Shown here: positions 1 through 38,538 of the stretch, one piece after another | How the letters are laid out: every line of letters starts with the position of its first letter | Position numbering within the stretch: the stretch's first letter is position 1 | Origin: Candidatus Ruthenibacterium merdigallinarum | GTDB lineage: Bacteria > Bacillota > Clostridia > Oscillospirales > Ruminococcaceae | Direction: 5' to 3' | Length of the DNA: 38,538 nucleotides | Assembly (NCBI GenBank): GCA_019113785.1 | Contig: DXGT01000023.1 | Location: forward strand, 1 to 38,538 | Made by a program: the position numbers and the translations under genes | The notes under the pieces: generated by a model | What the model saw: only the letters and a program-made list of their open reading frames with translations | Databases searched by the model: none | What the model was told of the DNA's origin: nothing

Positions 1-49
1 GGTATAATGAATTTGCCCGAAGACGGGCCAGTCAAAGGAGGGTGTCGCT

Positions 50-373
50 ATGAAATTGATCACTGCAATCGTCAACAAAGAGGACTCCAGCGCGGTTTGC
101 AACGCCTTGACGAAGGGCGGCTTTTCCGTGACGCGTCTGTCCACGACAGGCGGGTTTCTGATGGCGGGCAACATGACGCTTCTCATCGGCACCGAGGACG
201 ACAAGGTGGACGAGTGCCTCGCGCTGATTGCCTCGCGCGCGAAGCAGCGCAAAGAGGTCGTGCCCAGCACGGCGTCCTACGGCATCGGCGTCACGACGGC
301 CTATCCGCTGGAGGTCACCGTGGGCGGCGCAACGGTGTTCGTCACGAATGTCGAGCGCTTTGAAAAGCTGTAA
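50..373 (+). CDS. darA: cyclic-di-AMP receptor, PII-like (DarA/PstA/YaaQ family)
   Basis: 107 aa ORF MKLITAIVNKEDSSAVCNALTKGGFSVTRLSTTGGFL...; YaaQ-like; RBS aaaggagg upstream; next to holB and ricT as in Bacillus. Confidence 0.9.
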   Translation: MKLITAIVNKEDSSAVCNALTKGGFSVTRLSTTGGFLMAGNMTLLIGTEDDKVDECLALIASRAKQRKEVVPSTASYGIGVTTAYPLEVTVGGATVFVTNVERFEKL

Positions 374-1284
374 TGGCAAGTGCGCTTGACGCCCTTGTCG
401 GCAACGAGACGGTCAAACAGAGCCTTTTGGCTGCGATGCAGCGCGGGCGGCTCGCGCACAGCATCCTCCTCTGTGGGGAGGAGGGCTGCGGCGCGGGCTT
501 TGCCGCGCGCTGCCTTGCAGCCGATTTTCTGTATCCGGGCGCGCCCGAAAGCCCGGCCGCGCAGGCGGTGCTGGCGGGCGATAGCCCCGAGCTGATGGTG
601 CTGGCGGGCTCCGGCGCTTCGGGCGAGATCCGCATCGACGACGTGCGCAGCGTGCGCCGCAAAGTGTACGACACGGCGTTGAGCGCCGCCGGGCGCGCGG
701 TGATCGTCAAAGGGGCCGACCGGCTGAACGCCTCCAGTGCGAACGCGCTGCTGAAGGTGATCGAGGAGCCGCCCGAGAACGTGCTGTTCATCTTCACGGC
801 GCCCAGCGAGGCCAGCGTGCTGCCCACCATCCGCAGCCGCTGCTGCGCGTACAGCCTGGCGCCCGTGACGGCGCAGGAGTGCCGCGCGTATCTCGCGGCG
901 CGTTTTCCCGCCGAGCGCGAGCTGGACGCGCTGTGCCGCATCTTTGAAGGGCGCATCGGCAGCGCGGTGCGCGTGTTGGGCGACGCCGCCGAACGGCAGG
1001 CGCTGGCCGACGCGCGCAGCCTGGCGCGCGCCGTGGCCCGGCGGGACGTGTACGCAGCCATGCAGCTGCTGGCGAAGGCAGAGCGCGACCGCGCGGCCAG
1101 CCGGCGCCTGCTGGCGCTGTTTTCCAGCGTGTGCGCAGCGTCCCTTGCCGGCGGCGGGGAGCTTGCGCCCGCCGACGCGGCGCGCGGGGCGCGGCAGGCC
1201 GCGCGCACGGACGCGCTGCTGGCGGCCAACGTGAATGGCAAGCTGGCGCTGACGTGCCTGGCCGGCGCGCTGTGCGCCGGGTGA
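373..1284 (+). CDS. holB: DNA polymerase III delta' subunit
   Basis: 303 aa; clamp-loader motifs (VGNETVKQSLLAAMQRGRLAHSILLCGEEGCG, IKGADRLNASSANALLKVIEEPPENVLFIFTA); ATG overlaps upstream stop region. Confidence 0.9.
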   Translation: MASALDALVGNETVKQSLLAAMQRGRLAHSILLCGEEGCGAGFAARCLAADFLYPGAPESPAAQAVLAGDSPELMVLAGSGASGEIRIDDVRSVRRKVYDTALSAAGRAVIVKGADRLNASSANALLKVIEEPPENVLFIFTAPSEASVLPTIRSRCCAYSLAPVTAQECRAYLAARFPAERELDALCRIFEGRIGSAVRVLGDAAERQALADARSLARAVARRDVYAAMQLLAKAERDRAASRRLLALFSSVCAASLAGGGELAPADAARGARQAARTDALLAANVNGKLALTCLAGALCAG

Positions 1285-1331
1285 GGGTGCATAGCGCCCA
1301 CCGACTGAGATTTGGAAAGGATATTTCGGCA

Positions 1332-2186
1332 ATGGTCAAAGTGATCAGCGTCCGCTTTAAAAAGGCGGGCAAAGTATATTATTTCGACCCCGGCGCGTTT
1401 TCCGTGCGCGAGGGGGAGTATGTGATCGTGGAGACGGCCCGCGGCGCCGAGTGCGGCGAGGTGGTGCAGGGCGTGCACGAGGTGCCCACGGCCAAGGTGG
1501 CCAAGGCGCTCAAGCCCGTGGTGCGCATGGCGGACGCGATGGACGTGCGCCGCATGGAGAAGAACCGCGCCGACGAAAAGCGCGCGTTCCGGGTGTGCGA
1601 GGAGCGCATCGCCCATCACAAGCTGGACATGAAGCTGGTGGACGCGGAGTACACGCTCGACCGCTCGAAGATCCTGTTCTACTTCACGGCCGACGGGCGC
1701 GTCGATTTCCGCGAGCTGGTGAAGGACCTGGCGGGCCAGTTCCACACGCGCATCGAGCTGCGCCAGATCGGCGTGCGCGACGAAAGCCGCATGAAGGGCG
1801 GGCTGGGCATCTGCGGCCAGCCGTTCTGCTGCAGCCGCTTTTTGAAAAACTTCCAGCCGGTGTCCATCAAGATGGCGAAAGAGCAGGGCCTGTCGCTGAA
1901 CCCCGCGAAGATCAGCGGCGCGTGCGGCCGCCTGATGTGCTGCCTTGTGTACGAGCAGCCGGCGTACCAGTACCTCAACCGGATCACGCCGGGCGTGGGC
2001 AGCGTTGTGAAGACGCCGGACGGCACGGGCACCGTGGTGGAGACGAACGTCGTGGCGGGCACGCTGCGCGTGCGCATGGAGGCGCCGTCCACGCTGGTGA
2101 AGACGTATCCGCGCAAAGAGTGCCAGTACCTGCGCGGCGGCAAGCGCGCGCCGATACCCGAGCCGCAGGAGGACGACGCGCCGTGA
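1332..2186 (+). CDS. ricT: PSP1-domain protein RicT (YaaT)
   Basis: MVKVISVRFKKAGKVYYFDPG..., GLGICGQPFCCSRFL and SGACGRLMCCLVYE cysteine motifs typical of RicT; start set to ATG 1332 within the longer ORF. Confidence 0.9.
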   Translation: MVKVISVRFKKAGKVYYFDPGAFSVREGEYVIVETARGAECGEVVQGVHEVPTAKVAKALKPVVRMADAMDVRRMEKNRADEKRAFRVCEERIAHHKLDMKLVDAEYTLDRSKILFYFTADGRVDFRELVKDLAGQFHTRIELRQIGVRDESRMKGGLGICGQPFCCSRFLKNFQPVSIKMAKEQGLSLNPAKISGACGRLMCCLVYEQPAYQYLNRITPGVGSVVKTPDGTGTVVETNVVAGTLRVRMEAPSTLVKTYPRKECQYLRGGKRAPIPEPQEDDAP

Positions 2187-2262
2187 CGCCCCGCGCCGGC
2201 ATTGCCGGCGGGCCAAAATGGCGGTTTGCGGCGCGCCGGTGCTGCAAAACTTGTAAAAACAC

Positions 2263-2290
2263 TTGAAAAATTTAAAGTTTGTGTTACAAT
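2263..2290 (+). promoter_or_regulatory. putative sigma70-type promoter for ferredoxin
   Basis: TTGAAA (2263-2268), 16 nt, TACAAT (2285-2290). Confidence 0.5.
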
Positions 2291-2400
2291 AAAACCACTG
2301 GAAGCGCCCTTTTCGGGCGCCTCTTCGTCCAAAGCAGACCGCGCCGCCTGCTTTGGAGGCAGAGATTTATTTTGCAGCGCGGAGAAAAGGATGGAGAGTT

Positions 2401-2571
2401 ATGGCTTACAAAATCAGCGACGATTGCATTTCCTGCGGCACCTGCGCCGGCGTTTGCCCGGTCAGCGCCATCTCTGAGGGCGATGGCAAGTATGTCATCG
2501 ACGCCGACGCTTGCCTCGATTGCGGCACCTGCGCCGGCGAGTGCCCGGTGGGCGCCATCTCTGAGGGCTAA
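2401..2571 (+). CDS. 2x[4Fe-4S] ferredoxin
   Basis: 56 aa MAYKISDDCISCGTCAGVCPVSAISEG...CLDCGTCAGECPVGAISEG; two CxxCxxCxxxCP motifs; in-frame ATG 2401. Confidence 0.93.
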   Translation: MAYKISDDCISCGTCAGVCPVSAISEGDGKYVIDADACLDCGTCAGECPVGAISEG

Positions 2572-2584
2572 AAAGCCACAGCGG

Positions 2585-2617
2585 CAAGGCGGGCGTTTGC
2601 CCGCCTTGTTTTCTTTT
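2585..2617 (+). terminator. Rho-independent terminator after ferredoxin
   Basis: CAAGGCGGGC-GTTT-GCCCGCCTTG followed by TTTTCTTTT. Confidence 0.85.
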
Positions 2618-2703
2618 GGAAATTTCTGCACGACAGGCGGCGGGCCCAGGCCCGCCGCACGAAACGGCGGGGCCGCAAGAGGCGCCGCAAGGGGGAGGCC
2701 GGC

Positions 2704-3531
2704 ATGAGCGGCACATTGTATGTTGTGGCGACGCCCATCGGCAATCTGGGCGATCTGACGCCGCGCGCGGCGCAGACGTTCGCCGAGGCGGATTTCATCG
2801 CCGCGGAGGACACGCGCGTCACGCTGAAGCTGCTCAACCATCTGGGGCTGAAAAAGCCGCTGGTGAGCTATTACGAGCACAACCTGCGCGAGCGGGGCGA
2901 CTACATCCTCGGGCGCATCGCCGCGGGCGAGAGCTGCGCGCTGTGTTCGGACGCGGGCATGCCCGCGGTGTCCGACCCGGGCGAGGCGCTGGTGCGCGAC
3001 GCGCACGCGCGCGGCATCCGCGTGGTGCCGGTGCCCGCGGCCAGCGCGGCCGTCACGGCGCTGGCCGTCTCCGGGCAGGCGACGGGGCGCTGGGCGTTCG
3101 AGGGCTTTCTGCCCACGAACCGCCGCCAGCGCAAGGAGCGGCTGGCGGCGCTGGCCGGGGAGGAGCGCACGGTGATCTTCTACGAGGCGCCGCACAAGCT
3201 GTGCGCGACGCTGGCGGACCTGGAGGAGGCGTTCGGCGCGCAGCGCGGCCTGACGGTGTGCCGCGAGCTGACGAAGCTGCACGAGGAGATCTGCGTGACC
3301 ACGGTGGGTATCGCGCGCGCACATTATGCGGAGAACGCGCCGCGCGGCGAGTTTGTGCTGGTGATGGCCGGCGCGCCGAAGCAGGAGGCGCCGCAGATGA
3401 CGCTGGACGAGGCCGTCAGCCTGGCGCGCGAGCGGATGGCGCAGGGCTGCAGCGCGGCTGCGGCCGCCAAGGAGGCCGCGGCCCGCTCGCCGTATTCAAA
3501 AAGCGAGATCTACCGCCGCTGTACGGAATGA
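2704..3531 (+). CDS. rsmI: 16S rRNA (cytidine(1402)-2'-O)-methyltransferase
   Basis: 275 aa MSGTLYVVATPIGNLGDLTPRAAQTF...AAEDTRVTLKLLNHL...CSDAGMPAVSDPG, classic RsmI motifs. Confidence 0.95.
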   Translation: MSGTLYVVATPIGNLGDLTPRAAQTFAEADFIAAEDTRVTLKLLNHLGLKKPLVSYYEHNLRERGDYILGRIAAGESCALCSDAGMPAVSDPGEALVRDAHARGIRVVPVPAASAAVTALAVSGQATGRWAFEGFLPTNRRQRKERLAALAGEERTVIFYEAPHKLCATLADLEEAFGAQRGLTVCRELTKLHEEICVTTVGIARAHYAENAPRGEFVLVMAGAPKQEAPQMTLDEAVSLARERMAQGCSAAAAAKEAAARSPYSKSEIYRRCTE

Positions 3532-3541
3532 GAGGGAAGGC

Positions 3542-4006
3542 ATGAAGCTGCTGGTTTTTTCCGATACGCACGGCCATACCGGGCATCTGCGCGCCGCATT
3601 GCAGCGCCACCCGGACGCCGCCGCGCTGTTTTTTTTGGGCGACGGCCTGCGCGACATCGAGGAGCTGGAGGATACGCACCCCGCGCTGCGCGTGTACGCG
3701 GTGCGCGGCAACTGCGACTATGCTTCCTTCGCCCCGCAGGACGGGCTGGCCGCGTTCGACAATGTGCTGTTCTATTACACGCACGGCCATCTGCTGGGCG
3801 TGAAGGCCGGCTATGAGCAGCTGTATTTCGCCGCCAAATCGCGCGGGGCGGACGTGGCGCTGTTCGGCCACACGCACCGCGCCTTCTGTGAGGAATGGGA
3901 CGGCGTGACGCTGTTCAACCCGGGCACGCTGTCCTACCCGGACGCGAGCTACGGGGTGATCGAGCTTGCAAACGGTAAGCCTACGTTCCGGATCGAGCAT
4001 TTGTAA
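3542..4006 (+). CDS. YfcE/MJ0936-type metallophosphoesterase
   Basis: 154 aa MKLLVFSDTHGH...FLGDGLRD...VRGNCD...THGHLLG...FGHTHRA; calcineurin-like phosphoesterase motifs. Confidence 0.92.
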   Translation: MKLLVFSDTHGHTGHLRAALQRHPDAAALFFLGDGLRDIEELEDTHPALRVYAVRGNCDYASFAPQDGLAAFDNVLFYYTHGHLLGVKAGYEQLYFAAKSRGADVALFGHTHRAFCEEWDGVTLFNPGTLSYPDASYGVIELANGKPTFRIEHL

Positions 4007-4010
4007 AAAA

Positions 4011-4038
4011 GGCGCAGCCGTGCGGCTGCGCCTTTTTT
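4011..4038 (+). terminator. Rho-independent terminator
   Basis: GGCGCAGCCG-tg-CGGCTGCGCC then TTTTTT. Confidence 0.9.
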
Positions 4039-4241
4039 GCGCCCTGTCCGGGGAAAACCCCGGGAAAGGGAAGCGCCCCCGTGCGGCGTGCACAGGGGCG
4101 CTAAGGGGTATCTCTCTTGGTGTGAGGAGGAATCATGTACAGAGTCGGGATTGCGGCTTCCCTTCTCTGTGCTTCTCATTATAAAAGCCAATTAAGAGCG
4201 TTGTTTGAATGGTCTGTGAATATTCTGTAAATATGTGCCGC

Positions 4242-4865
4242 TTATTTGATGGCGCTGTCCGGCGCAAGCCACACGCGCACGGCCTCCAGCGCCTTTTCCG
4301 GCTCCACATGGCGGTCGGCGCGGTATTTTTCCTTGTCCAGCAGCTCGCGGAAGTCCTTCAGCGTGTAGTGGCCGGTGTTGCGCGGCAGCGCCAGCGTGGC
4401 CTTCGGGTTCGTAAACACGCACACCGTCTCCACGGGCACATTTTTCAGGTGCGCGGTGAACAGCGCGTCGCGCACCATGCGCGTGTCCGCGGCGGCCTCG
4501 GTGATGGGGTTGTTGAAGGGCTCGCGCTCGTCGCCCGCCACGCGCAGCCATTTGGCGTCGCCCGCGTTGCCGTAGATCTCGCCGCCAAGGCCGATGCACT
4601 TGACGCACAGCAGCCCGAACGAGCCGGCGAGGATGAAGTCAAGGTCGGCATAGCGCCCGTTTTTGGCCAGCGTGGCCGGGGCCAGGATCTGGCAGCCGTT
4701 TTCGCCGGCAAAGCGGCGCGCGGCGGCCAGCGCTTTGGACGCGCGGGCCGGCGCCTCCAGGTCTTTCACTTTCTGCTTGTGCGCATCGCTGTTTTCTTTG
4801 CGGTATACATAGATGAAGAACGACGCCATCACAATGATGGCCACCACCACCAGCAACAATTCCAT
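4242..4865 (-). CDS. NERD-domain (nuclease-related) membrane-anchored protein
   Basis: Start MELLLVVVAIIVMASFFIYVYRKE (TM segment), then NGCQILAPATLAKNGRYADLDFILAGSFGLLCVKCIGLGGEIYG...W resembling NERD domains; start chosen inside the 234 aa ORF. Confidence 0.6.
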   Translation of the reverse strand: MELLLVVVAIIVMASFFIYVYRKENSDAHKQKVKDLEAPARASKALAAARRFAGENGCQILAPATLAKNGRYADLDFILAGSFGLLCVKCIGLGGEIYGNAGDAKWLRVAGDEREPFNNPITEAAADTRMVRDALFTAHLKNVPVETVCVFTNPKATLALPRNTGHYTLKDFRELLDKEKYRADRHVEPEKALEAVRVWLAPDSAIK

Positions 4866-5094
4866 CAGAGGCAAAACAAAGACCCTCCCAAAAACGGATT
4901 TGCACGCGGCAAAGGCCCGCGGAGCGCCCGCGAGCCGGCCCGGCAAAAGCGGTGCGCCGGCACTGTGCGCTGTTACTTAGTATAGCAAAAAACAGCGAAA
5001 AACACAATTCTTTTGTCGCCAAAAATATGCCGCCGCGCAAAGGGCGCGCCGGCGCCGCGCGCTGCGTAATTTTGAAAAAAGCCGCAAAAAACCA

Positions 5095-5123
5095 TTGACA
5101 AGAACAAAACACTGTGCTATCAT
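5095..5123 (+). promoter_or_regulatory. promoter of tRNA-Arg
   Basis: TTGACA (5095-5100), 17 nt, TATCAT (5118-5123). Confidence 0.75.
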
Positions 5124-5156
5124 AATTAAGCACCTTTCAGAAGGTGCTTCGTTCGT

Positions 5157-5233
5157 GCGCTGCTAGCTCAGTTGGATAGAGTGTTTGGCTACGAACCAAA
5201 AGGTCAGGGGTTCGAATCCCTTGCAGCGCACCA
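5157..5233 (+). tRNA. tRNA-Arg (anticodon ACG), CCA encoded
   Basis: Acceptor GCGCTGC/GCAGCGC, TA at 8-9, anticodon arm TTTGG-CTACGAA-CCAAA, T-loop TTCGAAT, discriminator A plus CCA. Confidence 0.96.
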
Positions 5234-5264
5234 GCGCCGCGGCTTTTCAGCCGCGGCGCTTTTT
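5234..5264 (+). terminator. tRNA terminator
   Basis: GCGCCGCGGC-TTTTCA-GCCGCGGCGC then TTTTT. Confidence 0.9.
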
Positions 5265-5346
5265 GTTTGCTTCCCGTGCGCGTTTCCCGAAGGGGGCGGC
5301 CCTGCGGCAAACGGCCAAACGCCGCAGCGGCATAAGGAACCAAAGA

Positions 5347-5381
5347 TTTTGCGGCTTTGTTTTCTTATGGAGCCGCGCATA
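5347..5381 (+). repeat. 35-nt dispersed repeat, copy 1
   Basis: TTTTGCGGCTTTGTTTTCTTATGGAGCCGCGCATA; 34/35 identical to the reverse complement of 15595-15629. Confidence 0.85.
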
Positions 5382-5566
5382 CGCGCCGTTCCTTTTTATG
5401 GCCTTTGTGCGGCGTGCCGGCAAAAATTTTTTTGGCCCAAATGGCGGGCGGGTGAAACGTGGGAATTTCCAGCCGGGGAGGGCGAAAGCGGCTGTGCGCT
5501 GAAAAACGGTGCGCAGCTGGCCGCGCAATGCTTATCCGCACTGCATGGCGCGGGGCGCCTGCGGCG

Positions 5567-5595
5567 TTGACAGGGGAAAAAACGGGCGATATAAT
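5567..5595 (+). promoter_or_regulatory. consensus sigma70-type promoter of ABC importer/mobB operon
   Basis: TTGACA (5567-5572), 17 nt, TATAAT (5590-5595). Confidence 0.85.
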
Positions 5596-5601
5596 GGCCT
5601 T

Positions 5602-5690
5602 GTTTCCGAACCGGGTGGCCTACCGCGATATGCCATGGCCTGCCGGTCTGTGAGGGCGGGTGCGCCCTCCGCGAGTGGCGCGGGAAACGG
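5602..5690 (+). ncRNA. candidate Moco/Tuco-riboswitch-like leader
   Basis: Begins at the predicted TSS: CCGGGTGGCCTACCGCG...GGCC-TGCC-GGTC...GAGGGCG-GGTG-CGCCCTC-CGCGAGTGGC-GCGGGAAACGG; order of conserved blocks resembles my recollection of the Moco RNA motif; lies upstream of an ABC importer, mobB and mobA region. Confidence 0.45.
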
Positions 5691-5734
5691 CGCCGCTTTC
5701 CGTGTTTGAGAAGGAGACGGCAACCGAACATTCC

Positions 5735-5764
5735 GCGCATCGCCTGCGGCGGGTGTGCTTTTTT
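5735..5764 (+). terminator. leader terminator/attenuator hairpin 1
   Basis: GCGCATCGCC-TGC-GGCG(G)GTGTGC then TTTTTT (one bulge, G-U pairs). Confidence 0.6.
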
Positions 5765-5769
5765 GCGAT

Positions 5770-5802
5770 GCTGTCTTGTTCCGGGAACAGGGCGGCTTTT
5801 TT
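5770..5802 (+). terminator. leader terminator/attenuator hairpin 2
   Basis: GCTGTCTTGTTC-CGG-GAACAGGGCGGC (12 bp with G-U pairs) then TTTTTT. Confidence 0.7.
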
Positions 5803-5937
5803 GTTTGCAAAAGCCGCGGCGGCCCGCGGACAGCAGGCGGTCGAAGAATAAGGACGCGGCCGTGCGGTTCATGGCGGCGGCCCCGCGGACGCGGGGCCGG
5901 TCTTGCAAAATACGGTTTGCCAAGGGGGGTGGATGCA

Positions 5938-6945
5938 GTGAAAAAACGGCCTTGCGCGGTGCTGCTCGCGCTGGCGCTGCTTTTGCTGGCGTCGGTGCTG
6001 GTGTCCGTCTCGCTGGGGCGCTACGCCATCTCGCCCTCCGAGCTTGTCGGCATCCTGCGCGCGCAGCTCTTTGGCGGGGAGGTCTACTGGTCGCCGATCC
6101 AGCAATCGCTGCTTTTGAACCACCGGCTGCCCCGCGTAGCGGCCGCCTGCCTGGTGGGCGCGTGCCTGGCCGCCGCCGGGGCGTCTTATCAGAGCGTGTT
6201 CCAAAACCCCATTGCGGCGCCCGACATCCTCGGCGCGTCCTCCGGCGCGGCGCTGGGGGCCGCGCTGGCGATCTTCCTCGGATGGGACGGCACGGCGCTG
6301 GTGCTGTCGGCGTTCCTCTTCAGCCTGGGCACGGTGGCCGCCGTGCTTTTCATCGGCAGCCGCACGCGCGGCAAGCGCACGCTGGGGCTGGTGCTCGCCG
6401 GCGTGATGGTCAGCTCGCTTGTGTCCTCAATGACCTCGTTCATCAAGCTGGTGGCCGACCCGGAGGACCAGCTGCCCGCCATCACCTACTGGCTGATGGG
6501 CAGCTTGAACGGCATTGCCCCGCAGGATCTGGTGTTTGCCGTGTGGCCCATGCTGGCGGGGCTTGTGCCGCTGCTGGCGCTGCGCTGGCGCATCAATGTG
6601 CTGACGCTGGGCGATCAGGAGGCGCAGGCCATCGGTGTGGATGCGCGCCGCCTGCGCGCGCTGGTCGTCCTGTGCGCGACGCTCGTCACGGCGGCCAGCG
6701 TCTCCATCAGCGGCATGATCGGGTGGGTGGGGCTTGTGATCCCGCATTTTGCGCGGCGCATCGTGGGCAGCAACTACCGCTATCTGCTGCCGGCCGGCGC
6801 GCTGCTCGGCGCCGTTTTCCTGCTGTGGGTGGACGACATCTCCCGCAACCTGATGGCCACCGAGATCCCCATCGGCATCCTCACCTCGTTTTTGGGCGCG
6901 CCGTTCTTTTTATATCTGATCTCCCGCGGGGGTGAGCGCATTTGA
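5938..6945 (+). CDS. FecCD/BtuC-type ABC transporter permease
   Basis: GTG 5938 after aaggggggt; LGRYAISPSELVGILRAQLFGG...NHRLPRVAAACLVGACLAAAGASYQSVFQNPIAAPDILGASSGA...GWVGLVIPHFARRIVG typical of the siderophore/B12/molybdate permease family. Confidence 0.9.
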   Translation: MKKRPCAVLLALALLLLASVLVSVSLGRYAISPSELVGILRAQLFGGEVYWSPIQQSLLLNHRLPRVAAACLVGACLAAAGASYQSVFQNPIAAPDILGASSGAALGAALAIFLGWDGTALVLSAFLFSLGTVAAVLFIGSRTRGKRTLGLVLAGVMVSSLVSSMTSFIKLVADPEDQLPAITYWLMGSLNGIAPQDLVFAVWPMLAGLVPLLALRWRINVLTLGDQEAQAIGVDARRLRALVVLCATLVTAASVSISGMIGWVGLVIPHFARRIVGSNYRYLLPAGALLGAVFLLWVDDISRNLMATEIPIGILTSFLGAPFFLYLISRGGERI

Positions 6946-7757
6946 GCATCTGTGTGGACCATCTGAGCTTCTCCTACGGCGGCGGCCCGGTGCTGCGGGA
7001 CGTCAGCTTTTGCATGCAGGAGGGGGAGTTCCTCTCCGTGCTGGGGCCAAACGGCGTGGGAAAAAGCACGCTGTTCCGCTGCATGCTGGGCCAGCTCGCG
7101 CCGCAGAGCGGCAGCGTCACCGTGCAGGGCAAGCGCATTGAGGCGATCCCGCCCCGAAACCGTGCCCGGCTGATCGCCTACATCCCCCAGTCGCACAACC
7201 CGGTGTTCAACTTCACGGTGCGGGACATGGTGCTGATGGGCACCATCGCGCAGACGGGCGTGTTCTCGGCCCCCGGCGCAGAGCAGGAGGCCCTTGCCGA
7301 AAAGACGCTGCGTCAGCTGGGCATCGCCCATCTGGCCGGCTGCGGCTACGCCAGCATCAGCGGCGGCGAGCGTCAGCTGGTGCTCATCGCGCGGGCCATT
7401 GCCCAGCAGGCGCACATCCTTGTGATGGACGAGCCCACGGCCAATCTCGATCTGGGCAACCGTATCCGTGTGCTGCGGGCGGTGCGCGCGCTCGCACAGC
7501 AGGGCTACGGGGTGATCCAGTCCACCCACGACCCCGAGCAGGCCTATCGCTATTCCGACCGGGTGCTGGCGCTGTACGAGGGCCGGGTGCTGGCGCTGGG
7601 CACGCCGCAGAGCGTGATCGACGGGCCGCTGATCTCAAAGCTGTACGGCGAGGAGATACAGGTGTGCAGCCTGCGGGACGATACGGTGCGCGTGTGCGTC
7701 CCCGCCGTAGGCTGCGAGGAGAGGAAGGAGAAACCAACATGCGAAAACAATGTCTGA
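6942..7757 (+). CDS. FecE/BtuD-type ABC transporter ATPase
   Basis: TTG start overlapping the permease stop; Walker A GPNGVGKSTL, signature ISGGERQLVLIARAIAQ, Walker B ILVMDEPTANLD. Confidence 0.93.
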   Translation: MSICVDHLSFSYGGGPVLRDVSFCMQEGEFLSVLGPNGVGKSTLFRCMLGQLAPQSGSVTVQGKRIEAIPPRNRARLIAYIPQSHNPVFNFTVRDMVLMGTIAQTGVFSAPGAEQEALAEKTLRQLGIAHLAGCGYASISGGERQLVLIARAIAQQAHILVMDEPTANLDLGNRIRVLRAVRALAQQGYGVIQSTHDPEQAYRYSDRVLALYEGRVLALGTPQSVIDGPLISKLYGEEIQVCSLRDDTVRVCVPAVGCEERKEKPTCENNV

Positions 7758-8842
7758 GCCTTTTGACCGCTGCGGCGCTGTGCCTGCAGCTGTGCGCCTG
7801 CGCCGCCCCCGCGGCCGGCGCGTCCGCCTCTGCCCCGGCCGCGCAGAGCGCGTCCGCGTCCGCCGGGCAAGAGGGTTTTTCGTTCACCGACGACATCGGG
7901 CGCACCGTCGAGCTGGCGGCGCAGCCCGAGCGGATCGTGCCGGCCGCGCCGCTGGCGCAGATTATCCTGTTTGCCATCGCGCCGGACAAGCTGGCCGGCC
8001 TTTCGAGCGAATGGTACGACTCCGCCCGCGGCATCATCGGCGAGCAGTATTTCGAGCTGCCGGTCTTCGGCGGGCTGTACGCCTCGGCCGACCTGAATGT
8101 GGAGGAGCTGGCCGCCGTGCAGCCGGACCTCATCATCGACATCGGCGAGGAGAAGGATTCGTCCGTCGACGACCTCGACCGCCTGCAGCAGCAGACGGGC
8201 ATCCCCACGGTGTACATTTCGGCGGACCTCGCGTCCATGACGCAGACCTTCCGCACGCTGGGCGCGCTGCTGGGCGAGGAGGAACAGGCGGAAAAGCTGG
8301 CCTCCTTCTGCGAGCGGGTGTATCAGCGCACGCTGTCCATCATGGAGCAGGTGGGCGACGACAAAGCGGACGCGCTGTACGTCATCGGCGACAAAGGGCT
8401 GAACGTGCTGGCGAAGGGCTCGTACCACGCCGAGCTGCTGGACCTGCTGACGAACAATCTGGCCGTGGTGGACACGCCTTTGAGCAAGGGAACGGGCAAT
8501 GAGGTCAGCATGGAACAGATCTCGCTGTGGGACCCGTCGTTCGTCATCTTCGCGCCGGACAGCATCTACGACACCGCCAAGCAGGACCCCAGCTGGAGCC
8601 AGATCGACGCCATCGTCCACAACAACTATGTGCGCGTGCCCGACGCGCCGCACAACTGGATGAGCATGCCGCCTTCCGTGCAGCGTTATCTGGGCCTGAT
8701 CTGGCTGCCGGCAGTGCTGTACCCGGAGTACTGCGACTATGACCCCGAGGAGGAGATCCGGGAATATTACGAGCTGTTTTACCACTGTGAACTGACGCAG
8801 GAGCAGTACCGTCAGATCACGGACGGCGCGTTTTTGGAGTGA
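7739..8842 (+). CDS. ABC transporter substrate-binding lipoprotein (iron-siderophore/B12/molybdate class)
   Basis: MRKQCLSLLTAAALCLQLCAC lipoprotein signal; FTDDIGRTVELAAQPERIVPAAPLAQIILFAIAPDKLAGLS... class-III SBP; start ATG 7739. Confidence 0.88.
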   Translation: MRKQCLSLLTAAALCLQLCACAAPAAGASASAPAAQSASASAGQEGFSFTDDIGRTVELAAQPERIVPAAPLAQIILFAIAPDKLAGLSSEWYDSARGIIGEQYFELPVFGGLYASADLNVEELAAVQPDLIIDIGEEKDSSVDDLDRLQQQTGIPTVYISADLASMTQTFRTLGALLGEEEQAEKLASFCERVYQRTLSIMEQVGDDKADALYVIGDKGLNVLAKGSYHAELLDLLTNNLAVVDTPLSKGTGNEVSMEQISLWDPSFVIFAPDSIYDTAKQDPSWSQIDAIVHNNYVRVPDAPHNWMSMPPSVQRYLGLIWLPAVLYPEYCDYDPEEEIREYYELFYHCELTQEQYRQITDGAFLE

Positions 8843-8846
8843 GCGT

Positions 8847-9362
8847 ATGCACTGCCTGATCGTGGGCCCGCCGGGCGTGGGCAAAAGCACGCTGATCTGC
8901 CGCGTGCTGCGGGAGCTGGCGCTGCCGGTCGCCGGGTTTGTGACGAAAAAGCAGCCGGCGCCAGCCGGGGAAACGCGCGGCTGCCCCGTGTATCTGTACC
9001 CCGCGGACGAAGCGGAAAAGGACGGGGCGCTGGTCTGTTACTGCGGGCAGAAAAACCTCGAGCAGGCGCGTGAGGCGTTCGACCGGTTCGCGCCGCGCCT
9101 ACTCGAAGAGGCCGCGCCCGGCAGCGTTTTCCTTATGGACGAGCTGGGGTTCCTCGAATCCCGCGCGCAGGCGTTTTGCAGCGCCGTTTTGCAGCGGCTG
9201 GACGGGGACGTCCCGGTGATTGCCGCCGTCAAGGACCGCGAGACCCCGTTCCTCGCGCAGGTGCGCGCGCACGGGAACTGCCGCGTGTTCCCCATCAGCC
9301 GGGAAAACCGCGACGCGCTGTTCTTCGATGTCCTGGAATTTATGAAACAACAGACGAGGTGA
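8847..9362 (+). CDS. THEP1-like nucleoside-triphosphatase
   Basis: 171 aa; MHCLIVGPPGVGKSTLICRVLREL...GFVTKK...VFLMDELGFLE; THEP1/DUF265-like P-loop NTPase. Confidence 0.8.
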   Translation: MHCLIVGPPGVGKSTLICRVLRELALPVAGFVTKKQPAPAGETRGCPVYLYPADEAEKDGALVCYCGQKNLEQAREAFDRFAPRLLEEAAPGSVFLMDELGFLESRAQAFCSAVLQRLDGDVPVIAAVKDRETPFLAQVRAHGNCRVFPISRENRDALFFDVLEFMKQQTR

Positions 9363-9369
9363 AGCGGAA

Positions 9370-9924
9370 ATGGCTCGAAAGACCCTGATTTTGAACGGTT
9401 CGCCGCGCGAGCACGGCAACACGGCCGCGCTCGTCGCCGAGCTGAAAAAGCACCTTTCCGGCGAGGTGGTGGAGCTGTCGGCGTACCGCTCCCGCATCGC
9501 GCCCTGCGTGGATTGCCGCCGCTGCTGGACAACGGCGCAGTGCGCGGTGCGCGACGAGATGCAGATCGTTTACGACGACGATTTCGACAACGTCGTGATC
9601 GCCTCGCCCGTCTATTTCAGCACGCTGACGGGGCCGCTGCTCGGCGTGATGAGCCGCATGCAGCCCTGGCACGCCGCCATGTTCTTTTTGCACCGGCCGC
9701 TGTGCCAGCGCAAAAAGAAAGCGGCCGCCATTCTGACGGCCGGGGGCAAGGGGAACCAGGGCAACGCGTCGCACCACCTCAGCGCGTTTTTCCGCATGCT
9801 GAACGCCGAGGGGTTCCGCGAGCACACGGTCTGCTCGGCGAACACGGACACGGTCCCCGCCTGGCAGGACGCCGACGCCATGCGCCGGACGGCCGAGCTG
9901 GCAAAGTGGCTGATGGAAGATTGA
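9370..9924 (+). CDS. flavodoxin-like / NADPH-dependent FMN reductase family protein
   Basis: MARKTLILNGSPREHGNTAALVAELKKHL...CVDCRRCW...DNVVIASPVYFSTLTGPLLGVMSR. Confidence 0.85.
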   Translation: MARKTLILNGSPREHGNTAALVAELKKHLSGEVVELSAYRSRIAPCVDCRRCWTTAQCAVRDEMQIVYDDDFDNVVIASPVYFSTLTGPLLGVMSRMQPWHAAMFFLHRPLCQRKKKAAAILTAGGKGNQGNASHHLSAFFRMLNAEGFREHTVCSANTDTVPAWQDADAMRRTAELAKWLMED

Positions 9925-9938
9925 AGGAGGGGTCCAGA

Positions 9939-10439
9939 TTGCAGAAGATTCCCGCCGTGGGCTTTTCCGCGTTTTCCGGAACGGGGAAGACCACCCTGCT
10001 GGAGCGCCTGATCGGCTGCCTCAAGCAGGAGGGCCTGCGCCTTGCCGTGGTCAAGCACGACGCGCACGATTTTACCATCGACCACCCCGGGAAGGATTCG
10101 TGGCGCTTTGCGCAGGCGGGCGCCGACGCGGTGCTCATCAGTTCGGGCGCGAAAACGGCCCTCATCGAGCAGCGGCCCCGCACGTTCGAGGAAAATCTGG
10201 CGGCCCTGCGCGATGTGGACCTGATCCTCGTGGAGGGCTATAAACAGCAAGACCTTCCCCGGGTCGGCCTGTGCCGGAAGGCCACCGGGAAAGGTCTGCC
10301 CTGCGATGCTGCGGCGTACATCGCGCTTGTCACAGACGACGAGGCGCTGCGCGCGCGCAGCGCCGTTCCGTGTTTCGGGTTTGAGGATGCGGCGCCGCTG
10401 GCAGAATTCCTGCTGCGCTACACGGGCCTGCGGCGCTGA
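9939..10439 (+). CDS. mobB: molybdopterin-guanine dinucleotide biosynthesis protein B
   Basis: TTG 9939 after ggagggg; KIPAVGFSAFSGTGKTTLLERLIGCLKQEGLRLAVVKHDAHDFTIDHPGKDSWRFAQAGADAVLISS...ILVEGYK. Confidence 0.93.
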   Translation: MQKIPAVGFSAFSGTGKTTLLERLIGCLKQEGLRLAVVKHDAHDFTIDHPGKDSWRFAQAGADAVLISSGAKTALIEQRPRTFEENLAALRDVDLILVEGYKQQDLPRVGLCRKATGKGLPCDAAAYIALVTDDEALRARSAVPCFGFEDAAPLAEFLLRYTGLRR

Positions 10440-10446
10440 GCGGGCG

Positions 10447-11067
10447 CTATTGGCTCGGTGTGCGGCGCAGCGCCTCGTACGCCTGCGGCGTGTTGACGTT
10501 GAACAGCTGGCCTTCCAGCGCCAGAGGGACGGTCGCCTCGCACACGGCGCAGCCCGAGAGAAAGCGCATCACGCGCCGCTCCCCGCCCTCCAGGCAGGCG
10601 CGGGCGGCCGGCTCCAGGCTTTTTCTGTAAATACCGCACAGGGGATGGCTTCGGCCGTCCCCTGTTTTTGCAATGCAGGCGTCCAGCCCGTCCCGCCAGC
10701 AGCCATACAGAAAGCGCACCAGGCGCATCGTGAGCAGGGGCGTGTCACAGGCGGTGAAAAACACGAGCGGAGTCCGGGCCTGCGCAAGGCCGGTGGCCAT
10801 GGCGCCCAGAGGCCCGCAGCCGGGGTACAGGTCCTCTGCCGTCTCCAGCGAGGGGTCGAAGCGCTCTTTGCGGTCCACCGAGACAAAGCGGCGGGGAAAC
10901 GGCGAGAGCTCGCGGTACAAAACCGTGAGGAACGTCTCGCCCTGCCACAAAAGGCCGCTTTTCATCTGCCCGCCCATGCGTTTTGCCTCGCCGCCCGCCA
11001 AAATCACCGCGGTGCTCTGTTCGATCAGCGCGTCTGTGCGCGCGCAGTTTTGCACAGGCCTATCCAA
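10447..11067 (-). CDS. mobA: molybdenum cofactor guanylyltransferase
   Basis: STAVILAGGEAKRMGGQMKSGLLWQGETFL...GCGPLGAMATGLAQARTPLVFFTACDTPLL; exact start uncertain. Confidence 0.88.
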   Translation of the reverse strand: MDRPVQNCARTDALIEQSTAVILAGGEAKRMGGQMKSGLLWQGETFLTVLYRELSPFPRRFVSVDRKERFDPSLETAEDLYPGCGPLGAMATGLAQARTPLVFFTACDTPLLTMRLVRFLYGCWRDGLDACIAKTGDGRSHPLCGIYRKSLEPAARACLEGGERRVMRFLSGCAVCEATVPLALEGQLFNVNTPQAYEALRRTPSQ

Positions 11068-11103
11068 GCACGATCACCCGCCTTTCACAGGAGTCCCCGG
11101 TAC

Positions 11104-11145
11104 AAAAACGCCGTTCCGGCAAGGCGCACGGCTTTGCCGGAACGG
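11104..11145 (-). terminator. Rho-independent terminator (- strand) between aminotransferase and mobA
   Basis: 15-bp stem CCGTTCCGGCAAGGC/GCTTTGCCGGAACGG; in - direction followed by CGTTTTTG. Confidence 0.65.
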
Positions 11146-11164
11146 GTCACGCAGGGGGAAAGGA

Positions 11165-12334
11165 TCACTTTTTGATGTTCTCCTCGTAGCACTTTTTCAG
11201 CGCGTCGCACATGCCCTGCAGCTGCTTGTGCGTGCAGGCGATGTTCATGCGCATGAAGCCCTCGTTGCCGGGGCCGAACTCGGTGCCGGAGGAATAGACG
11301 ATGCCGTAGCGGTACAGCAGCTTTTCCAGCTGCTCGCAGGTCATGCCCCACTCGGTGAAGTCGAGCCAGAACAGATAGGAGGCCTCGGGCTTCGTCAGCA
11401 CCACCTTCATATCGTTCTCCGCGAAGAACTTCACGGCGTAGTCCTTGTTGGCCTGCAGGTACTTCTGCAGCTCGGCGATGTACTCGTCGGCGCCGTTGAG
11501 GCCGGCGGCCATGCCCACGAGGCCCAGGTCGATGATCTCGACGCGCACGTTCGCGGACACCACCTCGTACCGGCGGCGAAGCTTCTCGTTGGGGATGACG
11601 GTCACGGCGGCCTTCAGGCCGGGGATGCCGAACACCTTGCCGCTGCTGGTCAGCATGATGCAGTTGCTGGCGTCCTTGTCGCACACGTGCAGGATGGACA
11701 CGTGCTGGCGGCCATCGTAATACACGTCGGAGTGGATCTCATCGCTGATGATCAGCACGTCGTTCGCGACGCACAGATCGTACATGCGCTGCATTTCCTC
11801 CTTCGTGAAGCCGCGGGTCACGGGGTTGCCGGGGTTGCACACCACGAGCACGCGCGTCTTGGGATCGCGCGCCATCTCTTCCAGCTGCTCGAAGTTGATG
11901 TGCCACTCGCCCTTTTCGCGGTCGTACACGAGGCGGTTCTCGTACACAAGGCGGCCGTTGTTGCGCGGCACGTTGTACAGGTGGCCGAAGGTGGGCGTCT
12001 GGATGATCACGCCGTCGCCGGGAGAGGTGTACGCATCCAGCAGCACCTTGTACACGGCCATCAGGGCCGTGCCGGGGAAGACGTGGGCGGGGTCGATGTT
12101 CAGGCCGTAGTGGCGGTTCTGGTAACCGGCGAACGCCTCCTGGAAGTAACCTTTGTCGCAGCAGTAGGACAGCACGCCCTGGTCGATCTTATCGTGCAGC
12201 GCCTGGCGTACGACGTCCGGCATTCTGAAGTCCATGTCCGCGGTGCCCATGGGGTAGGCCGCGCCTTTTCCTTCGCCGTCCCATTTCCAGGTGTTCGTGT
12301 TGTGGCGGTCCAAAGGCAAATCAAAGTTGATCAT
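11165..12334 (-). CDS. PLP-dependent aminotransferase / cystathionine beta-lyase (MalY/PatB family)
   Basis: MINFDLPLDRHNTNTWKWDG...YPMGTADMDFRMPDVVRQAL...CNPGNPVTRGFTKEEM...ISDEIHSDVYY...TSSGKVFGIPGLK; ATG 12334. Confidence 0.88.
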   Translation of the reverse strand: MINFDLPLDRHNTNTWKWDGEGKGAAYPMGTADMDFRMPDVVRQALHDKIDQGVLSYCCDKGYFQEAFAGYQNRHYGLNIDPAHVFPGTALMAVYKVLLDAYTSPGDGVIIQTPTFGHLYNVPRNNGRLVYENRLVYDREKGEWHINFEQLEEMARDPKTRVLVVCNPGNPVTRGFTKEEMQRMYDLCVANDVLIISDEIHSDVYYDGRQHVSILHVCDKDASNCIMLTSSGKVFGIPGLKAAVTVIPNEKLRRRYEVVSANVRVEIIDLGLVGMAAGLNGADEYIAELQKYLQANKDYAVKFFAENDMKVVLTKPEASYLFWLDFTEWGMTCEQLEKLLYRYGIVYSSGTEFGPGNEGFMRMNIACTHKQLQGMCDALKKCYEENIKK

Positions 12335-12538
12335 AATATTCGCCGACCTTTCTTGACATAAAATGAAAGCGGCCCGCCGTCCGGTGCGGAGGAAAGGGCG
12401 CCGGCGAGCGCCGCCCGGGCCGTTTGGGTACAAATGCGTGGGACAGGGCGCCATCCTGCGCCCGGCGGCGCCGGACGCAGGATGGGAGCCTGATGGAGGG
12501 GGTCGGCAGCAAAGCTGCCGCTTTCAGCAAAAAGCCTT

Positions 12539-14002
12539 TTACTCGGCCGCGGCCTCCACCTCAGCATCCTGCTGCGGCGGGGTCAGCTTGACAAAGCGCT
12601 TGCCGTTCTTGAAGCCGATGCCCACGAAGGACAGGATGATGGCCATCACCGAGCAGCCCCAGCCGAAGAAGTTGTAGGGCAGGGCGGCGATGGTGGACAC
12701 GCCGGTGACAGAGGTCAGGAACACGGCGGTGTCGCACCAGGGGATGCAGGTCAGGTACTGGGTGCTCGCGCTGACGGCGCCGGAAACGAGGTCCAGGCTG
12801 TCCATGCCGGCATCCTCAAACTTCTTGAGGAACAGGTCCTTGGGCATCATGCCGGCCAGGAACGAGCTGGAGGTCAGGCCGACGACCATGCCGGCGACCA
12901 CGACGGAGGAAGCGGTCAGAGCCGGGCGGCTCTTCACATGGGAGAACAGGGCCTCGGCGATGACGTTGATGGCCTTGGTCTCGGTCATGATCGTGCCGAA
13001 CATGGTGGCGATGATCACGATCAGAGCGGCGCTGACCATATCCAGCGCACCGCCGCGGTTGACCAGGTTCAGGAAGATCTCGCTGTAGCCGGAGGGGTCG
13101 ATGCCGAGCGTGCTCTCCAGATTGAAGCCGGAGTACACGGCGTCAAGGCCGCTGCCGATGTCAAAGCCGTTGAACACGGCGCCGAAGACGAGGGCGATCA
13201 GCGAGCTGACGACCAGCGTTTTGAGGATGGGCGCCTTGCGGAAGGTGAGCACGAACACCAGCACCATCGGCAGGATGACCAGCGGGTTGGTGTTGTACAC
13301 GGAGGCGATGTCGTGGCGGATCAGGTCGACGGAAGCGAGGTCCGCCGAGGAGCTGCCGTACATGAAGCCCAGCACCAGATAACCGACGGTGGACAGCACG
13401 ATGACGGGGATGGTGTAGTGCGCCATGCGCTTGATCATGTTCATGGTGTCGGTGCGGGCGAAACCGGCGGCGACGTTGGTGGTGTCAGCCATCGGCGAGC
13501 ACAGCTGGCCGACGTGCGAACCGCCGGCCACAGCGCCGGCCACGATGGGCAGGGGCACGCCCATGCTCTGCGCAATGGCGATCATGATGACGCCCACGGT
13601 GCCCACAGTGCCCCAGGAGGTGCCGATGATGACGGAGACGATGGCCGTGATCACAAACGACAGCACGATCATGGAAGCCGGGGAGACGATGGTGATGAGG
13701 TAGTAGATGATGGTGGGGATGGTGCCGGAGAAGATCATGGCCGCCACGAACATACCGATGGCGAGAATGATCAGGAAGATCTCAATGACGCCGCGCAGAC
13801 GGTCCCAGATGGGCTCGACGATCTCGCTCCAGGAGAAGCCGCAGCGCCATGCGATGATCATGCACCACACGACGGAGATGGCCAGCGCGGGGTTGATGTT
13901 GATGCCGATGTTTACCGAGTAGACGACGAGCGCCAGCAGCACTACGATCAGCGAGAAAGCCTCAATAATGTTTGGCCTTCTCTTTGTACGTTCTTTTTTC
14001 AT
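12539..14002 (-). CDS. NhaC-family Na+/H+ antiporter (organic-ion antiporter-like)
   Basis: 487 aa polytopic protein; IIGTSWGTVGTVGVIMIAIAQSMGVPLPIVAGAVAGGSHVGQLCSPMADTTNVAA typical of NhaC/MleN proteins. Confidence 0.88.
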   Translation of the reverse strand: MKKERTKRRPNIIEAFSLIVVLLALVVYSVNIGININPALAISVVWCMIIAWRCGFSWSEIVEPIWDRLRGVIEIFLIILAIGMFVAAMIFSGTIPTIIYYLITIVSPASMIVLSFVITAIVSVIIGTSWGTVGTVGVIMIAIAQSMGVPLPIVAGAVAGGSHVGQLCSPMADTTNVAAGFARTDTMNMIKRMAHYTIPVIVLSTVGYLVLGFMYGSSSADLASVDLIRHDIASVYNTNPLVILPMVLVFVLTFRKAPILKTLVVSSLIALVFGAVFNGFDIGSGLDAVYSGFNLESTLGIDPSGYSEIFLNLVNRGGALDMVSAALIVIIATMFGTIMTETKAINVIAEALFSHVKSRPALTASSVVVAGMVVGLTSSSFLAGMMPKDLFLKKFEDAGMDSLDLVSGAVSASTQYLTCIPWCDTAVFLTSVTGVSTIAALPYNFFGWGCSVMAIILSFVGIGFKNGKRFVKLTPPQQDAEVEAAAE

Positions 14003-14012
14003 GATAACCTCC

Positions 14013-14384
14013 TTAAATTTCTGCGATGACTTCTACTTCACAAAGGACGCCCTTGGGCAGCTCCTTCACCGCAACACAGCTTCGGGCGGGCTTGTTCACA
14101 AAGAACTCGGCGTACACCTCGTTGAACTTGGCGAAATTCGCCATATCGCTCAAAAAGCAGGTGGTCTTCACAACTTTGGCAAAGTCCGTGCCGGCCTCTT
14201 CCAGAACCGCCCGCAGGTTCAGCATCACCTGACGCGCCTGCGCCTCGATCGTATCGCCGCATACCGCATTGCTGGCAGGGTCAATGGGGATCTGGCCGGA
14301 AGTGAACAGAAACCCGCCCGCCGTTACCGCCTGGCAGTAGGGGCCGATCGCGGCCGGCGCCTTTTCGGTTGAAATAATTTTCAT
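14013..14384 (-). CDS. ridA: RidA family enamine/imine deaminase
   Basis: MKIISTEKAPAAIGPYCQAVTAGGFLFTSGQIPIDPASN...VVKTTCFLSDMANFAKFNEVYAEFF...ARSCVAVKELPKGVLCEVEVIAEI. Confidence 0.94.
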   Translation of the reverse strand: MKIISTEKAPAAIGPYCQAVTAGGFLFTSGQIPIDPASNAVCGDTIEAQARQVMLNLRAVLEEAGTDFAKVVKTTCFLSDMANFAKFNEVYAEFFVNKPARSCVAVKELPKGVLCEVEVIAEI

Positions 14385-14635
14385 GTGTTTGCCTCCTCGC
14401 AAGAGATTGATATGCCCGGCCGCCCGCTCCGGTGCCCGGAGCCGCGCGCCGGTGTTGCAACAGGCATTCCGTTTGGGAAAGCGCCTGCTCCAGCCCGTCA
14501 GAAAAGTGTGGGCGAAAATCGACAATGGAGTGATATTGCGAAAAACATCGAAAAACCACAGAAATATTGCGAAAATTCGCCGCAATGTGTGGGGAAAGGC
14601 CCAAAATCGCCGCAATTTCCCCTCTCTGCAACCGT

Positions 14636-14664
14636 ATTATAGCGATAAACTTTTTTTTAGTCAA
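14636..14664 (-). promoter_or_regulatory. promoter of ridA-nhaC-lyase operon
   Basis: - strand TTGACT, 17 nt, TATAAT; about 250 nt upstream of the ridA ATG. Confidence 0.8.
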
Positions 14665-14687
14665 TTGCTGCTTTCAACAAAAAAATA

Positions 14688-14713
14688 TCTCGTCTATTGA
14701 CCTTTTGACGAGA
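14688..14713. promoter_or_regulatory. putative operator dyad A
   Basis: TCTCGTC-N12-GACGAGA, perfect 7-bp inverted repeat upstream of the ridA -35. Confidence 0.55.
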
Positions 14714-14926
14714 GACGGCGCCAAAAACGGGGCGGCGTCGTCAAAAATTTATCAATAAAATTTTTTAACGTGCATTCGCGCGTGGCGCTTTTGCCCCGCC
14801 GGGCGAAGGCGCACCGGCTGCGGGCGGCGCATGCGAAAGGGGAGACAAAGCGAGGGCCCGGCGCGCTTGGCGCCGGGCCCCCGTGAAAACCGCTTGTTAT
14901 TTTTTGCGCATTTTGCGCAGCCGGCG

Positions 14927-15580
14927 TCACCGGCCGCTTTCGATGTTCCGGATGTGCAGGTAGACGGTGTTTTTGGAGATGCCCAGTTTCTGCGCCACCT
15001 CGGCCACCGAATTCTTCATCTTGAAAAAGCCCTGCTTGTGCAGCTGCTCCACGATCCTTTTGTTTTTCAGCGAGGGCAGCACCGTGGCGTCCATATACAC
15101 CGCGCTCTGCGCCTGCAGGATGGCCTCGTCCAGCAGCTCGCTCTGCGTCTTGGAAAAAATCTCCTGCCGGCCGGCGGGCGTCGCGTTCTCGTTTGCGCCG
15201 AAGGCGGACAAAACGGTTTGCAGCGGCGTGTTGAGATAGTAGTTCAGGCACAGCAGGCCGATGATGCGCTTGCGCTCGCCCATGATGGCGATCGTCGCCG
15301 ACTTGAGCGGCTCACCCTTGCTGTTGCGCGTAAAATAGGTGATGTGGGTCTCGCCCTTGTCCGCCTGCAGCTTTTTCAGCATCTCCAAAGCCAGGTTGGT
15401 GATGGGCGCGCCGGCCTTGCGCCCGGTGTGCTCGCCGTTCACGATCTTGATGACCGACTTGTCCAGGTTTTCCAAACTGTGCAGCACGATCTCGCATCCG
15501 CTGCCGAGATACGCCGCCAGCCCGTCCATCAAATCGCCGTAAGAAGCCAGGATCTTCCGGTCCACTTCCGTCAGTTTCAT
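14927..15580 (-). CDS. YheO-type (PAS_6 + C-terminal HTH) transcriptional regulator
   Basis: MKLTEVDRKILASYGDLMDGLAAYLGSGCEIVLHSLENLDKSVIKIVNGEHTGRKAGAPITNLAL...IVEQLHKQGFFKMKNSVAEVAQKLGISKNTVYLHIRNIE. Confidence 0.85.
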   Translation of the reverse strand: MKLTEVDRKILASYGDLMDGLAAYLGSGCEIVLHSLENLDKSVIKIVNGEHTGRKAGAPITNLALEMLKKLQADKGETHITYFTRNSKGEPLKSATIAIMGERKRIIGLLCLNYYLNTPLQTVLSAFGANENATPAGRQEIFSKTQSELLDEAILQAQSAVYMDATVLPSLKNKRIVEQLHKQGFFKMKNSVAEVAQKLGISKNTVYLHIRNIESGR

Positions 15581-15594
15581 AAACGCCTCCCTGT

Positions 15595-15629
15595 TATGCG
15601 CGGTTCCATAAGAAAACAAAGCCGCAAAA
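15595..15629 (-). repeat. 35-nt dispersed repeat, copy 2
   Basis: Reverse complement TTTTGCGGCTTTGTTTTCTTATGGAACCGCGCATA, 34/35 match to 5347-5381. Confidence 0.85.
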
Positions 15630-15879
15630 CGCTGCCTGCAAAGCGGCGTCCGCTGCGTTATCGGGTCTTCCGCCGAGGTGTGCTGCGCCCCTCTGCATTG
15701 CACCTGCCGCCCTGCGGCGGTTTTGCGGCGCTTTGCAGTTTTTGCAAAACCCGTGTTTCCTCCATGTCGCCGCGCCGTTTCCCGTCCGCTTTTCCGGCGG
15801 CGCGACTGCCGTCCGCACGCCGCAAAAAGTGCGCGCACAGGGCGGGTCCTCTATCGTATCAACCAATATTTCGATTCTA

Positions 15880-15908
15880 ATTATACCAAGACGGACCGCG
15901 CAAATCAA
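15880..15908 (-). promoter_or_regulatory. promoter of YheO-type regulator
   Basis: - strand TTGATT, 17 nt, TATAAT. Confidence 0.7.
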
Positions 15909-16032
15909 TGGAAATATACGATTTATATACAATGGCCATACAATGAAAACCGCCCGCAAACGCGGCGGGCGCAGCGCGCTTTTCGCCGTCCGGCCAACGG
16001 GAAAAAGCCTGGCGGTGTGCCAAAAAGGGAAA

Positions 16033-16056
16033 ATGACGATAAAATTATCTCGTCAT
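16033..16056. promoter_or_regulatory. putative operator dyad B
   Basis: ATGACGA-N10-TCGTCAT perfect 7-bp inverted repeat with inner GATAA/TTATC symmetry, 12 nt upstream of the -35. Confidence 0.6.
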
Positions 16057-16068
16057 TTCAAAAATCGC

Positions 16069-16097
16069 TTTACTATTCTTCATTGACGTGCTATGCT
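16069..16097 (+). promoter_or_regulatory. promoter of FAD reductase/FeS/Mo-oxidoreductase operon
   Basis: TTTACT (16069-16074), 17 nt, TATGCT (16092-16097). Confidence 0.6.
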
Positions 16098-16188
16098 GTA
16101 AGACAAAGGCACACGGTTGGGCCGGCGCGCCGCGCCGTGTGCAAAAGGCAGTTATCACACCATTTTCAAAAGGAGGAGAAGCAAACCC

Positions 16189-17460
16189 GTGAACGTTGTG
16201 ATCATTGGCAACAGCGCGGCCGGCCTGTCGGCGCTGCAGAACTTCCGGAAGCTGGACAAAACCAGCCGGGTCGTCATGATCTCCAAAGAGGGGCTGCTGC
16301 CGTATTCCCGCGTGCTGCTGCCGTATGTGCTGCGCGGCAAGCTGCCCTACGACGGCATGACCATCCGCACGCAGGAGTTCTTTTCGCGCATGGACGCGCA
16401 GTGCGTAGAAGGCACGGTGACAAAACTGGACACGGCCGCGCGCCGCGTCCTGCTGGAGGACGGCCGCAGCTTTGCCTACGACAAGGTGCTGATCGCCACC
16501 GGCTCGTACGCCGTGACGCCGCCCATCGAGGGCGCGCACCAGCCGGGCGTGGTGCACATGTGGACGAAGGCCGACGTCGACGAACTCCTGCCGCTCTTCC
16601 AAAGCGGGAAGCGAGCGGTGGTGATCGGCTCCGGCTTTGTGTCGCTGCAGGCGGCGTGGGCGGCGTGCTACCGCGGCATGAAGGTCACGGTGATCGAGCT
16701 GATGGACCGCATCATGCCCAGCGTGCTGGACGAGCACGGCGCCGAGGTGCTGGTGAAGGCCATCGGCGACAAAGGCGTGACGCTGCACACCGGCACGTCG
16801 ACGGAAAAAATCGAAAGACAGGCGGACGGCTCGTTCCTGGTGTATCTGAAGGACAAAGCGCCCGTGGCGGCAGACTTTGTGATCATGGGCACCGGCGTGC
16901 GGCCCAACGTTGCGTTCCTGGAGGGCAGCGGCGTGACGGTGGCGCGCGGCATCCCGGTGGACGAGTTCATGCGCACGAATGTGCCCGACGTGTACGCGGC
17001 GGGCGACGTGGCCGCCGGGCCCACCGCCTTCGGCGACGAGCATATGATCCACGCGTTGTGGCCCACCGCTGTGGAGATGGGCAAAACCGCCGCGTTTGCC
17101 ATGGCGGGCCAGCCCGTTGCCTACGAGGGCAGTTTGAACATGAACGTCACGCAGATGTACGATGTGACGGTGGCCAGCATGGGCCGCTTCAACGACGCGG
17201 ACATCGACGAGGCGCGCTGCTTTGCCCCCGAGGACGGATACGGCTATCTCAAGGTCTGCTACAAGGACGGCTACATCGTCGGCGCGTGCCTTGTGGGCGA
17301 GAGCGATGCGGTGACGCTGTTCGGCAAGCTGCGCCCCATCATCCGCAAAAAGCAGAAGGTGGACTGCGACATCCACGACCTTGAGCAGATCACGAACATG
17401 CGGGCTTTTGCAAGGGCCCTTTCACACACAGCATTGCGCAGCAAAGGAGAGAGAGTATGA
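16189..17460 (+). CDS. NAD(P)/FAD-dependent oxidoreductase (pyridine nucleotide-disulfide type)
   Basis: GTG 16189 after aaaaggagg; NVVIIGNSAAGLSALQNFRKLDK...VIGSGFVSLQAAWAACYRGMKVTVIE...VPDVYAAGDVAAGP. Confidence 0.9.
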   Translation: MNVVIIGNSAAGLSALQNFRKLDKTSRVVMISKEGLLPYSRVLLPYVLRGKLPYDGMTIRTQEFFSRMDAQCVEGTVTKLDTAARRVLLEDGRSFAYDKVLIATGSYAVTPPIEGAHQPGVVHMWTKADVDELLPLFQSGKRAVVIGSGFVSLQAAWAACYRGMKVTVIELMDRIMPSVLDEHGAEVLVKAIGDKGVTLHTGTSTEKIERQADGSFLVYLKDKAPVAADFVIMGTGVRPNVAFLEGSGVTVARGIPVDEFMRTNVPDVYAAGDVAAGPTAFGDEHMIHALWPTAVEMGKTAAFAMAGQPVAYEGSLNMNVTQMYDVTVASMGRFNDADIDEARCFAPEDGYGYLKVCYKDGYIVGACLVGESDAVTLFGKLRPIIRKKQKVDCDIHDLEQITNMRAFARALSHTALRSKGERV

Positions 17461-17930
17461 AAACCGTCACCATCAACCCGAAAAACTGCGTGGGCTGCCG
17501 CAACTGCGAGATGGCGTGCGCCTACGCGCAGACCGGCGACAGCTGTGCGCGCAAATGGGCCAACATCCGGGTGGTCAACAACGTGCCCATGCGCTTTGTC
17601 ATGCCCATGACGTGCTTCCACTGCGAGGAGGCCTGGTGCATGGATGTGTGCCCGGCCCACGCCATCACGCGCAATGAGCAGACCGGCGCCGTCGTGATCG
17701 ACCAGAGCCGCTGCGCGGGCTGCAAAATGTGCATCCTGGCCTGCCCGTACGGCAACATCCACTTCGACCACGAGGCGATGGTCAGCCGCAAGTGCGATTT
17801 GTGCGGCGGCGATCCCGAGTGCGTCAAGCACTGCATCGGCGGGGCTCTGCAATTTGAGGACATCGACGAATTCGAGGAGCGCAAAAGCCGCAGCATCAAC
17901 GCGAAGATCGCTTCGCTTTTGAATGTGTGA
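17457..17930 (+). CDS. 4Fe-4S dicluster electron-transfer subunit (HycB/PhsB-like)
   Basis: Four Cys clusters: CVGCRNCEMAC, CFHCEEAWCMDVCPA, CAGCKMCILACPYG, CDLCGGDPECVKHC. Confidence 0.93.
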   Translation: MKTVTINPKNCVGCRNCEMACAYAQTGDSCARKWANIRVVNNVPMRFVMPMTCFHCEEAWCMDVCPAHAITRNEQTGAVVIDQSRCAGCKMCILACPYGNIHFDHEAMVSRKCDLCGGDPECVKHCIGGALQFEDIDEFEERKSRSINAKIASLLNV

Positions 17931-17945
17931 AAGGGGGCCAACGCC

Positions 17946-20009
17946 ATGAGTGAAGAGAAGATCGTAAAAACCCTGTGCCGCATGTGCGACGACCATTGCG
18001 GCATCGACGTGCATGTCAAGGACGGCAAAGTGGTGAAGATCGAGGGCAACCGCGAGCACGAGTGGAACCACGGCCGTCTGTGCATCAAGGGCAGCCACGG
18101 CGTGGAGATGATCTACGCCAAAGACCGCATCCACAAGCCCCTGAAAAAGACGGAGAACGGCTTTGTGGAGATCAGCCTCGAGCAGGCGCTCGACGAGATC
18201 TGCGAAAAGCTGGGCAAGATCCGCGACGAGTACGGCGCGCGCAGCATCGGCGTGTGGAAGGGTGAGGCCACGGGCTTCGCTCAGGAGGAGGAGCTGGCCC
18301 GCCGGTGGATCCACGCGCTGGGCAGCTCGAACTATTTCTCCAACGACTCCGAGTGCTCCATCGCCCGCCTGATCGGCGCTTCGCTGGTGTACGGCCGCTG
18401 GTCGGCCCAGCCCAATTACCCGAATTCGCGCTGCATCGTGATCTGGGGCTCGAACCCGCCCCACGCGCATCCCAACATGACCCAGCAGATCAACGCCGCG
18501 CGCGAAAAGGGCGCAAAGCTGATCGTCATCGACCCGCGCTACAGCGCGATGGCCCGCCAGGCCGACATCTACGTGCAGGTCAAGCCCGGCAGCGACGGCG
18601 CGCTGGCCCACGGCATCGCCCGCGAGCTGATCGCCCACGGATGGATCGACCGCGAATTCATCGACAATTACAGCGTCGGCTACGACAAGTACGAGGCCTA
18701 TGTGCAGAAGTTCGACTACGCCTATGTCTCCGGCGAATGCGGCATCGACGCGGCGGCGCTGATCCCGCAGATCGCCGCCGAGCTGCACAAAGCGGCGCCC
18801 CGTGTGGCCATCTATGTGGGCAACGGCCTCGAGCACCACGAAAACGGCATCAACAACATCCGCGCCGTGTTCTGCCTGGACGGCCTGCTGGGCAGTGTGG
18901 ACGCCGAGGGCGGCAATTACTTCTCCGTGCCCTCGGGCCAGCGCAGCCTGACGATCTACAACGAACGTCCGCTGCTGGAGCAGGGGCCCATCGGCGTTGA
19001 CAAGTACCCGGTTTTGTACGATTACCACAAAGAGTGCCACACCATGACGCTGATGGACGCCATCCTGTCCGGCAAGCCCTACCCGTTCAAGGCGCTGGTG
19101 ATGACCGCGGCGAACCCCGTGCTGACGAACCCCAACACGCCGAAGGTGAAAAAAGCGCTCGCGAGCCTCGATCTGTTTGTCGTGCGCGATCTGTTCCTCA
19201 CCGAGACGGCCCAGCTGGCCGACTATGTCCTGCCCGCGGCCTCGTACCTTGAGCGCAGCGAGCTGCACACCTTCAGCGGCCTGCAGAAGATCGCGCTGAC
19301 GAGCCGCGTATTGCAGCCCGAACCCGATGTGCAGGACGAATATCAGTTCTTCCACGACACGGCCCATCGCCTGGGCGCGGGCGAATGGTTCCCCTGGAAA
19401 GACGAGGACGAGCTGAACGAGTGGCTGGTGGAGGACTGCGCGTTCACCATCGAAGACCTGAAGAACAACCCCTCGGGCTATCATTACGCCGAGCACCAGT
19501 TCCAGAAATACAAGGCGAACGCCGCCGCCGGGAAAAAGCCCTTCAACACGCCCACCGGCAAAATGGAATTCGCCTGCCAGTACCTGAAGGATCTTGGGTA
19601 TCAGGAGCTGCCGGAGTATTTCCCCCCGCGCTCGAATGCGAGCCCCAGCGCAGAATATCCGTTCACGCTGGTGACCGGCGCGCGCAAGGTGATGTACTAC
19701 CACGGGCGCAACCACAACCTGCCCGGGCTGGCCAGCGCCATGCCGGACCCCGAGATCGAGATGAACCCGCAGGACGCAGAGCGCCTGCACGTCGCCAGCG
19801 GCGATGTGGTGCGCGTCACCTCGGCCATCGGTTCGATCGAGATCCCCGTCGCCGTGATGCAGGAGGGCGAGATCGGCGTCGGCGTGGTGCAGATCACGCA
19901 CGGCTGGAAGCAGGCGGACGTGAACCGCATCACCCACGACGACCGGTTCGACCCCATCAGCGGTTTCCCCTTGATGAAGGCCGTGCAGGTGAAGATCGAA
20001 AAAGTATGA
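17946..20009 (+). CDS. molybdopterin-dependent oxidoreductase (DMSO reductase superfamily), catalytic subunit
   Basis: 687 aa; CRMCDDHCGIDVHVKDGKVVKIEGN...GRLCIKG [4Fe-4S] motif; WGSNPPHAHPN; RQADIYVQVKPGSDGALAHGI; no Tat signal. Confidence 0.93.
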   Translation: MSEEKIVKTLCRMCDDHCGIDVHVKDGKVVKIEGNREHEWNHGRLCIKGSHGVEMIYAKDRIHKPLKKTENGFVEISLEQALDEICEKLGKIRDEYGARSIGVWKGEATGFAQEEELARRWIHALGSSNYFSNDSECSIARLIGASLVYGRWSAQPNYPNSRCIVIWGSNPPHAHPNMTQQINAAREKGAKLIVIDPRYSAMARQADIYVQVKPGSDGALAHGIARELIAHGWIDREFIDNYSVGYDKYEAYVQKFDYAYVSGECGIDAAALIPQIAAELHKAAPRVAIYVGNGLEHHENGINNIRAVFCLDGLLGSVDAEGGNYFSVPSGQRSLTIYNERPLLEQGPIGVDKYPVLYDYHKECHTMTLMDAILSGKPYPFKALVMTAANPVLTNPNTPKVKKALASLDLFVVRDLFLTETAQLADYVLPAASYLERSELHTFSGLQKIALTSRVLQPEPDVQDEYQFFHDTAHRLGAGEWFPWKDEDELNEWLVEDCAFTIEDLKNNPSGYHYAEHQFQKYKANAAAGKKPFNTPTGKMEFACQYLKDLGYQELPEYFPPRSNASPSAEYPFTLVTGARKVMYYHGRNHNLPGLASAMPDPEIEMNPQDAERLHVASGDVVRVTSAIGSIEIPVAVMQEGEIGVGVVQITHGWKQADVNRITHDDRFDPISGFPLMKAVQVKIEKV

Positions 20010-20025
20010 GCGCGCAAAAGCGGGC

Positions 20026-20063
20026 AAAAAAAGCGAAGCGGCCGTAAGGCTGCTTCGCTTTTT
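20026..20063 (+). terminator. terminator, probably bidirectional
   Basis: AAAAAGCGAAGCGGCC-GTAA-GGCTGCTTCGCTTTTT, 16 bp stem with one G-U. Confidence 0.85.
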
Positions 20064-20088
20064 CCTTTGCGGATGCGCCGCGGCGCCG

Positions 20089-21024
20089 TCACGGCGCTGT
20101 GTCCGGCCCGTGCGCGGGCGCCGTTTCCAGCGAGCTTTTCAGGTACTCGCGCAGCGTGTGCCCGGTCTCCCGCTTGTAAAACTTGGAAAAGTAGTGGATG
20201 GAGCTGAAATTGAACAGATCGGCCAGCTCCGTAAAGTTTTTGTCCATCTGGCGGATGTGGTACTCGATGCGGCCCACCACGCTTTTGCGGTAATACTGCA
20301 TCACGCTGTAGCCGGTCACCTCGCGGAAGATCTTTTTCAGCTGCGTTTCGCTGAGGTTGAAATGGCTCGCCACATCCGTGAACGAAATGTTGTTGTAGAT
20401 GTTCTGGTCCAAAAACAGCACGATCTGGCGCACGGTGCGGTACTCCGCGCCCAGCGACTGCATGGGAAGCGACTGCACCTGCGAGGGGCACTCCTTCTGC
20501 TTGCGGTACAGCGAGATCAAAAGCTGCTCCAGCAGGTTGGCGATCATCTGCTTTGCCCCCGGCAGCTGTTCCGGCGCGTCGGGGGCCTGCTTCTGGTACA
20601 CGAGGTTTTTGCCGAAGGGCTTGCCGTAGGCCTGCAGCCCCTCCTCCAGGATCTCCTTGAACAGCCGGCGCTCGTGCATGCTCAGCGTGAAAATGTGCCC
20701 GCTGAACGACTCGAGCATCTCCAGCTGGCCGTTGAACGAGATCACGATGATGTCGCAGTCCTCGCCGCTTTCGCCGTCCGTCGAGGCGTCGCCGGTGCGG
20801 AAGTTGTGAAAGACGTTGGGGTGGTGGAAGATCACCTGCCCCTTTTCCAGCGTGTACGGCTCGGGGCCGTTCAGGCCGCTGGCCTTGCCCTGGTCCACGT
20901 AGATGATCTCCCAGAAATTATGGCTTTCGCCCGCAAACCGGTAGCCGCTTTTGTGGTGGAAGAAGTACAGCGTGTACAGCTCCGACACGCGCAGCACCGG
21001 TTCGATCGGAATGGGTTTCAGCAT
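20089..21024 (-). CDS. AraC family transcriptional regulator
   Basis: N-terminal cupin-like domain, C-terminal HTH (ISFTDVASHFNLSETQLKKIFREVTGYSVMQYYRK...FNFSSIHYFSKFYKRETGHTLREYLKS). Confidence 0.92.
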   Translation of the reverse strand: MLKPIPIEPVLRVSELYTLYFFHHKSGYRFAGESHNFWEIIYVDQGKASGLNGPEPYTLEKGQVIFHHPNVFHNFRTGDASTDGESGEDCDIIVISFNGQLEMLESFSGHIFTLSMHERRLFKEILEEGLQAYGKPFGKNLVYQKQAPDAPEQLPGAKQMIANLLEQLLISLYRKQKECPSQVQSLPMQSLGAEYRTVRQIVLFLDQNIYNNISFTDVASHFNLSETQLKKIFREVTGYSVMQYYRKSVVGRIEYHIRQMDKNFTELADLFNFSSIHYFSKFYKRETGHTLREYLKSSLETAPAHGPDTAP

Positions 21025-21030
21025 GTGACA

Positions 21031-21966
21031 TCAGCCCTTTACTGCGCCGGCCGTTGCGCCGGACATGATCTGCTTGGAAAGCAGCACGTAAATGATGACG
21101 GTGGGGATAAACACGATGACGACGCCCGCGAACAGGCCCTGGTAGTTGCCGGTGGTCTGCATACTGGTCACAAGCGTTTGCAAAGCCACCGCCAGCGTGC
21201 GGTTCGCCTGCTTGCCGGAGAACACCAGCGCCCAGATGTACTCGTTCCAGTAGCCGATGAAATTGAAGATGGTGATGGTCACGATGCCGGGCTTCGCCAG
21301 CGGGATGATCAGCCGGTAGAACGAGGTGATGTGGCTGCACCCGTCGATGAGGCCGGACTCGAACACCGTCATGGGCACTGTGGCGAAAAAGCCCATCAGG
21401 TACACGGTGGTCGCCGCAATGCCCGTGCACAGGTACACAAGGATCAGCGTGCCCCGGAAGTTGTGCAGGTCCATTTTCACCAGCATTGTGTACAGCGGCG
21501 CCAGCAGCATCACGCTGGGCAGCCCCAGCGCCACGGAGAACAGCGTCTGGAACACCTGACGGCCGCGGAAGACGAATTTCGTCATCACGAACGCCGCCGG
21601 CGCGCAGAAAAAGATCAGCCCCGCGCAGGCGCACACCGTGTAGAACACGCTGTTGAAGAAGTAGTCCATGATGTGGTAGCGCTCCATCACCGTGGTGTAG
21701 CCCTTCATGTCCAGCCCGCCGCTGAGCAGGTTGTTCTGGAAGATGTCGCGCGTGGGGGTGAAGGAGGCCAGCACCACCCAGGCGATGAAGGCCACGGTGA
21801 ACGCGCACCAGCACACGATCAGCACTTTGCCCAGCACGTGCACGGCGCGGCTGAGCGCGCCGCTCATGCGCAAAGCGGAACCGCTTTTCTGCCGCAGGCA
21901 GAATTTGGGATATTGCTTCATCCAAAAGGCCTCCTCAAATCTCGTATTTTTCCTTCGGGAAGACAA
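21031..21966 (-). CDS. carbohydrate ABC transporter permease (MalG-type)
   Basis: EAA-loop-like ESGLIDGCSHITSFYRLIIPLAKPGIVTITIFNFIGYWNEYIWALVF; real start may be an internal ATG (e.g. MKQYPKF). Confidence 0.9.
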   Translation of the reverse strand: MSSRRKNTRFEEAFWMKQYPKFCLRQKSGSALRMSGALSRAVHVLGKVLIVCWCAFTVAFIAWVVLASFTPTRDIFQNNLLSGGLDMKGYTTVMERYHIMDYFFNSVFYTVCACAGLIFFCAPAAFVMTKFVFRGRQVFQTLFSVALGLPSVMLLAPLYTMLVKMDLHNFRGTLILVYLCTGIAATTVYLMGFFATVPMTVFESGLIDGCSHITSFYRLIIPLAKPGIVTITIFNFIGYWNEYIWALVFSGKQANRTLAVALQTLVTSMQTTGNYQGLFAGVVIVFIPTVIIYVLLSKQIMSGATAGAVKG

Positions 21967-22855
21967 GGTTGATCACGGCGATGGCGATCACCGTCGCGAT
22001 GCACAGCACCACGCCGATGGCGGCGCCCATGCCCACATTGGTGCCGGCGGTCACCGCGTTGGCGTTGGCCGCCGAGCCGAAGATCTGGTCGTACATGTAG
22101 CTGGCCGGGGTGATGGTCGTCGGGTCGGAGGGCACCACGCTGAACACGCGCGACCACAAGAAGAAGCCGATGCACCCGATGGTCCAGAACGTCACCTGCG
22201 TTTTGATGTTGTCCGCGATCAGCGGCAGCGTGATGCGGAAAAAGGTCTTGCCCTCGGTGGCGCCGTCGATGAAAGCCGCCTCGTACAGATCGTCCGGGAT
22301 CTTTTTCATCGCGGCCATATACACCAGCAGGTTGCCGCCGATGCTGCAAAACGAGAAGGCGATCAGCATGGCCCAGAAGGAGTACTGCGTGCTGGTCCAC
22401 GGGATCTCGGCGAGGCTCTCCAGGCCCAGGGCATTGAAAACCGTGCGCAGCAGCCCGAAGCGGTTGTTGTACACATACTGCGTCCACACGGTGATCAGCG
22501 CCACGGGCGTGATGACGGTGGGCAGGTAGATCAGGTTGCGCCACAAGCTGCCCATGAACATGCCCTTGTGCAGCACCCAGGCGAAAAACATGGAGATGAC
22601 GAACACCAGCGCGCCGCCCGCCAGAAAGATGAGCGCCATGTTTTTAAACGATACCCGGAACAGCTGCCGGCTGAACAGGTCGACGTAATTGTACAGGCCT
22701 ACGAACTCCCAGGTGTCCCGGGAGGCGCTGACGTCCGACAGCTTGAAAAACGACATCTGCACCGTGCGCAGCACGGGGTACAGATAGGCGAACAAAAAGG
22801 CGATCACCACTGGCGACAGAAAGGCGATGTACATCCTTCGCAGCCCTTTTTTCAC
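21935..22855 (-). CDS. carbohydrate ABC transporter permease (MalF-type)
   Basis: GTG 22855 with GGAGGG RBS; AAFIDGATEGKTFFRITLPLIADNIKTQVTF. Confidence 0.9.
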   Translation of the reverse strand: MKKGLRRMYIAFLSPVVIAFLFAYLYPVLRTVQMSFFKLSDVSASRDTWEFVGLYNYVDLFSRQLFRVSFKNMALIFLAGGALVFVISMFFAWVLHKGMFMGSLWRNLIYLPTVITPVALITVWTQYVYNNRFGLLRTVFNALGLESLAEIPWTSTQYSFWAMLIAFSFCSIGGNLLVYMAAMKKIPDDLYEAAFIDGATEGKTFFRITLPLIADNIKTQVTFWTIGCIGFFLWSRVFSVVPSDPTTITPASYMYDQIFGSAANANAVTAGTNVGMGAAIGVVLCIATVIAIAVINLVFPKEKYEI

Positions 22856-22992
22856 CGTTATCCCTCCTTTTCTGCGCGCCGCGGCCGGCATGGCGCGCTG
22901 CGGCGCGCGCGTTCAAACGGAGGATGGCGGCCGCACGCAAGATGCGGTCGCCATCCCTCCTGCGCATTGCCGCGCAAAGCGGCGCGCAAAAC

Positions 22993-24342
22993 TCAATACT
23001 TGGCAGCCTCGCTGTCCAGCGTCTCCAGCGCCTGCTCGGCCGTGGTCTGCTGCGTGAGGACCTTGTTCATCTCGATGGTGAACACGGCGTCCACAAAATC
23101 GCTCTTCAAATCGCAGTTGGAAGAGGTCACCTGCGTGGCCGCGTTGATCACTTCCGTGCACTCCGCGCGGGCGTCGGGCCACTGGGAACCGACGGTCGCG
23201 GGGGCGCCGCCCTGCTCGGCCAGGTAATCCTGCACTTCCTTGGAGACGACATAGCGCAGGAACTCCTTGGCGGCCTCGGGGTTGGGCGAGCCGCTGTACA
23301 CCGCCAGAGGCACGCCGCCGGCGGGCACGAACGTGCTGTCCAGCACGGCGCCCTCAATGTCGGGATACGCGAAGAAGCCCCAGGGGAAATCGTCGCCGGC
23401 CGTATCCGCCACTTCCGAGGGCATCCAGCTGGCGTTCAGGTACATGGCCGCCTCGCCCAGCGCAAACTCCTGCTGGCCGGCCGGGTACTTGTTGGTCGCC
23501 GTCTGCGGGGACATGTACTGCGACAGCTCCTCCATCGCCTCGAAGGTCTGCTTCACCTCGTCGGACTGCCACGCCGGGTCGGACGCGCTGGCGCTCAAAG
23601 CGGCGACGGTGTCCACGCCCACCATGCGGGCCAGATAGTTGTTGGGGATCATGGTCATGTAGGCGTCGTCGCAGGTGATCGCGTTGATGCCGGCGTCCTT
23701 CAGCTTCTGGCAGGCGTCCAGCAGCTCGTCCCAGGTGGTGGGCGTCTCGGTGATGCCGGCCTGCTCAAACAGGTCCTTGTTGTAGAAGAAGCCCACGACC
23801 CACGGGGCGATCTGGAGGCCGTAGTACTTGTCCTCGTCGAGGCCCGCCTTGGCCTGCGACTGCGCGTTGTACTGGTTCAGCACCGGCAGCAGGCTCTCGG
23901 CCACGGTCATGTCCTCCTGGCCCAGCGCCGGGCTCTCCATCATGTCGGTGATGTCCAGATAGCGGTCGGAGCTGACCTCATAGGAGAAGTTGTCCAGAAT
24001 ATCGATCTGCTCGCCGCCCTCCAGCGCGGGCCCCACGATGTCCTGGTTGGAGCGGCCCGTCCACTGGATCTCCACTTCGCAGTCGGGGTAGTCCTCCATA
24101 AACATGTCGGCGGCCTTCTGGATGGCCATGGCCTCCGGCTCGCCCTCGTTGTACATCGACCAGTAAACCACTTTGCCGGACAGGGCTTTGCCCGCCGTCT
24201 CGCCGCTCTGAGAAGCGGAATCGGCCGCAGCAGAGCCGGACGCCGCAGCCGCCGAGGACGACGAACCCGCAGCGCCGGAGCACCCGGCAAGCGTGCCCAG
24301 CGCCATCGTGAGCGCCAGACAGAGTGCCAACATCTTTTTCAT
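22993..24342 (-). CDS. extracellular sugar-binding lipoprotein (ABC SBP family 1)
   Basis: MKKMLALCLALTMALGTLAGCSGAAGSSSS lipobox; VVYWSMYNEGEPEAMAIQKAADMFMEDYPDCEVEIQWTGR. Confidence 0.92.
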   Translation of the reverse strand: MKKMLALCLALTMALGTLAGCSGAAGSSSSAAAASGSAAADSASQSGETAGKALSGKVVYWSMYNEGEPEAMAIQKAADMFMEDYPDCEVEIQWTGRSNQDIVGPALEGGEQIDILDNFSYEVSSDRYLDITDMMESPALGQEDMTVAESLLPVLNQYNAQSQAKAGLDEDKYYGLQIAPWVVGFFYNKDLFEQAGITETPTTWDELLDACQKLKDAGINAITCDDAYMTMIPNNYLARMVGVDTVAALSASASDPAWQSDEVKQTFEAMEELSQYMSPQTATNKYPAGQQEFALGEAAMYLNASWMPSEVADTAGDDFPWGFFAYPDIEGAVLDSTFVPAGGVPLAVYSGSPNPEAAKEFLRYVVSKEVQDYLAEQGGAPATVGSQWPDARAECTEVINAATQVTSSNCDLKSDFVDAVFTIEMNKVLTQQTTAEQALETLDSEAAKY

Positions 24343-24610
24343 GTGCGTATCCTCCTAAATTTTTGTTGTGCGGCGGGGTGCGGCCCCCGCCGCCCGCTGT
24401 TATTAGTATAGCAATAAGCCTTTGCAAAGTATTTGTCTTTTTCGGCGGTTCTTTTACTGTTTTCCATTGAAGAACAAAAGAAAAACACTTTTTTTGCAGC
24501 AAAATAGACAAAACATGTAAAAGCCGACCAGCGGCATCGTCAAATTTTTATCCATTCAGTTTGCGCCGCATGCCTGCGAGGCAATCTAAAAGGACAAATA
24601 CAGACAACGA

Positions 24611-25885
24611 TCAAAGACGCACCGGCAGGCTGGCGCCGTCCTCCAGCCGCGAGCGCTCGGCCAGCAGGGACACAAGGTGGCTTTCGATCGAGCGCTCGAT
24701 CGAGGACTCCATCTCGTCGTCGCGGCCGCTGGCCAGCAGGTCGATGAATTCCTTCATCATCACGGCGTCGCCGCCGCCGTGCCCGGCCATCGAGCCGTCC
24801 GTCACATGCAGGTCGATCTCCTCTTTGTGGTCAAAGAAATCGTACCACGTCAGCCGGGACAGGTCCATATTGCCCTCCACGCAGCCGCGCGTGCCCATCA
24901 CCTTGATGGTGCGGTAGCACCGTTCGGTGAAGGCGCACGCGGTGAAGTTGATGGTTGCCCCGCCGTCCAGCGAGATGTTCACCACCTGATGGTCGGCCAC
25001 GTTGTTGTCGCAGTGGTACACGCAGCGGCCGTACGGGCCGGTGCGCAGCGCGCGCTCGATGCTCTCGGGCGTGGGGTGTGCGTCCAGCACGTTGATGGGC
25101 CAGTTCACGCGCCCCGCGCGCACGCTGGTGTGCCCGCTCTCCAGATAGTAGCGCACGGCGTCGTACGGGCAGCCGGCGCGCACCGGGCAGTCCCAGCAGC
25201 GCTCGGCCGCGCCCTGCGGCGCCTTGTCCGCGCGGAACAGGAAATTGCCGCCGTAGGAGCTGACAAACCGCGCCCGCTTGCCGCTCAGCCACAGCAGGAT
25301 GTCCATGTCGTGGCAGCACTTGGCCAGGATCATCGGGCTGGTGTCTTCGGCGCGCCGCCAGTTGCCGCGCACATAGCTGTGTGCGAAATGCCAGTAGCCG
25401 ATGTGCTCCATGGCCTGGATGGACACCACCTCGCCGATGCGCCCCTCGTCGATGATGCGCTTGAGGGTGTTGTAGAACGGCGTGTAGCGCAGCACATGGC
25501 ACACCGCCACATGGCGGTGGTACTGTTTGGCCATGCGCAGCACGGCAAGGCAGCCCTCCATGTCCACGGCCACGGGCTTTTCCAGCAGCAGGTGATAGCC
25601 CGCTTTCATGGCGGCCTCCGCGTGGGCCACATGCTGGCGGTCCTGCGTAGCGATCACCGCGGCGTTTGCCATCCGGGGCAGGGCGAACAGCTCCTCCGCC
25701 GTGGCAAAGCACCGCTCGGCGGGGATGTTCCACTCCGCCTGCGCCAGCGCCAGACGCTCCGGCCGGGGATCGGCCACCGCCACGATCTGCACCTCGTTCG
25801 GGTGCTCCTTGGCATAAGCGCCGTAAATGTCGTGGCCGCGGCCGCCCAGGCCGGCGATCACCATTGTGATTTTCGTTTTTTCCAT
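24611..25885 (-). CDS. Gfo/Idh/MocA family oxidoreductase
   Basis: MEKTKITMVIAGLGGRGHDIYGAYAKE...VAVADPRPERL...LLEKPVAVDMEG; start at M4 of the ORF (ATG 25885). Confidence 0.92.
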   Translation of the reverse strand: MEKTKITMVIAGLGGRGHDIYGAYAKEHPNEVQIVAVADPRPERLALAQAEWNIPAERCFATAEELFALPRMANAAVIATQDRQHVAHAEAAMKAGYHLLLEKPVAVDMEGCLAVLRMAKQYHRHVAVCHVLRYTPFYNTLKRIIDEGRIGEVVSIQAMEHIGYWHFAHSYVRGNWRRAEDTSPMILAKCCHDMDILLWLSGKRARFVSSYGGNFLFRADKAPQGAAERCWDCPVRAGCPYDAVRYYLESGHTSVRAGRVNWPINVLDAHPTPESIERALRTGPYGRCVYHCDNNVADHQVVNISLDGGATINFTACAFTERCYRTIKVMGTRGCVEGNMDLSRLTWYDFFDHKEEIDLHVTDGSMAGHGGGDAVMMKEFIDLLASGRDDEMESSIERSIESHLVSLLAERSRLEDGASLPVRL

Positions 25886-25913
25886 ATCGACCATCCTTCC
25901 GTAACGCTCGCAG

Positions 25914-27785
25914 TTAAAACGCTTTGGACGCGCTTACGATCTCACGCCAGAAATACACGCCGTGCATCCGGCGGCTCCCCGCCTGCCGCAAAAGGGGCAG
26001 CCGGGGCTCCTCCAGCTCCTCCAGCCGCGCCACGCGGCCCTCGCAGTAATCCTCCGCCCGCTGCGCGGCCGCGCGCAGCCTCGCCTGTACGCCCGCCAGC
26101 CGCACCTCCAGCACTTCAAAGCCGAAGGGCCGGCACTCGGCCATCCACAAATTGCGCCAGGCCTCCAGCAGCTCGCCCGTATCGGCAGCCGCCTGCCGGG
26201 CCTGCGCCGACAGCGCGCGCAGCCGGGCTTTGTCGCCATCCGCATAGGCCCGGCACAGGCCGGCGCCCAGCTCGGCTTTGTTTTTCAGCACGCGCGCCAG
26301 CAGCTCGTAGAAGCGGTACAGCCCCTGCCAGCGGTCGCCCCGGCGGGCATACGCGCCGAATTCCTCCTCCAGCGCCGCATACGTGCGGGCAAAGCCCATG
26401 CCCTCGGCGTCCGCGTCAAAAATGCCCGCCAGCGGGTCCTGATACAATAGGAATTTCGCGGCGTTGGGCAGGTCGCTCGCCTCGTCCAGCAAATCGGTTT
26501 TATTGAAGGCGCTGATGCGCTGCAGCGCCCGGCCGTCCGCGCCCGCGCAGGCCTCCAGCCGGCGGCACAAAAACGCGTGGTCCAGCGTCTGCTCGTAGCA
26601 GAACTCCGCGTACGCCTGCAATCCCAGCAGCATGGCCTGCGGGCTGGTCTCGCCGCCGTCGTCGCCCCAGCTGGTGAGCAGCACGTTCTCCACGCCGTTT
26701 TCCAGGCACGCGCGCAGCGCGGGCTCGGCGTTTTTGAAAAACACATCGTAGTCGACGGCCGGCCCCAGCCAGGTCCACAACCCGCCCGCAAAGCGCAGCG
26801 GCGCTCGGAACTGCCGGTGCAGCTTCAAATAGCGGTCGTAAAAGCGCTGCTGGTCGTGATAGTAGTCCCAGTACACCAGCTCCACGTCCTGCGGGGCCTC
26901 GCGCAGCACCCATTCGGGGATCGAGATTTCGTCCTCGTAGTAATCGCCGTTCGCGCTGGCGCAGCGGAAATACATATCGCTCCACATCATGGGGGAAAAG
27001 CCGTACCGGTGCGCCAGCTCGCGCACGCGCTGCACATGGCGCAGCATGATGGAAAAGCTCTTTTGATAGCCGTGCTTTTTCAGATAGTTGCCCAGCCCCA
27101 GATTCATGGCCTCGTCCATGCCCAGATGGATCTTGTCCGTGCGGTAGCACGCCCGGCACTGACGCAGCATCGCCTCGATCAGGCGGTAGGTCTCGTCCTC
27201 GTCCGCCAATAGGACGTCCGGCGTGTCGCGCAGCGCAGCGCTGCTCTCCCAGTGCAGAAAGCGCTCCAGGTGCCCCAGCGTCTGGATGCAGGGAATAAGC
27301 TCGATGCCCAATTGCGCGGCGAACTCGTCCAGCGCCTTTAATTCCCCGGCGCGCCAGCGGCCCCGCAGATAGCCGAAAAACGGATAGCCCGGCAGCTCGT
27401 AGGTGTCCTCGGTGTACAGATACGCCTGGTTGTAGCCCATCAGCGCCAGGCGGCACAGCATGCGCCGCAGCGCCTCGGGCGTCATCACCGCATTGCGCGA
27501 CAGATCGAAGCTGGCGCCCAGCTGGTGGAACACGGGCGTCTCGCGGATGGAAAACGGCTCGCCCTTGGCCAGGTGCTCCTTGAGCAGCCCCAGCCCGCGG
27601 AAAAACTGCGCGCGGCTTTCGCCCTGCAGGAAAGCGGCCCCCCGGCCGTCCCAGCAGACGGACAGCGCAGGCCCTTCCCGCCACTCCACGGGCACGCCCT
27701 CCGTGCAAAGGAGGATCCCTTCGCCCTCCAGCATCCGCACCCCGGCCTCAAACGCCCGGGCGCTCTCTTTCAAACAGATCTGCAT
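25914..27785 (-). CDS. GH20-like beta-N-acetylhexosaminidase
   Basis: FDLSRNAVMTPEALRRMLCRLALMGYNQAYLYTEDTYELPGYPFFGYLRGRW...IELIPCIQTLGHLERFLHW...KIHLGMDEAMNLGLG (Asp-Glu catalytic pair); start ATG 27785. Confidence 0.8.
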   Translation of the reverse strand: MQICLKESARAFEAGVRMLEGEGILLCTEGVPVEWREGPALSVCWDGRGAAFLQGESRAQFFRGLGLLKEHLAKGEPFSIRETPVFHQLGASFDLSRNAVMTPEALRRMLCRLALMGYNQAYLYTEDTYELPGYPFFGYLRGRWRAGELKALDEFAAQLGIELIPCIQTLGHLERFLHWESSAALRDTPDVLLADEDETYRLIEAMLRQCRACYRTDKIHLGMDEAMNLGLGNYLKKHGYQKSFSIMLRHVQRVRELAHRYGFSPMMWSDMYFRCASANGDYYEDEISIPEWVLREAPQDVELVYWDYYHDQQRFYDRYLKLHRQFRAPLRFAGGLWTWLGPAVDYDVFFKNAEPALRACLENGVENVLLTSWGDDGGETSPQAMLLGLQAYAEFCYEQTLDHAFLCRRLEACAGADGRALQRISAFNKTDLLDEASDLPNAAKFLLYQDPLAGIFDADAEGMGFARTYAALEEEFGAYARRGDRWQGLYRFYELLARVLKNKAELGAGLCRAYADGDKARLRALSAQARQAAADTGELLEAWRNLWMAECRPFGFEVLEVRLAGVQARLRAAAQRAEDYCEGRVARLEELEEPRLPLLRQAGSRRMHGVYFWREIVSASKAF

Positions 27786-28051
27786 GCGTCGCACTTCCTT
27801 CCGTGTTTTTGCAGCGGGCGCCGCCGTCTTTGGCGCCCCTTTCATCATACCGTAAAACGCAAAAAAAATCAGGCCGTTTTTTTATCCTTTTCGGCGGGGA
27901 AAGCGCCTTTCTTTCCCGATGGCAATAAAACAACGCGGAGAGCGGTGCGCTTTCGCCGCCGGAAAAGCCAACTCTGCACGGCGCGCCGCGCGCCCGCGAC
28001 GCGCCGGTTTGGCGATTTTCGGTTCTTTTTTCATCCCTTCCGCCATTTTGT

Positions 28052-28080
28052 TTGACTCCGCCCGCGCGGCTTTTTATAAT
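28052..28080 (+). promoter_or_regulatory. promoter of second Gfo/Idh/MocA gene
   Basis: TTGACT (28052-28057), 17 nt, TATAAT (28075-28080). Confidence 0.8.
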
Positions 28081-28148
28081 CTAGGTGAGAAAAGCCGCGC
28101 CGCCGCCCGCGCCGGGCGGGACGCTTTGCAAAGAGAGGGGATTTTGCC

Positions 28149-29300
28149 GTGAAGAAGATCGGGTTTATCGGCTACGGCCTGCGCAGCGAGACGATGATGA
28201 AGGCGTTTTCCGGCGTCGGCGCGCCTTTGGAGGTCGCCGCGGTGGCCGACCCGCGCGCGCAGGCGCTGCGCGTCGCGCTGGCCGGCGATGCGCGCTTTGC
28301 CGGCACGCGCTGGTACGAGGACGCGCAGCAGATGCTGGAGAGCGAGGCGCTGGACGCCGTTTTCATCGGCACGCGCTGCAATCTGCACACGCAGTACGCC
28401 GAGATGGCGCTGGCGCGTCGCCTGCCGCTGTTTCTGGAAAAACCCGTGTGCATCGACGAGGCGCAGTATGCGCGCCTGCTCGAGGCGTCCCGCGGGCAGC
28501 GCGGCCGGGTGCTCGTCTCGTTCCCGCTGCGCCTGACCTGCATCGTGCAGGAGATGAAGCGCCTCGCCGATTCCGGCGTTCTGGGGGACATCGTGTCCGT
28601 GCAGGCGGTGAACAACGTGCCCTACGGCAGCGTGTATTACCACAGCTGGTACCGCGACGAATCGCTCACCGGCGGCCTGTTTTTGCAGAAGGCCACCCAC
28701 GACCTCGACTATATCACCTACATCCTGGGCAAGCGCCCGTCGTCCGTTACGGCGCGCACCGCCAAAATGCACTTTAAGGGCGAGCGCCCCGCCGGCCTGC
28801 GCTGCCCGGACTGCCCGGACTATTACACCTGCCCCGAGAGCAGCTTTGCCGTGCAGCACTATCAAAAGCAGGAGCCCAGCGGCGAATGGTGCTGCTTTGC
28901 GCAGGACACCGGCAACGAGGACGTGGGCGCGGCCCTGTTCACCTGCCCGGACGGCACGCTGATCTCGTACCATCAGGTGTTCCTTGTCAAAAACGAGGCG
29001 GGCCGGCGCGGCGCGCGCTTCATCGGCACGCGCGCCAGCGCGGAGTTCGATTTCTACAGCGCCCGGCTGCGGGTGGACTACTACGACGGCCGGCACAGCG
29101 CCGTGCACCAGTTCCACTATCCCGAGGGGCTGGTCCACTTCGGCGGCGACGAGGAGCTGGCCAGGGCCTTCTGGGCCATGCTGGACGGCGCGCCCAGCGC
29201 CTCCGATCTCGAGCAGGGCCTCGCCAGCGCCGCCGCCTGCCTCGCGGCCCGGCGCTCCGCCCGGACCCGCAGCGAAACCGCCATCCGGTACGGGTTTTAA
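28149..29300 (+). CDS. Gfo/Idh/MocA family oxidoreductase
   Basis: MKKIGFIGYGLRSETMMKAFSGVGAPLEVAAVADPRAQAL...LFLEKPVCIDEAQYARL. Confidence 0.92.
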   Translation: MKKIGFIGYGLRSETMMKAFSGVGAPLEVAAVADPRAQALRVALAGDARFAGTRWYEDAQQMLESEALDAVFIGTRCNLHTQYAEMALARRLPLFLEKPVCIDEAQYARLLEASRGQRGRVLVSFPLRLTCIVQEMKRLADSGVLGDIVSVQAVNNVPYGSVYYHSWYRDESLTGGLFLQKATHDLDYITYILGKRPSSVTARTAKMHFKGERPAGLRCPDCPDYYTCPESSFAVQHYQKQEPSGEWCCFAQDTGNEDVGAALFTCPDGTLISYHQVFLVKNEAGRRGARFIGTRASAEFDFYSARLRVDYYDGRHSAVHQFHYPEGLVHFGGDEELARAFWAMLDGAPSASDLEQGLASAAACLAARRSARTRSETAIRYGF

Positions 29301-29341
29301 AACCGTTTTTTGCCGCAAAACGGCCGGGCCGAAAAAATGAG

Positions 29342-29390
29342 ACCGGCCCCCGAAGGAAGCGACTGCCGCTTCCTTCGGGGGCCGGTTTTT
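29342..29390. terminator. strong terminator
   Basis: Perfect 20-bp inverted repeat ACCGGCCCCCGAAGGAAGCG-ACTGC-CGCTTCCTTCGGGGGCCGGT then TTTT. Confidence 0.92.
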
Positions 29391-29439
29391 GCATGTAATT
29401 TATAAGGGAAAGGGAACGGCGGCATTGCGCCGGCCGCGG

Positions 29440-31022
29440 TCAGCGCTTGAACAGCGTGCCCAGCAGGTTGCGGCCGATGCTGGCGCCCACGTTGCCGCCC
29501 AGCTTTTTGCCGAACGAGCCGAACCGCCCGCCCAGCATGTTGCCCAGCTGCCGGCCCAGCGTGCCCGCCGTGGTGGACGCCACGCTTTTGACGCTGCGCT
29601 CCAGGGCCCTGCGCTGGCGCTCCTCCTCCTTTTCCTGCTCTTTGGCGGCCTTCTTCTCGGCGGCAAGGCGGGCTTTCTCAGCCTCCTCCTGCGCCGCCTG
29701 CTCCTGCGCCTGCTGCTGCTTGCGGCGCTCCAGGAACTCAAAAGCGGAATCCGGGTCGGTGGCGGCGTTGTACTTGAGATACAGGTTGGACGTCTTGACG
29801 GCCTGATCGCGCTGGGCGTCGTCCAGCATGCCCATATAGCTCTCGGGCGGCAGCACCCAGGCGTGCTGGGCCATGCCGGGGACGCCCTTTTCGTCCAGCA
29901 GGGAGACCACGGCCTCACCGGTGCCCAGCTGCGAAAGCAGCTCCATGGTGTCGAAGGCGGGGTTCTCGCGGAAGGATTCCGCCGCGGCTTTCAGCACCTT
30001 GCGCTCCGCCGGGGTATAGGCGCGCAGCCCGTGCTCGATCTTGTTGCCCAGCTGCGAGGCGATCTCGTCCGGGATGTCCCCGGGCGACTGGGTGATGAAG
30101 AACAAGCCCACGCCCTTGGAGCGGATGAGTTTGATCATCTGCTCGATTTTTTCCATCAGCTCGCGGCTCGCGCTGCTGAACAGAAGGTGCGCCTCGTCAA
30201 AGAAGAACACGACGCGGGGCTTGTCCAGGTCGCCCACTTCCGGCAGGACCTCGAACAGCTCGGAGAGCAGATACAGCATGAAGGCGGAATACAGCCGCGG
30301 CTTGTTGATCAGGCTGCTGGAATCCAGCACGTTGATCGTGCCCTTGCCGGAGGGGTCGGTCGTGAAGAAATCCGCCACGTTGATCGCGGGCTCGCTGAAG
30401 AACTGATCCGCCCCTTCGCCCTCCAGCGCGACGATGGCGCGCACGATGGCCGCGACCGACTGCTTGGCGATGTGCCCGTACTCGGTCTCCAGCTCGGCGG
30501 CGTTCTCGCTGGCAAACTGCAAAATGGCCTTCAAGTCCTTCGTGTCGCACAAAAGCAGGTCCTCGTCGTCCGCGAGCTTGTAGACCACGGAGAGGATGTC
30601 CGACTGCGTGTCGTTCAGCCCCAGGATGCCGGCCATGAGCTGCGCCCGATCTCCGAGACGGTCGTGCGCAGCGGGATGCCCCGCTTGCCGTAAATGTCAA
30701 AGTATTGGGTGGGAAAGCCCTGGAAAGAAAAGCCGTCCTGCGCGAGGCCGAAGTGCTCGGCGCGCTTTTGCATGTCCTCGCTGTCCCGCCCGGGCTGGGA
30801 CATGCCGGAGAGGTCGCTCTTTACGTCCGCCAGAAACACCGGCACGCCCAGCGCCGAGAAAGATTCGGCCAGGACTTTCAGGGTCACCGTCTTACCGGTG
30901 CCCGTCGCGCCGCAGATGAACCCGTGGCGGTTGGCCATGCGCGGGTCAAGATAGATTTTTTCATTGAGGGAATCCCCGTTTTCTCCCGTCTTGGCAAAGT
31001 AGATTTTTCCGTCGCTGACCAT
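29440..31022 (-). pseudogene. HerA-like DUF853 ATPase, split by an apparent 1-nt frameshift near 30645-30647
   Basis: N-part ORF 31022-30615 (FICGATGTGKTVTLKVLAES, Walker A) and C-part ORF 30636-29440 (VVFFFDEAHLLF Walker B, FFITQSPGDIPDEIASQLGNKIEHGLRAYTPAE) are contiguous in different frames. Confidence 0.8.
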
Positions 31023-31382
31023 ACCCGAAGACCTCCGTTACTCGTTTCCTGTTTTCCATCGGCGTTGACAAATCCGGCAAAGCCGACAGCAAATGTCATA
31101 ACCATGATAATAGAAAAAACACACCGCGGCAAGACGCGCCGCGCAAATTCTCGGCCTTGGCCCCAAAAGGTCGGCAAAACGCACGGGGGAAGCGGGAGAA
31201 GGCGCTTGCGGAAATCCAGAGAAATCGGAGAGCAATGGGCCATATTGCACAAAAAGGCCCCCCGATATTCGCCCTTTTGCACCATCTTTTGCGCCGGAAG
31301 AAAAAGGCCTTTTTATCGTACAAAGGAGATGATACACTGATAGTACATCGGAGAACCGCAGAATTGCAAAGGGATGTGCCTT

Positions 31383-32804
31383 ATGAAGCTGTTTGAGAAA
31401 ATCCCGGCGAGTTTCTTTTCTGTCCTGGCCTCGCCGAACCGCGAAATTTATTGGGCGGCGCTGGCTACCCTGCATCAGCTGCTGGAATGCGACTTGAATA
31501 TCCCGGTGGATGATTACTGTGTGGCGCTGGGCGATAAACTTTCCGATCTGGAGCTTTCGGCGGAAGATTCTATGGACGAGGAAGAGAAGGACTTGATCCG
31601 GCGGCCCAATGGAAAAGCCCGCTGGATCGTCCACCGGCTCAAGCGCGCCGGCTGGCTCGACACCGAGTATCGGGACGGCACGTTTGAGGAAGTGATCGCG
31701 CCGCGGGATTATGCAGACCAGATGATCCGCCTTTTGCTGGAGCTGGAGCGCTCCGAAACGAAAGAGTACAACTCCCTGGTGTTTTCTACTTACAGCGGGC
31801 TGAAGCAGGCTTATGTGGAAAAATCCGACCGCATGTACGAAGCCCTGCTCACGGCGCGGAGAAATACCGCAAAGCTTTTGCAGGACTTGAAAAGCCTTTA
31901 CCACAACATTCGGTATTATCATCAGATCGTCGGGCAGGCGGTGGACGTCAACCAGTTGCTGCATGACTACTATGACGAATACAAGGGCATGCTGGACAGG
32001 ATCTATCATCCCATCAAGACGATGGATTCGCTGTCGCACTACCGGCAGCCGATCCTGGATATCCTCAGCGCCCTGCTGGTGGACGATGAGATCATGGAGC
32101 GCGCTGTGGGACGAATGGTGCAGCTTCATCCGGACGAGGAGCCGGCGCAGGCGCGCCGCACCCTGGAGAGCTATATACAGGAGCTTTTGAGCAGCTATTC
32201 CAGTGTGGAAGAAATTTTGCGGCAAATCGACCGCAAGCACCGGGCCTACACGCGGGAATCGGTGGACAGCATCAAATACCGCATGTCGGCCGATCACAGC
32301 ATTGCCGGGAAACTGACCGAATTGCTGCGCGCGGCGTCGGAGACGGCGCCCAAACAACTGCGGGAGGCGATGCTGGCCCGGATGCAGGAGGGGGTTCAGT
32401 GTGAAAACCAGGCTTTCGCCGACGCGGGTTCGTTCTGGCACCCTACCGTGCGCAGCCGGAGGGCCGGCGCTCCGGATCGGATCGTGCAGGACCTCTCCCC
32501 GGAGGAAGAGCGGGAATTGCGGCAAACCTTCCGCGCAGACCGAAGCCGGCGGTACTCTGTCGCCCGTGCGTGGCAATATCTGGCGCACATGTTGGAAGGA
32601 AAAGAAACGGTGACCAGCGAGGAGCTTGCGCTGGAGAAGGACGATCAATTTATCTGGCTTTTGATGGCCGCGGTGCGCTCTACCGACCGCAGCGCGCCGT
32701 TTTCCGTGGAATTTTTGCCGGGAGAAACCGAGAACGGCGGCTATCGGATCCCCCGTATGCGAATCAGCCGAAAAAACCATGACAGAACGGAGGAGGGCAC
32801 CTGA
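31383..32804 (+). CDS. jetA: Wadjet system protein JetA (kleisin-like; DUF5716-like)
   Basis: MKLFEKIPASFFSVLASPNREIYWAALATLHQLLE..., first of four overlapping ORFs in jetABCD order. Confidence 0.85.
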   Translation: MKLFEKIPASFFSVLASPNREIYWAALATLHQLLECDLNIPVDDYCVALGDKLSDLELSAEDSMDEEEKDLIRRPNGKARWIVHRLKRAGWLDTEYRDGTFEEVIAPRDYADQMIRLLLELERSETKEYNSLVFSTYSGLKQAYVEKSDRMYEALLTARRNTAKLLQDLKSLYHNIRYYHQIVGQAVDVNQLLHDYYDEYKGMLDRIYHPIKTMDSLSHYRQPILDILSALLVDDEIMERAVGRMVQLHPDEEPAQARRTLESYIQELLSSYSSVEEILRQIDRKHRAYTRESVDSIKYRMSADHSIAGKLTELLRAASETAPKQLREAMLARMQEGVQCENQAFADAGSFWHPTVRSRRAGAPDRIVQDLSPEEERELRQTFRADRSRRYSVARAWQYLAHMLEGKETVTSEELALEKDDQFIWLLMAAVRSTDRSAPFSVEFLPGETENGGYRIPRMRISRKNHDRTEEGT

Positions 32805-33502
32805 TGTGGATGGAGGACTATGAGGCCTTGCATGCAGCGGAGAAAGCGGAGTTCCGCCGTCTTGCCAATGCGCTGCTGTCCCGCACGTACCTGCTGCGCA
32901 ACGTCTACGACGACCAGAAGAAAATGATGGACATGAACAGCGATTATCGAACGGCGCGGCGCTTTTTTTCCATTTTGCAGGGCTATTTTTCCCTTGCGGG
33001 GTGGGATTTGTACCGGGACGATGAGTACGGGGTGATCTACCTGCGCAACCAGCAGGGGAGCAACCGGGTCCGGTTCGGCATCTTCACGACGAAGTTTCTG
33101 TATACGCTCCGCCTGATCTATGAGGAAAACCGGCAGCAGGTAGAGCTGCACCACGACGTGCGCACCGATACCTTTGCCGTCATCAACAAGATGGGCGCCC
33201 TGGGCATACTGAAAGACGGGCGCTCTACCGCCAAGGAGCGGGAGGAAGCCCAAAAGACCCTGGCGCGGTACCGGGTGATCGCCAAGCTCGACGGGGGATG
33301 GAAAACAGACGGCAACAAATTGCTGATCTATCCCACCATCCTGTTTTTCGTGCCGAACAGCGAAATCAACGCCATGTGCCGGCAATTGCAGGAGATGCGC
33401 CAAAACCTGCAGGGAGCGGCAAATGGCACAGAGGAACCGATGAGCGGCGAAGAGGAAGAGACCGGCGGAGAAGGCCCGGCGGAGGAAGGAGAGGATTCCT
33501 GA
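32804..33502 (+). CDS. jetB: Wadjet system protein JetB (DUF4194-like, KITE/MukE-like)
   Basis: TGATG overlap with jetA; RRLANALLSRTYLLRNVYDDQKKMMDMNSDYRTARRFFSILQGYFSLAGWDLYRDDEYGVIYL. Confidence 0.88.
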   Translation: MWMEDYEALHAAEKAEFRRLANALLSRTYLLRNVYDDQKKMMDMNSDYRTARRFFSILQGYFSLAGWDLYRDDEYGVIYLRNQQGSNRVRFGIFTTKFLYTLRLIYEENRQQVELHHDVRTDTFAVINKMGALGILKDGRSTAKEREEAQKTLARYRVIAKLDGGWKTDGNKLLIYPTILFFVPNSEINAMCRQLQEMRQNLQGAANGTEEPMSGEEEETGGEGPAEEGEDS

Positions 33503-36500
33503 TGAAGCGGCTGAAGCGGATGCTGCTGATCAACTGGTACTTTTTCCAGAAAGAGGTGATCGAGTTTGACACCCTGACTTTCCTGACGGGCAAAAACGGC
33601 ACGGGGAAATCCACCATCATCGACGCTTTGCAGCTGGTGCTGCTCGCCGACACGAGCGGGAGCTTTTTCAACAAATCGGCAAACGGGAAATCCCGGCGCA
33701 CGCTGGCCGGTTATCTGCGGGGCGAGTTGACGGACGACGAGGCGGGCGGGTTTACCTGCTTGCGCAACGACCGCTTTACCAGTTATGTGGCGCTGGAATT
33801 TTATGACGAGGAGAAGGGCCGGCCCTTTACGGCGGGCTGCTGCTTTGACGTATATTCCGCCAGCGATACGCCGCACGTTTTCTTCGGTTACCACGGCGCC
33901 ATACCGGAAGATCTGTACATTGTAGAGGGCCTTCCGCTGTCCATTGAAAAATTGCGCCGGTGGATCTATGCCGAACACCCGGAATCCACCAAAATGATCA
34001 CGTCTGTCAACAAAGAATTCCGGGACTATCTGTACGGGAAGCTGGGCGGTTTGCAGGCGAAATTCGCGGACCTTTTCAAAAAGGCGGTGCCGTTTACGCC
34101 CATCGCGGACATCCAGAAGTTCATCACCGAGTTTGTGTTCGGGCATGAGCAGCCGGTGGACATCCGCGCGATGCAGGAGACCATCGAGAGCTATACCCAG
34201 ATGGAGCAGGAGGCCGCCCGGCTGCAAGAGCGGCAGGCGCTTTTGGAGGAGATCGCCTCTCAGCACGGGGAATACCGCCGGCTGCGCGCGCAGGTGCAGA
34301 CCAACCAATACATTGCCGAACGCGCCGACTGCGATTTGGCCGCCCGGGCGGCCGAAGCCAAAAAGCAGGACCTGGCCAGGCAGGAACAAAAGCTGGAACA
34401 GGATCGCCTCGCGTTAAAGGAAAAGCGGCGGGAGTCCGAGGCGATCGACGCGCAGTACACCCGCGTGAAAACAGAGCTGGCCTCCTCCGGTTTGCAGCGG
34501 CACATCGAGGAACTGGAGAAGGCAAGGGATGCGCTGAAACAGCAAATTGCCGGCTGGCAGACAGCGTACGACAAAAGGAACCGGGACTTTGCCCGCCTGA
34601 CGGCCAACTGGAGAGAAGTGCTGCGCGGCTGCGGCGCGCTGCCGGCGGAGAAAACCGAAGTGCTGGGAGAGCGCACAAAGGTGAGCCTGGAGACCTTTGC
34701 GCAGCAGAGACAGGCGGCGGCGCGGGCGATGGAGACGCTGGCGAGCAAAGAGCTGTCCGCAATCGCTCTGCCGGATGCGCAGGCCGCCGGCCGCGCCATG
34801 CTGGCGCTGGACCGCGGCGTCGTGGCGCTGCAAGACAATGTGGAACAGGACCTGCGCGAGGCGGCGCAGGCCGTCGCCGCCCTTGTGGAGGAACAGAGCT
34901 CCCTGCAGGCCGGGCGGCAGCGCTATCCCGAATCCGTCACGGCCCTGCGGCGGGCCCTGGAGGGGCGGCTGGCGGCGCAGACCAACGCCGGCGCCTCTGT
35001 TCGGATGGTGGCCGAGCTGTGGGATGTGCGGGATCAGGCCTGGCGCAACGCCGTAGAGGGATACCTCAATACCCAGCGCTACAATTTGCTGGTGGCGCAA
35101 GAGGACTATCAGGCCGCGGCGGCCATTTACGATTCCGTCAAGGACATTTTGCATATCCACGGGGTGGCGGTGGTGGACATCGCCGCCATCCGGCGGCTGC
35201 GCCCCGAGCGCCGTCCGGGAAGCCTTGCGGAGGAGATCGTGACGGACGACGCGGACGCCCGCCTGTACGCCGACTTCCTTTTGGGGCGCGTGATGAAATG
35301 CGAAAACCTGCAAGAGCACAACCGGCAGGAGATCTCCATCACAAAGGGCTGCATGCTCTACCAGCAAAAGGCGATCCGCCATTTGAACCCCAAGGTCTGG
35401 GAGCGGCCCCTGCTGGGGCAGGGCGCGCGATTGCTGCGCCTGCGCCAGGTGGAAGAAGAGCTGGAGCAGAAACGCAGGGCCAGCGAGCAGGTATCCTGCT
35501 GGAGCGTGGCGCTGAGGAAAATCGCGCGGCGGCAATGGCTGGGCACTTCGGAACTGGAGGACTGGGACGCGGCGCAAAAGGCGCTCGCCATGATCCCGGC
35601 CGCGCGGAGAGAGTGGGAAGAAAAGCAGGCCGAGCTGGACGCCATCGACCGGGAGCCGCTGTTTGCCCTGCAGGAAAAGGAACAGGAGCTGAAACGCGCG
35701 CGGACGGAATGCTACGAGCAAATCGACGCGCTGAACCGCTCCATCGGAGATAAAGAGCGGGCCTGCCGCATTTTGCGGGAGGAACAGATCCCGCGGGCCC
35801 AGGCGGAACAGGAGCGCCTGCGGCATGAGCTGGAGGGAGCCTACCCGGCAGACTGGCGCAGCCAGGTGGGCGAGCCCCGTTACCGGCAGGAAATTTCCAC
35901 CCACGCCGGCCTGGAGGAAGTCAGCGCCAACTTCCGGCGCAGCGCCAAACAGGCCGGAACCTCCGCCGATAAGGCGTGGAGCGGCCTTCGGGATGCGAGG
36001 ATCGACTATAACCGCCGCTACCAGATGGGGCTGGATGTGGAGAAGGAGGACAACGCGGCCTTTGACGAGATCCTGCAGGAGATCCGGGAAAACCGACTGC
36101 CCGCGTATTTGGGGAAAATCCGCGACGCCAAAGAAAAGGCGATGGAACAATTCCAGGAGGAGTTCATCGGCGTGCTGCACACTAACATCAGCAATGCGGA
36201 ACGGGCGATCCGGGATTTGAACTACGCGCTGCGCGCCACGCCTTTTTCGGAGGATTCCTACGCGTTCCAGGTCAAGCCGAACCCGGAATACCGGCGCTTT
36301 TACGATATGTTCACCGACCGCATGAACCTGGAAAGCTATACGCTCTTTGCCGAGCAGTTCCGGCAGAAATACGCGGCGGAGATCGAAGAGTTGTTCGGCA
36401 TTTTGACCAGTACCAATACCGGCGACATCGACAAGCGGGTGGAGCAATACACGAACTACCGCACCTATCTGCAATTCGACCTCACGGTCACCACCCCGGA

Positions 36501-36864
36501 CGGCCTGGTGCAGCGGCTTTCCCGCATGATGGAGAAGAAATCCGGCGGCGAGACCCAGACGCCGTTTTACATTGCGGTGCTGGCGTCCTTTGCCCAGCTC
36601 TACCGCATGGACCGCGACCCCCGCGGCAGCACCATCCGGTTGATCGTCTTTGACGAGGCGTTCTCCAAAATGGACGGGGAGCGCATTACGCAGAGCATGA
36701 AGATCCTGCGGGATTTCAAGTTCCAGGTGATCCTCTCGGCGCCGCCGGATAAAATCGGGGACATCTCCACCCTGGTGGATCGCAACCTGTGCGTGATGCG
36801 CAAAGGGCACACCACCATCGTCCGGGCTTTTGACCCGCGGGAGGAAGAATATGTCGAATCTTGA
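33502..36864 (+). CDS. jetC: Wadjet system SMC-like ATPase JetC
   Basis: ATG 33502 (TGATG overlap); Walker A LTGKNGTGKSTIIDALQLVLLADTSG, long coiled coils, signature KKSGGETQTPFYIAVLASF, Walker B IRLIVFDEAFSKMDGERI. Confidence 0.93.
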   Translation: MKRLKRMLLINWYFFQKEVIEFDTLTFLTGKNGTGKSTIIDALQLVLLADTSGSFFNKSANGKSRRTLAGYLRGELTDDEAGGFTCLRNDRFTSYVALEFYDEEKGRPFTAGCCFDVYSASDTPHVFFGYHGAIPEDLYIVEGLPLSIEKLRRWIYAEHPESTKMITSVNKEFRDYLYGKLGGLQAKFADLFKKAVPFTPIADIQKFITEFVFGHEQPVDIRAMQETIESYTQMEQEAARLQERQALLEEIASQHGEYRRLRAQVQTNQYIAERADCDLAARAAEAKKQDLARQEQKLEQDRLALKEKRRESEAIDAQYTRVKTELASSGLQRHIEELEKARDALKQQIAGWQTAYDKRNRDFARLTANWREVLRGCGALPAEKTEVLGERTKVSLETFAQQRQAAARAMETLASKELSAIALPDAQAAGRAMLALDRGVVALQDNVEQDLREAAQAVAALVEEQSSLQAGRQRYPESVTALRRALEGRLAAQTNAGASVRMVAELWDVRDQAWRNAVEGYLNTQRYNLLVAQEDYQAAAAIYDSVKDILHIHGVAVVDIAAIRRLRPERRPGSLAEEIVTDDADARLYADFLLGRVMKCENLQEHNRQEISITKGCMLYQQKAIRHLNPKVWERPLLGQGARLLRLRQVEEELEQKRRASEQVSCWSVALRKIARRQWLGTSELEDWDAAQKALAMIPAARREWEEKQAELDAIDREPLFALQEKEQELKRARTECYEQIDALNRSIGDKERACRILREEQIPRAQAEQERLRHELEGAYPADWRSQVGEPRYRQEISTHAGLEEVSANFRRSAKQAGTSADKAWSGLRDARIDYNRRYQMGLDVEKEDNAAFDEILQEIRENRLPAYLGKIRDAKEKAMEQFQEEFIGVLHTNISNAERAIRDLNYALRATPFSEDSYAFQVKPNPEYRRFYDMFTDRMNLESYTLFAEQFRQKYAAEIEELFGILTSTNTGDIDKRVEQYTNYRTYLQFDLTVTTPDGLVQRLSRMMEKKSGGETQTPFYIAVLASFAQLYRMDRDPRGSTIRLIVFDEAFSKMDGERITQSMKILRDFKFQVILSAPPDKIGDISTLVDRNLCVMRKGHTTIVRAFDPREEEYVES

Positions 36865-38104
36865 GACGGCGTTGCTGGACGCCTTGCTGGACCGCTATGA
36901 ACGCAGCCGCGGCTTCAAGGAAAACCGCAGCCAGCGCCGCCGGGTCCAGCTGCAAATGTATGGCGGCGGCAAAACCGATTTCCCCGCCTATGACATTGAG
37001 GACAGCCCCGCGCGAACGGCCGTCAACGAAGCGGCGCGGCGGCTGGCCGGACAGGGCGTGGCCGAACTGGAGTGGATGCGCGGGCAGGAGGGGCATATTC
37101 TGCGCCGCGTCGCGCTGCGTCCGCAGGCGCTGGAAAAAGCATACCGCCTCAGCGGCCGGAGCCCGTTGGCAGACACGGCGCAGCGGCTGGAAGAGCGCCT
37201 GCGGCGGATGCAGCAGGCGGCGCGCGCCGAATGGGTGCGCCGGTATTTGGCGGACGAGCTGGCTTTTCTTTTGAAGAACCGGCGCCCCCCAAAGGCCTTC
37301 CCGGCGGACGCGGGGCAGCAGGACGAGTGGCTGGCGGTGTTGGCGGCGCTGGACGCGCAGGAGCCGGAACAGCCGCTTTTGGAACGGGTGTTTTCCCTGC
37401 GCTGCCTGGGAAACAGCAAAGCGTTTGAAAAGCGCCACCGCTCCCGCCTGCTGCACGTGCTGCGAAAACACCTTTCGCTGGACACCGAGGAGATGCACGA
37501 GGAGGAGCTGCTGCGGCAGGCGGGGCTGGAAAAGTATCCGGAGTGGTTTTCGCTCTGCGGCGCCGTGCAGTTGACGTGGCCGGACGGGAGGGCGCTGGAT
37601 CTTGCCCCTTTGGCGGATGGCGTTCAAATCAGCGCGGCGGATGCCGCCCGCATGCAGATCGCCTATGCGCCGCAGGTCAGCGCCCTTCTGTTCGTCGAAA
37701 ACAAGGCCAACTATTTCGATACGATCCGCAAACACCCCTCTCCGGAACGGGTCGTTGTGTTCCACGGCGGGTGTTACAGCCCCCAGCGCGGGCGTTTTTT
37801 CAAGCAGCTGTGCCGGGCGGCCGGGCCGCAGGTGCAGTTGCTCCATTGGGGCGACATCGACTGCGGCGGCTTCCAGATGGACAGCCGCCTGCGCCGGGAG
37901 ATCGACCCCCGCATCCGCCCCTGGCGCATGGATGCGGAACAGCTTCGGGCGCACCGGGAGCAGGCGGAGACATTCTCCGACGCATACGCGGCAAAACTGG
38001 AACGCCTTCTGCAAGACCCCTGCTTGCAGGACAGCCGGGAGACGATCTTGTACATGCTGCAAAACCGCCTTCGCCTGGAGCAGGAGGCCCTTCTGGAGGA
38101 TTGA
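36851..38104 (+). CDS. jetD: Wadjet system Toprim-domain nuclease JetD (DUF3322/DUF2220-like)
   Basis: ATG 36851 after gaggaag, 14-nt overlap with jetC; C-terminal VENKANYFDTIRKH...VVVFHGGCYSPQRGRFFKQL...LLHWGDIDCGGFQMDSRLR Toprim-like acidic motifs. Confidence 0.9.
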   Translation: MSNLETALLDALLDRYERSRGFKENRSQRRRVQLQMYGGGKTDFPAYDIEDSPARTAVNEAARRLAGQGVAELEWMRGQEGHILRRVALRPQALEKAYRLSGRSPLADTAQRLEERLRRMQQAARAEWVRRYLADELAFLLKNRRPPKAFPADAGQQDEWLAVLAALDAQEPEQPLLERVFSLRCLGNSKAFEKRHRSRLLHVLRKHLSLDTEEMHEEELLRQAGLEKYPEWFSLCGAVQLTWPDGRALDLAPLADGVQISAADAARMQIAYAPQVSALLFVENKANYFDTIRKHPSPERVVVFHGGCYSPQRGRFFKQLCRAAGPQVQLLHWGDIDCGGFQMDSRLRREIDPRIRPWRMDAEQLRAHREQAETFSDAYAAKLERLLQDPCLQDSRETILYMLQNRLRLEQEALLED

Positions 38105-38157
38105 GCCGGCCTGCGCCCGGAGGCGGGGCTGAAATGGTACGCGAAGGAGGCGATCGA

Positions 38158-38538
38158 ATGAGAAAAGAATTGTGCGCGCCGCAAATCGACAGCTGCATCC
38201 GATGGCTTTGGCACGCCTGCGATGCGGGCAGCATGGTCCAGCCCGCTTACAGCGAACAGACCCGCGCCGATCTCGACCGGCTGTTTTCCATGCTCCGCCA
38301 GCTCAAGCCAACCGGCGAAAACGGCGTGCGGGAATTCTGGCTGCACGCGCCGCGCGGGTCGCTGGCCGATTACGGCGACTACGAGGAGTATCTGGAAGAC
38401 GGCGCCGTAGACAGCGAGGAGGAGTTTGAAGCGCTTTGGAGGGCGGATTACCCGCAGGAAACGGTGTGGTATCACTTTGCCGCGATGGAAGACGCCGCCT
38501 ATGGTTTTCGCATGGTGAGCGTGGGACACAGGCTGGTC
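38158..38538 (+). CDS. hypothetical protein, incomplete at window edge
   Basis: ATG 38158 with AAGGAGG RBS; 127 codons open to window end: MRKELCAPQIDSCIRWLWHACDAGSMVQPAYSEQTRADLDRLFSMLRQLKPTGENGVREFWLHAPRGSLADYGDYEEYLEDGAVDSEEEFEALWRADYPQETVWYHF... Confidence 0.75.
   Translation, partial: MRKELCAPQIDSCIRWLWHACDAGSMVQPAYSEQTRADLDRLFSMLRQLKPTGENGVREFWLHAPRGSLADYGDYEEYLEDGAVDSEEEFEALWRADYPQETVWYHFAAMEDAAYGFRMVSVGHRLV

Follow-up and report, generated by a model that had tools for sequence, protein, structure and literature searches.

What does an RNA resembling a Moco sensor do in front of an ABC importer of the siderophore class, in a bacterium whose genome yields no match to MoaC or MoeA in profile searches? 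The question is raised by the window analyzed here, a 38,538-nt stretch of Candidatus Ruthenibacterium merdigallinarum (contig DXGT01000023.1), in which a preliminary description had proposed a Moco/Tuco-like leader upstream of such an importer. Using cmscan against Rfam, we found that positions 5592–5732 on the (+) strand match the Moco/Tuco riboswitch family RF01055 over the full model length (1–135), with a score of 61.4 bits (gathering score, 36) and an E-value of 2.9e-14 in a 701-base search. The proposed Moco RNA motif thus passed a cmsearch-type check, and this region is almost certainly a member of the family. It is also the single RF01055 copy in the whole source genome (2.18 Mb, 96% complete). 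Other Rfam families that matched the leader more weakly (BTnc201 and rnk_pseudo among them) scored below threshold and were dismissed.

The leader is preceded by a sigma-70 promoter, TTGACA-17-TATAAT (5567–5595, [+] strand), in which the −35 box (5567–5572) and the −10 box (5590–5595), separated by a 17-nt spacer, agree with all 12 consensus positions; after dinucleotide shuffling, the region contained a mean of 0.2 promoter-like sites. With 7 nt allowed after the −10 box, the +1 position would lie at about 5602, as had been suggested, and would coincide with the first base of P1, where the transcribed part of the aptamer is predicted to begin. Upstream, a tRNA gene (5157–5230; window 5095–5260) follows an 11/12 promoter and is itself followed by a perfect GC-rich terminator.

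The aptamer displays the P1–P5 architecture of RF01055, including the conserved junction and GAAA loop, with noncanonical cells confined to P2 (three) and P4 (one). P1 (5602–5718), which had been described as weak, is a sound 6-bp helix with one G-U pair, formed by GUUUCC (5602–5607) and GGAGAC (5713–5718), and the three unpaired or mismatched outer positions of the Rfam P1 model fall upstream of +1. The Rfam match places P2, with a tetraloop-receptor-like internal loop (CCUA...CAUGG), at 5610–5647; its 3′ strand is what had been read as a separate GGCC-UGCC-GGUC hairpin. The other elements described earlier are all present, namely the start of the leader, the 7-bp GAGGGCG/CGCCCUC hairpin, which corresponds to P3 (5652–5669, GGUG loop), and the CGCGAGUGGC...GGGAAACGG block, which corresponds to P4 (5673–5698) with its GAAA tetraloop. 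P5 follows at 5699–5709, and all of these helices lie on the (+) strand.

The anticipated covariation among homologous leaders proved strong. Searching 82 sources with a covariance model built from 24 family members gave 45 matches, one of them in the window; most of these sources had been picked purely by similarity to the window permease. Among the 45 aligned leaders, pairing was seen in 87% of cells (69% in shuffles), with a covariation score of 0.529 (0.205 in shuffles and 0.10 to 0.17 in slid controls), although the alignment was fitted to the model and these figures therefore favor it. Double-sided changes occurred in 26 of the 33 base pairs, P4 showed covariation, and 94% of cells in P1 (helix 1) were paired in relatives.

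Some gut anaerobes use tungsten. Since RF01055 covers both Moco and Tuco RNAs, the leader could in principle sense the tungsten cofactor instead; we consider this unlikely. P3 has been linked to Moco rather than Tuco RNAs (Regulski 2008, PMC2408646), and every leader examined from a Moa-negative, MopB-positive genome has it, as does the window leader. Moreover, a profile search for AOR family genes found none in the source genome, while 5 of 14 control genomes were positive in the same search. By the Regulski scheme, the window RNA would be of the Moco type, which favors the Moco half of the original Moco/Tuco-like label over the Tuco half. Riboswitches that are Tuco-like in having no P3 do precede the same importer family at other loci (L059, L077, L099, L100, L102, L104, L106, and L110), with L059 and L077 belonging to genomes known to be Moa-positive.

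Downstream of the aptamer lies an expression platform on which the preliminary description was silent. An intrinsic terminator, consisting of a 12-bp stem (5770–5796) and a U6 tract (together 5770–5802, [+] strand; −17.0 kcal/mol), is preceded by a weaker hairpin (5735–5758) that also ends in U6 (5735–5764, [+] strand; −13.6 kcal/mol) and is possibly a second terminator. The 3′ strand of P1 can pair with the 5′ arm of the terminator to form a 12-bp antiterminator (5710–5712 with 5779–5781 and 5714–5722 with 5769–5777, overall 5710–5781, [+] strand), with a duplex energy of −18.2 kcal/mol versus −9.1 kcal/mol for P1 itself; in 200 shuffles, the P1 strand never paired as well. Because P1 and the antiterminator are mutually exclusive, as are the antiterminator and the terminator, ligand binding should end transcription. 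From this sequence architecture we infer, with considerable confidence, a transcription-termination OFF switch, the direction of regulation being read from the competing helices. Of 29 leaders, 27 had a terminator separating the aptamer from the first gene, compared with 6 of 87 mononucleotide-shuffled leaders. An antiterminator match could be recognized clearly on its own in the window, in L046, L100, and L090, and in a small number of further leaders, and elsewhere it was weak. Platforms of the terminator type have already been reported for some RF01055 members (Regulski 2008, PMC2408646), and in its full-length match, five helices, GAAA tetraloop, P3, and platform, the window riboswitch is an ordinary member of a known family.

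The switch precedes an operon whose first gene starts at GTG 5938, 8 nt after a Shine-Dalgarno-like AAGGGGGG (5922–5929, [+] strand). On the (+) strand, it encodes a FecCD-family permease (5938–6945; PF01032, 1.5e-88), an importer ATPase with a BtuD/FecE-like profile match (6942–7757; PF00005), and a substrate-binding protein (SBP) of the Peripla_BP_2 family (7739–8842; PF01497, model pLDDT 93.7), which together constitute a type II (BtuCD/FecCD) ABC importer. These are followed by a THEP1-like NTPase (8847–9362; PF03266, 1.4e-22), an NADPH-dependent FMN reductase-like flavoprotein (9370–9924; PF03358), and MobB (9921–10439; TIGR00176, 132 bits with a cut-off of 76.2). A MobA-like guanylyltransferase (PF12804, 2.2e-31), scoring 103.6 bits against TIGR02665 (under the cut-off of 151.85), is convergent with the operon (10447–11067, [−] strand). 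Approximately 8 kb beyond the operon, on the same contig as the riboswitch, lies a molybdopterin oxidoreductase of the bis-MGD type with a 4Fe4S cluster and Cys at the metal-ligand position (17946–20009, [+] strand), the sole PF01568 match in the source genome. The described context of mobB, mobA, and a molybdopterin enzyme is thus confirmed by profile matches. The window also holds a complete type I Wadjet (JetABCD) anti-plasmid system at 31374–38104.

The importer had been assigned to the siderophore class, which holds by family (siderophore/B12, FecCD), but siderophores are probably not its substrate. The FecCD and Peripla_BP_2 family names, and the siderophore-binding proteins among the fold neighbors of the SBP, would suit an importer of iron-siderophores whose riboswitch is incidental or degenerate. 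However, the operons carry mob and FmdE genes, and the riboswitch is retained in front of the importer across relatives, which makes this reading very improbable. Specifically, among the 75 loci offering 600 bp or more of upstream sequence, a sample selected by permease similarity and not a census, 26 had a riboswitch no more than 450 bp upstream of the permease on the same strand, and at approximately 12 more it lay ahead of the binding protein or of one or two extra operon genes. Such extra genes encode a metallophosphoesterase, a methyltransferase, FmdE, a MobA-kinase fusion, and MobB. One locus (L056:5241–5591) has two tandem Moco riboswitches before the same importer operon, and in a Moa-positive genome (L023, G221) a Moco riboswitch precedes a different Peripla_BP_2-like binding protein, perhaps that of a true molybdate/tungstate type II importer. 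A Christensenella-like genome has a raiA RNA (RF03072, 166 bits; L062:2766–2968, [−] strand) close to its importer operon.

We then come to the cofactor itself. Profile searches of the source genome, covering the MoaA C-domain, MoaC, and MoeA, gave no match, and Moa/Moe genes were found in 11 of 14 control genomes by the same searches. Hence, a genome with a molybdopterin enzyme, MobA, and MobB is one in which MoaC, MoeA, and the MoaA C-domain go undetected, a point that had also escaped the preliminary description. A gene-content survey of 80 genomes revealed 13 that combine the importer and a PF01568 molybdoenzyme with the absence of MoaC and MoeA (the source genome, G087, G306, G309, G310, G311, G312, G314, G317, G327, G332, G340, and G349). 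These span Bacillota and Spirochaetota, and in all 13 an RF01055 match above the gathering score precedes the importer operon, compared with 2 of 8 importer-bearing genomes with neither MoaC nor a convincing MopB (Fisher P = 0.0005). Metagenome-assembled genomes (MAGs) can miss genes, and stated completeness covers part of the surveyed genomes. However, G087 is 100% complete, with MoaC and MoeA both absent, and sister MAGs agree on the Moa-negative, MopB-positive pattern (three Treponema-like, three Christensenellaceae-like, and two Clostridia), so missing contigs do not explain it well. Within the genus, MopB occurs either with the importer (the source genome) or with MoaC and MoeA (G268), and in the other nine genomes MopB, the importer, and MoaC/MoeA are all below threshold.

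A Moco riboswitch in a cell unable to make Moco is sensible only if Moco comes from outside, and because this genome and others with the same gene set have neither MoaC nor MoeA, the ligand must be supplied externally. We therefore propose an importer that takes up preformed Mo- or W-molybdopterin or a close pterin form. In the proposed mechanism, when no ligand is present the 3′ strand of P1 would pair with the 5′ arm of the terminator, and the operon would be transcribed. Binding of Mo- (or W-) molybdopterin would close P1, allow the terminator to form, and stop expression of the FecCD-type importer, while MobA and MobB would convert the imported cofactor to MGD for the molybdoenzyme, the riboswitch providing end-product feedback as for BtuFCD and B12. 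Taken as a whole, with ligand, substrate, and direction of regulation all deduced, this explanation is one that we favor, if by no wide measure of certainty. Free Moco is very unstable, which counts against an extracellular supply. The eight importer-bearing, Moa-negative genomes in which MopB, and mostly the riboswitch too, is missing likewise weigh against the proposal.

The main rival is that the riboswitch controls a molybdate/tungstate importer resembling MolBCA (HI1470-1472), with Moco genes present but missed or the metal used otherwise. MolBCA transports molybdate; in its host, which is believed to possess another (Mod) system for this oxyanion, it provides low-affinity uptake (PMC4031551). 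It belongs to the same type II ABC importer class, and its binding protein MolA (HI1472) is a distant homolog of the window SBP (2.6e-22), to whose predicted model it ranks sixth by fold (TM 0.71), albeit with 17% identity in the fold alignment. The solved structures closest to the model, 4pag and 4ovk, offered no usable substrate assignment. Moco RNAs are also known before molybdate transporters (Regulski 2008, PMC2408646), and in Moa-positive relatives of the family the same riboswitch is found ahead of modA, tupA, and modB. Against this reading, these Moa-positive members are served by ModA/TupA-type transporters and not by FecCD, and the window importer, unlike MolBCA, occurs with MobB and in the joint absence of MoaC and MoeA that recurs in the complete G087 genome and in sister MAGs. 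With MoeA absent, imported molybdate has no known route into the cofactor, as there is no known enzyme for inserting the metal. An oxyanion importer thus remains a real but less probable alternative, and we lean modestly toward the cofactor as the substrate.

The distribution of the importer bears on both readings. On a tree of 75 SBPs, the Moa-negative, MopB-positive label requires 5 changes, compared with 12.2 when shuffled (none of 500 shuffles was as low). In the 29-row clade containing the window, 17 of 26 known cases are Moa-negative, compared with 3 of 22 outside (P = 0.0004, with rows that are not independent), and nine Moa-positive genomes also fall inside this clade. Desulfosporosinus and Acetobacterium, in which MoaC was present where tested, carry orthologous importers, and Moa-positive genomes have the same riboswitch-importer pair, which can be counted in favor of oxyanion transport. 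The idea that the importer is restricted to non-makers was accordingly rejected; like B12 importers, it is not confined to them. In Pseudoflavonifractor-like genomes (L055, L054, and L096), the importer is present and the riboswitch absent, and searches of two of these genomes detected no MoaC, MoeA, or PF01568-type molybdoenzyme.

Alternatively, the substrate could be a different pterin or a precursor, either metal-free molybdopterin, into which metal would be inserted without MoeA, or a dinucleotide form processed by the THEP1 NTPase and phosphoesterase-like partners. The operon partners (THEP1, FMN reductase, metallophosphoesterase, methyltransferase, and FmdE) do suggest processing of an imported compound, and the permease gives BtuC/F420-0-permease-like profile matches. 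Nonetheless, a cell without MoeA would still have to add metal to imported cPMP or MPT, and we regard this alternative as improbable beside a preformed metal-containing cofactor.

The FecCD-type importer alone does not explain every genome of this kind, a possibility rejected because G062, G102, G244, and G270 do not carry it. Six further Moa-negative, MopB-positive genomes of the window's family have no such SBP, and in the four with readable context (those just named, two of them 99–100% complete) the riboswitch lies directly ahead of a small ECF-S-like membrane protein (L153:8404–9560, L157:10420–11483, L154:7124–8250, and, on the [−] strand, L155:8703–9712), again in genomes without MoaC and MoeA. 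This protein scored above the cut-off for PF09819 in G062 and G244 (L154 and L157), and the G102 copy is 97% identical to that of G244; the more distant G270 protein had no Pfam match. In G062, G102, and G244 (L153, L154, and L157), the next genes encode an anchored small protein of the sulfite-oxidase (SUOX) fold and a fusion of MobA with a kinase-like domain; the PF00174 match was scored in G062 and G102, the latter copy being nearly identical to that of G244. For the corresponding anchored protein of G270, Pfam gave no match. PruR, a secreted protein that binds pterin, shares the PF00174 fold (PMC13259868). This operon is possibly a second Moco importer: its YkoE/ABC_cobalt-type ECF S component, with the SUOX-fold partner, likewise sits right behind RF01055 in Moa-negative, MopB-positive genomes, although it is a transporter type unrelated to the FecCD importer and absent from the window. 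In Moa-positive family members, as read from sequences without profile scoring, the same riboswitch precedes moeA, modA, tupA, modB, or AOR. Comparison of these contexts indicates that the switch sits on importers in non-makers and on synthesis or oxyanion transport genes in makers. Whether a bacterial importer of preformed Mo/W cofactor under a Moco riboswitch feeds molybdoenzyme bacteria in which the biosynthetic pathway was lost or never present, with an ECF-type importer doing likewise in relatives, is in our judgment evenly balanced.

The closest parallel to the proposed system is BtuFCD and the cobalamin riboswitch, in which an end-product riboswitch represses a cofactor importer in makers and non-makers alike. 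The window permease is BtuC-like, but the proposed substrate would be another cofactor, and the riboswitch is of another class. Known RF01055 examples precede moa/moe genes, mod transporters, or molybdoenzymes, whereas the window copy precedes a FecCD-type importer in a genome with no detectable Moco biosynthesis. A literature search, of incomplete coverage, found no prior report of Moco import or Moco auxotrophy in bacteria, nor of a riboswitch link to a FecCD importer in Moco non-makers. The riboswitch itself is not new, but a Moco importer in bacteria would be. Approximately 300 bacteria that carry molybdoenzymes without a full Moco pathway have been counted and left unexplained (Peng et al. 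2018, PMC6147048); the organisms considered here share that gene content, but a candidate importer can now be linked to it. Similarly, according to a 2022 account, no organism other than C. elegans had been seen to take up exogenous Moco (PMC9793310), and a 2026 review noted as unknown how pterins cross membranes (PMC13259868).

If the importer carries Moco, the orphan molybdoproteins, Moco uptake, and the passage of pterins across membranes would all be tied to a defined set of genes open to testing, and a Moco riboswitch carried by a non-maker would serve as a natural sensor of imported cofactor. Our analysis suggests that the source bacterium and many of its relatives take the finished cofactor from outside, in which case Moco would be a shared "vitamin" of gut communities.
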